Part shown: piece by piece, positions 1 to 64,000 of the stretch
How the letters are laid out: each line of letters begins with the position of its first letter
Position numbering within the stretch: the stretch's first letter is position 1
Source of the DNA: Leucothrix arctica
GTDB lineage: Bacteria; Pseudomonadota; Gammaproteobacteria; Thiotrichales; Thiotrichaceae
DNA length: 64,000 nucleotides
Assembly: GCF_003172895.1 (NCBI RefSeq)
Contig: NZ_QGKL01000010.1
Coordinates: forward strand, 62,001 to 126,000
Direction of reading: 5' to 3'
Notes under the pieces: model-generated
The model's database searches: none
What the model was told of the DNA's origin: nothing
What the model saw: only the letters and a program-made list of their open reading frames with translations
Program-made: the position numbers and the translations under genes

Positions 1-413
1 GTTATTCGGTTAATCTGAGCGCGATTAGAAATGGTCAGCAGGGTGACCCTTTAGTTAAAAATGAGGACCGTATCGTTGTTAGCCGATTAGAGCAGCGTGT
101 GACGCTTGAGGGAGAGGTCGTTAGGCCGAGTGTCTACCCTTATAAAGATAAAATGACGGTGTTGCAGGCAATTGCATTAGGCGGTGGTCTTACTGGGCTT
201 GCTGCGCCAGAAAAGATTATTTTGTTTAGACGGAGTAATGGTGAAGAGCGGTTATACCATGTTGACTTATCTGCTATCCGTGCAGGTAAAAGTGTTGATC
301 CTTATATTGCTCACGATGATCGTATTGTTGTCCATCGCTCTAATAGTCGTTACTGGTTGAAAGAAGCTTCAACTGTTTTGGCACCGCTTAGTTTGCTTAA
401 TGGCTTGCTTTAA
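1..413 (+). CDS. Polysaccharide export outer-membrane protein, C-terminal fragment (Wza-like, SLBB repeats)
   Basis: The reading frame is open from base 3 to the stop at 411-413, so this is the 3' part of a gene that starts left of the window. Two similar repeats are visible: one around VNLSAIRNGQQGDP ending in EDRIVV, the other around VDLSAIRAGKSVDP ending in DDRIVV. Each is followed by LEGEV or a short tail, which is the SLBB pattern of periplasmic Wza/GfcE-type export proteins. Such proteins form the outer-membrane channel for capsule or exopolysaccharide and dock on a Wzc-type co-polymerase. That partner follows 34 bases downstream. An internal ATG at base 99 is not the true start because the SLBB repeat continues upstream of it. 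The N-terminal signal peptide and export domain lie outside the window. Confidence 0.85.
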   Translation, partial: YSVNLSAIRNGQQGDPLVKNEDRIVVSRLEQRVTLEGEVVRPSVYPYKDKMTVLQAIALGGGLTGLAAPEKIILFRRSNGEERLYHVDLSAIRAGKSVDPYIAHDDRIVVHRSNSRYWLKEASTVLAPLSLLNGLL

Positions 414-447
414 ATCTAGATATATTTCTCTTTAATGGATTGTTTGA

Positions 448-2697
448 ATGGATAACCAACATCTTGTCATTAACAATGGTAATGACGGTAAGCAGCTGTA
501 TATGTCTTCAGAGTTGCCTCAGCATGTAATGCCAACGCCTTCTGAGGGTGATCGTGACGATGAAATTGACCTTAAGGAGTTGTTCATTGTTTTAAGAAAG
601 CGCCTTTGGTTGATTATCCTTGTGGCGTTTCTAGTATTTGCGGCGTGTTTTGTTTTTACGTTAGGCATTGAGCCAACGTATAGAGCGTCAGCAAAAATCC
701 AGATTGAATCGGAAGATAGCGGACAGGTATTGAGTTTTGATGTGGCACTTGGAGAAAGTGGCAATGATGAATTTTACCAAACACAGTACGAATTATTAAA
801 GAGTTACACGCTAGCTAGCAAGGTTATTGATGACCTAGGGTTAGAGGAGTACTTCAGCTCAGGTTTAACGAGTGGTGGTGGGCTATTGGATAGGGTTGTA
901 AAAGTCTCTAAAGCGACTCTGTATGGCGAGGAAAAAGCTGCGGGGTTTCCGCTGGGAGAGTATCCAGCAGAGGAGCGTTTTATCTCTGGCTTGACGATTG
1001 CGCCTGTTAAGAAGTCTCAAATCGTAAAGGTGAGCTACGATAGTTCAGACCCTGAACTGTCGAAGAATATTGTTAATTCTATTTCTAAGCACTTTATTGA
1101 AATGACGTTAGCTAGGCGTTTTGATGCTGCGAAGGATGCGCAGAAGTTTTTGGACATAAAAGTGACTCAAGCGGCTAGTGACTTGGAGTTGTTGGAGCAA
1201 ACTCTGATTGATTATGCGAAAAAGGAATCTATTGTTCAGATCGATGGTGAGAGCTCTCAGAGTTTAAGTGCCCAAAAAACTGCAGAGTTGAGTGCTGCAC
1301 TGACAATAGCTCAGGGTGAGCGAATTGAGGCTGAGGCGCGTTATCGTGAGCTTAGCTCTTCTCAAGGGGTGGTAAGAGCGCTTGAAAGCCCTGCTTTGCA
1401 GTCGTTAAAGCAGACGGTTGTTGAGTTGCAAGGGGAGTATCAAAAAAACTTACAAAAGTATAAGTCAGGCTACCCATTAATGATCAGTATGCGGAAGCAA
1501 ATTTATCAATTCCAACAACAAATAGAGACTGAGACTGCGGCCATTAAAAGAGCGACAAGAGGTTCTTTGCAGGCTGTTTATTTAGCCGCTAAAGAGAAAG
1601 AGGCGAATTTAAAGTCTTCGTTAGGTCAGCAAAAAGATTTGTTACTGACTGAGCGTGATAAAGGAATTGAGTACGGAAGCTTGTTAAGACAGGTCAGTAT
1701 TAAGAGAAAAGTATATGAAGGATTGTTGCTACGTGCGACCGAGGTATCGATAGCGGCTGGGATAGGTACAAATAATATATCTGTAGTTGATTCCGCCATT
1801 TTGCCATACAAGGCTCAGTCACCAAATTTAAAAATGAACTTCGCTTTAGGCGGGGTTTTAGGCTTGATGTTAGGGGTGGTTATTGCCTTTTTACTTGAGT
1901 TTATGAGTAATGGGATTAAGTCTAGTGAGGAGCTTAAGAAGGCTCTGGGGTTGCCATTACTTGGTATTATTCCTATGGTTAAGGGGAAAGCGGGGAGTCA
2001 CTTCTTAGCAACATTTGATCATCCATCATCGGGTAGTGCTGAAGCTTTCCGTGCGGTACGAACAAACCTACTCTTTTCTAGTGCTGATGGTGTTCCTGAA
2101 GTCATTGCTGTGACAAGTTCTATTCCTTCAGAGGGTAAGTCTAGTAGCTGCATGAATATTGCGACTGCTTTTGCTCATGCGGGTAGCCGTGTTTTATTGG
2201 TTGATGCTGATATGAGAAAGCCGGTAGTTCATAAACAATTGAAGTTAGATAACTCTCTAGGTTTGAGTAGCTTCTTGTCTCATCAGGTTGAAATTGAAGA
2301 TGTTCTTCAAAAAACGCTTGTTGATGGCGTTTTTGCTATTACATCTGGGCCGATACCGCCAAACCCATCCGAGTTGTTATCAAGTAAGCGTTTGGAGAGT
2401 ATTTTTGATTTAGCCCCTGATCGTTTCGATATCATAATTGTTGATTCTCCACCTGTTATTGGCTTAGCAGATGCTTTGGTGATTTCAAACCGAGCGAAAG
2501 CGACTGTGCTCGTTTCTGCGTTTGATGCTGCTGATAAAAGAGCGATTCAAATAACTTTGGAGAAGTTGAAGCAGGCAAGGTCGAACTTATTAGGTGTTCT
2601 GTTCACCAAAGTTAAAGATGGCTATGGCTATTCATCGTACTACGGTGATGTTTACCAATACGAATATGGCGAGAATAATAAAAAATTGGCCGGATAG
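448..2697 (+). CDS. Wzc/GumC-type polysaccharide co-polymerase with tyrosine-kinase domain
   Basis: A 749-residue fused chain-length regulator and bacterial tyrosine kinase. An N-terminal Wzz domain has its first membrane segment near residues 54-72. A long periplasmic coiled-coil (GNVR-type) follows, and the second membrane segment is near 463-484. The cytoplasmic BY-kinase carries a Walker A (SIPSEGKSSS, near 557-566), Walker A' (LLVDADMRKP, near 583-592) and Walker B (IIIVDSPPV, near 664). The C-terminus holds a cluster of eight tyrosines (YGYSSYYGDVYQYEYG), the usual autophosphorylation tail. The family controls polymer length and couples polymerisation to export through a Wza-type channel, which here is the upstream gene. 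Length and domain order are normal. The polymer made cannot be told from this window. Confidence 0.93.
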   Translation: MDNQHLVINNGNDGKQLYMSSELPQHVMPTPSEGDRDDEIDLKELFIVLRKRLWLIILVAFLVFAACFVFTLGIEPTYRASAKIQIESEDSGQVLSFDVALGESGNDEFYQTQYELLKSYTLASKVIDDLGLEEYFSSGLTSGGGLLDRVVKVSKATLYGEEKAAGFPLGEYPAEERFISGLTIAPVKKSQIVKVSYDSSDPELSKNIVNSISKHFIEMTLARRFDAAKDAQKFLDIKVTQAASDLELLEQTLIDYAKKESIVQIDGESSQSLSAQKTAELSAALTIAQGERIEAEARYRELSSSQGVVRALESPALQSLKQTVVELQGEYQKNLQKYKSGYPLMISMRKQIYQFQQQIETETAAIKRATRGSLQAVYLAAKEKEANLKSSLGQQKDLLLTERDKGIEYGSLLRQVSIKRKVYEGLLLRATEVSIAAGIGTNNISVVDSAILPYKAQSPNLKMNFALGGVLGLMLGVVIAFLLEFMSNGIKSSEELKKALGLPLLGIIPMVKGKAGSHFLATFDHPSSGSAEAFRAVRTNLLFSSADGVPEVIAVTSSIPSEGKSSSCMNIATAFAHAGSRVLLVDADMRKPVVHKQLKLDNSLGLSSFLSHQVEIEDVLQKTLVDGVFAITSGPIPPNPSELLSSKRLESIFDLAPDRFDIIIVDSPPVIGLADALVISNRAKATVLVSAFDAADKRAIQITLEKLKQARSNLLGVLFTKVKDGYGYSSYYGDVYQYEYGENNKKLAG

Positions 2698-3027
2698 TGT
2701 TTTTAGGTTTTTAACTATTTTCCTTAAATAAATAGTTTCTTAATTGTTAATTAACTTCAGTTTCTCTAAGTGGTTTATTTTTAATAGTGGCTGCTCTCCA
2801 CTTGTGTCTGTCTATTGAGAAAAATCGTTTATTTCTTGGTGGTTTGTTTTTTTGGTGAGTTGAAATAGGTTTTTTAGCTTGTTATTTATGTTTGTTGTAT
2901 CAATAATAAATATTATCAGTCCCGTTATGTACTTTGCGTTTTGGTCGGAGTTATAATTATTCTCGTAGGGTGATTTTATTGTGTGTTCTTATAAGTCCGT
3001 AATTAATAAAGGTGTATGAGGTTTAAA
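2698..3027. other. 330-base AT-rich intergenic region without a recognisable gene
   Basis: I see no open frame with coding character here. A short inverted repeat, AACTATTT (2713-2720) with AAATAGTT (2730-2737), lies just after the wzc-like stop and may be a weak terminator, though it lacks a T run. A perfect TATAAT occurs at 2952-2957 but has no good -35 at the right distance. A promoter for the downstream lipoprotein gene is likely somewhere in this stretch, but I cannot place it firmly. Confidence 0.5.
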
Positions 3028-4824
3028 ATGAAATTTAATAAATTAGGTTTTTTCTTAGCGGGTTCTATCCTGTTGGGGGGATGTAGTAGTAGTAATGATC
3101 CTGAAGAAATTCAGCAGGCTGTATTGCAAGTCACCCCTGATGAGATAGCTTCAACGGTATCTCTTAGGTTGCAAGATGAGACTGGGGCAGGTGTAGCAGG
3201 AGTAATAGTATCCGTTGATGATCGTGACTTAGGTCTTATTGATGATGCTAGTGCTGAATTGACAACGAATGAATTTGGCTTCGTCTCTATTGTGTTAGCG
3301 GATGGTGTTAGCTCGGGTAGTTTACTCGTTACAGTAGATGACCCAGGCTTCGTTGAAGTAGCTCAAGAAGTCATTCTTGGTGAAGAAGCTGATGTCGAAG
3401 AGTTGTTAACACTTACCGCTTTACCAGAAGCTGGAGAGACAGCTGCTATCGTTGAGGTTAATGATGAAGGTGAAACTGAAGAAGTTATTTCATTAGCCAC
3501 TGAGCAGCCCTTTGTAGAGGAAGTTGTTGAAGTTGTTGATGATGAAGGTATTGCCGTATCAGTCCAAGGTAGTGTGTCTCGAATTGAAGAGACGACGGCA
3601 GATGAAGGTGAAGAAAGCACAGTGGTCGCTGAGATTTTGGTTCCTGAGTTGGTTGAGTTAAAGACAGAGGACGGAGAGCCCTCTGTTGGTGAGATTACTG
3701 TAACCGCCGCAGTCTATCAAAACTCTTCAGATGTAGCTTTGGACGCTTTTCCAGGTGGTCTTGAAGCTGGCGATAGCCTAGAGAACGAGTCTGAGGCACC
3801 TGAGGTTATCGTTTCTGATGATGCTCAAGAGTCAGATACAACAGGCTTTATTTCTGCTGGCTTTGTATCACTTGAAGTAACTGATTCTGAGGGTAAGGAT
3901 ATTACTCAGTTCGATGGCTCAACAGGGGTGGATATAGATGGTGACGGGGTTGAAGAGCAAGGCTTGCTGCTTACTTCCTTAGTATCTAAAGAAACAATAA
4001 ACCCAAATACTAACGAACTGGTTGCTATTGGCGATTCAATTCCTGTGTGGAGCTATGATGAAGAGACGGCAAAATGGACCTATGACGGTGAGGCTAATGT
4101 TTTTGAAGAGGCAGATAGTGATAACCTGAGAGCAAGATTTGCTGTAACTCACCTTAGTTATTGGAGCTTAGCATTTCGTGTTCCATACTGCTTTGGCATA
4201 AATGTTGTTGTATTTAGGACGCCAGACGGTGCTGTTGATCGCCGCCAATTGTCTGTAAATACAAGGTTAGATGCGGGTTATTCACGTACTACAAGGGTTA
4301 ACGGTGATGGCTTTTTATTAAGCATTAGATCTCCGCGAGAGAATGTGAAAATGACAGTATATGACCGAGCATCAGGGGAAGATATTGATATTCTTACTGT
4401 TAACGGTAACGAATATAGTCCTGAAGTGGGGTATAACTTTTGTCCAACTGATTTTGAGCTTCTAAAAAATGTTGTTCTCGAAGCCGCCCCCGTTACGGTT
4501 GATGTAAATGTTCAGGTTGAAACATCATGTCGTGATGAGTCATTAGATGAATTTCAAGCACCTCAGGCAGTAGCTAATTCAACGGTGTATCTACTTGATG
4601 AGGCTGGTCAGAGTGTAGTTTCATCGAGTCAGTCTGATACCGATGGCTTGTTGACATTTTCTGGTTTGGATGAAAACACGGCTTACAATATCTTTGCATC
4701 AGATAGTGTGACGTTTGGCCCACCGGTAGTTATACCATTTACACCAGGTACCGCATCTGATCCTCTTGTTGTTGACTTTGAGCAAGAATGTGTAGTCACC
4801 ACTGGTAGTGTTGGTGGTAACTAA
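3028..4824 (+). CDS. Large acidic lipoprotein with Ig/carboxypeptidase-regulatory-like modules, unknown function
   Basis: The product has a lipoprotein signal peptide with lipobox LLGGC, followed by a serine/asparagine stretch, so it is probably anchored in the outer membrane. I chose ATG 3028 over ATG 3016 because GAGG at 3018-3021 sits six bases ahead of it. The mature protein is very acidic and rich in Val, Glu and Asp. Two segments look like beta-sandwich regulatory modules: VSVDDRDLGLIDDASAEL near the N-terminus and STVYLLDEAGQSVVSSS near the C-terminus. A middle block (IPVWSYDEETAKWTYDGEA, then THLSYWSLAF) resembles a pattern seen in other bacterial surface lipoproteins. It lies between the Wzc-like kinase and yjbH, so a role in surface polysaccharide is plausible by position only. 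No enzymatic motif was recognised. Confidence 0.75.
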   Translation: MKFNKLGFFLAGSILLGGCSSSNDPEEIQQAVLQVTPDEIASTVSLRLQDETGAGVAGVIVSVDDRDLGLIDDASAELTTNEFGFVSIVLADGVSSGSLLVTVDDPGFVEVAQEVILGEEADVEELLTLTALPEAGETAAIVEVNDEGETEEVISLATEQPFVEEVVEVVDDEGIAVSVQGSVSRIEETTADEGEESTVVAEILVPELVELKTEDGEPSVGEITVTAAVYQNSSDVALDAFPGGLEAGDSLENESEAPEVIVSDDAQESDTTGFISAGFVSLEVTDSEGKDITQFDGSTGVDIDGDGVEEQGLLLTSLVSKETINPNTNELVAIGDSIPVWSYDEETAKWTYDGEANVFEEADSDNLRARFAVTHLSYWSLAFRVPYCFGINVVVFRTPDGAVDRRQLSVNTRLDAGYSRTTRVNGDGFLLSIRSPRENVKMTVYDRASGEDIDILTVNGNEYSPEVGYNFCPTDFELLKNVVLEAAPVTVDVNVQVETSCRDESLDEFQAPQAVANSTVYLLDEAGQSVVSSSQSDTDGLLTFSGLDENTAYNIFASDSVTFGPPVVIPFTPGTASDPLVVDFEQECVVTTGSVGGN

Positions 4825-4849
4825 TGCCAATTAGTTTGGTATAAAAAAT

Positions 4850-4882
4850 AAAGGCAGCTCTGGAAACAGAGTTGCCTTTTTT
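4850..4882 (+). terminator. Rho-independent terminator after the lipoprotein gene
   Basis: AAAGGCAGCTCTG pairs with CAGAGTTGCCTTT across a GAAA tetraloop, with a single G-T wobble, and is followed by a T run. It begins 25 bases after the stop at 4824 and ends 35 bases before yjbH. The lipoprotein transcript probably ends here, so yjbH is likely either separately promoted or reached by read-through. Confidence 0.88.
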
Positions 4883-4917
4883 GGTTGTAAAAAGATAACT
4901 TTCGAGGGATTTGGAAG

Positions 4918-6948
4918 ATGAGTTTTAAATATTTGAGTTCACTAACTCTAGGGATGATGGTGCTGAGTAGCGATGTTCTCTTGGCCGATGATGTAACTTA
5001 TACGGGCGCAACTGGTACCCTGTTTTTACCAAATGCTAATACCTTGGAGCAAGGGCGATTTGCTTATCAGTACAATAACTTCGGTGAAGAATTTTATAAA
5101 GATCAGTACAGTGAAACCTTTAATCACGTTATGACGATAGGGTTAACGCCTTTTTTAGAAATAGGGGGGCGTTTAACCGAATATTATAATCCTGGTCAGG
5201 TCCAAGATAACGGTATTAATGCAGGACGAAGAGATTTGTCCGCTAATGTTAAGGTGAAGTTACCTAAGCTTGGTTATGGTCTGCCAGATTTTGCCATAGG
5301 GGCGAATGACATTGCGGGTCAAGCTGTTCATTTTCGTAGTCAATATATTGTGGGTACGAAAGAGCTAGGAAAAGGTGTCTTTTCCATAGGTTATGGTGCT
5401 GGGGATAATCCTGAGTTAGAAGGTGCTTTTGCAAGTGCAAAGTATGATGTAACCAATAGTTTTAGCGTTATGGCAGAGTACGCGTCAGATAAGTATAACC
5501 TTGGTGCAAAGTATGATTTTAGCCAGTTATTGAAGTTACCCGTGGCTTTCACTGCAAGTATGCCTTTTGGTTCAGAAAACGATGACCATGACGAGTTAGT
5601 AGTTGGATTGTCTGTGTCGAAGTCTATAACAGCAGATAAGCGAAATAATGAAATTTCTAATAAAACCCCATTATCTTTTGACAGTAAAGGTGATGATTTT
5701 AGTTCATTGCTGGCAACGCTTAAGTCTTATGGTTTAGAGAGGATTTCATTGGGTAAAACTGCTAATGGTGAGTTAGTGATTGCCTATGAAAATAAAGTTT
5801 ATAATCATAGTTATTTAGATGGTATGGCCTTGGTTGCTGGAGCGGCGCTTAGGTATGTTAAGCACGATACAATGATTAATTTGGTTGTACTCGATAATCA
5901 GCTTGCGAAGCTTGCAGTGCGATTTCCATTGGTGACGCTTAAGGATTATTTTGTTAAAAATGATCTAAAGAGCAGGGCGCGGTTTACAGATCGGTTACGG
6001 GTTTGGTACCCAACGCAGGCATTTTTATCGCCTAAGCGCGTTCAGTGGCTTGAGGGTATGGCTTCAAAAAATAAAACTTGGTTTGATATAAGCATTCAAC
6101 CTAAGGTGAAGACTGTTATAGGTCATGAGTGGTCTGAGGGTGAATACTCATTGGCTGCAAGAGCTGATCTTGATGTGCCTTTGTGGCGTGGTGCTAGTTT
6201 GCATGTTGCAGGCTCTGCTCCAGTTTCAAATAGTACTCTGTTTGATGATGGGCGTGTCTTTGCCCAGTCGCGCCAACAGTCAGGTTTAAATGAAGCTTTG
6301 ATTCAGCAGGTGATTAAACCTTCAAGTACTTCTGTTGTTGCTGGTAGTGCAGGAGTATTGGAAGTACAAAACGATATGTACTATACCTTGCAATCAGAAG
6401 CTAGTTTGACGTCAAGTTCAGGAAATTCGGGGATATATGCCAAAGCCGCTACTTTTGAATCAAAGGATGATAGTGACTCTGATTTAATTAATGTGGGTTT
6501 GGTTTCTGTGAGACAGGATTTTCCGAAGTATGCGGCGAGTGTAGAGCTTGGTTATGGTAAGTTCTTTGAAGAAGATACCGGAATTAGGTTAGACCTTACT
6601 CGACAATTTGGTGCCGCAGATGTTTCTAGCTACGTTAAATATCTTGATACAGATAATATTGAGGCAGGGCTTCAACTTACCCTACCTTTGACACCGAGAA
6701 AAGACTTCAAACGTGGGGCTTTACTCGTAAGAGGTAATGAGCACTGGTCTTATAGTCAAGGTTCAACTATTAAAGACCCTTTAGTGAGTGGCGGTAACCC
6801 TATTCGTTTAAATAAGCTTCAGAACCCAGCATCTCATAAAAATCTCAAAGATGATTTTTATGAGAATCAACGTTTAAGTCCTGCTTACTTAAAAGCAAAT
6901 GTTCATAGGCTACGCGAAGCTTATGTTAATCTGAATGGCAGACGATAA
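4918..6948 (+). CDS. yjbH: YjbH-family outer-membrane protein (exopolysaccharide-associated)
   Basis: A 676-residue protein with an N-terminal signal peptide (hydrophobic stretch to about VLLA). The start of the mature protein (TGATGTLFLPNANTLEQGRF, then LTPFLEIGGRLTEYYNPG) is typical of the YjbH/DUF940 family, whose members are predicted beta-barrel outer-membrane proteins. Many alternating hydrophobic/polar strands ending in Tyr, Phe or Leu run through the sequence. In Escherichia coli yjbEFGH is an exopolysaccharide operon, and here the gene follows Wza- and Wzc-like genes, so a role in polysaccharide secretion is likely. GAGGGA at 4904-4909 supports the ATG at 4918. YjbE, YjbF and YjbG homologues are not next to it. 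The exact function of the family is not established. Confidence 0.85.
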   Translation: MSFKYLSSLTLGMMVLSSDVLLADDVTYTGATGTLFLPNANTLEQGRFAYQYNNFGEEFYKDQYSETFNHVMTIGLTPFLEIGGRLTEYYNPGQVQDNGINAGRRDLSANVKVKLPKLGYGLPDFAIGANDIAGQAVHFRSQYIVGTKELGKGVFSIGYGAGDNPELEGAFASAKYDVTNSFSVMAEYASDKYNLGAKYDFSQLLKLPVAFTASMPFGSENDDHDELVVGLSVSKSITADKRNNEISNKTPLSFDSKGDDFSSLLATLKSYGLERISLGKTANGELVIAYENKVYNHSYLDGMALVAGAALRYVKHDTMINLVVLDNQLAKLAVRFPLVTLKDYFVKNDLKSRARFTDRLRVWYPTQAFLSPKRVQWLEGMASKNKTWFDISIQPKVKTVIGHEWSEGEYSLAARADLDVPLWRGASLHVAGSAPVSNSTLFDDGRVFAQSRQQSGLNEALIQQVIKPSSTSVVAGSAGVLEVQNDMYYTLQSEASLTSSSGNSGIYAKAATFESKDDSDSDLINVGLVSVRQDFPKYAASVELGYGKFFEEDTGIRLDLTRQFGAADVSSYVKYLDTDNIEAGLQLTLPLTPRKDFKRGALLVRGNEHWSYSQGSTIKDPLVSGGNPIRLNKLQNPASHKNLKDDFYENQRLSPAYLKANVHRLREAYVNLNGRR

Positions 6949-6961
6949 TTTTTTGTAAGAG

Positions 6962-8248
6962 TCATATGTTTCTAGACATTACTTTAGATTTTCTACTGGA
7001 GTTATAGAGGGCCTTTTTGTGTGATGGAAGGTTCTCTATACTATCTGACACAAAGCCACGTTCTTTAAACCAATCTATTGATTGTGTGGTAAGGCATATT
7101 AGCTTTTTAACGTTTGCTTTTTTAGCCAGTGCTATAATATGGCTGACTAGTTTTATTCCTCTTTGTCCTGATCTGTAATCCTTGTGTATTGCTAAACAAG
7201 CTAACTCTGCGGACCTGTTTTCTTCAATGATGTATAGCGCTGCGCAGCCGATTACTTTCCCATCACGCTCAATAATGCTGAAGTTTGCAATATCAAGCTC
7301 TACTTGTTCCCTTGATCGTTTGGTTAAAATACCTTGATCTTCTAGTGGCCGAATCAGGTCCAAAATTCCTTGTACATCATCGATACTAGCTTCTCTTGGC
7401 TCGTCATACTGACTGTTGTCAATCATGGTGCCAGTACCATCGCGGGTATATAGCTCAAGCAGTAACCCGCCATCTGTATCAGCTGCGATCAAATGGGCGC
7501 GCTCAACACCATTGCGCATGGCGTGGCTGATTTCTTGGAACATCTGTTCATTAGAGGTGCTTTTGATTTCATCCAGCTTCTTTAGATTTAGCTCTTCGGG
7601 TAGTTCAGGCAAGTTTGTTTTGTCGTGAATGAAAATAAGCTTGTCCGCTTTAAGCTTGCTGGCAGTAAAGCCCGCGACTTCTTCAAACCGTAAGTTATAA
7701 ATTTGTCCCGTAGGGGAATAGCCCAATGGCGAGAGTAATACGATATTGCCGTTTTCCAGTAATTGCTCAAGTTGTAGCTCGTTAACTTTACGTACTTTTC
7801 CAGTATGCAGATGGTCAAAGCCATCAATAACACCAACCGGTTTTGCGGTTAAGAAGTTCCCAGAGATAATACCTAGGCTGTTGTTAACAATAGGTGGTCG
7901 GTTTAATGCTCGGTTTAGATGGTTTTCAATTTCGAGCCTTGCCGCACCAATCGCAGCCTTGGATAGCTCAAGTGTCTTGTCGTCGGTAATCCGCAAGCCG
8001 TTGTGAATGATACCTTGGTGTTTATGAGCAGTTAGCTGTGCCTCAATCTGTGCGCGTGCACCGTGAACGAGAATGATGCGAGCCCCAAGTGTTGACAGTA
8101 GGGCTACATCACTAAGCAGCTTACGAATCGCGTCATGTTGTAAAATGCTGCCCGAAATGGCGATAACGAACGTTTTTCCCCGATGCATGTGAATGTAGGG
8201 AGCGGCTTCCCGAAAGAAACCAACTAAGCTGCTGTGATTGAATGACAT
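6962..8248 (-). CDS. argA: Amino-acid N-acetyltransferase (N-acetylglutamate synthase)
   Basis: Makes N-acetylglutamate from glutamate and acetyl-CoA, the first step of arginine synthesis. The 428-residue protein has the two-part ArgA layout. The N-terminal amino-acid-kinase-like domain contains FREAAPYIHMHRGKTFVIAI and ILVHGARAQIEAQL, and provides arginine feedback binding in the family. A C-terminal GNAT domain from about residue 285 has LACLAIHKDYRSGQRGIKLV as its acetyl-CoA loop and LTTQSIDWFKERGF near the end. Length is close to the usual 430-445. It lies 35 bases downstream of yraN on the same strand and may be co-transcribed with it. It converges on yjbH with only 13 bases between the stops, and I saw no terminator there. 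Confidence 0.93.
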   Translation of the reverse strand: MSFNHSSLVGFFREAAPYIHMHRGKTFVIAISGSILQHDAIRKLLSDVALLSTLGARIILVHGARAQIEAQLTAHKHQGIIHNGLRITDDKTLELSKAAIGAARLEIENHLNRALNRPPIVNNSLGIISGNFLTAKPVGVIDGFDHLHTGKVRKVNELQLEQLLENGNIVLLSPLGYSPTGQIYNLRFEEVAGFTASKLKADKLIFIHDKTNLPELPEELNLKKLDEIKSTSNEQMFQEISHAMRNGVERAHLIAADTDGGLLLELYTRDGTGTMIDNSQYDEPREASIDDVQGILDLIRPLEDQGILTKRSREQVELDIANFSIIERDGKVIGCAALYIIEENRSAELACLAIHKDYRSGQRGIKLVSHIIALAKKANVKKLICLTTQSIDWFKERGFVSDSIENLPSHKKALYNSSRKSKVMSRNI

Positions 8249-8283
8249 GTTTGGTTCGACTATGTTGTAAGTGGTGAGTAGCC

Positions 8284-8673
8284 CTAAAAGCCATCAAATG
8301 CGCTAGGGATCCAATTAATTTCATTATCACCCTCGATGGCGACAACGTCAAAACGCATACAACTCTTTGGCGCATACTTTTGATGGTAAAAAAGTGCAGT
8401 ACGAATGATCTTTCGTTGCTTACTTCGGGTAACGCTCGCTGCCGCCCCTCCAAAGTCTTTATTCCGTCTAAATCGCACTTCTATAAATACTAAGCTTTCA
8501 CCCTGCTGCATAATGAGATCAATCTCGCCCATGCGGCAGCTAAAGTTCTGGGTGATCAGCGTGAGTCCTTGTGCTTGTAAGTATTCACACGCTCGCTGCT
8601 CTTGTGACTCGCCTTTAAGTTGGCGAGTGGTCGCAGCGGCAGTGGTTTTTGGTGTATATTGCTGCTCGTTCAT
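8284..8673 (-). CDS. yraN: YraN family (UPF0102) nuclease-fold protein
   Basis: A 129-residue protein with the YraN signature: EQRACEYLQAQGLTLITQNF, then GEIDLIMQQGESLVFIEVRF. The E, D and ExR pattern is that of the restriction-endonuclease-like fold, but the family's biochemical role is not known. The gene is divergent from rsmI, the arrangement also seen in Escherichia coli. The first residues (MNEQQYTPKTTAAATTRQLKG) are low in complexity and may be a disordered leader. It is followed closely by argA on the same strand. Confidence 0.92.
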   Translation of the reverse strand: MNEQQYTPKTTAAATTRQLKGESQEQRACEYLQAQGLTLITQNFSCRMGEIDLIMQQGESLVFIEVRFRRNKDFGGAAASVTRSKQRKIIRTALFYHQKYAPKSCMRFDVVAIEGDNEINWIPSAFDGF

Positions 8674-8754
8674 GGGTGTACGTCGTTTATTTTTATAGTG
8701 TTAAATACCTTAGCATGTGACGCTACGCCAGACACTTTTGACAGGAAATATGGT

Positions 8755-9600
8755 ATGCAAATCGAAGCCGGCACTTTATATATAGTAGCGACTCCTATCG
8801 GTAACTTGGGTGATATGACGCATCGTGCAATAGAAGTATTGTCTGGTGTAGATAAAGTGTGCGCTGAGGATACGCGTAATAGCCGACGCTTATTAACTCA
8901 TTTTGGTATTCAGCAAACGCTTGTGGCGATACATGACCATAATGAGCGAGATAAGCTTGGCCAGTTGACAGAGTGGTTGAAAGCGGGTGAGAGCTTGGCC
9001 CTTATAAGTGATGCCGGTACGCCATTAATTAGTGACCCTGGTTATCATCTTGTGCAGCATCTGCGTAAAGAGGGTGTCAAAGTTGTCCCAATCCCAGGTG
9101 CAAGCGCCATTATCGCGGCTTTGTCAGTTGCTGGCTTGGCGACTGACCGTTTTGTCTTTGAAGGTTTCTTGCCTGCTAAGACGGTTGGTCGTAAGCAGAT
9201 GTATCAAAAGGCGACGCAGCAAACGTGTACTCAAGTTTATTACGAGTCAAGTCATCGCATAGTGGCGAGTGTGCGTGACTTGATCGATATTATTGAGCTA
9301 GATCGGCAGGTTGTAGTGTGTCGTGAACTAACAAAGTTGTTTGAACAGTCATTCGCGGGAACCGCTACAGAGTTACTAGATTGGTTAGAATCTGACTCAA
9401 ATCATCAAAAAGGTGAGTTTGTGTTGATGATTCAGGGCGCGCTCCCCACCGAAGAAACATCGGGCATGGCATTGGAGCCGTTATTGAAGCTGTTGATGGC
9501 TGAGCTATCAGTCAAGCAAAGTGCTGGTTTAGCGTCCAAAATCACCGGTGAAAACAAAAACGCCTGTTATAAAAAGGCAATGGCGCTGAAAGAGCTATGA
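8755..9600 (+). CDS. rsmI: 16S rRNA (cytidine1402-2'-O)-methyltransferase
   Basis: Methylates the ribose of C1402 in 16S rRNA using SAM. The 281-residue protein opens with AGTLYIVATPIGNLGDMTHRA, the hallmark of the tetrapyrrole-methylase-like RsmI family. It also has CAEDTRNSRRLL, LISDAGTPLISDPG and PIPGASAIIAAL. I placed the start at ATG 8755, preceded by AGGAAA at 8742-8747. The longer frame from 8620 would read back into yraN on the opposite strand and adds nothing conserved. Length agrees with E. coli RsmI (286). rnpB follows 28 bases after the stop. Confidence 0.95.
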   Translation: MQIEAGTLYIVATPIGNLGDMTHRAIEVLSGVDKVCAEDTRNSRRLLTHFGIQQTLVAIHDHNERDKLGQLTEWLKAGESLALISDAGTPLISDPGYHLVQHLRKEGVKVVPIPGASAIIAALSVAGLATDRFVFEGFLPAKTVGRKQMYQKATQQTCTQVYYESSHRIVASVRDLIDIIELDRQVVVCRELTKLFEQSFAGTATELLDWLESDSNHQKGEFVLMIQGALPTEETSGMALEPLLKLLMAELSVKQSAGLASKITGENKNACYKKAMALKEL

Positions 9601-9628
9601 TGCATCAGTCTTCTTTGTTAGTATCCCG

Positions 9629-9979
<351 letters not shown>

Positions 9980-9989
9980 ACTTCTTTTG

Positions 9990-10026
9990 AAATGGCGACT
10001 TTTTGTTCTAAAAAGTCGCCATTTTT
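9990..10026 (+). terminator. Terminator of rnpB
   Basis: AAATGGCGACTTTTT pairs with AAAAAGTCGCCATTT around a five-base loop and is followed by T-rich sequence. It starts 11 bases after the predicted end of the RNase P RNA. The A/T-rich base of the stem would also allow some termination on the other strand. Confidence 0.92.
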
Positions 10027-10184
10027 ATATAAATCAATAGTTTAGCTGTTTAGCGTAATGTGCGTCCTTAAATAGCCCCAACACTATTATGTTTATTAAA
10101 AACAATCTCATTTTCATTCAGTTTTCTTGTCTCTTTTTTCCCCTAAGTATTTGTCTTTTATAGATGTTTTTTAGAAAAACAGTG

Positions 10185-10213
10185 TTGACCTGTGGGGCTT
10201 AGGTAGCTATATT
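10185..10213 (+). promoter_or_regulatory. Sigma-70 promoter of the division/cell wall cluster (Pmra)
   Basis: TTGACC (10185-10190) and TATATT (10208-10213) are separated by 17 bases. The expected start of transcription is near 10220, just at the MraZ repeats. This is the best promoter match in the 310 bases between rnpB and mraZ. The rest of that gap, 10027-10184, is AT-rich with no gene. Confidence 0.75.
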
Positions 10214-10222
10214 GGCAAAAAG

Positions 10223-10247
10223 TGGAGTTATGTGGGGAATTGTGGTT
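10223..10247 (+). promoter_or_regulatory. MraZ operator: three TGG repeats at 10-base spacing
   Basis: TGGAG (10223), TGGGG (10233) and TGGTT (10243) start exactly 10 bases apart. MraZ proteins are known to bind tandem TGGGN boxes separated by five bases near the start of the mra transcript. The position just downstream of the -10 box and upstream of mraZ fits autorepression of the whole cluster. The outer two boxes deviate from TGGGN. Confidence 0.75.
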
Positions 10248-10288
10248 TTCCTCTACTTGAAACTCCCGCTGAATCGGAAAACAACACA

Positions 10289-10744
10289 ATGTTTCGTGGA
10301 ATATCCAATCTCAATGTTGATACGAAAGGGCGCATCGCGATCCCTTCGCGTTACCGTGAGTCGATTCAGTCAAGTTCAACAGGCCAAATGATTGTAACAG
10401 TGGATCACACAGATCGCTGCTTACTGATTTATGCCATGGATGAATGGGAAAACGTTGAGCGAAAGCTTATGCGTTTACCGAACAGCAACAGAAGAGTACG
10501 AAACATGCAGCGTCTGGTGTTGGGTCATGCTTCTGAGGTTGAGTTAGACACGCAAGGACGAATTCGGTTGTCTGCTCCCTTACGGGAATACGCTGGTGTT
10601 GATAAGCCAGTGGTATTAGTTGGACAAGCTAATAAATTTGAATTGTGGAGTGAGGAAACATGGTTGTCGCAACGAGACATATGGCTTACTGAAGCTCAAG
10701 AAGATTCTGACGACGATAACGTTTTGGATCAATTCTCACTTTAA
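10289..10744 (+). CDS. mraZ: Transcriptional regulator MraZ
   Basis: DNA-binding regulator of the dcw cluster and first gene of the operon. The 151 residues contain two AbrB-like MraZ repeats: FRGISNLNVDTKGRIAIPSR at the start and VELDTQGRIRLSAPLREYAG in the second half. The DxKGR and DxQGR motifs are as expected. I placed the start at ATG 10289, which gives the normal length of about 152. The longer GTG start at 10232 would run through the MraZ operator and adds residues not found in the family. rsmH follows 17 bases later. Confidence 0.96.
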   Translation: MFRGISNLNVDTKGRIAIPSRYRESIQSSSTGQMIVTVDHTDRCLLIYAMDEWENVERKLMRLPNSNRRVRNMQRLVLGHASEVELDTQGRIRLSAPLREYAGVDKPVVLVGQANKFELWSEETWLSQRDIWLTEAQEDSDDDNVLDQFSL

Positions 10745-10761
10745 AGCAGGAAATAGGTTAC

Positions 10762-11700
10762 ATGGCTGATGACTTTCAACATGTGACGGTGTTGCTAGAT
10801 GCAGCCGTCGACGCACTATCAGTAAAGCCTGATGGGATTTACATCGATGGTACGTTTGGCCGGGGCGGGCACACACGAAAAATTATTGAGCAATTAGGAG
10901 CAGAGGGGCGCTTGCTAGTTGTAGATAAAGACCCGCAGGCTATAGCAGTTGCAAAAGAATTATACGGCGATGATCCACGAGTAAGTATTTACCATGGTTC
11001 GTTTGCGGAGTTTGATCAGGCGCTAGCAGATGCAGGGTGGCCACAGGAGGTGGACGGTGTGTTGTTGGATTTAGGTGTTTCATCACCACAGATTGATGAT
11101 GGAACGCGTGGTTTTAGTTTTCAACGTGATGGTGCGTTGGATATGCGAATGAATCCTGAGCAAGGTATGTCAGCTGCAGAGTGGTTAGCGACGGCGAAAG
11201 ACACGGAAATTATGGATGTGTTGTGGAAGTACGGGGATGAACGTTTTGCTCGCCGTATTGTTCGACAGATTATTGAAACTCGCGAGACAGAACCGTTAGT
11301 AACAACTATGCAACTGGCTAAGTTAATCGCTGGTGCGGTACCTCGTAAATTTCATGGGAAAAAGAATCCAGCAACAAAAAGCTTTCAGGCGATTAGAATT
11401 TTCATTAATCAAGAGTTAGCGGATTTGGAGAAGTGTTTAGAAGACGGTGCTAAAGCGTTGGTAATGAATGGTCGCATGGTTGTTATAAGTTTTCATTCTT
11501 TAGAAGACCGAATGGTTAAACGTTACTTCAAGGCACAGTCAACGCCAAAGCCAGTTCCGAGAGGGCTGCCAATTCTAGAAAGTGATATCGAGCTACCATT
11601 TCGTACGATAGGAAAAGCAATAAAGCCGAGCACGGATGAAGTATCAGAGAATATCCGGTCACGTAGTTCGGTAATGAGAATTTTAGAGAGGAAGGCATGA
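10762..11700 (+). CDS. rsmH: 16S rRNA (cytosine1402-N4)-methyltransferase
   Basis: Methylates N4 of C1402 in 16S rRNA, the same nucleotide targeted by RsmI encoded upstream in this window. The 312-residue protein has HVTVLLDAAVDAL at the start, the SAM-binding IDGTFGRGGHTRKIIEQLG, then LLDLGVSSPQIDDGTRGFSF, RGFSFQRDGALDMRMN, and RIFINQEL. The C-terminus has VISFHSLEDRMVKRYF. A purine-rich AGGAAATAGG precedes the ATG. Its stop overlaps the ftsL start by four bases, so the two are translationally coupled. Confidence 0.97.
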   Translation: MADDFQHVTVLLDAAVDALSVKPDGIYIDGTFGRGGHTRKIIEQLGAEGRLLVVDKDPQAIAVAKELYGDDPRVSIYHGSFAEFDQALADAGWPQEVDGVLLDLGVSSPQIDDGTRGFSFQRDGALDMRMNPEQGMSAAEWLATAKDTEIMDVLWKYGDERFARRIVRQIIETRETEPLVTTMQLAKLIAGAVPRKFHGKKNPATKSFQAIRIFINQELADLEKCLEDGAKALVMNGRMVVISFHSLEDRMVKRYFKAQSTPKPVPRGLPILESDIELPFRTIGKAIKPSTDEVSENIRSRSSVMRILERKA

Positions 11701-11969
11701 GGCATTGGAAACTGTATGTGTTATTGGGTTTGTATGTAGGCGTGATGTTTACAGCTATTCAAGTGGTTACTCAGCGTAACTACACACGTACATTATTCGT
11801 TGAGTCTCAAGAGTCGCAACAACAGCGTAACGTTTTGACTGCTGAATGGAGTCAGTTGAAGTTACAGCAAGGTACTGATTTAAATGAGGTGCGTGTGGAA
11901 GCACAGGCGCGTCGTGAACTAGGAATGCACATCCCTCGTGCAGTAGATATAAGGATTATTAAAGAGTGA
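11697..11969 (+). CDS. ftsL: Cell division protein FtsL
   Basis: A 90-residue bitopic membrane protein: a short cytoplasmic start, a hydrophobic segment near residues 5-22, then a periplasmic heptad-rich region and RRELGMHIPRAVDIRIIKE at the end. This is the FtsL layout, and the position between rsmH and ftsI is diagnostic. In the family FtsL joins FtsB and FtsQ and activates FtsWI. It overlaps both neighbours by four bases (ATGA upstream, GTGA downstream). Confidence 0.93.
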   Translation: MRHWKLYVLLGLYVGVMFTAIQVVTQRNYTRTLFVESQESQQQRNVLTAEWSQLKLQQGTDLNEVRVEAQARRELGMHIPRAVDIRIIKE

Positions 11970-13771
11970 CTCGTCGCGCTAAACATACAGCACTAGCTTC
12001 GCCCGTTTATAGGGGGAGGCGTTTGGCTTTGTTGCTATTTTTGCTCGCCGGTATGGTCGTGCTGCTGTTTCGTGCCGGTTATATAGAGATTTTCCAGCAG
12101 GAGTGGTTGCAGGTTCAAGCGGATAAGCGCCAGATGCGTACCATGCGAATCCCTCCTTATCGCGGCATGATTGTTGACCGCAATAATGAAGCGTTGGCAA
12201 TTAGCTCACCTGTTGAGTCTATTTGGTGTGACCCTGTTAAATTCTTCGGTGCACGCGCGGCTTTAGTGAAATTATCTAAAAGTGATGACGCAGAAGAAGC
12301 GGCAGAAGCACAGGATGACCTGGACAACTTAGATGTAAACCTTATTAGACTTGAAGAGCTTCTAGATATGAAGTCTGGCGAGTTGAATAAGCTGTTAACA
12401 ACGAACAAGCGTAAACGATTTCTTTACCTAGCAAGACAGTCTGCGCCTGCTTTGGGTCGAGATGTTGATGAGTTGAAACTTCCTGCTGTTGGTTCTAAAT
12501 CAGAATATCGACGCTTTTACCCTATGGCTGAGTCAATCGGTCATGTTGTTGGTTTTACCAATATCGACGACAGTGGTGTTGAAGGTGTGGAGCTTGCAAA
12601 AAATGAATTGCTGGCGGGTAAGTCTGGCGAGAAGAAAGTTATTCAAGATGGCGCGGGTCGTCTGATTGAGGATATTGAGCAGGTTGAACGTATGGTTCCT
12701 GGGCAAGATGTTCAGTTGAGCATCGATCGCCGTATTCAATATCAAGCGTACAAAGTATTAAAAGAACAGGTTCACCAGTTGAGTGCTAAAGCAGGCTCTG
12801 TGGTTGTGTTGGATGCGAAGACGGGTGAGGTGTTAGCAATGGCTAACATGCCAGGCTTTAATCCAAACGCACGTGGCTCTCTAAAGGCTGAGAATTATCG
12901 TAACCGTGCGTTGATGGATGCGTATGAGCCAGGTTCAACGATTAAGCCTTTAACTATTGCCGCGGCTTTGGAAGCACGTGTCATTGGCCCTAATGTGTCG
13001 ATTGATACCTCACCGGGTACGATTAAATTAGGTAAGGTAACGGTTAAAGATCCTCGTAACTTCGGCACGTTGACACTAGATATGGTGTTGGCTAAGTCTA
13101 GTAACGTTGGCGCAAGTAAGATCGCGTTGTTGATGGAAGCGAAAGAACATTGGAAGTTTTTAAACCGTGTTGGTTTTGGTATGCGACCTAACTCGGGTGC
13201 GCCATCTGAAACTAATGGTGGCTTAAGTTATTACGATAGTTGGGGCGAGGTTGACCGTGCTTCACATGGTTACGGTTACGGCGTTTCAATTAGTTTGCTG
13301 CAGTTGGCTCAGGCTTACACTGTTTTTGCAAATCAGGGTGTGATGTTCCCGTCGACACTGTTTAAGCTTAGTGAACGACCTCAAGGTACTGAGGTGATGA
13401 AGGCTGAAAATGCAGATGCAGTACTAAGAATGATGACGGCTGTTGTAAAAGAAGGTGCAACAGGGCGTCGTGCAATGATCGAAGGCTATACGGTTGCCGG
13501 TAAAACAGGAACAGCCTACAAGTACATTAATAAAAAATACCGTACAGACCGTCGAGTAGTGAGCTTTATTGGTCTTGCACCTGCAAGCAATCCTCGTTTG
13601 ATCGTTGCAGTAACCGTTGATGAACCAAGAGTTGAAAGAGCTACGGGTGGCCGTTTGGTTGCGCCGATGTTCTCAAAAATTATGTCTAGCAGTTTGCGTA
13701 TTTTGGATATCCCACCGGATAATTTAAGTAAAGAGCAAATTGCTGTCAGTGTTAAAAAGGGAGCATCTTGA
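11966..13771 (+). CDS. ftsI: Septal peptidoglycan transpeptidase FtsI (PBP3)
   Basis: Class B penicillin-binding protein that cross-links septal peptidoglycan with FtsW. The 601-residue protein has an N-terminal membrane anchor near residues 20-36 and a PBP dimerisation domain (IPPYRGMIVDRNNEALAISS, YRRFYPMAESIGHVVGFTN). The transpeptidase domain has catalytic S324 in S-T-I-K327, the SxN motif S378-S-N380, and K513-T-G515. GTG is the start, overlapping the ftsL stop. Length is close to E. coli FtsI (588). The linker near 100-125 (SDDAEEAAEAQDDLD) is unusually acidic. Confidence 0.97.
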   Translation: MTRRAKHTALASPVYRGRRLALLLFLLAGMVVLLFRAGYIEIFQQEWLQVQADKRQMRTMRIPPYRGMIVDRNNEALAISSPVESIWCDPVKFFGARAALVKLSKSDDAEEAAEAQDDLDNLDVNLIRLEELLDMKSGELNKLLTTNKRKRFLYLARQSAPALGRDVDELKLPAVGSKSEYRRFYPMAESIGHVVGFTNIDDSGVEGVELAKNELLAGKSGEKKVIQDGAGRLIEDIEQVERMVPGQDVQLSIDRRIQYQAYKVLKEQVHQLSAKAGSVVVLDAKTGEVLAMANMPGFNPNARGSLKAENYRNRALMDAYEPGSTIKPLTIAAALEARVIGPNVSIDTSPGTIKLGKVTVKDPRNFGTLTLDMVLAKSSNVGASKIALLMEAKEHWKFLNRVGFGMRPNSGAPSETNGGLSYYDSWGEVDRASHGYGYGVSISLLQLAQAYTVFANQGVMFPSTLFKLSERPQGTEVMKAENADAVLRMMTAVVKEGATGRRAMIEGYTVAGKTGTAYKYINKKYRTDRRVVSFIGLAPASNPRLIVAVTVDEPRVERATGGRLVAPMFSKIMSSSLRILDIPPDNLSKEQIAVSVKKGAS

Positions 13772-15267
13772 TGAGTTGCTCTCTAAGTTACTTACTAGAA
13801 GGTGTTAGTGGTGTGTCGTCTAGTGTTGATGAAACTCAGGTTACGTCAATGGCATTAGATAGCCGAAAAGTAACAGTAGGTTGTTTGTTTGTAGCTTTGC
13901 AAGGTACACAGCAGCACGGTTTAAGTTACGCACTAAAGGCACAAAGCTTAGGTGCAGTAGCGATAATTTGGGAGTTTAACGAGTTTGTTGAAGTGCCTGA
14001 GTTAACGATTCCGGTGATTGCGATAAAAGATTTACCAGCAAGCCTAGGCGGAATTGCAGCCCGTCTTTATGACTATCCGAGTCAGCAACTGCAGATTGTC
14101 GGAATAACAGGGACCGATGGAAAAACCTCTGTAAGCCACTTTTTAGCACAAGCAATGAATGCTTGTGGTGGGTCGTGTGCTGTGATAGGAACGCTAGGGA
14201 TTGGTAACCCCAACGCTTTAGAAAAAGCGACGCATACCACTCCTGATGTTATTACTGTTCATGAAAGTCTCCAACGCCTCAGTAAGCGAGGGAGTCGCTG
14301 TGTGGCGATGGAGGTCTCTTCACATGCTCTTGACCAGCAACGCGTAGCGGGTGTTGGTTTTGATGTGGCTGTGTTGACAAATTTAACCCGTGATCATCTT
14401 GATTATCATGGGACGGTCGAAGCGTATGCGGATGCCAAGGCAAAACTATTTTTAGAGCACTCACCAAAGTCTGCGGTCGTTAACTTAAACGATGCGTTTG
14501 GTGTGAAGCTAGCGGCTGAATTGGTTGGATCTGAGACGAAAGTAATTGGCTACGCAATTGGTCAGCCAAGCGACTTCTCTGAAACAACATTAGTTGCAAC
14601 GGGTGCGAGTTATGACCATAACGGTTTAAGTGCAAGTATTCATTGGCAAGGTCAGCAGTACTCACTTCGAGTGGGTGTATTAGGTGACTTTAATCTGAGT
14701 AATTTGTTGGCGGTAACAGGTGCATTGATCGCACTAGATTACACAGCAGCAGATGCGGTTGCAGCGTTAGAAGCGCTACATACTGTGCCAGGACGTATTG
14801 AGAAAGTCACGACTGATCAGTCTCAGGACTTTTTAACCGTGGTTGATTATGCACATACGCCGGGCGCACTAAGCTCTGTGTTAGGTGCGTTACGAGTGCA
14901 TTGCTCGGGCAAACTAATTTGTGTGTTTGGCTGTGGTGGTGACCGTGATAAGGGCAAGCGTCCTTTGATGGCAGAAGTGGCTGAGTGTTTGGCTGATGTT
15001 GTGATTGCAACAGACGATAACCCTCGTTCAGAAGACCCTGAGTCAATTATGGCTGACGTTATTGCAGGTTTTAAACAGCCTGAAAAAGTATTTATTGAGC
15101 ATGACCGTGAAGCGGCTATTCAACTTGCTGTTGAGCAAGCGCAAGCCGGTGATGTTGTGTTGGTGGCTGGTAAAGGTCATGAGCAAGTGCAGATCATTAA
15201 TGGTACTGAGTTGCCATTTGATGATCGTGAAAAGATTCGTGATTCATTAAAGGGAGCGATAGCATGA
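13771..15267 (+). CDS. murE: UDP-MurNAc-L-Ala-D-Glu:meso-diaminopimelate ligase
   Basis: Adds the third stem residue to the peptidoglycan precursor in the cytoplasm. The ATP-binding GTDGKTSVSH lies near residues 112-121, and the DNPR motif near 416, which in the family indicates meso-diaminopimelate rather than lysine as substrate. Other blocks are EVSSHALDQQRV and VVDYAHTPGAL. I favour ATG 13771, sharing one base with the ftsI stop, because AGGGAG at about 13758-13763 is spaced seven bases away. A TTG at 13768 would add one residue. The protein is 498 residues, the normal size. Confidence 0.96.
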   Translation: MSCSLSYLLEGVSGVSSSVDETQVTSMALDSRKVTVGCLFVALQGTQQHGLSYALKAQSLGAVAIIWEFNEFVEVPELTIPVIAIKDLPASLGGIAARLYDYPSQQLQIVGITGTDGKTSVSHFLAQAMNACGGSCAVIGTLGIGNPNALEKATHTTPDVITVHESLQRLSKRGSRCVAMEVSSHALDQQRVAGVGFDVAVLTNLTRDHLDYHGTVEAYADAKAKLFLEHSPKSAVVNLNDAFGVKLAAELVGSETKVIGYAIGQPSDFSETTLVATGASYDHNGLSASIHWQGQQYSLRVGVLGDFNLSNLLAVTGALIALDYTAADAVAALEALHTVPGRIEKVTTDQSQDFLTVVDYAHTPGALSSVLGALRVHCSGKLICVFGCGGDRDKGKRPLMAEVAECLADVVIATDDNPRSEDPESIMADVIAGFKQPEKVFIEHDREAAIQLAVEQAQAGDVVLVAGKGHEQVQIINGTELPFDDREKIRDSLKGAIA

Positions 15268-16622
15268 CTTGGATGCTTTCTGAAATAGCTGTAATGGCGA
15301 ATGGCGAGTTACACGGCGAAGATACCTGTATCGACTCTGTTGCGACTGACTCACGGACTGTTGGGCAAGATCAGTTATTTATTGCGATAGCCGGTGAGCG
15401 TTTTGATGCACATGACTTCGTTGAAGGTCTTGCAGGTAAAGCAGGCGCGGCACTTGTACATAAGAAAATAGACTGTGATTTACCGCAAATCGTTGTGCAG
15501 GATACGCGCAAAGGTTTAGCTGATTTCGCAGCCGCTTGGCGTCAGCAGTTCAAAAAGCCTTTAGTAGGTTTGACGGGCAGCAACGGTAAGACGACAGTTA
15601 AAGAAATGCTAAGTGAAGTCTTGAGCGTTAAAGGCGAAGTACTAGCGACAATGGGTAACTTAAACAATGACCTAGGCATGCCGCTAACGTTGTTACGACT
15701 TCGTGAGCAGCATGACTTTGCTGTGATTGAAATGGGCGCTAACCATTTCGGTGAAATAGAATTTTTAACTCAAATTTCTAAGCCTGATGTGGCTATCCTG
15801 AATAATGCAGGGGCATCGCATCTTGAAGGGTTTGGCAGCATTGAAGGTGTATCACGCGCTAAAGCAGAGATATTCCACGGGTTAACAGCGACGGGTGTTG
15901 CGGTGATTAATGCCGACGATACTTATGCTGACTTTTGGATGTCATGCAATACAGAGCGACGTGTGATCAGTTTCGGTATCGACAATGCCGCTACAGTACA
16001 TGGAGAGGTCTCACCAACAGGGACGTTGGTACTTTCTACAGACGATGAGTCTATAGAAATTACATTACGCTTGTTAGGCCTCCACAACGCTCGCAATGCT
16101 TTGGCAGCGGCGAGTGCGGCAATAGCCGTTGGTGCGACACTTGCTGAAATTAAGCAAGGGTTGGAAGCAGTTCAACCGGTAAAAGGTCGTTTAGCTTCGG
16201 TAAATGGGCAACAGGGTTCGCGCTTAATTAACGATACGTATAACGCAAACCCATCATCAGCAAAGGCAGCGATTGATGTGCTGTCTAGTTTCAGTCAAGG
16301 CGAAAGGATATTGGTCTTGGGTGATATGGGCGAACTAGGTGAAAATGCGATTGAGTTACACCAAGAGATTGGTGAGTATGCGCGTGCAAAAAATATTGAC
16401 CAAGTGTTTTGCTTGGGACAGTACACGGCAGAAACAGCCAAGGCGTTCGGGGAAAATGCACAGTACTTTGCTGAGCTAGAACCGCTCTTGGAAAACTTAA
16501 AACAAGAAATGAATAATAATATGACGGTATTGGTGAAAGGATCTCGCAGCATGCGCATGGAGCGAGTGATCGAAGCATTAGAAGTAACGGAAGCAACCCA
16601 AGAGGCAGCTATCACATGCTAG
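15264..16622 (+). CDS. murF: UDP-MurNAc-tripeptide:D-Ala-D-Ala ligase
   Basis: Adds D-alanyl-D-alanine to the UDP-MurNAc tripeptide, completing the cytoplasmic precursor. The 452-residue Mur ligase shows [15 protein letters not shown] near 101-115, [38 protein letters not shown] and [16 protein letters not shown]. It overlaps murE by four bases (ATGA) and overlaps mraY by seven bases. The domain order is that of MurF, without the MurE DNPR motif. Confidence 0.96.
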
Positions 16623-17698
16623 TTCTTCTTTTTGGTTGGTTGGCGGAATACTTTAGTTTCTTTGCTGTCTTTCAATACCTTACGTTACGCGGGATTTTAG
16701 GTGTCTTAACAGCGCTAAGCCTTAGTCTGACGATGGGCCCATTGATGATTCGTCGTTTGACGGAACTTAAAATTGGTCAAAGCATTCGTGATGATGGCCC
16801 ACAAACGCATTTGGTTAAAGCGGGCACACCAACGATGGGTGGCGCGTTAATCCTACTAGCGATTGGTGTTTCAACGCTGTTATGGGGTGACCTAAGTAAC
16901 TACTACATTTGGGTAACACTGTTCGTAACACTAGGCTCTGGTGTGGTTGGTGGTCTAGATGACTACTTAAAGTTGAAGTATCAGAACAGTAAAGGTTTGT
17001 CAGCACGTTGGAAGTACCTTGGTCTTTCTCTGATTGCTTTCATTGGTGTCACAGTACTGTATGTACTAGCGCCAACAGAGACAGAGACAACGCTTTATAT
17101 TCCTGTGTTTAAAGATGCATTTTTTAACATGGGTATTTTCTTCATTCCTTGGGCTTATTTGGTAATTGTTGGCTCTAGTAATGCAGTAAATCTAACAGAT
17201 GGCTTAGATGGTTTGGCGATTATGCCAACGATCTTGGTTGCAGCAGGTTTGGGTGTTTTTGCTTACTTGAGTGGTAACAGTGTGTTCGCTGGCTACTTAG
17301 GCATTCCATACATCGCAGGCGTCGGTGAGATGGTTATCTTTTGCGGCACGATCTTTGGTGCTGGCTTAGGTTTCTTATGGTTTAACACATACCCAGCACA
17401 AGTATTTATGGGTGATGTAGGTGCGTTAGCGCTAGGTGCAGGTCTTGGTATTGTTGCCGTGATCGTGCGTCAAGAAGTGGTGCTAGCGATTATGGGTGGT
17501 GTTTTTGTAATGGAAGCAGTGTCTGTGATATTGCAGGTGGCTTCATTCAAAATGACAGGAAAACGTATTTTCCGCATGGCACCTATTCATCATCATTTCG
17601 AGTTAAAAGGTTGGGCAGAGCCGAAGGTTATTGTTCGTTTCTGGATTATCACGATTGTTCTAGTTTTGGTTGGTTTAGCAACCCTAAAGGTACGTTAA
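16616..17698 (+). CDS. mraY: Phospho-MurNAc-pentapeptide transferase
   Basis: Integral membrane enzyme that moves phospho-MurNAc-pentapeptide to undecaprenyl phosphate, giving lipid I. The 360 residues equal the E. coli length, with about ten hydrophobic segments. Signature blocks are [20 protein letters not shown] near the first cytoplasmic loop, [10 protein letters not shown] near 113-121, the active-site [10 protein letters not shown] near 193-202, and the HHH-containing [13 protein letters not shown] near 320-332. The ATG overlaps the murF end. Confidence 0.97.
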
Positions 17699-17701
17699 AA
17701 C

Positions 17702-19048
17702 ATGAAGCAGTTTGAGCAGGTAAATTGGCATACATTGGTACTCGGTCTTGGTAAGACTGGGCTATCGGTTGCGCGTTTTTTATCGGCACAAGGTGTGAGT
17801 TTTGCGGTCATGGACTCTCGTGAAACACCACCAAATGTAGATGAGTTACTGAGTGAATTCCCAGAGACGGCATGTTACTTCGGTAGCTTAAACGCTGACG
17901 TTATGTGTGCTGCGACTAGAATCATTGCTAGTCCTGGTATTGCTTTGGCGACACCAGAGATTGAAAAGGCGCGCTCTTTAGGGATTGAAGTGATTGGCGA
18001 TATCGAGCTGTTTGCTCGCGAAGCTAAGAAGCCAATTGTTGCAGTAACAGGGTCAAACGGTAAAACGACAGTTGCTACCTTACTAAGCCTTATGGCGAAA
18101 CAAGCGAACGTAAAAGCAGGGACTGGTGGAAACATCGGTATGCCAGCACTAGAGTTACTGACGCAAAAAAGCACTGAGTTATATGTATTGGAGTTGTCTA
18201 GTTTTCAGCTTGAAACAACGCATAGCTTAAAGTGCAAAGCAGCGAGCATCTTGAATGTTTCTGAAGACCATTTGGATCGCTACTCGGGTCGAATGGATCT
18301 TTACGCTGCCGCTAAAGCGAAGATTTATGATCGTTGCCAAAACAAGATTGTTAACCGTGATGATGAGTTAGTCGTGACGTTGGCGAATGATGCTTATGCA
18401 ATCACATTTGGAGCAGATGCTCCGACTGGAGATAACTACGGTTTAGTTATTACTGATGGCGTCAAGTGGTTAGCTAAAGGCGAGAAAAAATTATTATCGA
18501 CGGCTGATATGAAAGTTGCCGGTAGTCATAACGAAACAAATGCATTGGCAGCGCTTGCATTGGCAGAAGCGGCAGGTTTGCCACTTAAGCCATGCTTACA
18601 AGTATTACGTGCCTTTGCAGGTTTACCGCATCGCACACAGTGGGTTGCAGAAAGTAACGGTATCAACTGGTTTAACGATTCAAAAGGAACCAATGTTGGA
18701 GCGACTGTAGCTGCATTACAAGGTCTTCCAAATAAGACAGTTTTAATTGCGGGTGGGCAGGGCAAGGGCGCCGATTTCACGCCGTTAGCTAATGTAGTAC
18801 AAGATTATGCAAGAGCAGTGGTGCTATTCGGTGAAGATGCAGAGCAGATTGCATTAGCACTGAAAGGCGATATTCCTATTGTTTTTGCAACAGATATGAC
18901 GTGTGCGGTTAAACAGGCACATCAGTTAGCAAATATCGGTGACAACATTTTACTTTCACCTGCATGCGCAAGTTTTGACATGTTTACTAGTTACGAAAAT
19001 CGCGGTGATGTCTTTATAGACACGGTGAAGAAGGAACTTCAATGCTAA
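17702..19048 (+). CDS. murD: UDP-MurNAc-L-Ala:D-Glu ligase
   Basis: Adds D-glutamate to UDP-MurNAc-L-alanine. The 448-residue protein begins with the Rossmann-like LVLGLGKTGLSVARFLSAQG and has the ATP-binding [14 protein letters not shown]. Further blocks are GNIGMPALEL, LELSSFQLE, VSEDHLDRY and WFNDSKGTNVGAT. It starts three bases after mraY and overlaps ftsW by seven bases. All expected MurD features are present. Confidence 0.96.
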   Translation: MKQFEQVNWHTLVLGLGKTGLSVARFLSAQGVSFAVMDSRETPPNVDELLSEFPETACYFGSLNADVMCAATRIIASPGIALATPEIEKARSLGIEVIGDIELFAREAKKPIVAVTGSNGKTTVATLLSLMAKQANVKAGTGGNIGMPALELLTQKSTELYVLELSSFQLETTHSLKCKAASILNVSEDHLDRYSGRMDLYAAAKAKIYDRCQNKIVNRDDELVVTLANDAYAITFGADAPTGDNYGLVITDGVKWLAKGEKKLLSTADMKVAGSHNETNALAALALAEAAGLPLKPCLQVLRAFAGLPHRTQWVAESNGINWFNDSKGTNVGATVAALQGLPNKTVLIAGGQGKGADFTPLANVVQDYARAVVLFGEDAEQIALALKGDIPIVFATDMTCAVKQAHQLANIGDNILLSPACASFDMFTSYENRGDVFIDTVKKELQC

Positions 19049-20325
19049 AGCGTATTCTTGCTGATTTTTACCCTGAGTGGGAGCGCTACGTTGATCGTGC
19101 ATTGCTGATCAATTTGCTTCTATTGATAGGGTTTGGAACGGTTGTAATGACCTCAGCATCTATCGCTATTGCTGAGAAAAATAATGGTTCGGCATTCTTT
19201 TACTTGAATCGTCAAATGGTGTTTTTGGCGCTGGGTTGCCTGTCGGCTTATGTGGTTTACCAGTTCCGTATGACGGTCTGGCAAAGTACTGGCCCCGCTA
19301 TTTTAATACCGATCTTTCTGATGCTAGTCGCTGTATTGATAGTCGGGAAAGAAGTGAACGGCGCTTCACGTTGGTTAGGTTTTGGCCCTGTATCAATTCA
19401 GGTGTCTGAAATCACTAAGGTGAGTGTGATTTTGTACATGGCGGGCTATTTGGTTCGACATGGTAAAGCGCTTGCAGAGTCAAAATCTTATAAGCCATTA
19501 ATCATCCCCCTAATGGTGGTTGCGATAATCGATACGTTGCTTATCTTAGAGCCTGATTTTGGTAGCGTCATCATGGTAACGGCAACCGGTTTGTCGCTGT
19601 TATTTTTGGGTGGTGTAAAGTTACATCGCTTGCTGTTTATTTTTATGATTGCGCTAGTCGCAATGGTGGGAATGGTAATGGCAGGTGGTTATCGTGTGGC
19701 GCGAGTGATTGCCTTTTTAAACCCGTGGGAGCATGCACAGGGTAAAGGTTATCAAACTGTTCACTCGTTAATGGGTATTGGTGATGGTGGTTGGTTTGGT
19801 GTTGGCTTAGGGGCTAGCGTACAAAAATTATTCTACCTACCAGAAGCACATAATGACTATGTGTTTGCAGTATTAGCAGAAGAGTTTGGCTTCGTTGGTA
19901 TTTTGGTAACACTGGCGCTATTTGGTTGGTTAGTACAACGCGCATTTGTTATCGGCTTTAATGCAGATAAAGCGAAGCTACACTACGGCGCATATGTTGC
20001 TTACGGTATCGGTTTTTGGATTGGTTTTCAGGTGTTATTCCATATCGGTGTAAACCTAGCAATCTTGCCGCCAAAGGGACTTACGCTACCATTCGTGAGC
20101 TACGGTGGTAGTAGTTTGCTCAGTATTATGATCGCGATGGGCTTGTTGATGCGAGTGCATCGAGATACACAAATCGCGCTATTCGGCTTGTCTGAGAAAG
20201 AGTTAAGCCGTCAGAAACAAAGAAATAAAGCAGCAACGCCACGTAAAGTGCCCGCTAAGAGAGCAAAAACGATGAAAAAGCGTAAATCAACATCAATATT
20301 TGGAGGTCTGCTCGGTGGAAAGTAA
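19042..20325 (+). CDS. ftsW: Lipid II-dependent peptidoglycan glycosyltransferase FtsW
   Basis: SEDS-family septal peptidoglycan polymerase, partner of FtsI. The 427-residue protein has about ten hydrophobic segments and the SEDS blocks NGASRWLGFGPVSIQVSE, LILEPDFGSVI, VARVIAFLNPWEHAQGKGYQ and LTLPFVSYGGSSLLS. The cytoplasmic C-terminal tail after about residue 385 is unusually basic ([16 protein letters not shown] and preceding Lys/Arg pairs). It overlaps murD by seven bases and murG by eleven. Confidence 0.96.
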   Translation: MLKRILADFYPEWERYVDRALLINLLLLIGFGTVVMTSASIAIAEKNNGSAFFYLNRQMVFLALGCLSAYVVYQFRMTVWQSTGPAILIPIFLMLVAVLIVGKEVNGASRWLGFGPVSIQVSEITKVSVILYMAGYLVRHGKALAESKSYKPLIIPLMVVAIIDTLLILEPDFGSVIMVTATGLSLLFLGGVKLHRLLFIFMIALVAMVGMVMAGGYRVARVIAFLNPWEHAQGKGYQTVHSLMGIGDGGWFGVGLGASVQKLFYLPEAHNDYVFAVLAEEFGFVGILVTLALFGWLVQRAFVIGFNADKAKLHYGAYVAYGIGFWIGFQVLFHIGVNLAILPPKGLTLPFVSYGGSSLLSIMIAMGLLMRVHRDTQIALFGLSEKELSRQKQRNKAATPRKVPAKRAKTMKKRKSTSIFGGLLGGK

Positions 20326-21427
20326 GCGACCAGTATTGATTACAGCAGGCGGTACAGGTGGACATGTTTACCCTGGACTAGCCGTTGCTCGTGCACTTCA
20401 AGAGCAGGGTATTCCTGTGATTTGGATGGGTACGCATAAAGGTTTAGAGGCACGCGTTATCCCAGAAGCGGGTATCGAAATGGCGTGGTTAGACGTTTCA
20501 GGTTTACGTGGTAAAGGCGCAGCAGCACTTGTGTTGGCTCCGTTTAAACTGGTTAAAGCGATTTATCAGTCAGTGGGTATTATGCGCAAACACAAGCCAG
20601 TCGCCGTATTAGGTATGGGTGGGTTTGTTGCAGGGCCGGGTGGCTTGGTTGCGTCATTGATGGGCATACCTGTCGTGATTCACGAACAAAATGCAATTCC
20701 TGGCTTAACAAATCGCTTGTTAAGTAAGTTGAGTCGCAAAGTATTGGAGGGTTTTCCGGGCAGTTTTATCTCGGCAAAAGCTAAGTCGGTGCCTGTGGGT
20801 AACCCAGTGCGTAAAGATATTGCTAGCCTACCGACACCAGCAGAGCGAATGAAGGGTCGTGAAGGTTGTTTTAATCTGTTAGTGATTGGTGGCAGTTTAG
20901 GTGCTCAAGCGCTTAACGAAACAGTGCCGCAAGCAGTCTCATTATTAGATGAAGCGACTCGTCCTGTGATTCGTCATCAAGCGGGTCGTAACAAAGATGA
21001 AATGACGATTGCTGAATATGAAAAATCAGGCGTAACAGGAACGGTTACCCCTTTTATTGAAGATATGGCTGAGGCATACGGTTGGGCTGACTTAATAATT
21101 TGTCGCTCAGGTGCATTAACAGTGGCAGAGGTTGCCGTTGCAGGTTTGGCTTCGGTACTTGTGCCATACCCTTATGCGGTAGACGATCATCAAACAGCGA
21201 ATGGTTTGTATTTATCTGAGAATGGTGCAGCGATTTTGTTACCACAGACAGATTTAACGGCTGCCTCATTAGCAGAGCATCTAACGCGATTATTACAGTC
21301 GCCTGAGCGCTTGCTGCAAATGGGCGAAAAAGCCAAAGAATTAGCAAGGCCTGATGCAACAGCAGAAGTTGCAGCAATCGTTGCAGAGCTAGCAAATTAC
21401 ACGTTTAACACTGGAGTTACGGCATGA
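20315..21427 (+). CDS. murG: UDP-GlcNAc:undecaprenyl-PP-MurNAc-pentapeptide GlcNAc transferase
   Basis: Peripheral membrane glycosyltransferase that converts lipid I to lipid II. The first conserved loop is [16 protein letters not shown], followed by [37 protein letters not shown] and the acceptor/nucleotide region [19 protein letters not shown] chose GTG 20315 because GGAGG at 20302-20306 lies eight bases upstream. A TTG at 20300 would add five residues with no ribosome binding site. The resulting 370 residues are normal in length. Confidence 0.95.
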
Positions 21428-22845
21428 AGCCAGCGAATGAATTAGCGCGCAGACGCATCAAACAGATCCACTTTGTTGGCATCGGTGGTGCGGGTATGGG
21501 TGGCATTGCGGAAGTTATTTCGCATCTTGGCTATCGCGTAACAGGTTCTGATATTGCTCAGGGCCCAATGACTGATCGTTTGAAAGATCTTGGTGTAAAG
21601 ATTCACATTGGTCATGCCGCTGAAAATGTTCATGGTTCAAATGTAGTCGTAACGTCTTCAGCAGTGAGTGACGATAACCCAGAAGTTATCGAAGCACGCT
21701 CGAATGGCATTCCAGTGGTACCGCGCGCAGAAATGTTAGCTGAAATTATGCGTTTCAGTAACGGTATCGCAGTGGCAGGTACGCACGGTAAGACGACAAC
21801 AACCAGTCTAGTGACTAGTTTGTTAGAGGAAGGTGGGCTTGATCCAACCTTTATTATTGGCGGTCAGCTAAAAAGCGCAGCAAGTAATTCACGCTTAGGA
21901 ACAGGCGAGTACTTGGTTGCAGAAGCGGATGAGAGTGATGCGTCATTCTTATTGCTTAATCCGATGATCTCGATCGTTACAAATATCGATGCTGATCACT
22001 TGGACACTTACGGTGGTGATTTTGAAAAGCTGAAATCAACCTTCGTCGAATTTTTACATCACCTGCCTTTCTACGGCATCGCTGTAATGTGTGTGGATGA
22101 TGAGCATGTCTGTGAAATTTTGCCAGATGTGTCACGTACGATTGTTAGTTACGGTATTCACTTTGACGCTGATGTTCGCGCAGTGAATGTTCGTTATGAC
22201 GGACCAAAGAGTTATTTTGATGTTGAGCGCAGAGACAAAGAGACGTTGTCTATTGAGCTAAACATGCCGGGTGAGCACAACGTCCAAAATGCATTGGCAG
22301 CGATTGCTGTTGCAGCAGAAGTTGGCGTCAGTGATGAAGCGATTCAAAGTGGCTTGGCGAAATTCCAAGGTGTGGGTCGTCGCTTTTATGTACATGGTGA
22401 CCTAGCAACAGAGAACGGCAAAGTGATGTTAGTGGATGATTATGGACATCATCCAACTGAGATGGCTGCGACGATGAAAGCGGTGAAAACTGCATGGCCG
22501 AATCGCCGCATGGTGGTACTGTTTCAACCGCATCGTTTTACGCGTACTCGTGACCTATTTGAAGACTTTGCAGCGGTGCTTTCAGAGTCAGATGTGTTAT
22601 TATTGTTGGATGTTTATGCAGCTAGTGAAGAGCCGATTCCAGGGGCAGACGGCCGTTCTCTTTCACGCGCAATACGCAACCGCGGCAAGGTTGATCCAGT
22701 CTTTATCGCAGACAATAACGATATCTTAGAAAACTTGAAGCATCAGCTTCAGGATGGTGATGTGTTACTAACATTAGGCGCAGGAAGTGTGGGTGCTATT
22801 TCAGCCGCGTTACCTGAGCAGCTATCAATTGAGGCGAGCGAATAA
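21424..22845 (+). CDS. murC: UDP-MurNAc:L-alanine ligase
   Basis: First ligase of the peptide stem, adding L-alanine to UDP-MurNAc. The 473-residue protein has [17 protein letters not shown] at the UDP-binding start, the ATP loop [11 protein letters not shown] near 119-129, [25 protein letters not shown], and [10 protein letters not shown] near the C-terminal domain. It overlaps murG by four bases, and its stop shares one base with the ddl ATG. murB, which sits next to murC in some bacteria, is absent here. Confidence 0.97.
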
Positions 22846-23750
22846 TGAGTGATTTTGGCAAAGTTGCAGTAGTAATGGGTGGCTGGAGCGCAGAGCGCGA
22901 AGTTTCCCTAAATAGTGGTGCTGAAGTACTTAAAGCATTGGTGTCTGCAGGTGTTGACGCTCATGGCGTTGATGCAGGAAGAGATATAGCAGAAGTACTT
23001 AAGGCTGGCGGTTTTGATCGTGTATTCAATATATTACATGGTCGTGGCGGTGAAGATGGTGTACTTCAAGGCGCACTAGAGCTATTACAAATTCCTTATA
23101 CCGGTTGTGGCGTTATGGCGTCGGCGATCAGTATGGATAAGTTGATGACTAAACGCATTTGGACGGGCTGTGGTTTGAAAACACCTGCTTATGCGATTTT
23201 AACTGATGATACCGATTTTGATGCAGTGGTTGCTGAATACGGTTTGCCATTGATGGTTAAGCCTGCTGATGAAGGTTCTAGCGTCGGTATGACGAAAGTG
23301 ACTAAGGCAGAGCAGCTTCCAGAAGCCTATAAATTAGCAAGTCAGTACAATTGTTCAGTATTTGCTGAGCAATGGGTGACGGGTACTGAGTACACCATCG
23401 CGATTGTCGGTGAGCAAGCGTTACCTGTGATTCGTGTTGAAACTGACAGTGCTTTTTATGACTACGAAGCAAAATATAAGTCGGATGACACGCGTTACCT
23501 AATACCGTGTGGCTTAGAAGCAGAGGCTGAGAAAGAAATACAAGTATTGGCTAAGCAAGCATTTGACTTACTAGGTGCAACAGGTTGGGGAAGAATCGAC
23601 CTTATGCAAGACCGATGGGGTCAAGCGTGGTTGATCGAATTGAATACGGCGCCAGGCATGACAAGTCATTCCTTAGTGCCAAAAGCAGCAGCTGCCGTTG
23701 GTATTAGTTTTGAGCAACTCGTTGTGAAAATATTAGAGACGACAAGGTAG
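22845..23750 (+). CDS. ddlB: D-alanine:D-alanine ligase (DdlB type)
   Basis: ATP-grasp enzyme that makes D-Ala-D-Ala for MurF. The 301-residue protein shows VVMGGWSAEREVSLNSG, NILHGRGGEDGVLQG, PYTGCGVMASAISMDKL, VKPADEGSSVGM, and the metal-binding LIELNTAPGMTSHSLVPKAA at the C-terminus. A canonical E-R-E substrate loop is visible (SAEREVS). Its location between murC and ftsQ marks it as the DdlB-type copy. A second ddl elsewhere cannot be ruled out. Confidence 0.96.
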   Translation: MSDFGKVAVVMGGWSAEREVSLNSGAEVLKALVSAGVDAHGVDAGRDIAEVLKAGGFDRVFNILHGRGGEDGVLQGALELLQIPYTGCGVMASAISMDKLMTKRIWTGCGLKTPAYAILTDDTDFDAVVAEYGLPLMVKPADEGSSVGMTKVTKAEQLPEAYKLASQYNCSVFAEQWVTGTEYTIAIVGEQALPVIRVETDSAFYDYEAKYKSDDTRYLIPCGLEAEAEKEIQVLAKQAFDLLGATGWGRIDLMQDRWGQAWLIELNTAPGMTSHSLVPKAAAAVGISFEQLVVKILETTR

Positions 23751-23754
23751 CATT

Positions 23755-24609
23755 ATGGCCACTCAAGTCACTAAGAAGAAGCGCCCACAAGCTACCCGTC
23801 GTAAGACGGTAAAGCAGCCTAATACCAGTGGTGGTATGTCGTGGAAAAAACCAAGCGTATCGGCTCAAGGCCTGAAGCGCTTATCGACGACCTTATTGGT
23901 ATTGGCGCCAGTGCTACTGATTAGTGCGAGTTATATTTGGTTTAATCGTCCTGAAAATTTGACGATTGAGTCGGTAACGATTGGTAGTTCAGATAGAGTG
24001 AATGGCTTGCAGTATTTATCGAAAGACGAGCTTCGCCCTATCGTGCAGCCGTTTGTAGCAACCAATTTGTTTATGTTGGATGCAAAAGGTTTAGAAGAAG
24101 AGTTAGAGTTTAACCCGTGGGTTTATTCTGCTTCTTTGACTAAAATGTGGCCAAAAAAATTAGAGGTCACCATATACGAAGAGCGACCAATCGCCTTTTG
24201 GGGCGAGGGCAGTATGCTTAATGAATATGGTGAAATCATTGATGCTGAGTTGCCAGATAAAGTAGGACAGTTACCGGTGTTGTTTAGCCCTGAAGATAAC
24301 GGGCGAATGATGGTTGAGAACTACTTGAAAGTGCAGCAATGGACAAGAGACTTTCCTGTCAAGATTGTTGAGTTTCGTGAGGATGCGCGTGGCTCGTGGC
24401 AGTTGAAGTTAGAGAATGGTTTGACGGTAAATATTGGCCGTGAAAAGCAGGAAAAACGCTTACGACGTTTTGTGGTTGGTTACAAACGTGAGTTGGTGGA
24501 TAGTATTGAGAAAATTCATACCGTAGATTTGCGTTACACCAACGGTTTTGCAGTGAAATGGAAGAGTAACTGGCAGATAAAACAAGAAGCCAGCCGGAAA
24601 AAGGGGTAG
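23755..24609 (+). CDS. ftsQ: Cell division protein FtsQ
   Basis: Bitopic divisome protein that complexes with FtsL and FtsB. The 284-residue protein has a basic cytoplasmic N-terminus (KKKRPQATRRKTVK), a membrane segment near residues 43-62, and a POTRA domain (LTIESVTIGSSDRVNGLQYL). The FtsQ core then follows with FNPWVYSASLTKMWPKKLEVTIYEERPIAFW. It begins four bases after ddlB and ends eight bases before ftsA. Length and order are typical. Confidence 0.95.
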   Translation: MATQVTKKKRPQATRRKTVKQPNTSGGMSWKKPSVSAQGLKRLSTTLLVLAPVLLISASYIWFNRPENLTIESVTIGSSDRVNGLQYLSKDELRPIVQPFVATNLFMLDAKGLEEELEFNPWVYSASLTKMWPKKLEVTIYEERPIAFWGEGSMLNEYGEIIDAELPDKVGQLPVLFSPEDNGRMMVENYLKVQQWTRDFPVKIVEFREDARGSWQLKLENGLTVNIGREKQEKRLRRFVVGYKRELVDSIEKIHTVDLRYTNGFAVKWKSNWQIKQEASRKKG

Positions 24610-24617
24610 TACACAGT

Positions 24618-25853
24618 ATGTCACGTGCAGATGGAACAAACATGGTAGTCGCTTTGGACATTGGAACGTCTAAAGTCGTGGCGCTTATTGGTGAAGTAGC
24701 CGCTAGCGGTGAAGTTGAAATTATTGGTATCGGTAAGAACCCTGCACACGGCATGAAAAAAGGTGTAGTGGTTAATATTGATTCAACGATTGAGTCAATT
24801 AACCGAGCGGTTGAAGAAGCTGAGCTAATGGCTGGTGTGAATATCAACTCTGTTTACGCAGGTATTGCTGGTAGCCACATTAGTAGTTTGAACTCTCACG
24901 GTATTGTGGCGATTAAAGACAAAGAAGTGACTGAAGCTGATCTTGAGCGCGTCATGGATGCTGCACGTGCGGTAGCTATTCCTGCTGATCAGCGTATTTT
25001 GCACGTACTTCCTCAGGAATACGTGATTGATGATCAAGACGGTATTCGTGATCCAATCGGTATGGCGGGTGTACGTTTAGAAGCACGTGTTCACTTGGTA
25101 ACAGGTGCACAAAGTGCGGCACAAAACATTATTAAGTGTGTTGAGCGTTGTGGCTTGGATGTTGATGACCTGATCTTAGAGCAGGTTGCTTCAAGCTACG
25201 CAGTGCTAGAAGAAGATGAGAAAGAGCTAGGTGTATGTCTAGTTGATATCGGTGGTGGTACTAGTGATATCGCCGTCTTCTTAAATGGCGCGATTCAACA
25301 TACAGCGGTTATCCCAATTGCGGGCGACCAAGTTACAAATGACATCGCAGTTGCAGTCCGTACGCCGACGCAATTTGCAGAGCAATTAAAAATTCAACAT
25401 GGCAGCGCATTGCGCCAGTTGATTACTGATGAAGAAATTATAGAGGTGCCGGGTGTGGGTGAGAGAGAGCCGAGAACGCTTTCCACCCAAACACTGGCAT
25501 CGGTGATTGAACCTCGTTATGAAGAGCTGTTTTCACTGATCTTGGCAGAGTTACGTCGCAGTGGTTATGCCGAACGTATTGGTGGCGGTATCGTTTTAAC
25601 AGGTGGATCATCTAAAATTAGAGGTGCGGTAGAGCTTGCGGAAGAAATATTCCACATGCCTGTTCGCCTAGGATCTCCACGTAAAGTGGGTGGCTTAAAA
25701 GGGGAAGTAGACAACCCTATCCATTCAACAGGTGTTGGTCTGTTGATTTATGGAGCACAGCAAATGGCCGCGGGTAGAGGCGGTGCATTTGTAACAGGCC
25801 CATCTGTAGGGATATGGGAAAGAGTGAAGGGCTGGTTTAACGGAAACTTTTAG
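24618..25853 (+). CDS. ftsA: Cell division protein FtsA
   Basis: Actin-like protein that tethers FtsZ to the membrane and recruits later divisome proteins. The 411 residues include VVALDIGTSKVVALIGE (phosphate 1 loop), the SHI/1C region, LVDIGGGTSDIAVFLNG (phosphate 2) and GIVLTGGSSKIRG (adenosine). The last residues, GIWERVKGWFNGNF, form the expected C-terminal amphipathic membrane-targeting helix. An 88-base gap to ftsZ follows, which contains no gene. Confidence 0.97.
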   Translation: MSRADGTNMVVALDIGTSKVVALIGEVAASGEVEIIGIGKNPAHGMKKGVVVNIDSTIESINRAVEEAELMAGVNINSVYAGIAGSHISSLNSHGIVAIKDKEVTEADLERVMDAARAVAIPADQRILHVLPQEYVIDDQDGIRDPIGMAGVRLEARVHLVTGAQSAAQNIIKCVERCGLDVDDLILEQVASSYAVLEEDEKELGVCLVDIGGGTSDIAVFLNGAIQHTAVIPIAGDQVTNDIAVAVRTPTQFAEQLKIQHGSALRQLITDEEIIEVPGVGEREPRTLSTQTLASVIEPRYEELFSLILAELRRSGYAERIGGGIVLTGGSSKIRGAVELAEEIFHMPVRLGSPRKVGGLKGEVDNPIHSTGVGLLIYGAQQMAAGRGGAFVTGPSVGIWERVKGWFNGNF

Positions 25854-25941
25854 TCTTTCGTGAGGGGAAGCCATCTAGGACGAATAAAACCTAGAGGTCA
25901 ATTGTTAGTCACATTGAATTGGTAGTACAAGGAGAAAAGGT

Positions 25942-27090
25942 ATGTTTCAAATAATGGATTCAGAAGGTCAGAACGCAGTTATTAAAGTTGTTGGTGTTGG
26001 TGGCGGTGGCGGTAACGCTGTTAAGAACATGGTCGACTCAGGAATCGAAGGTGTTGATTTCATCTGTGCAAATACAGATGCTCAAGCACTTGAAGGTTCA
26101 GGTGTTGGTACAATTCTTCAGCTTGGTAACTCGCTAACAAAAGGTCTAGGTGCCGGCGCCAATCCTGAAATTGGTCGTGAAGCCGCACTTGAAGATCGTG
26201 AACGTATTAAAGAATTAATTGCTGGTACAGACATGCTATTCATCACTGCTGGAATGGGTGGTGGTACAGGTACAGGTGCTGCACCTGTTGTTGCTGAACT
26301 AGCACGTGAGTTAGGTATTTTGACCGTTGCTGTTGTGACGAAGCCTTTCCCATTCGAAGGCCCTAAGCGTATGAAAATGGCTGAAGCAGGTATTGCTGAA
26401 TTATCTAAGAGTGTGGACTCTTTGATTACAATTCCAAATGCTAAGCTACTAACATCTTTGGGTAAGAACATCACATTATTGGACGCTTTCAAAGCGGCTA
26501 ACAATGTACTACTAGGCGCTGTTCAGGGTATTGCTGAGCTAATTACACGCCCTGGTTTGATCAACGTGGATTTCGCGGATGTTCGAACTGTTATGAACGG
26601 CATGGGTCTATCTATGATGGGTACCGGTAGTTCAAGTGGTGAAGAGCGTGCAACTAAAGCGGCTAACGCTGCTATCTCTAGCCCGCTACTTGATGATGTA
26701 AACCTAAATGGCGCTCGCGGTATTTTGGTTAACATCACCGCTGGTCTAGACATGGGTATCCATGAGTTTGAAGAAGTGGGTAGCGCGATTCGCGAATTTG
26801 CTTCTGACGATGCGACAGTGGTTGTTGGTACGGTAATTGACCCAGAGATGACTGATGAGATCCGTGTAACTATCGTTGCGACTGGTCTAGAAGGTTTGAA
26901 TGAGTCTTCAGTGCCTACTACGCAGCGTCAAGCAACAACACGGTTACGTCCTGTTCAAATCGAGCAGACGCAAAAGAAAGTTGCAGGTAGTGACATTAAC
27001 CACACTACATCTGAGCCAGCAGCGAAAGATGCGGGTTCTGACAAGAACTACTTAGACATTCCAGCTTTCTTGCGTAATCAAGCTGACTAA
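25942..27090 (+). CDS. ftsZ: Cell division GTPase FtsZ
   Basis: Tubulin-like GTPase that forms the Z ring. The 382-residue protein has the signature GGGTGTG at 106-112, [16 protein letters not shown] at the start, and a T7 loop with [11 protein letters not shown]. The C-terminal conserved peptide [11 protein letters not shown], which binds FtsA and ZipA in the family, is intact. A strong AAGGAGAAAAGG precedes ATG 25942. It is the last gene of the cluster and is followed by a clear terminator. lpxC, which usually comes next in gammaproteobacteria, is absent. Confidence 0.98.
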
Positions 27091-27123
27091 GTTGCTTTGA
27101 CTGATATACCAATTCAATATTTG

Positions 27124-27156
27124 CGCTGGTGGCCTTGCCGCCACCAGCGGTTTTTT
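27124..27156 (+). terminator. Terminator of the dcw cluster after ftsZ
   Basis: CGCTGGTGGC pairs with GCCACCAGCG around a six-base loop and is followed by a G and six T bases. It lies 33 bases after the ftsZ stop. A GTG at 27129 that opens the next reading frame falls inside this hairpin and is therefore not a credible start. Confidence 0.93.
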
Positions 27157-27164
27157 GGTATTTT

Positions 27165-27587
27165 ATGTTCAACTTAGAACAATTAAATTCTGAATGGCTA
27201 GTCTTGGTAGGCATTGCTTCGGCAGTAATGTTTGTACTTTCCTTGCTTATTGTTCCAATTGTCGTTATCCGTATACCGGATGATTACTTCAGTGTATCTC
27301 GAAAAAATATTAAGCCATGGGCGAAACATCATCCTGTTGTTAGAACATTACTCATCACGGGTAAAAATCTATTAGGGTTAATGTTACTTGTCATGGGCAT
27401 ATTGATGTTGGTATTACCCGGACAGGGCTTACTAACCATATTATTAGGAATCGGATTAATAGATTTTTCTGGTAAGCATGATCTCATCGAAAAGATTGTG
27501 ACGATGCCCAAAGTCCTCAAGTCTATCAATTGGATTCGTATCAAAGCTAAACGAAAACCTCTCGTATTTACTAAATATCAAAAGTAG
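27165..27587 (+). CDS. Small membrane protein resembling the PGPGW family
   Basis: About 140 residues with two hydrophobic segments near residues 13-33 and 60-85, joined by a basic loop. The second segment ends in VLPGQGLLTILLGIGLIDFSGK, which resembles the PGPGW family of putative transmembrane proteins, with PGQG in place of PGPG. INWIRIKAKRKPL at the C-terminus is also typical of these. The start is taken at ATG 27165, after the dcw terminator. Its function is unknown in the family. The expression signal is unclear because the start follows the terminator T run closely. Confidence 0.6.
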   Translation: MFNLEQLNSEWLVLVGIASAVMFVLSLLIVPIVVIRIPDDYFSVSRKNIKPWAKHHPVVRTLLITGKNLLGLMLLVMGILMLVLPGQGLLTILLGIGLIDFSGKHDLIEKIVTMPKVLKSINWIRIKAKRKPLVFTKYQK

Positions 27588-27724
27588 CTAATAAAAAATA
27601 AACAAATACTTTTAAGCCATTACTTAACCATTAAGCGTAATGTTGATAATCTTCCATACTTACTACACATTGTTCCGTTATCGTACTGTGACTATTAAAA
27701 TAAGTTAATATTGAGGAAGTTATT

Positions 27725-28852
27725 ATGCGTTTCATTTCGTCCGTTCGCCCCACCTTATTGATGGGTGTTGTTGGTATAAGTCTGATGCTGACTGCCTGTG
27801 TTTCTGAGTCTGAACCAGTCGTCACTTCTACAGATACTACAGACAGTACCGAAACTAGTGACTCAGACTCAACAACCGATGACAGTGAAACGACTACTAC
27901 CACTACTTTCTTCAGCAGTGCTATGTTTGGTAGTGCATTAAAAAGTGTTACCCAAGCCAGCTGTACGCTAGAAAATGGCAGCACAACACTGTGTAACGTG
28001 TTGGTCTTTTCTGCCAACGGTTCGGGTGATACAGAAGGTGAAGGGACTGTTGGTCCTTATTGCCCAGATGATATTACCGTCGCTCGAAGTGATACCGGTA
28101 TGGGTATCTATGACGGCGATACAAACCCAGGTTTTCAGTCTTTGATCGATGCTGTTCAGTCGATGGATGCTGATGGTTATGATGTTGTAAATGAAGACGG
28201 AACGGTTAACTTCAATGATGCAACAAGTATGGGTGATACCTCTTTAAATTACTGCGTATCAGCAGCACTTGAGTCAGATTTAGAAGTGACTTATCTGATA
28301 CCAATAACGCCAGAAGTTCGTTCTGAAGTCTACGAGATTGGCACGATTGCTAGTGTGGGTGTAGGTCTAAATGGTGTTCCGTTAAAAGGTAACCCCCCCA
28401 GTGTTACGATTACTGACCCTGCTGTCCGTGGAACAGGTAGCGGAAATATTCCAGCGCTTGATCTATGTGGAGGACATCCCGACCCATCCGGTTATTACCA
28501 CTGGCACATGATTCCTCAGTCAACGAATACAGTGCTTGAGTCAGATCAGTATAGCTATACTCAAGACTACGGTATGACCTGTAGCAACTCGACAATTGCT
28601 TTTGATGAGCCAGCAATTTTCTCTGGTCTAGCTAAAGATGGTTACCCAATCTATGGTGCTTATGATTCAGTAAATGATGAAAATGTGCTGCCAGATACCG
28701 TTGCAACAGTAGATGAGTGTAATGGTCACACACACGCAACAGCGGAGTTTACGTCAGGTGCTTATCACTATCATGCCCTCGAAAACACTGCGCCAAATAT
28801 TCCTGCTTGTCTAACAGGTAGCTTTGTTGAGAACGATGTAACTGTTCGATAA
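27725..28852 (+). CDS. YHYH-domain lipoprotein
   Basis: A 375-residue secreted protein. The N-terminus is a lipoprotein signal with lipobox LTAC, followed by a Ser/Thr/Asp-rich linker to about residue 60. The body carries the YHYH-family features: LCGGHPDPSGYYHWHMIPQS near residue 250, then GLAKDGYPIYGAYDS, then ECNGHTHATAEF and GAYHYHALE near the end. The clustered histidines suggest metal binding, but the family's function is not established. Eight or more cysteines outside the lipobox may form disulphides. GAGGAAG upstream supports ATG 27725. A terminator follows, and a second secreted protein lies downstream in the same direction. Confidence 0.8.
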   Translation: MRFISSVRPTLLMGVVGISLMLTACVSESEPVVTSTDTTDSTETSDSDSTTDDSETTTTTTFFSSAMFGSALKSVTQASCTLENGSTTLCNVLVFSANGSGDTEGEGTVGPYCPDDITVARSDTGMGIYDGDTNPGFQSLIDAVQSMDADGYDVVNEDGTVNFNDATSMGDTSLNYCVSAALESDLEVTYLIPITPEVRSEVYEIGTIASVGVGLNGVPLKGNPPSVTITDPAVRGTGSGNIPALDLCGGHPDPSGYYHWHMIPQSTNTVLESDQYSYTQDYGMTCSNSTIAFDEPAIFSGLAKDGYPIYGAYDSVNDENVLPDTVATVDECNGHTHATAEFTSGAYHYHALENTAPNIPACLTGSFVENDVTVR

Positions 28853-28870
28853 AGTCATTTCAACGTATCT

Positions 28871-28919
28871 AGCGCGTGCCTTTAAGTTAACTGCTTAGCT
28901 CGAAGCACGCGCTTTTTTT
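28871..28919 (+). terminator. Terminator after the YHYH lipoprotein gene
   Basis: AGCGCGTGC (28871-28879) pairs perfectly with GCACGCGCT (28905-28913), followed by seven T bases. The loop is about 25 bases, longer than usual, and could fold further. It separates the YHYH gene from the next gene, 25 bases beyond. Confidence 0.75.
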
Positions 28920-28943
28920 GACTCCAATTTTAAGAGTGTGCAT

Positions 28944-29492
28944 ATGATTCAACGTTTATGCCGTATGGTTTTAGTTGTGTTACTAAGTCTGTCTTCAGCC
29001 GCGCTTGCGCACGATAGCAACGTGGCTACTTTAAAGTTTATTCACCTGAGTAGCGGCAAATGGGGGTTTGAACTAAATGCACCGCTTTACGGTTTAGATC
29101 GATCAATGCGTCAGATAAATGCTGACAATAAGAAAGATTTGGTTGCTGGTAGCAAGGAGTATAAGGAGCTGATTGTTGCTTATATAAAATCTGGATTTGA
29201 TGTCACTGCGTTACAGCGTGTAGATAAAGGTGGAAAAATCACAAAAAAACCAATCCAACTTAGCCTTGGGAAAGGGCGTATTAAACTCGGTAATCACACT
29301 ACATCGATGATCTTTGAGGTTATTGGTATGCCAAAAAATAGTGATAAGGTTGACTTCAAACTATCGTATATGTCTGATGATAAGGCTCAACAAAATGTAC
29401 TTCGGTTGATTGACGGGGAGCGTAAAGCACGCCATACATTGGATAAAATAAATGATTATTCTGTGAGTGAAGTAAGCTTTTTTAAAGAGTAA
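28944..29492 (+). CDS. Secreted protein of unknown function
   Basis: About 182 residues with a clear Sec signal peptide ending ALAHDS, so probably periplasmic. ATG 28944 is preferred over GTG 28938, since AAGAG at 28932-28936 is seven bases upstream. The mature part looks mainly beta with several Lys-rich stretches (KKPIQLSLGKGRIKLGNHTT) and ends in NDYSVSEVSFFKE. I recognise no family. It follows the YHYH lipoprotein gene in the same direction, separated by a terminator, so a functional link is only suggested by position. Confidence 0.7.
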   Translation: MIQRLCRMVLVVLLSLSSAALAHDSNVATLKFIHLSSGKWGFELNAPLYGLDRSMRQINADNKKDLVAGSKEYKELIVAYIKSGFDVTALQRVDKGGKITKKPIQLSLGKGRIKLGNHTTSMIFEVIGMPKNSDKVDFKLSYMSDDKAQQNVLRLIDGERKARHTLDKINDYSVSEVSFFKE

Positions 29493-29628
29493 ATACAGCA
29501 GGCGGGTATGACTTTAGAAGCTTCGGGAATGGGAGTTTTGCGTTAATCAGAGCATTATAGAAACTAGCTTCTAACGGATAATCAATATCACGTCAGAAGC
29601 TAACAAATTCCATCGTTAGCATGAGTGA

Positions 29629-29829
29629 TTAGTCCAGAGGGTAGTCATCATCAAATAGATCAAGTAGCTTTCGCTCAAGCGCTTTACGTTCTTGGTAGTC
29701 TTCAATATTTCGTCTCAGCATGTGAGGCTTAATCTTCTGTTCTTTTTGATCTGCATCAGATCCAGTGTTTGGTGGTACATCTGCCGACTGGAAAATTTCG
29801 TCTAAGACTTCTTTATTCGTACCGATCAT
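29629..29829 (-). CDS. Small acidic protein, possibly PA3496-like
   Basis: A 66-residue polar protein without membrane segment or signal peptide. The C-terminal half, RRNIEDYQERKALERKLLDLFDDDYPLD, has the R-x-I-E-x-x-x-E-x-K-x-L pattern followed by an acidic end that I associate with short PA3496-type proteins. That resemblance is from memory and is uncertain. A modest GTGAG lies seven bases before the ATG. It lies downstream of zipA on the same strand, where ligA would be expected in many gammaproteobacteria. Confidence 0.55.
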   Translation of the reverse strand: MIGTNKEVLDEIFQSADVPPNTGSDADQKEQKIKPHMLRRNIEDYQERKALERKLLDLFDDDYPLD

Positions 29830-29948
29830 AGTTTACTCACTTTGCCTCAATGGCATTTTTATTGTAATTATTGAGTGTTCTTTTGATCGATTATCATTCA
29901 GATAAGCTGAACCAATGCTTAGTCCAGCTTACCGTCTATCTAGTTATA

Positions 29949-30605
29949 TCAGTCGTCCAATGATGCCATTAACGCTTCAGCATCTTGCTTGCTAAAAGGC
30001 TGTTGGCTATCATTTTTCAGAATACCGTTGATGTCTTTGGAGATTAACTGAGTCGTTGAAACCAATATTTCAATCGCGTCTCTGTCATCTATAGCGCTTG
30101 GTAATTGCATCATGATAGATAGCCCAGGTGTCTCTGAACCAGCCATGTCCTTAGGGTTTAACGTCCAAGGTGCAACACCATTAGCGATACTAAATAGCTT
30201 AGAAGGCTCGCCACCGTTTTCGATAGGGTAGTGGAATAAATCCATCTCACCGAAAACCATTTGGTACTTAGGAAGCACTTCTAATATTTTATCGCCAGAC
30301 AGCGAACTGTCTTCTTTAGCCGCAATGAATAACACCAACTGTCGTGGCGTAGCAGCCTGCTTAATTTCAGTGATTTCTTCTTCAAGTACATCAAAGTCGT
30401 TCTCAATAACAACGGGTGTTGAGCCGTCAGTTGCAGCTACATCTTCCTTTATAGAAGAGGTCACCTCACCGAAGTCATCATTTATACGAGGAATACTTTT
30501 ATCGTGTTCTTGAGGGAGTTTGTTTTGTGACATACGTCCCATGATATAGAACGCAATCATCAGGATGACTAGCGCCACCGTAATTAGAATACTAACTATG
30601 TCCAT
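29949..30605 (-). CDS. zipA: Cell division protein ZipA
   Basis: Membrane anchor for FtsZ. The 218-residue protein has an N-terminal membrane segment (residues 3-22), a short charged linker, and the C-terminal FtsZ-binding domain starting near residue 87 (QLVLFIAAKE). The diagnostic stretches LFSIANGVAPWTLNPKDM and TPGLSIMMQLP are present. It is shorter than E. coli ZipA (328) because the proline/glutamine-rich linker is mostly missing. It lies 30 bases downstream of smc, as in Pseudomonas, but ligA does not follow. Confidence 0.92.
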   Translation of the reverse strand: MDIVSILITVALVILMIAFYIMGRMSQNKLPQEHDKSIPRINDDFGEVTSSIKEDVAATDGSTPVVIENDFDVLEEEITEIKQAATPRQLVLFIAAKEDSSLSGDKILEVLPKYQMVFGEMDLFHYPIENGGEPSKLFSIANGVAPWTLNPKDMAGSETPGLSIMMQLPSAIDDRDAIEILVSTTQLISKDINGILKNDSQQPFSKQDAEALMASLDD

Positions 30606-30635
30606 ATTGTTTCCTTAGCCTACCAACTTAAGCAA

Positions 30636-33600
30636 TTATTCTTGAATCATTTTTGCAGCTTCGTCCACGTCAACCGAGACCATACGTGATACACCTGGTT
30701 CACGCATGGTAACACCAATGAGATTTTCTGCCAGTTCCATCGTTGTCTTATTGTGTGTGATAAAGATGAATTGTACTCGTTCAGACATGTGTTTTACCAG
30801 TGCACAGAAGCGCCCTACGTTAGCCTCATCCAGTGGTGCATCAACCTCATCAAGCATACAGAATGGCGCAGGGTTTAGCTCAAAGATAGCAAATACCATC
30901 GCCGCAGCGGTTAACGCTTTTTCACCACCTGACATCAACTGGATGCTACTTAGATTCTTACCTGGTGGGCGAGCCATAATCGCAATACCCGTGGTGAGTA
31001 AATCATCCCCGGTCATTTCTAGATAAGCCTTACCGCCACCAAACAGGCGAGGGAACATATCTTGAATACGCTCATTGACCTTCTCAAACGTATCCTTAAA
31101 GCGTCCACGTGTATCACGGTCAATTTTACGAATAGCTGCTTCAAGTGTATCCATCGCTTTGGTCAAATCAGCATGCTGATCATCAAGGTAAACTTTACGT
31201 TCGTTTTGAGCGCTGAACTCTTCAATAGCCGCTAAGTTAATCGCACCCAGCTTCTGTATTTTTTGCTTAATCGCAATCAACTCATCTTGGTGAGTTTTAA
31301 TGTGCTTCTCAAGATCCATTTCCTGTTGGAATGAATCCACTTCATAGTCTATTTCGTTTTGTTGCTCAACCAGTGTCTCACGGCGAACATTCACACTCTG
31401 CCAGCTAAGCTTAAGTGTTTCTATTTTTTCACGGAGCGTATTAACTTTAGCTTCTGCTTTACCGCGAGCTTGCTCTTGCTCACGTATATTTTGGTCAATA
31501 TCACTCAGTAACTGACGCGCTTGCATCAGCTCTTCTTCAACTTCTTCACGCTTAGCCACCATCAAATCTAACTGCTGCTGTAACGAAGCAATCAACTTGT
31601 CATCTAACTGTGACTCGGTTTGACTCAGTTGACGTGCTTGCAGTGTTTCAATTTGATCGGTAATACGAGTCAGTTGTTGCTGGCTGTTCTGGCTATTATT
31701 GCGCTGTGTTTCTATTTGAATCTGTAAGCCTTGATGCTGATCTCGACTTGACTGCAAAGATCCACGACAGTGACTCACTGCCTGCTCTAACGAGTGCTGC
31801 TGTTCACGCAACTGCTCAAGTGATTCATTTAACTGCTCAATCTGCGCTTGTGCTAATTCTTGAGTTTCTTCTGACGTCGTCAGCTGTTCCGCATCTTGCT
31901 CTTGCTGTTCTTTAAGCTCAGCTACTTCCTCAGAGGTTCGAGCGGCAAACTGTTGTTGCTGCTCTTGGCGCTGCTTAAGGCTGTGCAATTGCGCATTCGC
32001 TTCACTTTCAGAGCGGTGAAGCTGCTGTTGCTGCTGCTGTTGCTGTTGCTGCTTATCAGTTAACTGCTTTCGAGTTTCTTGAAGTGTGACTAATTGCTGT
32101 TCTGTTTCAGCAAGTGCCGCCTCATCAAGATCAATCTGCGCTTTTAACGACTCAATTTCTTTTTGACGGGCCAGAACACCGCCTTCGTTATTGTCTTTGT
32201 TACCGCTAAAACGCACCCAGTTAGCTGCGTAACAATCACCATTTGGCGTAATCAAGCGTTCACCAAAAGCCAAGCTACCTTGCATCACTAACGCTTCTTT
32301 GTGGTCTTTCACACAAATAATATTTGCTAGTAATGGCTTTAATGTTTCAGGCGCAATCACTTGATTAGCTAAGCTATCAGCACTGAAGTCATTTTTTGAT
32401 GTATTCGGAATTAACAGTTCTAACGCTTGAGTGCAGCCATTACTAATAATGTTTTCTAGCTTCTGCTTGTCAGGCAACTGAAGTGCTTCAAGCGTTGGGC
32501 CAAGAATAACCTCAACGGCTTTTTCCCACTTAGACGACACTTTAATTTGCTCAGCTAAACGCGGCAAATTGTCGAGGTTCTGCTCTGACAACCAACGGTT
32601 TAGTGACTTCTTGTCTTTACCTAAGTCAGCTTGTTGCAGTGTCTCTAAAGAACTCAAACGTCCTTTTGCGCGCTGCAAAGTGCTACGAAGTTGGTCTTGT
32701 TGCTGCTGTTGTTCTCGTTGACTCGTCTGCTGCGCTAAGGTTTGTTCTTTAATATCTTCAAGTATTAACTCGGCTTCTTGTAACTGCTCAGAGAGTAACG
32801 CCTGTTGTTCGTTTAACGCTTCAATGTCTTCATCAGAACTTGCATCTTCAGTGTGTTCAGATTGTTGTTGCTCTAAACGTTGAAGGCGCTGTTGGTTACG
32901 ACTAATTTGCTGCTGTAACTGCTGTGCTCTACTTGCCTCAACACTCAACTGGCGTGTTGGCTCTGTCAGCTGTTGCTGCGCCTGCGCCCATTGCTGTTTC
33001 CAATTGTTGAGTGACTCTTCGGCGGTGTCTAGTGCTTCTTGCTGTGCTTCACGTACTTCCAACACTTCTTCAGCTTGAGGCTCTAGTAACTCCAAAGAGG
33101 CTAGGGCGTCAGACAAGCGAAGTTCATCATGCTGTAGGTGAGTGCGCGCACTTTGTAATTCTTGATTTACCTGCTCACGTTGCAACTTATCGCGCTCAAC
33201 AATTTCATGTTGATGTTTGATTTGCTGTTGCAGTTGCGAGACTTCCGAACCTGCTTCATATACGCCGGCCTGCACTTGGTTAAAGTTGGCATTGGCTTCA
33301 GTCTGCTTGTTACGGAGTGCCTCTAGGTCAGACTCAATTGCGCGCTGCTCTTTGAAGTGCTCAGTATGCTCTGCTGCTTGCTCGGTAATTTGAGCTTGTT
33401 GAATCTCTAACTCTTGATCAATCGCTTGTAGCTGTAAAAATAATAGCTCTGCATGAAGACGACGCTCAGTATCACGGAAATCTTTATAACGCTCAGCCGC
33501 ACTGGCTTGACGTTTTAGCGTGCCGAGTTGCTTATCAACTTCTTCACGTAAATCATCAAGGCGTTCGAGGTTATCTTTAGTTGCGCGTATGCGATTTTCT

Positions 33601-34139
33601 GTTTCACGACGACGTTCTTTGTATTTTGAAATGCCGGCCGCTTCTTCAATATAAACACGTAGCTCTTCTGGCTTCGCGTCAATCAGGCGAGAAATCATGC
33701 CTTGCTCGATAATCGCGTAACTACGTGGACCAAGACCTGTGCCTAAGAAAATATCGGTAATATCACGACGACGACAGCGTGTGCCGTTCAAGAAATACTG
33801 AGACTTGCCGTCACGACTGATAAGTCGCTTGGTCGATATCTCACTGTATTGAGCGTATTCGCCACCAAGACTGCCGTCTGAGTTATCAAAGACTAACTCA
33901 ACCCAAGCCTGACCAATTTTTTTACGAGAGGACGAACCGTTAAAAATAACGTCTTCCATCGACGCACCGCGAAGGTGCTTTGCGGAGGATTCACCCATAA
34001 CCCAACGAACAGCATCGATGGTATTAGATTTTCCACAGCCATTCGGACCAACAATTGAGGTCAAATTACTGTGGAAATCGAGGGTAGTTGGGTCAACGAA
34101 GGACTTAAATCCAGCCAGTTTGATCTTACTTAGACGCAT
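30636..34139 (-). CDS. smc: Chromosome partition protein SMC
   Basis: Condensin ATPase for chromosome compaction and segregation. The 1167-residue protein has Walker A GPNGCGKS at residues 31-38, two long coiled-coils separated by a hinge near residues 505-640, then the ABC signature LMSGGEKAL and Walker B FCMLDEVDAPLD near the C-terminus. The coiled-coils are glutamine-rich, with a run of ten Gln encoded at about 32022-32051. This lineage therefore uses SMC rather than the MukBEF of enterics. ScpA and ScpB are not in this window. It is divergent from purL. Confidence 0.97.
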   Translation of the reverse strand: MRLSKIKLAGFKSFVDPTTLDFHSNLTSIVGPNGCGKSNTIDAVRWVMGESSAKHLRGASMEDVIFNGSSSRKKIGQAWVELVFDNSDGSLGGEYAQYSEISTKRLISRDGKSQYFLNGTRCRRRDITDIFLGTGLGPRSYAIIEQGMISRLIDAKPEELRVYIEEAAGISKYKERRRETENRIRATKDNLERLDDLREEVDKQLGTLKRQASAAERYKDFRDTERRLHAELLFLQLQAIDQELEIQQAQITEQAAEHTEHFKEQRAIESDLEALRNKQTEANANFNQVQAGVYEAGSEVSQLQQQIKHQHEIVERDKLQREQVNQELQSARTHLQHDELRLSDALASLELLEPQAEEVLEVREAQQEALDTAEESLNNWKQQWAQAQQQLTEPTRQLSVEASRAQQLQQQISRNQQRLQRLEQQQSEHTEDASSDEDIEALNEQQALLSEQLQEAELILEDIKEQTLAQQTSQREQQQQQDQLRSTLQRAKGRLSSLETLQQADLGKDKKSLNRWLSEQNLDNLPRLAEQIKVSSKWEKAVEVILGPTLEALQLPDKQKLENIISNGCTQALELLIPNTSKNDFSADSLANQVIAPETLKPLLANIICVKDHKEALVMQGSLAFGERLITPNGDCYAANWVRFSGNKDNNEGGVLARQKEIESLKAQIDLDEAALAETEQQLVTLQETRKQLTDKQQQQQQQQQQLHRSESEANAQLHSLKQRQEQQQQFAARTSEEVAELKEQQEQDAEQLTTSEETQELAQAQIEQLNESLEQLREQQHSLEQAVSHCRGSLQSSRDQHQGLQIQIETQRNNSQNSQQQLTRITDQIETLQARQLSQTESQLDDKLIASLQQQLDLMVAKREEVEEELMQARQLLSDIDQNIREQEQARGKAEAKVNTLREKIETLKLSWQSVNVRRETLVEQQNEIDYEVDSFQQEMDLEKHIKTHQDELIAIKQKIQKLGAINLAAIEEFSAQNERKVYLDDQHADLTKAMDTLEAAIRKIDRDTRGRFKDTFEKVNERIQDMFPRLFGGGKAYLEMTGDDLLTTGIAIMARPPGKNLSSIQLMSGGEKALTAAAMVFAIFELNPAPFCMLDEVDAPLDEANVGRFCALVKHMSERVQFIFITHNKTTMELAENLIGVTMREPGVSRMVSVDVDEAAKMIQE

Positions 34140-34230
34140 ATTGGGGGTGTTCAGCCATTCTTGAATTCAGATAAGCGGCACATGATAGGTAAGCTGCCCT
34201 GTATTTGCACGAAAAAATTAAAAATCGGCA

Positions 34231-34259
34231 TTCAACCTAAAGGCTAGATGCACTATTAT
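34231..34259 (+). promoter_or_regulatory. Candidate promoter for purL
   Basis: TTCAAC (34231-34236) and TATTAT (34254-34259) are 17 bases apart, placing a start of transcription near 34266, about 26 bases before the purL ATG. It lies in the 152-base divergent region with smc. I see no clear PurR-type palindrome. Confidence 0.5.
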
Positions 34260-34291
34260 AGCCGCTCCATTCCTAACGATGTAGCCAACCA

Positions 34292-37200
34292 ATGCTAATT
34301 ATCCCCGGTGGCAGAGCCTTTTCTGACTTTATTCAATCTAAGTTACTGACAAAACTACAAAGCGATGTGCCTGTTGTGACGGCAGTACACGCACGCTACC
34401 AGCACTTTGCTGATGTAGAGCAATACCTAGATGTGACGCAATTAGAATTGCTTGAAAACCTACTAAGCTACGGCGAAGAACAGGATACAGCGACGCCGTC
34501 AGGTGAGTTGTTTTTGGTTACGCCTCGCCAAGGTACGATTTCTCCTTGGTCGAGTAAAGCAACTGACATTCTTCATAACTGTGGTCTAACCACTGTTTCA
34601 AGAGTGGAGCGCGCAACGGCTTACTACATCGAATCAAGTGCAGCGCTTAACGAAGATCAGAAAGCACTAATCTGTGCGGAATTACATGACCGCATGATGG
34701 AAAGTGTTCAGTTTGATTACTCAGGTGTAGATGATCTGTTTAGTCACGCAGAACCTGCTGAACTACGCTTTATTGACTTGGGCACAGACGCTCAAACAGC
34801 ACTAAGCGATGCAAACACTGAGCTAGGTTTGGCACTTTCTCTAGACGAGATTGACTACCTAGCGGATAACTACGCAGCGCTAGGGCGTAGCCCAACAGAC
34901 GTTGAGTTGATGATGTTTGCACAGGCAAACTCAGAGCATTGCCGTCATAAGATCTTCAACGCTGACTGGATTATCGATGGTAAGCCAGAAGCAGAAACGC
35001 TATTTGGCATGATTCGTAACACGTACAAGTGTTCACCTGAAGGCGTACTGACAGCTTATAGTGATAACTCTTCAGTTATTGAAGGCCCAGCAGCAAGTCG
35101 TTTCTTCCCGAAATTTGGTAGCAATGAATACGCGCATCACGATGAGCCTGTTCACATGTTGATGAAGGTTGAAACACATAACCACCCAACAGCTATTTCT
35201 CCTTTCCCCGGTGCTGCAACAGGTTCTGGTGGTGAGATTCGAGACGAAGGCGCGACGGGTAACGGTTCTAAGCCGAAAGCAGGTCTGTGTGGTTTCTCAG
35301 TATCGAACTTAAGAATTCCAGAATATGAAATGCCGTGGGAAAATGACTTCGGCCGTCCTGCACGTATTGATTCGGCGCTTAACATTATGTTGGAAGGTCC
35401 GATTGGTGCGGCAGCATTTAATAATGAGTTCGGTCGTCCTAACCTGTGTGGTTACTTCCGAAGCTTTGAAGCAGAAGTGCCTGGCCCTAAAGGCATGGAG
35501 TTGCGCGGATACCACAAGCCAATTATGTTGGCAGGTGGTTTAGGAAACATTCGTCCAGACAACGTTAAGAAGAAAGAGCTACCAGAAGGCACTCCGATTG
35601 TTGTGCTAGGTGGCCCAGCGATGTTGATCGGTCTAGGTGGTGGTGCAGCGTCGTCAATGGCGAGTGGTACTAGTGCTGAGAAGCTAGATTTCGCATCGGT
35701 ACAACGGGGTAATCCAGAGATGGAGCGTCGTTGTCAGGAAGTTATCGACCGTTGTAATGCACTAGGTGACGATAGCCCGTTACTGTCTATGCACGATGTG
35801 GGCGCGGGTGGTATTTCTAACGCGATTCCAGAAATTATTCATGATGCAGGTCGTGGTGGTAAGTTCGAACTTCGCTCTGTACCAAACGCTGAGCCGGGCA
35901 TGGCACCAATGGAGATTTGGTGTAATGAAGCGCAAGAGCGCTATGTGTTGGCCGTTGATGAAACTAAGCTAGCGCAGTTTGAAGATATTTGTCAGCGTGA
36001 GCGCGCGGTATATGCCGTTGTGGGTCATGCAACAGAAGATCAGCACTTGTTAGTTGCTGATTCAAACTTCGACAACAAGCCTGTTGATATGCCAATGAAC
36101 GTACTACTTGGCAAGCCGCCAAAAATGTTGCGTGACGTGAAGCATGTTGAATTCACGCAGCCAGAGTTTGATTACTCGGGTATTGATCTTGCTGAAGCGA
36201 TTGAGCGTGTACTTCGTATGCCGACGGTTGCGTCTAAGTCATTCCTAATCACTATCGGTGATCGTAGCATCACGGGTATGGTTAATCGTGACCAGATGGT
36301 TGGTCCTTGGCAGGTGCCTGTGGCAGACGTTGCGGTAACAGCAACGGATTATAAGTCGTATACAGGTGAGGCGATGGCGCTAGGTGAGCGCACGCCGATT
36401 GCATTGGTTAATCCAGCAGCATCGGGTCGTATGGCGATTGGTGAAGCGATTACGAATATTGCAGCAGCAAACATCGGTGAGTTGTCTAACATGGTGTTGT
36501 CTGCAAACTGGATGGCCGCAGCAGGTCATGACGGTGAAGACGCAGCACTTTACGACACAGTACGTGCGGTGGGTGAAGAGATTTGTCCGAAGCTAGGTAT
36601 CTGTATCCCTGTTGGAAAAGATTCTCTGTCGATGAAGACAGTTTGGCAGCAGGGCGATGAGCCACGTGAAATGACATCACCATTGTCACTGGTTGTGACG
36701 AGCTTCTCTTGTGTAGAAGACATTCGTAACACGCTAACACCTCAGTTACGCACTGATAAAGGTGACACTAAGTTGATGTTGATCGACTTGGGTAAAGGCG
36801 AGAACCGCATGGCAGCGTCTGCGTTGTCACAGGTTTACTCGAAAGTCGGTAAGTACGCACCTGACTTTAAAGACACTGACATGATGCTTGGTTTCTTTAA
36901 AGCGATTCAGACATTAAGTGCTGAAGGCAAGTTGTTGGCGTATCACGATCGTTCTGACGGTGGTCTATTGGCGTCTGTTGCTGAAATGGCATTTGCAGGT
37001 CATACCGGTGTGAGTGTTGAGCTAGATAAGGTTGCGGCTGATGCAACACAGGCTTTATTCAACGAAGAGCTTGGTGCAGTTATTCAAGTGAAAGCTAGTG
37101 ATCTAGTAGCCGTTGAAACAGCCTTTGCTGATGCTGGTTTGGCAGACTACACGCACGTGATCGGTCAGTTAAACGACCAAGATACGGTTGAGTTTAGTTT

Positions 37201-38185
37201 GGCTGGCGAGACTGTTTACAGTAACGCACGTGTGACCTTGCATCAGTTCTGGTCAGAAGCTAGTTACCGTATGCAGTCGCTACGTGATAACACGGAGTGT
37301 GCCGATCAAGAATTTGAACGCATTGCAGATGCAAAAGATACAGGTTTGTTCGCAGACCTAAGTTTTGATGTAAATGAAGATATTACGGCTGATTTGATTG
37401 CGTCTGGTAATCGTCCAGCAGTGGCGATCTTGCGAGAGCAGGGCGTTAACGGTCAGATCGAAATGGCAGCAGCATTCGATAAAGCGGGCTTCCGTACCGT
37501 TGATGTTCACATGACTGATGTACTAAGCGGTCGCGTGTCATTCGCTGACTTTAAGGGCTTAGTTGCTTGTGGTGGTTTCTCTTACGGTGACGTATTGGGC
37601 GCTGGTGGCGGTTGGGCAAAAACTATTTTGAACAATGAGAAAGCGAGTCAGGCATTTAGCGAGTTCTTTGAACGTGAAGATACGTTTGCGCTGGGTGTCT
37701 GTAACGGTTGTCAGATGTTGTCTCAGTTGAAGCACATGATCCCGGGTGCATCGCACTGGCCATCATTCTACCGTAACCACTCTGAGCAGTTTGAAGGACG
37801 TGTGGCTATGGTTGAGGTGACTGAGTCGCCGTCTGTATTCTTGCAAGGCATGGTTGGTTCTAAGATGCCGATTGCTGTGGCACATGGTGAAGGTCGTGCT
37901 GTGTTTGATACTGAGGTGTCGATTGACGCACTAGTGGCTGCACAGAAAGTAGCGCTACGTTATGTTGATGCACAAGGTCAGGCGACTGAACACTATCCTG
38001 AGAACCCGAATGGTTCTGTGGGCGGATTGACAGGTCTGTGTAGTGATAACGGTCGTGTGACGATTATGATGCCTCATCCTGAGCGTGTGCAGCGTGCTGT
38101 GACTAACTCTTGGGCTCCTGATGAGTGGGCGGAAGATGGCGCGTGGATGCGTATGTTCCGTAATGCTCGTGTTTGGGTTGGTTGA
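34292..38185 (+). CDS. purL: Phosphoribosylformylglycinamidine synthase
   Basis: Single-chain FGAM synthase of purine synthesis, which converts FGAR, glutamine and ATP to FGAM. At 1297 residues it has the normal large gammaproteobacterial form. It contains an N-terminal PurS-like part, the synthetase core with [35 protein letters not shown] and [17 protein letters not shown], and a C-terminal glutaminase domain. The nucleophile is C1137 in GVCNGCQM, with HGEGR and MPHPERV completing that domain. A partial decayed copy of its glutaminase region lies 1.0 kb downstream. The start has no obvious Shine-Dalgarno sequence. Confidence 0.98.
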
Positions 38186-38199
38186 TTAGGTAGTGAGTT

Positions 38200-38242
38200 G
38201 TGCTAGTTGAGGGTGGAATACCTTCTGTCATTCAGCTAGCAC
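38200..38242. repeat. Inverted repeat just after purL
   Basis: GTGCTAGTTGA (38200-38210) pairs with TCAGCTAGCAC (38232-38242), eleven pairs including one G-T, with a 21-base loop. It starts 15 bases after the purL stop. It could be a terminator, but no T run follows, so it may instead be a boundary or a stabilising hairpin. Confidence 0.6.
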
Positions 38243-38272
38243 TGACTTTAAGAGAAATTCTGGAGGGGGGTT

Positions 38273-38434
38273 ATGGCGCAGTTATCATGTCCTAAGTGTG
38301 CAGGTATATCTAACGGGAAAAGAGGTTTCTGGCTCTGGTTTTTTGTAATCATTCTGTTTCCAATTGGTTTGGTGCTATTACTTCTTAAGCCGAAATATAC
38401 TTGTTCTAAATGTGGCTTTATGTTCAAGCAGTGA
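38273..38434 (+). CDS. 53-residue zinc-ribbon membrane protein
   Basis: A short gene with a strong Shine-Dalgarno (GGAGGGGG, about 38262-38269) before ATG 38273. The product begins MAQLSCPKCAG, continues with a basic turn and a single hydrophobic segment at about residues 19-38 (FWLWFFVIILFPIGLVLLLL), and ends with YTCSKCGFMFKQ. The two CxxC pairs (C6/C9 and C44/C47) would come together to bind one zinc at the membrane face, giving a hairpin-like layout. I do not recognise a named family. It lies 73 bases before the PlsY-like gene and could be co-transcribed with it. Confidence 0.7.
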   Translation: MAQLSCPKCAGISNGKRGFWLWFFVIILFPIGLVLLLLKPKYTCSKCGFMFKQ

Positions 38435-38507
38435 TGACAGTGCCTAAAGTGCTATAACAGCGTTGTTGTTTAGCGATGAAGTAAATAAATCTTAGAAGGG
38501 TAAGACG

Positions 38508-39134
38508 TTGGTGGATATTGTGAAGTTAATGCTAGCCCTATCTTCTGGGTATTTACTAGGTAGCCTAAATACTGCTTTGATTGTTAGCCGCTTTTATGGA
38601 AAAGATATTAGGCAGCATGGTAGCAAAAGTGCTGGGCTGACTAATACACTTAGAGTGCTTGGGAAATCTGCGGCGGCTTTTGTTCTAGTCGGTGATATTT
38701 TAAAAGGGGTAATAGCTTGTTTAATTGGGTTATACCTCAGTGTCTACTTCTATTCTGAAAGTGCACAAGTTTGTATAAGTCTGCTAATTGCTGGCACAGG
38801 TGCTGTAGTAGGGCATAACTGGCCCGTATTTTTTGGATTTAAAGGCGGTAAAGGAGTGCTTACAGCGGTCACTGTATTGTTTATGGTGAACTGGCTTATG
38901 GCGCTAATATGCCTTGGTTTCTTCGTACTAATCGTTGCTTCAACAAGGTACGTTTCTCTTGGTTCAGTATGCGCAGCTATGCTCTTTGTAGTTCTCTCTT
39001 TTTTCCCAGTATTTGAAAGTACCTTTTATTTTAACCTTTTTGCTTGTTTCATGACTGCGATGGTTGTTTTTAAACATAGGGAAAATATCCGAAGACTACT
39101 ATTAGGGACAGAGAATAAATTAAGGCTTAGATAA
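38508..39134 (+). CDS. PlsY-family acyl-phosphate:glycerol-3-phosphate acyltransferase, divergent
   Basis: A 207-208 residue polytopic membrane protein with the PlsY layout: GSLNTALIVSRFYGKDIR near the start, DILKG near 64-68, GHNWPVFFGFKGGKGV near 103-118, and KHRENIRRLLLGTENKL at the C-terminus. PlsY transfers acyl groups from acyl phosphate to glycerol 3-phosphate in phospholipid synthesis. The first active-site loop reads GSKSAGLTN instead of the usual GSGNPGATN, so activity or substrate may differ. The start is TTG 38508 or GTG 38511, with GAAGGG at 38495-38500. It lies in an accessory stretch between intact purL and a purL remnant, not in the usual tsaD neighbourhood. Confidence 0.85.
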   Translation: MVDIVKLMLALSSGYLLGSLNTALIVSRFYGKDIRQHGSKSAGLTNTLRVLGKSAAAFVLVGDILKGVIACLIGLYLSVYFYSESAQVCISLLIAGTGAVVGHNWPVFFGFKGGKGVLTAVTVLFMVNWLMALICLGFFVLIVASTRYVSLGSVCAAMLFVVLSFFPVFESTFYFNLFACFMTAMVVFKHRENIRRLLLGTENKLRLR

Positions 39135-39151
39135 AGTTGTATTTGGAATTG

Positions 39152-39327
39152 TAAGGTTTCTATTATGGTTGTGTACTTGGTGCTGGTGGTGTTTTCAGAT
39201 TTTTTTAGTTAGAAAGCACATGATTTCGGGTGTATCGCACTGGCCACCAGTTTACCGTAACCGCTTTGAGCAATTTGAAAGTCTTGTGTAATGGTTGAGG
39301 TTATTGAGTAGCAGTCTGTATTCTTTC
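39152..39327 (+). pseudogene. Decayed partial copy of the purL 3' region
   Basis: Bases 39215-39284 match purL 37731-37800 at 58 of 70 positions without a gap, and the match continues past a one-base deletion to about 39327 (GTCTGTATTCTT is shared). Upstream, 39152-39189 matches purL 37571-37608 more weakly, with about 117 bases of purL missing between the two blocks. The frame is destroyed by the deletion, which creates a TAA at 39288, and by TCG to TAG further on. Most differences in the main block change the amino acid, as expected for neutral decay. The plsY-like and zinc-ribbon genes lie between the intact gene and this remnant. Confidence 0.88.
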
Positions 39328-39420
39328 TGAGTGGTGCTCTCAGGGTTTTAAATGATCGAATTATGCGGGCGTTAGTCACATTAAATTGATATTCGAAATA
39401 TTGAATTCTAGGAGAGACTG

Positions 39421-40275
39421 TTGATACAAGCAAAATTTTATGAAACATACTACTTCTGCAATATTATACGAAATATACTGCATGACCAGTTTTCTTATCT
39501 TGTGAATTTAAACGAATTCTATGGCGATGGAGCTTACATAAATCTAGTAGGTCCGTTTGATAGGTACTCTTCACTTCATCAATTTATCGAGTTTATAGTA
39601 GATGATGTTTTTTATGAAAATGCGTCATCCGTAGATTTAGATAAGAGAAAAAATAACTTAGAACGATTATCTAGTCTTCCTACTGCCCTAAGAGGTGATG
39701 AGTATAGGCAATTGCCAATTGAGTTAGCTCTGGAATTTCACAACATTAAGCATGAATCATTTGAGGCTTATTTGGTTGGGAAGAGTAAGGATTTCTTGAG
39801 TTGTGATGAAGATGATATCTATGATTATATGGCTGAGCTTCGATTTACTGGCGAATACGAAGCTTTAATCGACCAAACTGTTAAAGAAGTCTTTCATGTG
39901 TTGTACCAGAATAGGGAATTAATGCTGCTTTTCAATGATATGGTTTCAAGAAATATAGAGTATCAAGTTGAAGATGGCATTCCTGACAGTGTGAGTAAGC
40001 TATTTAAAAAAAACGGGACGCTACTGCGCAAAACAATCCCAAAATGGGTTCAAAGAGCCGTGTTTTTTAGAGATAGAGGGCGGTGTGTTTTGTGTGATAA
40101 AGATCTTTCCGGGTTAATAAATTTAGAAAATTATGATCATATAGTTCCGCTGGCTAGACATGGTCTCAATGATATTTCCAATATTCAGCTTTTATGTAGA
40201 GAGTGTAATAATAAAAAAAGAGCGGGTAGCCCTACCACGTCTAATACATATCAATCTTGGTATGCGTATGATTAA
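39421..40275 (+). CDS. Orphan HNH endonuclease with a novel N-terminal domain
   Basis: A 284-residue protein starting at TTG 39421, with AGGAGA about six bases upstream. The C-terminal part (about 205-272) is an HNH nuclease domain: RAVFFRDRGRCVLCDKDLSG with a CxxC pair, YDHIVPLARHGLNDISNIQLLC with the catalytic DH, and CRECNNKK closing the zinc site. The first 200 residues are mostly helical and acidic (FLSCDEDDIYDYMAELRF), and I do not recognise them. No methylase, restriction partner or phage gene is adjacent. Base composition is clearly AT-richer than the core genes, suggesting transfer. Defence or mobile-element function is possible but not shown. Confidence 0.75.
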   Translation: MIQAKFYETYYFCNIIRNILHDQFSYLVNLNEFYGDGAYINLVGPFDRYSSLHQFIEFIVDDVFYENASSVDLDKRKNNLERLSSLPTALRGDEYRQLPIELALEFHNIKHESFEAYLVGKSKDFLSCDEDDIYDYMAELRFTGEYEALIDQTVKEVFHVLYQNRELMLLFNDMVSRNIEYQVEDGIPDSVSKLFKKNGTLLRKTIPKWVQRAVFFRDRGRCVLCDKDLSGLINLENYDHIVPLARHGLNDISNIQLLCRECNNKKRAGSPTTSNTYQSWYAYD

Positions 40276-40383
40276 ATGCAGTAAGGTCAATTAGAAGTTA
40301 TAAGAAATAACTATGTTTTTTCTGTTTAGACTTAACACACTAAAATTCGAGGCTTCCTAAATCGCTAAATAAACGACTTTCGT

Positions 40384-40455
40384 TTCAGTGATTCACAGCC
40401 TAAGCAGCTCCTTATGCCCTTCCATGTTGATACCTCGAGCACGTAACAATGTGTT
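40384..40455 (-). pseudogene. Short remnant resembling an IS256-family (mutator) transposase
   Basis: Read on the minus strand, this stretch gives RARGINMEGHKELLRL, a stop, then ITE. The GINMEGHKELLGLW-type block is characteristic of IS256-family transposases, and here Gly has become Arg and Trp a stop. The frame does not continue recognisably on either side, so only a few dozen codons survive. The match is from memory of the family motif and is short. It lies between the HNH gene and the toxin gene. Confidence 0.55.
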
Positions 40456-40465
40456 CCTGTTAAGG

Positions 40466-40759
40466 TCAGGTGTAATTATTCTGTCTTTGGTGCTTAATTC
40501 TAAGAATACCCACAATCTCCACAACATCATGCACTTTATAAAGCGCAGAGTAGCCAGACTTTCCATAAGGAATATGGATTTGACGAATACCAGAATGTTC
40601 TTCATACTTCGTGCCGATTTTAGGGTTATCAGCTAGGTTTTCCAACATCATTCTTAGATGATCTACACCTTTGGATTCACCTGTATTTTGAACTTCAAAC
40701 GTAATCAACTCACGTAGGTCGTTAGCGGCTTCAGTAGTATAACGAATTGAATAGCTCAT
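40466..40759 (-). CDS. RelE/ParE-family toxin
   Basis: A 97-residue basic protein with the ParE/RelE fold pattern: MSYSIRYTTEAANDLREL at the start, LRMMLENLADNPKIGTKY in the helical hairpin, then IRQIHIPYGKSGYSALYKV and the last strand VEIVGILRIKHQRQ. Such toxins inhibit gyrase or cleave mRNA. The ParE-type spacing and C-terminal IKHQRQ favour ParE, but I cannot decide. It lies two bases downstream of its antitoxin gene on the same strand, as usual for these pairs. Confidence 0.85.
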   Translation of the reverse strand: MSYSIRYTTEAANDLRELITFEVQNTGESKGVDHLRMMLENLADNPKIGTKYEEHSGIRQIHIPYGKSGYSALYKVHDVVEIVGILRIKHQRQNNYT

Positions 40760-40761
40760 AT

Positions 40762-41025
40762 TTACTTCTTCTGTAATGTGTTCTTTAGCTGGTCAAGTTC
40801 ATCATTCATTTCTTCTGCTGTGTAAGCATAGCCCTTTTCTTCGGCATTTTTTAAAGCATCTACACCAGATTGTAGCCATGCTTTTTCGTCTTCAATAGCT
40901 TGCTTTGACTCTCTTACGTATTTCTTAATTGCTTCGAGCATGACCCAGTGAGGTGAGCGACCTTGTTCATCAGCAAGGAACTTCACATCATTGATAATTT
41001 CGTCTGTTAGTTTGATGGTTGTCAT
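40762..41025 (-). CDS. Ribbon-helix-helix antitoxin (ParD/CopG-like)
   Basis: An 87-residue acidic protein beginning MTTIKLTDEIINDVKFLADEQGRSPHWVMLEAIKKYV, which is a ribbon-helix-helix DNA-binding domain. An acidic C-terminal tail (AYTAEEMNDELDQLKNTLQKK) would bind the toxin. ATG 41025 is chosen over TTG 41040 because the family begins with this Met. The promoter and an operator-like palindrome lie just upstream, consistent with autoregulation by the complex. The gene precedes the toxin, separated by two bases. Confidence 0.85.
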   Translation of the reverse strand: MTTIKLTDEIINDVKFLADEQGRSPHWVMLEAIKKYVRESKQAIEDEKAWLQSGVDALKNAEEKGYAYTAEEMNDELDQLKNTLQKK

Positions 41026-41066
41026 ATCTAGTACCTGCAATTCAGGAGTTTGAAAATTATAATTAA

Positions 41067-41096
41067 TTTATAACAACTAGTGTTACCTTGTGTCAA
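41067..41096 (-). promoter_or_regulatory. Promoter of the toxin-antitoxin pair with operator-like palindrome
   Basis: On the minus strand TTGACA (complement of 41091-41096) and TATAAA (complement of 41067-41072) are 18 bases apart, a near-consensus sigma-70 promoter. Between them lies TAACA-N5-TGTTA (41071-41085), an inverted repeat suitable for a ribbon-helix-helix dimer. Confidence 0.7.
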
Positions 41097-41135
41097 TCTT
41101 GTTTGGCTTTGATCAGTAAGCTTTGGCTTAGTCAT

Positions 41136-41166
41136 AAAAAAAGGGACTCAAACGAGTCCCTTTTTT
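41136..41166. terminator. Bidirectional terminator-like hairpin
   Basis: AAAAAGGGACTC pairs with GAGTCCCTTTTT around AAAC, flanked by A and T runs on both sides, so it can act in either direction. It lies upstream of the antitoxin promoter and 25 bases past the DUF2892 gene stop. On this minus strand neighbourhood it would mainly stop transcripts coming from the antitoxin side antisense or from the left. Confidence 0.75.
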
Positions 41167-41190
41167 GTGTTCTATCTAAAGTTAATCTAT

Positions 41191-41394
41191 TTACTTATCA
41201 GTAAACAAATTCAACTTTTGATAAAGCATCGTCATTGGGCAGAAGCCAGTAAACGCAGACTGCATAATACCTGCACCTATAAGAACAAGTAGCCAAATGA
41301 AGCCTGAGCTGATCATTGTAAGAATAGATGCGATCAAGATTAGTGCGCCGTTACCAAGTGTTACAGCATCACTCATATTTAGATTGTCTAGCAT
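41191..41394 (-). CDS. DUF2892 (YgaP membrane-domain-like) small membrane protein
   Basis: A 67-residue protein starting at ATG 41394, with AAGGAGA upstream. The start further out at 41454 has no such site. Two hydrophobic segments (ALILIASILTMISS and FIWLLVLIGAGIMQSAF) are followed by TGFCPMTMLYQKLNLF, the motif of DUF2892 proteins and of the membrane part of YgaP. In YgaP this part follows a rhodanese domain. Here it stands alone, while a membrane rhodanese (yibN) is encoded 2 kb away. Function is unknown. Confidence 0.8.
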   Translation of the reverse strand: MLDNLNMSDAVTLGNGALILIASILTMISSGFIWLLVLIGAGIMQSAFTGFCPMTMLYQKLNLFTDK

Positions 41395-41511
41395 TTCAGT
41401 GTCTCCTTGAGGGATTAGATACCTTGATGTAGGAATGTTAACTACATGTTTCACTGAATACTTTTTACCATAGATTCCTGAAAACCTAAAGAAAACTTGT
41501 ATCTCAGTGGC

Positions 41512-42519
41512 TTAAAATTCGGGTTTAGGCTTGCGTGAAATGAGCGTCTTTACGGCTTCTCTAGGAGAAAGATTTTCATAAAGAATTTGTTGTACAGCGC
41601 TACAGATAGGCATTTCCACACCTGCGCGTTCAGCGAGTAAGTTGATGCTTTGGGACGTTTTAGCCCCTTCTACCGCCTGACCAATATCTTTAATCGCTTG
41701 CTCTAATGTCTTACCTGCACCCAGTGCGAGGCCTAGTTGGCGATTACGTGATTGGTTGTCCGTACAGGTCAGTATGAGATCACCGATTCCTGCAAGTCCC
41801 ATCAGTGTTTCTGACTGTGCACCCATTGCATTACCAAGTCGCAAAATCTCAGCAAGCCCACGAGTAATAATTGCGGTACGCGCGTTAGCGCCAAAACCAA
41901 GGCCATCTGCAATACCTGCGGCAATGGCTAAAACATTTTTAACTGCACCACCGAGTTCTACACCAATCACATCTGTACTGGTGTATACGCGGTAATTTTC
42001 TGATTGGAATGCCTTTGCGACTGCTTCGCCGAGTTGTTCATCTGTGGCCGCTACCGTCATTGCAGTAGGTAGGCCTTCAGCGACTTCTTTGGCAAAGGTT
42101 GGGCCTGATACCAGACCGTATTCTTTGACTTGAGGAAGGACTTCTTCCACAAGTTCGTGTAGTAGTTTACCGCTGCTTAGCTCTAAGCCTTTGGTTGCCC
42201 AAAGTACTTTGTGTTCTGAGGTAAGGAGTGGTTTTAGTTGTTCTAGTAGCTGGCGGAAGCCATGACTAGGCACAACGATGAGTTGGTAGTCACTATGAGC
42301 GACTAATGACTCGATACTGCTATGACAAGTCAGTGTGTCAGGAAATGCAACACCGGGTAGATAGTCAGTATTTTCTCTCGCGTTTTTATATTGCTCAAGC
42401 CTGTCAGGTCGATGACCCCAAAGTTGAACACTAATGTCATTTCGCGCGAGTTGTAGTGCCAGAGCGGTGCCCCAAGACCCCGCTCCGTACACTGAAAAGC
42501 TAGTAGACTTATTAGTCAT
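41512..42519 (-). CDS. gpsA: NAD(P)H-dependent glycerol-3-phosphate dehydrogenase
   Basis: Makes sn-glycerol 3-phosphate from dihydroxyacetone phosphate for phospholipid synthesis. The 335-residue protein starts with the nucleotide-binding FSVYGAGSWGTALALQLA and includes KVLWATKGLELSSGKL, VSGPTFAKEVAEGLPTAM, the catalytic-lysine region GVELGGAVKNVLAIAAGIADGLG, and LAGIGDLILTCTDNQSRNRQLG. It shares one base with the secB stop, as the last gene of the yibN-grxC-secB-gpsA operon, which is also the E. coli order. Confidence 0.97.
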   Translation of the reverse strand: MTNKSTSFSVYGAGSWGTALALQLARNDISVQLWGHRPDRLEQYKNARENTDYLPGVAFPDTLTCHSSIESLVAHSDYQLIVVPSHGFRQLLEQLKPLLTSEHKVLWATKGLELSSGKLLHELVEEVLPQVKEYGLVSGPTFAKEVAEGLPTAMTVAATDEQLGEAVAKAFQSENYRVYTSTDVIGVELGGAVKNVLAIAAGIADGLGFGANARTAIITRGLAEILRLGNAMGAQSETLMGLAGIGDLILTCTDNQSRNRQLGLALGAGKTLEQAIKDIGQAVEGAKTSQSINLLAERAGVEMPICSAVQQILYENLSPREAVKTLISRKPKPEF

Positions 42520-43010
42520 TAAGCTTCTTCTGTACCGCCAGTCACTGCAGCAGCTGCTTCTTCAGCTTGACGTTGTGCGTATAGCGCGTCGAAGTTGATT
42601 GGAGACAAGTGCATTTCTGGGAAACTACCTTTAGAGATCAGGCTTGCAATCGCTTCACGTGCATACGGGAATAGGTTGCTAGGGCAGTAGCTTGCCAATA
42701 GGTGGTTCAACTGTTCTGCTGGGTAGCCAGAGATGTTGAAAACACCCGCTTGGTTTACTTCTACCAAGAATGCAGTCTCTTCTTTGCTCTTAACTGTGAT
42801 AGTAATCATCAGTTCAACTTCATAGTGACCATCACCTAGAGGGTTTACTTGAGTATTAAGCTGTAGATTAGTATCTGGCTCCCAATCTTTTGTGAAGATT
42901 GCAGGGCTGTTTGGAGCTTCAAACGACACATCTTTTAGGTAAATACGCTCAATAACAAACTGTGGTTCTGCCTTAGGTGTCGTTGCTGCTGCCTGTTCTT
43001 CTTCTGCCAT
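42519..43010 (-). CDS. secB: Protein-export chaperone SecB
   Basis: Cytoplasmic tetrameric chaperone that holds preproteins unfolded and delivers them to SecA. The 163-residue protein has FVIERIYLKDVSFEAPNSPAIF, the strand EVELMITITVKSKEETAFLVEVNQAGVF, and the conserved end CPSNLFPYAREAIASLISKGSFPEMHLSPINFDALY. Its acidic, alanine-rich tails are normal. It lies between grxC and gpsA with an 11-base gap and a one-base overlap. Confidence 0.97.
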   Translation of the reverse strand: MAEEEQAAATTPKAEPQFVIERIYLKDVSFEAPNSPAIFTKDWEPDTNLQLNTQVNPLGDGHYEVELMITITVKSKEETAFLVEVNQAGVFNISGYPAEQLNHLLASYCPSNLFPYAREAIASLISKGSFPEMHLSPINFDALYAQRQAEEAAAAVTGGTEEA

Positions 43011-43021
43011 GGGTCTATCCT

Positions 43022-43285
43022 TTATTTTTCAGTGTTTAATAATGCGTCTAATTTACCTTGTCGGTCAAGGTGATTAATGTCGTCAAAGCCGCCAAGTGCT
43101 TTACCATTCACAAAAATTTGTGGAACGGTGTTCTGGCCACTTAATTTTTCCATTTTTTGCCACAGTGACTTGTCGTTTCCAACGTCAATGTTTTCAAATT
43201 CGACGTTTTTGCTTTTCAGTAAGCTTTTAGCTCGCATACAGAAAGGGCAAAATCGTGTGCTGTACATAACTACTTGTGCTGGCAT
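43022..43285 (-). CDS. grxC: Glutaredoxin 3
   Basis: Small thiol-disulphide oxidoreductase using glutathione. The 87-residue protein has the dithiol active site C13-P-F-C16 in YSTRFCPFCMRAKSLL, the cis-Pro region NTVPQIFVNGKALGGFDD, and the normal glutaredoxin length. E. coli has CPYC here, and Phe for Tyr is a minor variant. It is the second gene of the yibN-grxC-secB-gpsA operon. Confidence 0.95.
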   Translation of the reverse strand: MPAQVVMYSTRFCPFCMRAKSLLKSKNVEFENIDVGNDKSLWQKMEKLSGQNTVPQIFVNGKALGGFDDINHLDRQGKLDALLNTEK

Positions 43286-43301
43286 AGGTTAGTTCTCGTT
43301 T

Positions 43302-43727
43302 TTATCGTCTAGTAACAGGTAGGCTTGCTTTTTCCCAAGCTGCCATTCCGCCGACTAGGCTGTGGACGTTCTCAAAGCCTTCTTTTGTAAGTGTGTTGCA
43401 TGCGCCGCCAGAGCGGTTACCGCTTGAACAATATACAACAATGGGGGCTGATTTGAATTTAACCAGCTCCGAGTGACGAGTTGCAAACTCAGTCATTGGA
43501 ATATGTGTAGAGCCTGAGATTACAGCGTCTTTGATTTCACGGTCTTCACGTACATCAACAATGATTGTGCTGTCGTCATTCATTAGTTTTACGGCTTCGT
43601 TAATTGAAGCTAAGTGATATTTACGGCTCATGCGGGTCTTTTCAGTCCAGATAATAACCGCTAGAACGGCAAAGAAGCCGAGAAATAGAATGAGGTTGTT
43701 TTGAAAAAAAGCAGTATATTCTTGCAT
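43302..43727 (-). CDS. yibN: Membrane-anchored rhodanese (YibN)
   Basis: A 141-residue protein with one membrane segment near residues 10-27 and a cytoplasmic rhodanese domain. The active-site loop is VVYCSSGNRSGGA with C100, and DVREDREIKDAVISGSTHIPM is the conserved front half. Rhodaneses transfer sulphane sulphur, but the physiological role of YibN is not settled. It is the first gene of the operon with grxC, secB and gpsA, and is divergent from envC. Confidence 0.93.
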   Translation of the reverse strand: MQEYTAFFQNNLILFLGFFAVLAVIIWTEKTRMSRKYHLASINEAVKLMNDDSTIIVDVREDREIKDAVISGSTHIPMTEFATRHSELVKFKSAPIVVYCSSGNRSGGACNTLTKEGFENVHSLVGGMAAWEKASLPVTRR

Positions 43728-43807
43728 CTTGAAACCATGTGGTGAATTGATAGGGCGTTAAGATACCGTTTGCTTGGTCGCTGGTAAAGCTTCACGCACT
43801 CGCATCA

Positions 43808-43831
43808 GTGTAAAGTATCAAACTTTTACAC
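43808..43831. repeat. Inverted repeat in the yibN-envC divergent region
   Basis: GTGTAAA (43808-43814) and TTTACAC (43825-43831) form a palindrome with a 10-base centre, 81 bases before the yibN ATG. The 222-base divergent region holds no gene. The repeat could be an operator, but I recognise no regulator. Confidence 0.4.
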
Positions 43832-43949
43832 AATACGGGCAGTTTGGTGTTTTGGATTAAGTGCATTAGCATTGTTTAATGTTCAAGTTACTTGATATAT
43901 GAAACAACTAAAGTTATAAGCTAGGCCTACTAAAATAATTATGTCTTAG

Positions 43950-45221
43950 GTGTTTGTTTTGTCTTATCGTTTTCTAGTTTTGAGTGTTATTTTTTTGACG
44001 TCTTTTTGTTCTGTGTCGTATGCCGAGACAGACCGCCAAAAAATTAAGGCTGAGATAACACAAGCTAATAGTAGCTTGAAAAAGGCTCGAGATAATTCGA
44101 ATAACATTAAAGTGGTCATCGACAAAAATAAGTCCGAGATCAATCGACTCTCGCGCAAGCAGTACGATGCTGAAAACAAAATTACATCCATTACTAAGCA
44201 ATTAATCGAATCCAATAAGACAAAGCAGACGTTAACAGCAGAGGTTGAGGTTGAAAAAGAAGCGTTGGCTAAGCAGCTGTTGGCGATGTATAGCTCAGGT
44301 GAAGAGTCTCACTTGCGCTTATTGTTAAAGCAGGATGACCCTTCTGACATTAGTAGAACCACGAAATACTTCGAGTATTTGAATAAGAGTCGTATTGACC
44401 GAATTAAGACAGTACGTAAAAAATTGACACGTGTTAAGAAAATTGAAGGTGATATCTCTAAAGACAGAGAGCGCTTGAAGTCGCTACGAGTGACGTTGGG
44501 TGATGACAGAAAAAGCCTACAGAGTGAGTTGAACAAAAATGCTGCGGCGCTAAAACAGGCTAAGCGTGTTGAAGTGAGTAAGCAAAAGAAGCTCAACACT
44601 CTTAAAAAGGAAGAAGCTGCGCTGCAAGCTGTCTTTGAAAAACTGATAAGAGCACAAAAAGCTCAGGCTGCTAAAGAAGCAAAAGCAGCTGCGCTAGCGA
44701 AGAAGAAAGCGGAGGCTAAAAAAGCACCTGCTAAAGTAGCAAAGGCTGCTCCGAAAGCGACACCAAAGGCAGCACCAAAGAGTACTAAAAAGTCGGGTAA
44801 GCGGACAACGTTGAACTTTACGGCCAATAAGCCGTTTTCATCGTTACGTGGACGTTTGTCATGGCCTGTTAAAGGAACGATCTCTAAGAAGTACGGCAGT
44901 GCTAGAAACCAAAAGCAGAAGTGGAAAGGTGTACTTATTAAAGCACCAGGTGGTCAGCGAGTACATGCGGTGGCGCGTGGTAAAATTGAATATGCGGGTC
45001 CATTACGTGGTTACGGCTACGTAGTTATTATCCAGCACGATAAAAGTTACCGCACACTGTATACGTACAATCGAGCAGTTTACCGTAAGACAGGTGATAT
45101 TGTTCAAGCTGGAGATGTTATTGCTGCGGTAGGTAATGCTGGTGAAGATGAAGATACGGCGTTGTATTTTGAAATTCGTAAGGGATCTGTACCTAAAAAC
45201 CCTGCGGCTTGGTGTAAATAA
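43950..45221 (+). CDS. envC: Murein hydrolase activator EnvC
   Basis: Periplasmic protein that activates amidases for daughter-cell separation. A signal peptide ends near SVSYAE, followed by a long coiled-coil (residues about 25-225). A Lys/Ala/Pro-rich linker (about 230-280) precedes the C-terminal LytM/M23-like domain. The zinc ligands of true M23 peptidases are replaced (KWKGVLIKAP where HxGxDxxxP is expected, and ALYFEIR for LHFEIR), as in EnvC itself, so it is probably a non-catalytic activator. The start is GTG 43950 or TTG 43959; AGGTG at 43948-43952 suits the latter. gpmI, which precedes envC in E. coli, is absent. Confidence 0.92.
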   Translation: MFVLSYRFLVLSVIFLTSFCSVSYAETDRQKIKAEITQANSSLKKARDNSNNIKVVIDKNKSEINRLSRKQYDAENKITSITKQLIESNKTKQTLTAEVEVEKEALAKQLLAMYSSGEESHLRLLLKQDDPSDISRTTKYFEYLNKSRIDRIKTVRKKLTRVKKIEGDISKDRERLKSLRVTLGDDRKSLQSELNKNAAALKQAKRVEVSKQKKLNTLKKEEAALQAVFEKLIRAQKAQAAKEAKAAALAKKKAEAKKAPAKVAKAAPKATPKAAPKSTKKSGKRTTLNFTANKPFSSLRGRLSWPVKGTISKKYGSARNQKQKWKGVLIKAPGGQRVHAVARGKIEYAGPLRGYGYVVIIQHDKSYRTLYTYNRAVYRKTGDIVQAGDVIAAVGNAGEDEDTALYFEIRKGSVPKNPAAWCK

Positions 45222-45398
45222 CCCTTAAAAGTCGGATATTAGTGTCGTAAGTAAAGACATTGTTAATGTTTCTTAAGAAACGAAGTGCAAAAACTTTGTT
45301 TAATGCTTACACTCTTTGAGCCGCCAATTAACTATAGAATAAAAACGAGCGAGATTTTAACATTTGCCATAACTGCAGGTGTTTACTTTGGAGAAAAT

Positions 45399-46796
45399 AT
45401 GCGAATCAAAACCAATAAAACACTAACTACCGGGCTTATTGCTGGAGCTGTATTAGGGGTAGCATTTACTGCTAGTTTAAGTGTTTCTGCGTTTAAAGAT
45501 AATAAGGCTACTTCAGTTCCTCTGGAGGAGTTACAAAAATTCACTCAAGTTTATATGCGTATCAAGCGTGATTACGTGGAAGAAGTGGATGATAAGAAAT
45601 TAATGAGCGATGCCATTAGTGGCATGCTTACCGGTCTAGATCCTCACTCTGCTTACCTTGATGAAGATGCTTTTACAGAACTTCAAGTGGGTACATCGGG
45701 TGAGTTTGGTGGACTAGGTATTGAAGTAGGGATGGAGAATGGCTTTGTTAAAGTTATCTCACCTATTGATGATACGCCTGCACAAAAAGCGGGAATCGAG
45801 TCGGGTGATTTGATCATTCGTCTAGATGATAAGCCTGTTAAAGGGTTGACCCTTAGTGACGCAGTTAAGCTGATGCGTGGAAAGCCTGGCGAACCGATTA
45901 ACTTAATGGTTGTTCGGGAAGGTAAAGATCGTCCGTTCACTATTAAAGTGGTTCGCGACATTATCCGCGTGAAGAGTGTTAAGCAGCGTATGCTTGAAGA
46001 TGGTTTCGGCTATGTTCGTATTTCAAGCTTCCAGTCTAAGACGACACAAGGTGTTGCTGAAGGTATCGCTGAGTTAGTTAAAGAGAATGATGGCGCGCTG
46101 AAAGGTTTGGTTCTAGATTTGCGTAATAACCCAGGTGGCGTGTTAAACGGTGCTGTTGGCGTTAGTGATCTATTCCTAGAGTCAGGCAAGATTGTTTACA
46201 CTGAAGGCCGTGTTGAAGACGCTGTGATGCGTTATGACGCTGAGAAAGGCGATATCCTTGAAGGTGCTCCTTTAGTTGTATTAGTGAACCAAGGTTCTGC
46301 ATCGGCATCGGAGATCGTTGCTGGCGCGGTACAAGATCACAAGCGTGCTTTGATCGTTGGTGTTAAGACGTTCGGTAAGGGCTCGGTACAAACTGTACTG
46401 CCTGTCGATCAGTCTACGGCGGTTAAATTGACAACTGCGCGTTACTTCACGCCTCTTGGTCGTTCGATTCAGGCGACAGGTATTGAGCCAGACATTAAGG
46501 CTGAGCCGCTGAAGCTTACCAATGGTAAGAAGAAGACGGATGATGAAGAAACGATTGCGCCTTTGTCAGAAGCAGATTTAGCAGGTCACTTGTCGAACCC
46601 ATCGGGTGAAGAAGATGATAAGTCTAAGACGGCTCAAGATCTTGCAAAAGAAGCGACTAAAGACGACAAAATAACTGACGAAGAAAAGAAGAAGCTTGCT
46701 GAAGCTAAGAGCGATAACTTAGTTGAAGAAGACTTCCAGTTATACACTGCGATTAGTGTGCTGAAAAGTATGGTGCTGGCTAAGCAGTTGAAGTAA
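45399..46796 (+). CDS. ctpA: C-terminal processing peptidase (S41 family, CtpA)
   Basis: Periplasmic serine protease of the carboxyl-terminal processing family. ATG 45399 has GGAG six bases upstream. The longer frame from 45285 adds 38 residues unlike a signal peptide. The 465 residues comprise a signal or anchor (8-30), a PDZ domain (about 100-185: GEFGGLGIEVGMENGFVKVI, KAGIESGDLI) and the peptidase core. The catalytic dyad is S302 in GSASASE and K327 in TFGKGS, with the family's 25-residue spacing. The C-terminal extension is charged (DDEETIAPLSEADLAG). In related bacteria CtpA degrades cell-wall hydrolases, which fits the envC neighbour. Confidence 0.95.
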   Translation: MRIKTNKTLTTGLIAGAVLGVAFTASLSVSAFKDNKATSVPLEELQKFTQVYMRIKRDYVEEVDDKKLMSDAISGMLTGLDPHSAYLDEDAFTELQVGTSGEFGGLGIEVGMENGFVKVISPIDDTPAQKAGIESGDLIIRLDDKPVKGLTLSDAVKLMRGKPGEPINLMVVREGKDRPFTIKVVRDIIRVKSVKQRMLEDGFGYVRISSFQSKTTQGVAEGIAELVKENDGALKGLVLDLRNNPGGVLNGAVGVSDLFLESGKIVYTEGRVEDAVMRYDAEKGDILEGAPLVVLVNQGSASASEIVAGAVQDHKRALIVGVKTFGKGSVQTVLPVDQSTAVKLTTARYFTPLGRSIQATGIEPDIKAEPLKLTNGKKKTDDEETIAPLSEADLAGHLSNPSGEEDDKSKTAQDLAKEATKDDKITDEEKKKLAEAKSDNLVEEDFQLYTAISVLKSMVLAKQLK

Positions 46797-46816
46797 TCCA
46801 CTTCACTGTCTTCGCA

Positions 46817-46854
46817 GCATAAAAAAACCCGACTTAGGTCGGGTTTTTTTATGC
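46817..46854. terminator. Bidirectional terminator between ctpA and pdxH
   Basis: GCATAAAAAAACCCGAC pairs perfectly with GTCGGGTTTTTTTATGC (17 pairs) across TTAG. With A and T runs on each side it can terminate both the plus-strand ctpA transcript and the minus-strand pdxH transcript, whose stops are 20 bases away on either side. Confidence 0.95.
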
Positions 46855-46874
46855 TTAAAATAAAGTGCTTAGCG

Positions 46875-47510
46875 TTATGGTTGCAGACGCTTCATATGCC
46901 ATTCTTTATCACTTAGCGTATATTCAAAACGATCATGTAAACGTCCTTCACGCCCTTGCCAGAACTCAACGGTATTGGGTACGACTAAATAACCACCCCA
47001 GTGTTCAGGTAAAGGAATAGTATCGCCACTAAAGCGCTCAGTGACTTCATTTAACTGCTTCAATAGGTCTTCTCGTGACTCAATGCTCTGACTCTGGTGA
47101 GAAGCCCATGCGCCTAGTTGGCTACTTTCTGGGCGAGAGTGGAAGTACTCCGCTGAGTCAGCACTCGAAAGCTTGACCGCAGTGCCTGATATCTCAATCT
47201 GGCGCTCCACTTGTAACCATGAAAACAATAATGACACTTGATCATTTTCAGCAATATCATGACCTTTTCCACTGTCGTAATTAGTGAAAAAGACAAACCC
47301 TTTACTGTCATAACCTTTCAGTAAAACAGTACGCTGAGTCGGCTTCCCTGTTGCTGACACTGTTGCCAGTGTCATTGCATTTGCATCAGGGTAATCAGAC
47401 TTAATCGCTTGGGTAAACCAGCGATCAAACTGCTGAAAAGGGTTTGTATCTAAATCTGCTCGATACAAACCGCTCTGCGTATATTCTCTTCGATAATCTG
47501 CAATCTTCAT
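46875..47510 (-). CDS. pdxH: Pyridoxamine/pyridoxine 5'-phosphate oxidase
   Basis: FMN enzyme that makes pyridoxal 5'-phosphate in the last step of vitamin B6 synthesis and salvage. The 211 residues include NAMTLATVSATGKPTQRTVLLKGYDSKGFVFFTNYDSGKG, VERQIEISGTAVKLS, ESQLGAWASHQSQ, and the C-terminal FWQGREGRLHDRFEYTL. Length and motifs are standard. It lies five bases downstream of the uup-like gene. Confidence 0.96.
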   Translation of the reverse strand: MKIADYRREYTQSGLYRADLDTNPFQQFDRWFTQAIKSDYPDANAMTLATVSATGKPTQRTVLLKGYDSKGFVFFTNYDSGKGHDIAENDQVSLLFSWLQVERQIEISGTAVKLSSADSAEYFHSRPESSQLGAWASHQSQSIESREDLLKQLNEVTERFSGDTIPLPEHWGGYLVVPNTVEFWQGREGRLHDRFEYTLSDKEWHMKRLQP

Positions 47511-47515
47511 TAGGA

Positions 47516-49408
47516 TTAACCCTCAAGTTCTTCCCAACGAGCATACTTCTGTTCTAGCTCTTGCTGCAAGGCCTGATAGCTGTCTGTTACTGCTGCGGCT
47601 GATTTATGGTCTTTCACTGCGAAAGCTGCTGAAGCCATTTCTTCTTCCGTTGCTGCAATTTTCTTTTCTAGCTTTTCGATTTCTTTAGGCAAGCTATCTA
47701 GCTCATGCTGCACTTTGAAGCTAAGTTTTTTCTCGCTAGCTGCAGGCGCGCTGTTCTTTGATTGCTTTTGTTTGTTAGTAACGGTTTTTTGCTTAGACGT
47801 TTCTTGCTTAACACGCTCAGCTTGTTGCTCCATGCAGTCGTCATAACTTCCAACATACTCACGAATAACACCGTTGCCTTCAAAGATCATGCAACTAGTA
47901 ACAAGGTTATTAATAAAGGTACGGTCGTGACTTACGATAAGTACAGTACCTTCATAGTTTGTTAGTAGGTCTTCAAGTAGCTCCAATGTCTCAACATCAA
48001 GGTCATTGGTTGGCTCATCGAGTACCAAAATATTAGCTGGCTTGATGAATAGCTTTGCAAGTAGCAGACGATTTCGCTCACCACCTGACAGTGCATTAAC
48101 AGGGGAGTTTGCACGCTCTGGTGTAAACAAGAAATCCTGCAAATAACTAATCACATGCTTAGTTTTGCCGTTAACGGTGATGTTGTCTGAGCCGCGGTCT
48201 AGGCTGGCTTTTACAGTGCTGTTTTCGTCGAGCTGATCTCTCAGCTGGTCGAAGTAAGCAACTTCCAGACCTGTTCCTAGTTTGATTGTACCGGAGTCAG
48301 GCTCGATTTTTCCAAGCAAGAGACGCAGTAGGGTCGTTTTACCCACACCATTCGGACCGATTAAACCAATTCTGTCGCCACGCTGTACTAGCGTCGAGAA
48401 GTTATTGACTAGGTTTTTATCCGCTGGGTTATAGCTAATATTTTCAGCTTCAACTACACGTTTACCAGAACGTTCGCCACTTTCTACTTGAATATTAGCT
48501 TTGCCTTGTACTTGGCGAATCTTCTGATGTTCTACACGCATAGCTTTCAATGCACGTACACGGCCTTCATTACGGGTTCTACGCGCTTTAATACCTTTGC
48601 GTATCCATATCTCTTCTTGAGCAAGCTTTTTCTCAAAGCGGGCGTTCTCTGCGCTTTCAGCTTCTAGCTCTTCTTGCTTGCGACGTAGGAAGTTGTCGTA
48701 GTCACCTGGCCAGCTATTAGCTCTTCCACGGTCAAGCTCAACGATACGGGTTGCTAGGTTGCGTAAGAAACTACGGTCATGGGTAATGAATACGACCGTT
48801 GCTTTATAGCTTAATAAGAATTCTTCCATCCAGTTGATAACACTAATATCAAGATGGTTGGTTGGCTCATCAAGTAACAAAATATCTGGGTCTTGTACTA
48901 AAGCGCGAGCAAGTAACACACGACGCTTTACACCACCAGATAGCTTAGTGAAGTCAGCAGCAGGATCGAGTTTTAATAGCGAGATGGTGCTATCAATATT
49001 TTGGCCAAATTTCCAGCCGTCACAGGCTTCTAATTTTTGTTGAGTTTTTTCTAGATCATTCATCCACTTTTCATCGTGGTTATCTAGTTGTGCGCTTAGC
49101 TGGTTATACTTTTTAAGGAGTGCGCCAACTTCTGACAAGCCATCAGCTACAACATCATAAACAGTTCCACCAAGGTGGTGTGGCACTTCCTGTTCAAGCT
49201 GCGTAATAACAGTGCCTTTCTCAAGCACTCGGTTACCTGAGTCTGGTTTGTGCGTGCCTTTGATGATTTTCATTAGGCTTGATTTACCGGCACCATTTCT
49301 GCCGATTAGGCAGATGCGCTCACCCGGCTCAATAGTTAGATCAACACCGTCAAGTAGGGCAGGGCCGCCGTAACTGAGTTGGACATTTTGTAAAGTTAGT
49401 AAAGGCAT
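47516..49408 (-). CDS. uup: ABC-F family ATPase Uup
   Basis: Soluble tandem ABC ATPase linked to ribosome function and to tolerance of branched DNA. The 630 residues have two nucleotide-binding domains. NBD1 has Walker A GRNGAGKS and LSGGVKRRVLLARAL with LLLDEPTNHLD. NBD2 has GPNGVGKT and LSGGERNRLLLAKLF with LVLDEPTNDLD. The C-terminal extension after about residue 545 is a charged coiled-coil (EKLEKKIAATEEEMASAA), the feature that separates Uup from other ABC-F proteins. No membrane domain is present. Confidence 0.93.
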   Translation of the reverse strand: MPLLTLQNVQLSYGGPALLDGVDLTIEPGERICLIGRNGAGKSSLMKIIKGTHKPDSGNRVLEKGTVITQLEQEVPHHLGGTVYDVVADGLSEVGALLKKYNQLSAQLDNHDEKWMNDLEKTQQKLEACDGWKFGQNIDSTISLLKLDPAADFTKLSGGVKRRVLLARALVQDPDILLLDEPTNHLDISVINWMEEFLLSYKATVVFITHDRSFLRNLATRIVELDRGRANSWPGDYDNFLRRKQEELEAESAENARFEKKLAQEEIWIRKGIKARRTRNEGRVRALKAMRVEHQKIRQVQGKANIQVESGERSGKRVVEAENISYNPADKNLVNNFSTLVQRGDRIGLIGPNGVGKTTLLRLLLGKIEPDSGTIKLGTGLEVAYFDQLRDQLDENSTVKASLDRGSDNITVNGKTKHVISYLQDFLFTPERANSPVNALSGGERNRLLLAKLFIKPANILVLDEPTNDLDVETLELLEDLLTNYEGTVLIVSHDRTFINNLVTSCMIFEGNGVIREYVGSYDDCMEQQAERVKQETSKQKTVTNKQKQSKNSAPAASEKKLSFKVQHELDSLPKEIEKLEKKIAATEEEMASAAFAVKDHKSAAAVTDSYQALQQELEQKYARWEELEG

Positions 49409-49413
49409 AATTA

Positions 49414-49974
49414 TTAGCTGTGACGAAGAGTTTTTCCGCTAATAGCATCGCGGATTTCAGTAGGATTTAATTGCCCACTGGTTGGTCCATCCAATACAGC
49501 ATCTGGTGCTAATGGCTGGTCTTGAAACTGTTCCACTACGGCTTGCGCGCTATAACAAGGCGACTCTCCAGTGATGTTCGCACTGGTTGAGGTTAGTGGG
49601 CTATCTAATGAGTTGCAGAGAGCTTGAACTAAAGGGTGCTTACTAATACGAATCGCAATGCTGTCAAAGCGGCCTCGTAAAAGCGGTGATACATTGTCCG
49701 CCACAGGGAAGACCCAAGTAATGTTGTTCGGGGTCATTTGCTCTGTCGTCGGTTGGATATTTGGTGCGAGGTAGGGTCTAACTTGCTCAAAGTTTGCAGC
49801 AATTAGAATCAAACCTTTTTCAATGGGACGTTGCTTGATATCTAGCAAACGCTGTAATGCTTGTTTGTTATCAGGCAAACAACCAAGGCCGAAAACGGCC
49901 TCAGTTGGATAAGCAATTACTTTGCCTTGTTTTGCCTGCTCAGCAATGGCAGATATTTCGCAAGTAACCAACAT
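49414..49974 (-). CDS. tsaC: Threonylcarbamoyl-AMP synthase (TsaC, Sua5/YrdC)
   Basis: Makes threonylcarbamoyl-AMP for the t6A37 modification of ANN-decoding tRNAs. The 186-residue protein contains KVIAYPTEAVFGLGCLPDN at the start, RPIEKGLILIAANFEQV, and SPLTSTSANITGESPC. It is the short TsaC form without the Sua5 extension. It begins five bases after the topA stop. The tsaC-topA-smg-dprA neighbourhood matches many gammaproteobacteria. Confidence 0.95.
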   Translation of the reverse strand: MLVTCEISAIAEQAKQGKVIAYPTEAVFGLGCLPDNKQALQRLLDIKQRPIEKGLILIAANFEQVRPYLAPNIQPTTEQMTPNNITWVFPVADNVSPLLRGRFDSIAIRISKHPLVQALCNSLDSPLTSTSANITGESPCYSAQAVVEQFQDQPLAPDAVLDGPTSGQLNPTEIRDAISGKTLRHS

Positions 49975-49979
49975 AGTAT

Positions 49980-52622
49980 TTAGTCACTGCTAGTATCTGA
50001 GTTAGATGCTGGTGTGTCTTTTGTAACTGCTTTTTTAGGCGCGGCCTTTTTTGGAGCAGCTTTCTTTGCCGCTGGCTTTTTGGCAGGTGCTTTCTTAGCT
50101 GTTGTCGTAGCGTCATCAGTCGCTTTAGCAGTAGGTTTCTTCGCAGCGGCTTTTTTGGCTGGAGTCTTTTTAGTCGCGACTTTTTTCGCTGCCGGTTTTT
50201 TAGCGGCTGGCTTTTTCTTCGCTGGAACTTTCTTAGCAGCAGGCTTCTTAGCTGGCGCTTTCTTCTTGCCTCGACCTTTACGTTCAGGTGCTTCAGCAAG
50301 CATTTTAATGCAGTCTTCAAGTGTTAGTGTTTTAGCATCGACATCTTTAGCAACACGTGCGTTTTTGTTCTTATCGGTGACATAAGGTCCCCAGCGTCCA
50401 TTCAATATTTGGATGCCTTCATCTGGGAAGTCTTGGATAAGTTTTTCAGCGTCAGCTTTCTTCTTCGCGGCAATCAACTCAAGCGCTTGTTCGCGTGTTA
50501 CTTCGTAAGGATCATTATTCTCCTTAGGCAAAGACACAAACTTGCTACCGTACTTTACGTAAGGTCCAAAACGACCAAAGTTAGTACTGATTGCTTCGCC
50601 TTCTTCAGTTTCACCTAAAGAACGTGGAAGTTTAAATAGCTCCAAAGCATCTTCGTAAGTAACGCTGTCCATTTTCTGGCCAGGGCGCAAACTTGCAAAT
50701 AGTGGCTTTTCTTCGTCATCACGATGACCGATTTGTACAAACGGTCCAAAACGGCCCATACGTACAGAAATAGGCTTACCTGATTTTTCATCAGTACCGA
50801 TAACACGCGCTTGCATAACTTCTTCGCGCGTTACTGACTCGTCTTTGTCTACAACTAGTTCATGGAACGGCTTCCAGAACTCTTCTAGTACAGGAATCCA
50901 TTCTTTCTCACCACGAGATATCTCATCTAGCTGGTTTTCAAGGTTCGCAGTGAAGTTGTAGTCAACGTACTGTGTGAAATGCATAGTCAAGAATCGATTA
51001 ACGATACGACCAATATCAGTAGGGTAGAAACGTCGAGTTTCAAGTTCTACATATTCACGAGACTGTAGTGTCGAGATGATACTTGCGTAAGTAGATGGAC
51101 GACCGATGTCGAACTCTTCTAACGTTTTAACCAAACTTGCTTCTGAGAAGCGAGGTGGTGGATCCGTAAAGTGTTGATCAGCCGAAACAGCGTGAAGGTC
51201 GAGCACATCGCCTTCTTCCATTAATGGCAGTATCTTCTCTTTGCTTTCCTTAACTTCTTTACCGTCTTCTTTGTCGCTATCCGCATCAACGTCTTCTTGG
51301 TAGACAGACATGAAACCCGGGTTGCGAACAGCTGAACCTGTTGCACGGAAGAAGTTGCCATCTCCACTAGAAAGGTCAGCAGATACAGTATCCAGTGTCG
51401 CATGGATCATCTGGCTTGCAACTGTACGCTTCCAAATCAAGTTGTACAGTTTGTATTGTTCGTCAGTTAAGTGCTTTTTGATGTCATCAGGAATATTTGC
51501 AGAAGCAGTAGGGCGTATCGCTTCGTGAGCTTCCTGTGCATTTTTAGACTTAGTCTTAAATTCGCGTATTTCAGGATTAACATTGTCCGCACCGTAGCGC
51601 TTATCAATCAATCCACGTACATCTTCCAGTGCTTCGTTACCCAAAGACACGGAGTCGGTACGCATATAAGTGATCAAACCAACAGGGCCGTCACCTAAGT
51701 CAATTCCTTCATACAGCTGCTGAGCAACGCTCATGGTTCTACGTGTCGTAAAACGAAGCTTACGGGAAGCTTCCTGCTGAAGTGTCGACGTTGTAAATGG
51801 AGCTGAAGGGTGGCGCTTACGTTGTTTCTTCTCTAAGCGAGAAACTGTTAACTTACCCTTTGTCGTTGTTTCGCCATCGGCATTAACGACTAAGCCTGAT
51901 TCTGTAACAACAGTGTTCTTAGCGCCCATCGCTAATTCAGTGTTGTTTAAATCAAACTGTTTTAAATTGTTACCGGCAAGCGTATGAAGCTTAGCGGTGA
52001 ATGGCTGATCGCCTTTCTCAACACTTGCTTCAAGTGTCCAGTATTCTTTCGGGTCAAAGGCTTCAATTTCTTCTTCACGCTCAACGATCATACGGAGCGC
52101 AGGACTTTGTACTCGACCAGCAGATAGGCTCGGCTTGATCTTTTTCCAAAGTAGAGGAGATAGGTTGAAACCTACTAAGTAGTCTAATGCGCGTCGTGCT
52201 TGCTGTGCATCAATCATGGGCATAGCGAGTTCACGAGGATTAGCGACGGCTTCTTGAACCGCTTTCTTAGTTATCTCGTAAAATACAACTCGTGTTACTT
52301 CTTTACCTTCTAGAAGACCTTTTTCTTTTAGGTATTCGTATAGGTGCCACGATATAGCCTCACCCTCTCTATCCGGATCGGTCGCAAGATGTAGGGTTTT
52401 TGCTTTCTTCAGAGCCTTAACGATACGGTCGACGTGTTTCTTGTTTCTGTCGATGAGTTCGTACTTCATAATGAAGCCATTCTCGGTATCGATTGCGCCT
52501 GTCTTCGGGACTAAATCACGCACGTGTCCATACGAGGCAAGCACTTCAAAGCCCTTACCTAGGTATTTTTCGATTGTTTTTGCTTTAGCAGGTGATTCTA
52601 CAATGACGAGATTTTCACTCAT
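49980..52622 (-). CDS. topA: DNA topoisomerase I with lysine-rich C-terminal tail
   Basis: Type IA topoisomerase that relaxes negative supercoils. ATG 52622 gives MSENLVIVESPAKAKTIEKYLG, the TOPRIM start. ATG 52664 would add 14 unconserved residues. ATDPDREGEAISWHL and the active-site tyrosine in GLITYMRTDSVSL (near residue 317) are present. The C-terminus has topoisomerase repeats (GRFGPFVQIG, GRFGPYVKYG, NGRWGPYV) and then about 110 residues of KKPAAKK-type repeats. No CxxC zinc finger is present, unlike E. coli TopA. The basic tail probably binds DNA non-specifically. Confidence 0.96.
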   Translation of the reverse strand: MSENLVIVESPAKAKTIEKYLGKGFEVLASYGHVRDLVPKTGAIDTENGFIMKYELIDRNKKHVDRIVKALKKAKTLHLATDPDREGEAISWHLYEYLKEKGLLEGKEVTRVVFYEITKKAVQEAVANPRELAMPMIDAQQARRALDYLVGFNLSPLLWKKIKPSLSAGRVQSPALRMIVEREEEIEAFDPKEYWTLEASVEKGDQPFTAKLHTLAGNNLKQFDLNNTELAMGAKNTVVTESGLVVNADGETTTKGKLTVSRLEKKQRKRHPSAPFTTSTLQQEASRKLRFTTRRTMSVAQQLYEGIDLGDGPVGLITYMRTDSVSLGNEALEDVRGLIDKRYGADNVNPEIREFKTKSKNAQEAHEAIRPTASANIPDDIKKHLTDEQYKLYNLIWKRTVASQMIHATLDTVSADLSSGDGNFFRATGSAVRNPGFMSVYQEDVDADSDKEDGKEVKESKEKILPLMEEGDVLDLHAVSADQHFTDPPPRFSEASLVKTLEEFDIGRPSTYASIISTLQSREYVELETRRFYPTDIGRIVNRFLTMHFTQYVDYNFTANLENQLDEISRGEKEWIPVLEEFWKPFHELVVDKDESVTREEVMQARVIGTDEKSGKPISVRMGRFGPFVQIGHRDDEEKPLFASLRPGQKMDSVTYEDALELFKLPRSLGETEEGEAISTNFGRFGPYVKYGSKFVSLPKENNDPYEVTREQALELIAAKKKADAEKLIQDFPDEGIQILNGRWGPYVTDKNKNARVAKDVDAKTLTLEDCIKMLAEAPERKGRGKKKAPAKKPAAKKVPAKKKPAAKKPAAKKVATKKTPAKKAAAKKPTAKATDDATTTAKKAPAKKPAAKKAAPKKAAPKKAVTKDTPASNSDTSSD

Positions 52623-52720
52623 ATTACTATCAGTCACGGTTATAAATTTGTGGCAACCATACACTGTATTCAGAACAGTAGTAAAGAGGCTAGGACGGAA
52701 ACTACTTACTTATTAATGCC

Positions 52721-52756
52721 AATAATGACGGTTTTTAGTGAAATAGAGTCATTATT
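52721..52756. repeat. Inverted repeat between smg and topA
   Basis: AATAATGAC (52721-52729) pairs perfectly with GTCATTATT (52748-52756) across 18 bases. It ends two bases from the smg stop at 52758, at the smg-topA boundary, on the minus-strand transcript. No T run follows, so it may slow or attenuate transcription into topA or protect the smg message. Confidence 0.45.
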
Positions 52757-52757
52757 A

Positions 52758-53234
52758 TCAGTGATAGCAAATTGGTTCGTTGCCCATTGCAACGCAGTCC
52801 ATCCATATATAAGAAGCTTCAGAGTCAGGCTGATTAAGTAGTAGCATAAGAACTACCCATTTAAGCTTGTTTAGGTCTAGCGTTTTGTCCTTTAACTCAA
52901 GAATGCGATCAATAGTGCGCTCACGCATTTCAGGTGTCAGAACCTTAGATTGTTCTAAAAACAGTAAGTAGCTTTGGCATTCGAAGTTTAGGTAACGTGA
53001 CTCATAGCGTGAAAAAATACGCGTTGTCTTCTCACTAGGTTCAGTAATATAGACTTGCTCTTTGTCCGCTAGGCTTTCTAGCCAGTCAAATGCCTTACTA
53101 ATGTCATTTTGAGGAAAGCCCGCTTCTTGAAGGTAGCTGTGAAGCGCATCTTTGTTCTGCGAGACGTCATCGACATCAGAGTAGTTTTCGAATAAATAAA
53201 AAAGCACATCCAATGTAGTTTCTTTGGTATTCAT
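52758..53234 (-). CDS. smg: Smg family protein
   Basis: A 158-residue protein of the Smg family (DUF494), found next to dprA in most gammaproteobacteria and of unknown function. ATG 53234 gives MNTKETTLDVLFYLFENYSD, the usual start. The longer frame from 53291 adds unconserved residues. RYLNFECQSYLLFLEQSKVL and ERTIDRILELKDKTLDLNKLKWVVLMLL are typical. It is encoded just downstream of dprA on the same strand. Confidence 0.93.
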   Translation of the reverse strand: MNTKETTLDVLFYLFENYSDVDDVSQNKDALHSYLQEAGFPQNDISKAFDWLESLADKEQVYITEPSEKTTRIFSRYESRYLNFECQSYLLFLEQSKVLTPEMRERTIDRILELKDKTLDLNKLKWVVLMLLLNQPDSEASYIWMDCVAMGNEPICYH

Positions 53235-53297
53235 TTTGTTTAAGTCACCAGTCCATTGTGTTGGCAAGGGCTGATTAACAAAAAACGGCAAGCTTAG

Positions 53298-54425
53298 CTA
53301 TTCACCTAAGCGTGTATAGCTACCTCTACCGTTGGAAGCAATTAAGCCCTGCAATTCCATGACTAAAAGCATGGATGAAAGCGATGCAGGGGTCAATCCC
53401 GTCTGTATGACTAATTGGTCAATTGATACGGGTTCATAACCCATTGCCGCCAGTAGTCGGCTGTTATCGTCATTTCGTTCTATTTCTGGCGTTTCAGCTG
53501 CTGCGTTTGCATCTGCTTTAGGAGTGTCTTGAGTAAGAATTTCTAGGTCAATTTGGCCTGCTAAATCTTCCATTACATCATTCGCTGTTTCGACTAGTTT
53601 AGCGCCTTGTCTAATCAACTTATGACACCCTCGAGCTAGCGGGTTGTGAATAGAGCCAGGAATAGCGAATACCATACGGCCTTGTTCATTAGCGTAATCA
53701 GCGGTGATGAGTGATCCACTCCTTTGTGCGGCTTCAACAACTAACGAACCGTGACTCAAACCACTAATAATGCGATTTCGTCTTGGAAAGTTTTGCGCTC
53801 TAGGGGTTGTACCGATAGGGTTCTCACTCACCATGGCACCTTGTTCTACTATTTGATAAGCGAGTTGGCGGTGTTTGGCAGGGTAAACCCGATCTAAGCC
53901 TGTGGCGGTAACAGCGATAGTAACGCCGCCATCGGCAAGTGCACCTTTGTGTGCTTCACCGTCAATACCCATGGCAAGGCCGCTTGTGACGCACAGGCCC
54001 ATATTTGCAAAGTGTTTTGCAAACTCAAAAGCATTATGAGCGCCATTAGGTGTAGGTGTACGACTGCCGACAATGGCAATTTGTGGGTCACTTAATAATT
54101 GAGTATTTCCATGAACATAGAGTAGCGGTGGTGCTGCGCTGATCTGTTTCAATAGAGGAGGGTAGTCGTCATCTAAAAAGGTAATTAGATGGTGGTCCTC
54201 TTTTTCAAGCCAGAGCATGTCAGGTTTAGCCGCGTCCAATGATATGGAGGTAATGGCGTCACTCTGTTTGCGACTGAGGCCGGCTTTTTCTAATTGACTT
54301 GAGTTGGCGTTAAGAACTGCCGTCGGATCACCAAAGTGAGCGAGTAGTTTATGAAATGCTTGGCAGCCGATACCTGGGGCCCGCCATAGCGAGACCCAAG
54401 CTTGTAGAGAGTTATTATCAGTCAC
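53298..54425 (-). CDS. dprA: DNA-processing protein DprA
   Basis: Loads RecA on incoming single-stranded DNA during natural transformation, and is also found in species not known to be competent. The 375-residue protein has an N-terminal helix-hairpin-like region, the Rossmann-like core PQIAIVGSRTPTPNGAHNAF and GLAMGIDGEAHKGAL, then QNFPRRNRIISGLSHGSLVVEAAQRSGSLITADYA. The C-terminal winged-helix domain is near 310-370. It lies 18 bases downstream of the LysM gene on the same strand. It is a normal-length DprA. Confidence 0.95.
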   Translation of the reverse strand: MTDNNSLQAWVSLWRAPGIGCQAFHKLLAHFGDPTAVLNANSSQLEKAGLSRKQSDAITSISLDAAKPDMLWLEKEDHHLITFLDDDYPPLLKQISAAPPLLYVHGNTQLLSDPQIAIVGSRTPTPNGAHNAFEFAKHFANMGLCVTSGLAMGIDGEAHKGALADGGVTIAVTATGLDRVYPAKHRQLAYQIVEQGAMVSENPIGTTPRAQNFPRRNRIISGLSHGSLVVEAAQRSGSLITADYANEQGRMVFAIPGSIHNPLARGCHKLIRQGAKLVETANDVMEDLAGQIDLEILTQDTPKADANAAAETPEIERNDDNSRLLAAMGYEPVSIDQLVIQTGLTPASLSSMLLVMELQGLIASNGRGSYTRLGE

Positions 54426-54443
54426 GAGTTATTATCGGTTCCG

Positions 54444-55643
54444 TTAAGGGTTACCTATCTTATACCCATTTCTGACTTCTTGATCAGACTTTGTGATCAG
54501 GGCATAGCTAAAGCGATCAGTTACATTGTAAACAACAGCTGTAGCGGCTCTTTCAGGCGGTATTCTCACCTTGTCTGTCAGTGATCCGTAGCCTTTTTTG
54601 GCCGTTGGGTAAGGGTCTATAGTCATGTAGCTAGGTTTATAGACACCAAGCATATAGCCAGGTTTTATCCCGTCGCGCTTCCCTTTGTTGATGGTAATGA
54701 TCATGCCTTTACCACTTATTAGGTCTGCATCGTAAAGCGACATCACTGATCCGCGTACTTTTTGACGTGGAATTAGCATTGGTGCTTTTAGGTTTTGCTC
54801 CTGATTGACCATGTTTAGGAGTCGGTTACCTACGCGGACTTCTCGTTTCATATTGAGTAGTTTAGCGGTTGAAATAGGGCCCACCTTTTCAATTTGGATA
54901 TGTGAGCCAAAGTTCACCTCAAAGCCAAGTTTTTGGCCATTCTCAGGGTCGACTATTTCCTTACCCTTTGAGAATACCGCATAACGTTCCATAGGCTTGC
55001 CACGGAAGTTTTTAATGTAAATATTCTTATCGGAGATCATGAGCATATTTGTATCTTGCCCTTTGACCAGATACGGCGCGTTATCAATCTCACCTTCGTT
55101 CATTATACGTGGGAAAGCTAAAAACGGAGCCAGTGTTGAAATTGGTTCTCCAACACCACCAGTACGCTCAACACGAATTTGAGGCTTCATATGGTCTTTA
55201 ATAGTGACCGTATCTTTTCCGCGCACCTGTCTTGGGCCTGAGTAGATGTAAAGAACATCGCCAGGATAAATGAGGTGCGGGTTAGTGATCCGTTGGTTTT
55301 TGTCCCAAATTTCCGGCCAAAACCAAGGGTTTTTCAAGAATTTGTTTGCGATGTCCCACATCGTATCGCCCTTGCGGACTTTATAACGTTTTGGGGCAGT
55401 CCCTTTGAGGACACCTTTGGTACGAGTGACAGTACGCTTAACTAGAGGGCCTTTGTCATTGTAACCACTAGCGCCAGGAGGCATGCCGTAGTAGCTATCG
55501 AATTGACGCTCGTCAAATTTGGCCGCCGGCTTTATAGGTGACGAAAAATTACTTTTAATCGTGTCTTTGTCGCAGCCGCCCAGTAAAATGGTTCCAAGCA
55601 CGATAACAGATGTAAATATCTGTCGTGAAATAGTGAAAGACAT
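54444..55643 (-). CDS. LysM-domain lipoprotein
   Basis: A 399-residue protein with a lipoprotein signal (lipobox LLGGC) and a LysM domain near residues 82-132 (YKVRKGDTMWDIANKFLKNP, then ITNPHLIYPGDVLYIYSG), which binds peptidoglycan. The remainder, about 250 residues, is a conserved beta-rich region without recognised activity. A LysM protein upstream of dprA and divergent from def is a common gammaproteobacterial arrangement. The exact function is unknown. Confidence 0.85.
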   Translation of the reverse strand: MSFTISRQIFTSVIVLGTILLGGCDKDTIKSNFSSPIKPAAKFDERQFDSYYGMPPGASGYNDKGPLVKRTVTRTKGVLKGTAPKRYKVRKGDTMWDIANKFLKNPWFWPEIWDKNQRITNPHLIYPGDVLYIYSGPRQVRGKDTVTIKDHMKPQIRVERTGGVGEPISTLAPFLAFPRIMNEGEIDNAPYLVKGQDTNMLMISDKNIYIKNFRGKPMERYAVFSKGKEIVDPENGQKLGFEVNFGSHIQIEKVGPISTAKLLNMKREVRVGNRLLNMVNQEQNLKAPMLIPRQKVRGSVMSLYDADLISGKGMIITINKGKRDGIKPGYMLGVYKPSYMTIDPYPTAKKGYGSLTDKVRIPPERAATAVVYNVTDRFSYALITKSDQEVRNGYKIGNP

Positions 55644-55741
55644 GGTTTGTCCTCTCGTTCTTATTCGTTATTTTATGTCAGCTATAGTATCTTAGGGCCT
55701 AGCAAGCACGCATGTTTTTCAGACTTACGGTAATTTATTAA

Positions 55742-56248
55742 ATGGCAGTTTTAAAAGTATTAAGCTTTCCCGACACACGTCTGCGCACTAAGGCTGCGCC
55801 AGTTGAGACAGTGGATGATGCAGTTCGTCAAATTATGGACGATATGCTAGACACAATGTACGAAGCACCGGGTATTGGCTTGGCCGCTTCTCAGGTAGAT
55901 ATTCATCGACAAATTGTTGTTATTGACGTGTCGGAAGATGGAAATGATCCGCTTTACTTAGTTAACCCTAAGATTACAGCGAAGTCTGGCAAAGAAATCT
56001 CAGAAGAAGGTTGCCTGTCGGTGCCTGAGTATTATGCTGAGGTAGAGCGTGCAGAAAAAGTAACCTTGACTGCTTTGGGTTATGACGGTGAAGCGTATGA
56101 AATAGACGCTGAAGGTCTATTGGCTATCTGCATTCAGCATGAGTTGGATCATTTAGACGGTAAATTGTTTGTTGATTACCTTTCGCCTCTAAAGCAGCAG
56201 CGTGTTCGTAAAAAATTAGAGAAATTAGCAAAGCAGGGCGGCAAATGA
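55742..56248 (+). CDS. def: Peptide deformylase
   Basis: Removes the N-formyl group from nascent proteins. The 168-residue metalloenzyme has the three family motifs: GIGLAASQ (44-51), EGCLS (89-93) and HELDH (133-137). The metal ligands are C91, H133 and H137. It is the first gene of the def-fmt-rsmB cluster and overlaps fmt by four bases. The Shine-Dalgarno sequence is weak. Confidence 0.97.
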
Positions 56249-57189
56249 GTAATGGCCTTAGGGTTATCTATGCGGGTACGCCTGATTTTGCAGTGCCAGC
56301 ATTGGCCGCTCTTATCGAATCAGGACATGAGGTCGTGGCTGTTTATACGCAACCCGATCGTCCAGCAGGGCGGGGTCGTAAGTTACAACCTAGCCCAGTA
56401 AAACAAGTCGCTTTGGATGCTAGTATTCCTGTTGAGCAACCTGTGAATTTCCGTGAAGAGGCTGATCGTCAAACGTTAGCTGACTATAACGCCGACGTAA
56501 TGGTGGTGGCTGCTTATGGGTTAATCTTGCCACAAGTGGTGTTAGATACGCCTAAGTATGGTTGCTTAAATATTCACGGGTCTTTGCTGCCTCGCTGGCG
56601 CGGTGCTGCACCAATACACCGTGCTATTCAAACGGGCGACAAAGAAACGGGCGTAACTATTATGCAAATGGCGGCAGGTTTAGATACTGGCGACATGTTG
56701 CTAAAAACGTATTATACGATCGGTGCTGAAGATACGGGCGCAACCGTTCATGATGCTTTGGCTGCCGATGGCGCTAGTGCCTTAATGACCGTGTTAGAAC
56801 AGGTAGAAACAGGTACACTGGCCCCAGAAGTTCAGGACGAGTCATTGACTTGCTATGCGTCAAAGTTGACCAAAGCAGAAGCTGAAATTGATTGGTCTCA
56901 ATCAGCGGTTGAAATTGATCGTCGTATTCGTGCTTTTAACCCGTGGCCAGTGGCTTACACTAAGCAGAATGGGCAAGCGATGCGCTTGTTGATGTCTAGC
57001 GTAGTAGAGGGTGAAAAGACGAGTGCAGAAGCAGGTACGGTACTTGCAGAAAACAAACAGGGCATTCAAATTGCCTGTGGCGAGGGTGTGATTTCTATCT
57101 CTCGTTTACAACTACCCGGTAAAAAAGCGATGTCGGTTAGCGAGTTCTTAAATGGTCGCAGTTTATCTGGAGAAAAATTTCCCTCATGA
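56245..57189 (+). CDS. fmt: Methionyl-tRNA formyltransferase
   Basis: Formylates initiator Met-tRNA using 10-formyltetrahydrofolate, the step undone by Def. The 314-residue protein has [33 protein letters not shown], and the catalytic [16 protein letters not shown] with the preceding NIHG. It has the C-terminal OB-like domain ([13 protein letters not shown] onward). It overlaps def and rsmB by four bases each. Confidence 0.97.
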
Positions 57190-58475
57190 GTCAACGAAAT
57201 CCGCGTGCAACAGCCGCTATTATATTAGACAAAGTAATTTACGGTGGCACGTCACTCAGTCAGCTTTTATCAGACAATGATGATTCGATTGACCCGATGG
57301 TTAAAGACCTTTGTTTTGGAAGTCTGCGCTGGCATGAGAGATTAAGTGCATTGCTTGATCTACTATTGACCAAAAAACTAAAAGCGAAAGATAAAGACGT
57401 CGAGTGTTTATTACGTGTTGGCTTGTATCAAATTCTTTACCAAAGCGCGCCAGAATATGCTGCTGTTAATGAAACGGTTGCTGCCGTTAAAGGTTTGCGT
57501 AAGACATGGGCGATTAAGTTTGTTAATGGTGTTTTACGTACATTCTTACGTCGTAAAGAGTCGATGCTGCACCAGATAGAATCCATTGAAACGGCAAAGT
57601 ACGCTTTTCCTGAATGGATGATTGTATCTATAAGAGACGCTTGGCCGGAACATTGGGAGTCAATCTTAGAGCAGAGTAACTTGCGTGCACCGATGACGCT
57701 TCGAGTGAACTTGTCACAGCAAACACGAGAGCAGTGTCAGGCAGCTTTAGCGGCAGAAGAAATTGAGAGTAGAGCGCACCCATTTGTTGAGTCTGCTTTG
57801 ATGCTTGAAAAGCCGATGAGTGTATTTGAGCTTCCAGGTTTTAATGAAGGCTTCCTATCTGTTCAAGATGCTGCCGCACAAATTGCAGCGTCTTTGATGA
57901 AGTGCGAGAAAGGCATGCGTGTTTTGGATGCCTGTGCTGCGCCCGGCGGTAAAACAGGTCATTTGTTGGAGATGACTGAGGGTTTGGATTTAGTCGCGAT
58001 TGATAATGTTGATACTCGTTTACTGCGCATTGGTGAAAACCTTGAGCGTTTAGGTTTAGAGGCTCAAATTACGGTGGGTAATGCTAGTGAGCCTTCGGAT
58101 GAATGGGCTAAACCTGGGTTTGATCGTATTTTGTTGGACGCGCCTTGTTCTGCAACGGGTGTTATTCGTCGTCATCCAGATATTAAAGTACTACGTTGGA
58201 AAGAAGATATTGAGCAGTTGCATGAACAGCAAATCGGTATTTTAAATACGATGTGGGGATTATTGAATGATGGCGGCCGTTTGGTTTATGCGACGTGTTC
58301 TATTCTACCCGCTGAAAATGAGCAGATTGTTGCTGAGTTTGTTAAGTCCCATCCAGAAGCTAAGATTGTACCGATTGAAGCCGAGTGGGGATTAGCTCAG
58401 CAATACGGTCGACAAGTGCTTACAGGTATTGATGATATGGATGGTTTCTACTACGCAGTCATCGAAAAGTCTTAA
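57186..58475 (+). CDS. rsmB: 16S rRNA (cytosine967-C5)-methyltransferase
   Basis: Methylates C967 of 16S rRNA. The 429-residue protein has the N-terminal NusB-like domain (RATAAIILDKVIYGGTSLSQLL, VKDLCFGSLRWHERL) and a C-terminal methyltransferase: DACAAPGGKTGHLL binds SAM, LLDAPCSATGVIRRHPDIK contains one cysteine, and YATCSILPAENE the catalytic one. It overlaps fmt, and the next gene starts two bases after its stop. Confidence 0.97.
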   Translation: MSQRNPRATAAIILDKVIYGGTSLSQLLSDNDDSIDPMVKDLCFGSLRWHERLSALLDLLLTKKLKAKDKDVECLLRVGLYQILYQSAPEYAAVNETVAAVKGLRKTWAIKFVNGVLRTFLRRKESMLHQIESIETAKYAFPEWMIVSIRDAWPEHWESILEQSNLRAPMTLRVNLSQQTREQCQAALAAEEIESRAHPFVESALMLEKPMSVFELPGFNEGFLSVQDAAAQIAASLMKCEKGMRVLDACAAPGGKTGHLLEMTEGLDLVAIDNVDTRLLRIGENLERLGLEAQITVGNASEPSDEWAKPGFDRILLDAPCSATGVIRRHPDIKVLRWKEDIEQLHEQQIGILNTMWGLLNDGGRLVYATCSILPAENEQIVAEFVKSHPEAKIVPIEAEWGLAQQYGRQVLTGIDDMDGFYYAVIEKS

Positions 58476-58476
58476 T

Positions 58477-59064
58477 ATGAAAACCTTGATCACTCTCCGA
58501 ATATTGAAGTGCCTACCGATACTCTTACTACTGCTCAGTCTCAGTGGTCCGAGCTTGGCTGAGGATAAGCCCGGTATTTACTTCAATCGCCATGATATAC
58601 ATATGGTTGATGCGACTAAAAACGTGTATTTGGTGAGTGCTCAAGTTGATTTTAAATTATCACCTTACCTAGAGCAGGCGCTGTTAAATGGCGTGTTACT
58701 TAACGTCAACACGTTCATTGGTTTAGGTAAGCGACGGGGGTGGTGGTGGAATGAGACCGACAACCTCAGCACTATTAGTTATCAAATTAAATATCATGCG
58801 CTCAGCCGTCACTTTCTGCTGACGCGAAATGATACTCATGAAAATTGGAACTACCGTTCACTATCGACTGCTCTGCGAAAAATGGGGAGCGTCGTCAATT
58901 ATAAGTTGCCTGAACTATCCCCGAGAGTTAAGGATGGTGAGCACTACATTTATATGAATATCAGGTTGTCACCTGCGACATTGCGGTTACCGCTACGTAT
59001 TCAATCACTATTTAGTAGTCAATATAGTATGGCAAGCGAGGTCATTTCGTGGCCATTACCGTAA
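58477..59064 (+). CDS. DUF4390 secreted protein
   Basis: A 195-residue protein with a signal peptide ending near GPSLAED. ATG 58477 directly follows the rsmB stop. The frame from 58429 would overlap rsmB. KNVYLVSAQVDFKLSPYLEQALLNGVLLNV and YQIKYHALSRHFLL fit the DUF4390 family, which sits between rsmB and ntrY in many proteobacteria. The C-terminal RLPLRIQSLFSSQYSMASEV and SWPLP are also family-typical. Function is unknown, though the fixed position suggests a link with the NtrY sensor. Confidence 0.85.
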   Translation: MKTLITLRILKCLPILLLLLSLSGPSLAEDKPGIYFNRHDIHMVDATKNVYLVSAQVDFKLSPYLEQALLNGVLLNVNTFIGLGKRRGWWWNETDNLSTISYQIKYHALSRHFLLTRNDTHENWNYRSLSTALRKMGSVVNYKLPELSPRVKDGEHYIYMNIRLSPATLRLPLRIQSLFSSQYSMASEVISWPLP

Positions 59065-61271
59065 GAACTGTTGTATTCCAGATTGCTCCGGTCGTGCTTA
59101 CGGCCATTTTATTGGGCATCTCTCTCTTTATATTAAATTTATCGACGCGAAACCCGGAGTCATCTGATGACATCATTGGGTGGTTGGCGCCGTTAAATAT
59201 CGCCATATTACTGATACTCAGTTTCTTGGTGTTGTTTAATTTATACCAAGCCGTTATTCGTCTAAGGACTCAGCAAGCGGGTTCACGGTTTACCCTGCGC
59301 TTAATGATGGCGTTTTCGGTACTGACTGTATTCCCTGTATTGATCGTGTCTTACTTCTCAATGAACTTCCTTGGGGATCGAATCGATAGTTGGTTCAATG
59401 TCAAAATTGAGGGCGCTTTAGATGACTCCTTGGAGCTTGCGAGAAATTCACTGACCGTCAGAACCCGTCAGCATCTTTATAATGTTGAAAAGGTTGCACG
59501 TGAATTAACCGTGACTGATGAGTTAGATTACGCATCAACGATAGAGTCCCGTATGCGACAACTTGGTGCCTACGAGATGGTGCTATTGGGTAAAAGTAAG
59601 CGAGTCTTAGTTTACAGTGGTGATAATGCAGAGATTGGGACTATTATCCCGCATTTCCCTGCGGATGAGATTTTACGTAGCTTATCTAGTCGTGGTTATA
59701 TGAGTCGCTTGGAATATGTTGGTGGTATCAGTTTGTACTCTAGAGTCGCGATTACTTTACGCCCGAGTGCGACTAGCGACACGATGATATTAACAGCGCT
59801 ATTTCCGTTTTCAGATAAAGAGCGTAGTCTGTCGAATAATGTTCAGGAAGCGCGAAATCAATACCAAAATATTAACTATCAGCGTGACTTAATTAAACAA
59901 AGCTTTCGTTTAACACTGTTTCTAATCATGGTGTTGTCGATCCTGTTTTCTGTCTGGGGAGCCTTTGTTTATTCACGCAGACTAACTAACCCTGTTCGTA
60001 AGCTGTTGGAAGGAACGCTAGCCGTTGCCTCCGGAGACTTGAATAAGAAGTTACCCGTATCTGATAAAGATGACTTTAGTCTGTTGGCGCGTTCATTTAA
60101 CACCATGACGACTCGTTTGTCTGATGCACGTCAGGAAAGTGAGGAGAGTCAGCAGCAAGTTCAGCGCCAGCATGATTACTTAAACACGGTTCTTGATCAC
60201 CTGACGTCAGGTGTTATTACCATTGATGATCAGCAAGTGATACGACGGATTAACTCTGCCGCTGAGCAGATATTGCAGGTGCCGTTGTCGGAGTTTATAA
60301 ACAATAGACTGTTTGAAGTCGGAGAGACGCATCAGGCGCTAAAACCATTGCTGGAAGTCATTCAGCCTTATCTTATTAGGCAAGAGAGTGAGTGGCAGTG
60401 TGAAATCAGTTTGATGTTGCCGCAAGGTCGTCAGATGTTGGTTTGTCGTGGAACGGCCTTGCCACAACTTATTGATGGTTCGAAAGGTCACGTATTAGTA
60501 TTGGATGATATTACGGATGTTGTTCAAGCAGAGCATGAAGCTGCTTGGAGTGAGGTTGCACGTCGCTTAGCTCATGAAATTAAGAACCCATTGACGCCTA
60601 TTCGACTATCTGCAGAGCGCTTGCAGCATCGATTGCTTCCCGAGTTAAGCGAGGAGTCTGCGGACTTATTACAACGGATGAGCCGTACCATTATGAATCA
60701 GGTGGATAACCTGAAAGGCATGGTGGATGCGTTTAGTGAGTATGCACGAGCACCGAGTTTACGCTTGCAACCGGTTGACTTGAATGCACTCGTCAGTGAA
60801 GTTGCTGAGTTGTATCGTATCAACGATCAACACATTGATGTAACGCTAGATTTAGAAGAATTACCGACGATTTATCTAGATTCAGGAAGGATAAGACAGT
60901 TGGTTGTTAATTTGCTGAAAAATGCCTTTGAGGCGCTTGAAAGTGACACGGAGTACCGCAAGGTATCACTTTGTACCAAGTATTTGCATTCTAATGAGGA
61001 TAGTCCAGAAGTGTGTTTCTCAGTGTCAGACACGGGTTCTGGCATTCCGAATGATATTTTACCGAGTTTGTTTGATCCCTATGTGAGTGGCAAGCAGGCT
61101 GGTTCTGGTTTAGGTCTATCCATCGTCAAAAAGATCGTTGAAGAGCATTCTGCGCGTGTCATTGCAAAAAATAATGAACAGCATGGCGCGACAATTAGTA
61201 TTTACTTCCCAGTTGAAGCTGGGGTGAAATTAAAGAAGGGTCAGTCCCTAGAGGTTAAGCATGTCACTTAA
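59049..61271 (+). CDS. ntrY: Sensor histidine kinase NtrY
   Basis: Membrane sensor kinase of the NtrY/NtrX two-component pair. The 740-residue protein has several N-terminal membrane segments (about 10-30, 45-65, 80-105), a periplasmic region, another segment near 290-315, and a HAMP domain (YSRRLTNPVRKLLEGTLAVASGDL). A PAS domain follows (YLNTVLDHLTSGVITIDDQQ). The phosphoacceptor histidine lies in RRLAHEIKNPLTPIRLSAERL, near residue 508, and the ATPase has LVVNLLKNAFEAL and GSGLGLSIVKKIV. GTG 59049 overlaps DUF4390 by 16 bases. The signal it senses is unknown here; nitrogen or redox stimuli are reported for the family. Confidence 0.94.
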   Translation: MAITVRTVVFQIAPVVLTAILLGISLFILNLSTRNPESSDDIIGWLAPLNIAILLILSFLVLFNLYQAVIRLRTQQAGSRFTLRLMMAFSVLTVFPVLIVSYFSMNFLGDRIDSWFNVKIEGALDDSLELARNSLTVRTRQHLYNVEKVARELTVTDELDYASTIESRMRQLGAYEMVLLGKSKRVLVYSGDNAEIGTIIPHFPADEILRSLSSRGYMSRLEYVGGISLYSRVAITLRPSATSDTMILTALFPFSDKERSLSNNVQEARNQYQNINYQRDLIKQSFRLTLFLIMVLSILFSVWGAFVYSRRLTNPVRKLLEGTLAVASGDLNKKLPVSDKDDFSLLARSFNTMTTRLSDARQESEESQQQVQRQHDYLNTVLDHLTSGVITIDDQQVIRRINSAAEQILQVPLSEFINNRLFEVGETHQALKPLLEVIQPYLIRQESEWQCEISLMLPQGRQMLVCRGTALPQLIDGSKGHVLVLDDITDVVQAEHEAAWSEVARRLAHEIKNPLTPIRLSAERLQHRLLPELSEESADLLQRMSRTIMNQVDNLKGMVDAFSEYARAPSLRLQPVDLNALVSEVAELYRINDQHIDVTLDLEELPTIYLDSGRIRQLVVNLLKNAFEALESDTEYRKVSLCTKYLHSNEDSPEVCFSVSDTGSGIPNDILPSLFDPYVSGKQAGSGLGLSIVKKIVEEHSARVIAKNNEQHGATISIYFPVEAGVKLKKGQSLEVKHVT

Positions 61272-62655
61272 ATTGACGGAAAAACACCGCATACTTGTTG
61301 TTGACGATGAGCCAGATATTCGCCAACTAGTAAGCGAGATCCTTCAGGATGAAGGCTATAAAGTGGTTGTTGCTGAAAATGCTGAAATGGCACGTGAGCA
61401 AGTGCGAGTGAGTCGTCCAGAGCTTATATTACTTGATATCTGGATGCCTGGTGAAGATGGTATTTCCTTACTGAAAAGTTGGTATGAAAGCGGTGTATTG
61501 GGTTGCCCAGTAATAATGATGTCAGGTCACGGAACGATTGAAACGGCTGTGGAGGCGACACGTCTTGGTGCTTATGACTTTATTGAAAAGCCATTATCTA
61601 TGGCAAAGTTACTGCTGTCCGTTGAGCATGGCTTGCGCGCTAATCAGCTTGAACAGGAGAATAAAGGCTTAAAAAAGCAGGTACTAGCGCCATCTGAGCC
61701 AATTGGTTCTAGTACGGCTATGCGCGACTTGCGCTTACAGTCTGAACGTATCGCTCAATATACTGATGTGGTTGTAACTTTGTACGGTGAGTCGGGTACG
61801 GGTAAAGAGGTCTTTGCTCGCTATATTCATGGAAAAAGTGACCGCTCTAATAGTCAGTTTATTAAATCCATTGTGTCGTCCCACACCTCAGATAATTTTC
61901 TGAGCGAGTTATTCGGACGAGAAGAAGACGGTAAAATCACACCGGGTTTATTTGACGAGGCACAAGATGGCACACTTTATTTGTGCGATATTCCTGCGCT
62001 TGATGCGGCGTCACAGGAAGCATTGCTGTTAACACTTCGAGATAAAAACTACACGCGACTTGGCGGGACGAATAAAATTGATCTACGCGTTGCGTTGATT
62101 GTTTCCTCTCAGCATGACTTGCGTGACGACGTTGAGTGTGGCCGCTTTTCTGAAGAGTTGTATTTCAGAGTCAATGTGGTGCCTTTAATGATTCCTGCAT
62201 TGCGAGAGCACTCTGAAGATGTAACGGAGTTATTGAATTTTTATGTCGACCGGTTGATTGCCTTAGATGGTCTTCCTTATCGTCACTTCTCTGTTGCGGC
62301 GCAAAACTATTTACGTAATTACCGTTGGTTAGGCAATATTCGTGAGCTACGCAACTTAGTACAACGCTTATTGATATTGGGTACTGATACGGAAATTACT
62401 CAAGAAGAGGTTGAGGAAGTGCTGGGTCGCAGTATTCCAATCTTCCGTCAAGGTGTTGAGAAGCTACCTGTGAGTTTGTTTGAATTACCGTTGCGTCAAG
62501 CGCGAGAGCAATTTGAGCATGACTACTTGAGTTATCAGTTGGAGCAATGTGCCGGCAACGTCAGTCAGCTTGCGGAGCGTGTGCAAATGGAGCGTACTCA
62601 TTTATATAGAAAAATGCGTTCGTTAAACATCGATCCAAAACAGTACAGTAAGTAG
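61261..62655 (+). CDS. ntrX: NtrX response regulator with degenerate AAA+ domain
   Basis: Partner of NtrY. The 464-residue protein has a receiver domain with D59 in LLDIWMPGEDG, an AAA+ domain (about 150-385) with intact Walker A GESGTGKE (176-183), and a C-terminal Fis-type helix-turn-helix ending CAGNVSQLAERVQMERTHLYRKMRSL. The sigma-54 contact loop GAFTGA is missing (LFGREEDGKITPGLF occupies the place near 217-231). The Walker B reads LYLCDIPAL instead of LFLDEI. It therefore probably regulates by DNA binding without opening sigma-54 promoters. It overlaps ntrY by 11 bases. Confidence 0.93.
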   Translation: MSLKLTEKHRILVVDDEPDIRQLVSEILQDEGYKVVVAENAEMAREQVRVSRPELILLDIWMPGEDGISLLKSWYESGVLGCPVIMMSGHGTIETAVEATRLGAYDFIEKPLSMAKLLLSVEHGLRANQLEQENKGLKKQVLAPSEPIGSSTAMRDLRLQSERIAQYTDVVVTLYGESGTGKEVFARYIHGKSDRSNSQFIKSIVSSHTSDNFLSELFGREEDGKITPGLFDEAQDGTLYLCDIPALDAASQEALLLTLRDKNYTRLGGTNKIDLRVALIVSSQHDLRDDVECGRFSEELYFRVNVVPLMIPALREHSEDVTELLNFYVDRLIALDGLPYRHFSVAAQNYLRNYRWLGNIRELRNLVQRLLILGTDTEITQEEVEEVLGRSIPIFRQGVEKLPVSLFELPLRQAREQFEHDYLSYQLEQCAGNVSQLAERVQMERTHLYRKMRSLNIDPKQYSK

Positions 62656-62658
62656 ACC

Positions 62659-64000
62659 ATGAATATAGTCATTATTGGCGCGGGTCAGGTGGGAAGTTCT
62701 TTGGCTGCAAGTCTAGCTACTGAAGATAATGACGTGGTGGTTATCGACAAGAACGCAGAACGCCTAAGGTATTTACGTGAAAAGTTAGATATTGATACCT
62801 ATCAAGGGAATGCATCCCAGCCTGATGTGTTAGAAAGCGCCAATGTGATTAATGCGGACATGATTATTGCCGTCACAAGCAGTGACGAAGTCAATATGAT
62901 TGCGTGTCAGGTGGCCTTTTTACTCTTTCGCACACCAACAAAGATTGCTCGTGTACGCTCGGTAAGCTACTTAGACCATCAGGAATTGTTCTCCAAAGAC
63001 GCTATTCCTATTGATGTATTAATTAGTCCGGAGAGTTTAATTACGGAACATGTCTATCAGCTGATGTCTCACCCCGGTGCGCTTCAAGTACTCGATTTTG
63101 CGAATAAGAAAGTCCAGTTAGTTGCAGTTAAAGCACAGTTGGGTGGGAAATTAATTGATCATGAAATTCGTGATTTTGCTGATCATATTCCTGATGTGGA
63201 TGTGCATGTTGTTGCGATTTTCCGCAAAGGGCGCGCAATACTACCCGACGGTGACACTGTCATTGAAGTTGATGATGAGATCTTTGTGATCGCTAGTGTT
63301 CAGCACATTCGTGTGGTGATGAGTGAGCTTAGTATTGTTGAAAAGCCATACAAAAAAATCATGATTGCTGGTGGTGGAAATGTGGGGGGTAACTTGGCTA
63401 GCTTGTTGGAAAAAGAACGCTACCAAGTAAAGATTATTGAGCAGAACCCTGAGACCGCAGGTTACCTCGCTGAGAAGTTAGACCGTACTTTGGTACTAGA
63501 GGGTGATGCAGCGGATGAACATCTGCTCCAAGAAGAAGATATTAGCAATATAGATGTTTTTTGCGCGGTTACTAATGATGACGAGGCAAATATACTGTCG
63601 GCGATGCTTGCTAAGCGTTTAGGTGCACGTAAGGTTATGGCATTAGTTAATAGACCCAGTTATGTGGACTTGGTGGAGAGTGGTATTATCGATATGGCCA
63701 TCTCCCCACAGCAAATTACGTTGAGTGGATTGCTGGCGCATGTGCGTCAGGGTGATATTGTTTCAGTTCATGCCTTGAGAAAAGGTGCTGCAGAAGTGTT
63801 GGAGGTTGTCGCTCATGGTGATCAACAAACATCTCGTGTCGTCGGTCGAACGTTAGTTGAATTAAAGCTTCCTCCCGGCTCTACAGTTTGTGCTGTTGTG
63901 AAAGGGAGTAATGTGGTTTTGCCAAGTAACTCTGTTGTTATTGAGGAGAATGACCACGTGATTATTTTCCTTTCGGACAAGCGTTACATCCCAGTGATTG
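62659..64000 (+). CDS. trkA: Trk system potassium uptake protein TrkA, cut by the window edge
   Basis: Peripheral NAD-binding regulator of the Trk K+ channel. The frame starts at ATG 62659, three bases after ntrX, and stays open for 447 codons to the right edge, so only the last ten or so residues are missing compared with E. coli TrkA (458). It has two RCK_N domains, beginning MNIVIIGAGQVGSSLAASLA and IMIAGGGNVGGNLASLL, each followed by an RCK_C domain. TrkA downstream of NtrYX is a conserved arrangement. Confidence 0.96.
   Translation, partial: MNIVIIGAGQVGSSLAASLATEDNDVVVIDKNAERLRYLREKLDIDTYQGNASQPDVLESANVINADMIIAVTSSDEVNMIACQVAFLLFRTPTKIARVRSVSYLDHQELFSKDAIPIDVLISPESLITEHVYQLMSHPGALQVLDFANKKVQLVAVKAQLGGKLIDHEIRDFADHIPDVDVHVVAIFRKGRAILPDGDTVIEVDDEIFVIASVQHIRVVMSELSIVEKPYKKIMIAGGGNVGGNLASLLEKERYQVKIIEQNPETAGYLAEKLDRTLVLEGDAADEHLLQEEDISNIDVFCAVTNDDEANILSAMLAKRLGARKVMALVNRPSYVDLVESGIIDMAISPQQITLSGLLAHVRQGDIVSVHALRKGAAEVLEVVAHGDQQTSRVVGRTLVELKLPPGSTVCAVVKGSNVVLPSNSVVIEENDHVIIFLSDKRYIPVI

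Follow-up and report, generated by a model that had tools for sequence, protein, structure and literature searches.

The gene at positions 39421 to 40275 of a 64,000-nucleotide stretch of the Leucothrix arctica genome (hereafter the window, meaning this stretch at its full length) encodes an HNH protein of 284 residues, which, judged from its sequence and from the surroundings of its relatives, is taken with slightly better than even confidence to be a rare, mobile, single-gene defence nuclease. The gene lies in a horizontally acquired insert, its HNH active site is complete, its coding sequence shows purifying selection, and a homologue in Salinivibrio siamensis forms a one-gene integron cassette. 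Homologous loci and genomes are designated below by L and G numbers, respectively.

The gene and its HNH domain

The gene and its parts are as follows.

39410..39415, + strand: AGGAGA, Shine-Dalgarno-like, read from the sequence
39421..40275, + strand: HNH nuclease gene, 284 aa, TTG start (ORF reading, Pfam, conserved coding against the Salinivibrio homologue L002)
39421..40020, + strand: N-terminal domain, residues 1-200, without a known family (profile searches, alignment, low-confidence models)
40084..40224, + strand: HNH domain, residues 222-268, with CxxC, DH, N and CxxC-N (Pfam, alignment)

Residues 222-268 match the Pfam families HNH (1.5e-09) and HNH_5 (2.5e-09). In an alignment of five full-length sequences, C222xxC225, D239-H240, N254 and C259xxC262-N263 are invariant, and the window protein thus carries the residues that characterize the beta-beta-alpha metal fold of the HNH superfamily (DH, N and the zinc CxxC pairs). 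Together with the putative ribosome-binding site ahead of the start, these observations bear out the initial annotation, which described an open reading frame with a complete HNH site. The sequence TCTAGGAGA is also read ahead of the Salinivibrio cassette gene. A comparison of the window gene with this homologue gives a pS of 0.885, which is saturated, and a pN of 0.147. For the first 199 codons taken by themselves, the values are 0.898 and 0.170, respectively. The saturated pS against the low pN indicates that the frame encodes a protein constrained in both halves and is not a chance ORF. The L. arctica genome contains one copy of the gene. Consensus promoter matches around the gene number 11 versus 10.2 in shuffled sequences, and no clear promoter is recognized there.

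The N-terminal domain

No family above the cut-off is found for residues 1-200 in Pfam, NCBIfam, PADLOC or PHROGs, as anticipated by the initial annotation, in which the first ~200 residues were likewise unrecognized. The NCBIfam, PADLOC and PHROGs matches of the window protein are confined to the HNH domain and a short segment ahead of it. The N-terminal part is nevertheless conserved, with YYFCN at its start and EVFHxLxQNR..FN at its end, and YYFCN (10-14), E156-V-F158, Q163-N-R165 and F171-N172 are invariant among the five full-length sequences. AlphaFold models obtained with 4 and 5 sequences have mean pLDDT values of 48.5 and 50.3, and even the HNH part is poorly modelled, so nothing is taken from them beyond a mostly helical character; on this basis, the N-terminal domain is probably helical. 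In a Foldseek search, the first model (mean pLDDT 48.5) returned no match at E <= 0.001 and 22 at E <= 10. Among solved structures, the sequence search matches IscB-like and other HNH proteins in their HNH parts only.

An acquired insert between purL and ygaP

The surroundings of the gene contain the following features.

38186..41190, no strand: acquired insert of ~3 kb, from purL to ygaP-gpsA (junction comparison, GC profile)
38508..39134, + strand: second PlsY-type acyltransferase, a neighbour outside the function (Pfam)
39214..39325, + strand: purL remnant, non-coding, a second purL 3' region (112 nt, 84-89% identical to purL 37730-37842)
39366..39375, + strand: CGGGCGTTAG, similar to the R' (3') end of integron attC sites, with no intact attC partner
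40466..40759, - strand: ParE/RelE-type toxin, a neighbour (PF05016, 4.7e-11)
40762..41040, - strand: presumed RHH-type antitoxin ORF, a neighbour (below the Pfam cut-off)
41137..41166, + strand: hairpin resembling a terminator, at the insert's right edge, a sequence also present beside ygaP in G029

The HNH gene is located in an intergenic insert, and the adjacent purL is complete (1297 aa). The gap between purL and ygaP measures 3005 nt in the window genome versus about 60-95 nt in the congeners G028 and G031; the absence of the insert rests on these two relatives, in which the purL-ygaP junction is readable. In G029 and G030, ygaP is present and purL is absent from the remaining 2.4 and 0.9 kb of the contigs, which indicates that the junction may be a variable spot. 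Beyond ygaP in two congeners (L042 1462-3854 and L044 1378-2236), no purL and only short ORFs are seen. The GC content of the HNH gene (0.349) is below those of the window (0.44) and purL (0.485), and the GC profile drops to about 0.35-0.39 over 39000-41500.

The initial annotation had proposed an AT-rich, acquired gene with a purL remnant, a toxin-antitoxin pair and a transposase remnant as neighbours and with no methylase, restriction or phage gene adjoining. Most of this picture is confirmed: the GC content, the 84-89% identity of the remnant to the 3' region of purL and the ParE-type match accompanied by an RHH-type ORF agree with it, and a reading of the ORFs in the window by eye reveals no adjoining methylase, restriction or phage gene. 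The absence of the insert from G028 and G031, together with a full-length copy in only 1 of the 63 genomes of the order, supports the arrival of the gene with a foreign insert of ~3 kb. The transposase remnant, in contrast, is not substantiated, as its place is taken by two small ORFs without a Pfam match, and the insert has no DNA match among 72,556 plasmids. The decayed purL piece beside the complete gene suggests that the insert entered by recombination between homologous purL sequences.

The insert also holds a short zinc-ribbon-like ORF. Its PlsY-type glycerol-3-phosphate acyltransferase, which is 38% identical to the core copy, is odd cargo for a small insert, and the window genome is the sole one among the 63 genomes of the order with two PlsY matches.

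Distribution of homologues

The distribution of the full-length family is very patchy. Within the order, 21 of the 63 genomes match at E <= 0.001, of which 20 match in the HNH domain only, and the full-length protein is found in the window genome alone. In the class sample, 10 of 369 genomes match at 1e-8, the family members being the window genome and G217 and the rest matching at the HNH level. A profile search of the phylum sample yields the window genome and G666 (2 of 398). The class of G666 contains matches in 2 of 337 genomes, one of them HNH-only, and its order in 2 of 239 (G666 and G1142); in the order of G217, the match is G217 itself (1 of 2). A peptide-pattern scan of one genome per species (84,980 species), which picks up close relatives only, reveals three full-length homologues (74, 59 and 46%) and one HNH-only match.

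Among the plasmids, 8 of 72,556 records match, comprising two full-length Rhizobium places and six partial ones. The viral contigs contain one full-length relative (L063): the window protein as the query finds two loci, both HNH-only, L063 finds its own contig only, and A1, L053 and L004 find no full-length relative. The phage collections likewise give no full-length match, and the partial ones lie at the HNH domain and, in a few cases, also in the segment before it.

In addition to the window protein, eight independent full-length homologues were collected (L002, L003, L004, L019, L053, L056, L063 and L070, with L020 counted as the same lineage as L019), of which the closest four are 38-75% identical and the rest 31-34%. 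Two distant plasmid relatives, L021 and L022, are kept outside this count because their N-termini align poorly. The family is rare and spans Gammaproteobacteria, Alphaproteobacteria and, more distantly, Bacillota.

The Salinivibrio homologue as an integron cassette

The homologue of Salinivibrio siamensis (L002) is a one-gene cassette that lies exactly between attC sites at 9916-9982 and 10870-10918. Nine strict attC-like sites are present on the strand of the gene (+) and none on the - strand, versus a mean of 0.0 in 30 resampled sequences, and an IntI fragment (TIGR02249, 1.8e-26, below the full-length cut-off) is found on the left side. The locus therefore combines two attC sites, a single orientation and a nearby integrase, the features of an integron gene cassette. 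The DNA similarity between the window and L002 begins at 9986, 6 nt inside the cassette, with the crossover read by eye. The adjoining cassette encodes an Mrr_cat protein (a modest match, 1.8e-05), for which PADLOC gives no match. This stretch (8455-9914) contains two overlapping ORFs, possibly for a nucleotide-binding protein (by eye, no Pfam match) and the Mrr_cat nuclease, and is possibly another unlisted two-gene defence cassette.

The window copy is not in an array, and the absence of attC sites from the 64 kb rules out a living cassette. The sequence CGGGCGTTAG is the sole match to SGGGCGTTAR in the window (0.26 expected) and resembles the terminal bases of several attC sites; for the looser GGCGTTAR, 6 occurrences are counted versus 3.4 expected. 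As the motif was picked after the sequence had been seen, CGGGCGTTAG hints at a cassette boundary that has been lost but does not prove it.

Elsewhere in the window genome (G000), contig C44 encodes a full integron integrase at 2496-3440 (L040; 429 bits versus a cut-off of 265), and attC-like sites are found near contig ends on C34, C4 and C6, which suggests a chromosomal integron broken by assembly. The integrase stands beside a gene that reads by eye as lysS. Additionally, a repeated element beside it (L040 190-2162), also present on C7 and C34, looks like an IS91-type transposase with a 288-aa tyrosine recombinase, and an equal recombinase score recurs at three contig ends of this genome. 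One report (PMC12409362) describes integron arrays as a reservoir in which small defence genes are found; the primary papers are reportedly those of Darracq et al. and Kieffer et al.

Genomic neighbourhoods

At least one recognized restriction or anti-phage gene is present within 10 kb of seven of the eight independent full-length homologues, the exception being L004; with L021 and L022 added, the count is 7 of 10. The neighbours were picked by eye for the protein-family scans, and those of L004 and the other neighbours in the window were judged from their translations. The homologue contexts were surveyed for placement in core regions, and they are instead found near restriction or anti-phage genes in seven of eight cases, one of these seven being the integron cassette.

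In Methylophaga (L003), a divergent MzaB gene (1.9e-87) lies 197 bp from the homologue, with a tRNA-Leu on the other side. The Rhizobium plasmid L019 and its sister L020 carry dcm, vsr, a restriction enzyme, an MzaB-like ATPase (5.8e-51) and an SNF2-type helicase. In L056 (G666), genes like MzaC, MzaD and MzaB are accompanied by Dcm and another HNH gene, and Vsr is 38 bp off. The homologue of L053 (G217) is in an island beside a tRNA-Met with an integrase, and a HEPN_RiboL-PSP gene (2.6e-14) is the next gene downstream, followed by hsdM, hsdS, an ATPase and hsdR. L070 (G1142) contains DrmA (1.3e-99), DrmB (1e-31), a NERD helicase and a vsr gene whose stop overlaps the start of the homologue by 4 bp; no PADLOC methylase is found among its scanned neighbours. 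The viral contig L063 has AbiJ (5.3e-11), a HEPN match below the cut-off and a cytosine methylase, which may be the phage's own. For Psychromonas (L004), the translations read by eye reveal no defence gene. L021 and L022 have no clear defence neighbours, and L021 has a PemK/MazF-type gene. No defence gene is located near the window copy.

In L070, DrmA-DrmB, the NERD helicase, Vsr and the homologue form one cluster (1128-9519). In L019 and L020, the HNH frame is lost at different points in plasmids that are otherwise similar; this loss would reflect repeated inactivation or a frameshift, and the HNH part of the Rhizobium copies looks disrupted.

Of 249 sampled genomes, 11 contain MzaB (E <= 1e-20), yet it occurs within about 4 kb of 3 of the 8 homologues (L003, L019 and L056). 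With identities of only 30-34% among the three MzaB proteins, these links look independent. The window's own genome lacks MzaB. The homologue stands alone in four loci (the window, L002, L003 and L056), and no partner gene is conserved across the loci, so that no single system can be defined. A two-gene system was considered and rejected, as the HEPN genes by L053 and (weakly) L063 and the ORF after L004 are mutually dissimilar in BLASTP. The neighbourhood argument is one of guilt by association, as HNH genes are a frequent component of mobile DNA in general. In three control loci with unrelated HNH genes (L057-L059), scanned against a small reference set of our own, an hsdM-like match (L057) and an integrase (L058) were found, so the background of defence neighbours is above zero.

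Comparison with known systems

The window protein shares the complete CxxC-DH-N-CxxC arrangement of HNH_5 and HNH (PF14279 and PF01844) above the cut-off, whereas its N-terminal domain of ~200 residues lies outside every model tried. Its best PADLOC match, as for 7 of the 9 relatives scanned, is REase_II (PDLC03478), a 219-position model of a type II restriction enzyme that covers the HNH domain and, in some proteins, a short segment before it. However, this match reaches only 18-33 bits, the N-terminal half is unmatched, and no cognate methylase is conserved beside the homologues. The cognate methyltransferase expected alongside a type II restriction enzyme is not found near the window gene, and none is present beside the homologues of L003 and L004 on the stretch read, which in L003 is cut by the contig end.

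PtuB of Septu is likewise a small HNH protein of a defence system, and the match to it is weak and limited to the HNH domain (window protein, 0.0008; a distant relative, 2.9e-07); PtuA, an ATPase, stands beside PtuB, whereas a reading of the window reveals no ATPase ORF adjacent to the gene. The HNH domain is of a sub-type similar to that of IscB and Cas9 (IscB model, 5.6e-08), but the score is 32 bits versus a cut-off of 175 and no RuvC match is found. Unlike the HNH-SAVED proteins of CBASS, the window protein has no Pfam SAVED match, and PADLOC SAVED_HNH matches at the edge of the HNH domain only (0.11). The Salinivibrio homologue, between its two attC sites, resembles the anti-phage cassettes of chromosomal integrons, whereas the window copy has no intact attC or array. 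In contrast to homing endonuclease genes, the window gene lies in no intron or intein and interrupts no target gene.

Discussion

A defence role, with DNA as the substrate, sensing by the N-terminal domain and autonomous action, is what we infer for this protein. The C-terminal HNH zinc finger would cut or nick nucleic acid, most likely incoming DNA, and the N-terminal domain would decide when or where this occurs by recognizing a feature of foreign or modified DNA or a signal of infection. As no methylase of its own would be needed, the protein may be a solitary restriction-like enzyme or an infection-triggered effector. Islands, plasmids and prophages carry the gene along, and in at least one case it has travelled as an integron cassette. 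Autonomy is argued from the one-gene cassette and the four loci in which the homologue stands alone, and a role on DNA beside restriction is argued from the Vsr and MutL-like neighbours. Of the stand-alone defence nuclease proposed by the initial annotation, the stand-alone part is upheld by the Salinivibrio cassette and the lack of a conserved partner, and the defence part is favoured by neighbourhood context alone.

An unlikely alternative is that the protein assists restriction or MutL-like ATPase systems as an accessory nuclease, supplying extra cleavage for a nearby Dcm, Vsr, MzaB or DrmA and persisting as a leftover where it is alone. The overlap with vsr in L070, the 38 bp from vsr in L056 and the three nearby MzaB genes are consistent with such a role, as are the MORC/MutL-type restriction-modification operons with HNH and Vsr nucleases described in the available part of a survey (PMC2292703). 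However, the divergence of the MzaB proteins, the differences between the systems (MZA-like, type I restriction-modification and DrmA/B) and the lack of MzaB in the window's own genome speak against it, and the one-gene cassette argues for autonomy. An RNA-cutting effector, whose HNH domain would cleave tRNA or another RNA in infection so that the cell halts phage growth, is less probable again. HEPN-type genes, which are often RNases, adjoin the homologue in L053 and, weakly, in L063. An RNA role is made conceivable by Septu Ec-B88, a system that requires the PtuB HNH motif and cleaves tRNA-Tyr (PMC13096335), and the PtuB matches point the same way. These matches are nevertheless restricted to the HNH domain, the window contains no PtuA-like partner, and neighbours of the restriction-modification type fit DNA better.

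The very patchy distribution, the insertions at tRNA genes, in plasmids and in a viral contig, and the best PHROGs matches, which are phage HNH endonucleases, would also suit a selfish or mobility nuclease (a homing enzyme or recombination helper) that merely accumulates in islands. This is improbable, as no interrupted target gene, intron or intein surrounds the window gene, the PHROGs matches span the HNH domain only, the loci are at unrelated sites, and the Salinivibrio cassette moves by IntI and attC and not by its own nuclease. That the window copy is a decaying, unexpressed passenger brought by purL-flanked recombination is very improbable: no promoter is clearly recognized, the attC, if any, has been lost and the Rhizobium relatives are disrupted, but the frame with its start, the ribosome site and every active-site residue are intact, and constraint across the family is strong.

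A bolder form of the defence-nuclease reading is offered only tentatively. The protein would be a one-protein anti-phage system in which a new helical sensor domain is joined to HNH, fully autonomous, travelling alone as an integron cassette and adding itself repeatedly, as an extra effector, to MutL-like/Dcm/Vsr, DISARM-like and type I restriction islands. PMC12458937 describes fusions of Vsr-type nucleases with YprA-family helicases, and the available part of it contains nothing like the window protein. Searches of open-licence PMC papers only revealed no description of this protein, which, given their scope, is weak evidence of novelty.

If the defence reading is true, the family would provide a compact, portable defence enzyme of which the N-terminal two thirds is nameless in profile libraries, and integron cassettes and restriction islands would be connected through it. 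The N-terminal domain would then represent a new kind of trigger for an HNH nuclease, and a positive test in one laboratory strain would annotate the copies that are left unnamed by profile-based defence finders such as PADLOC.
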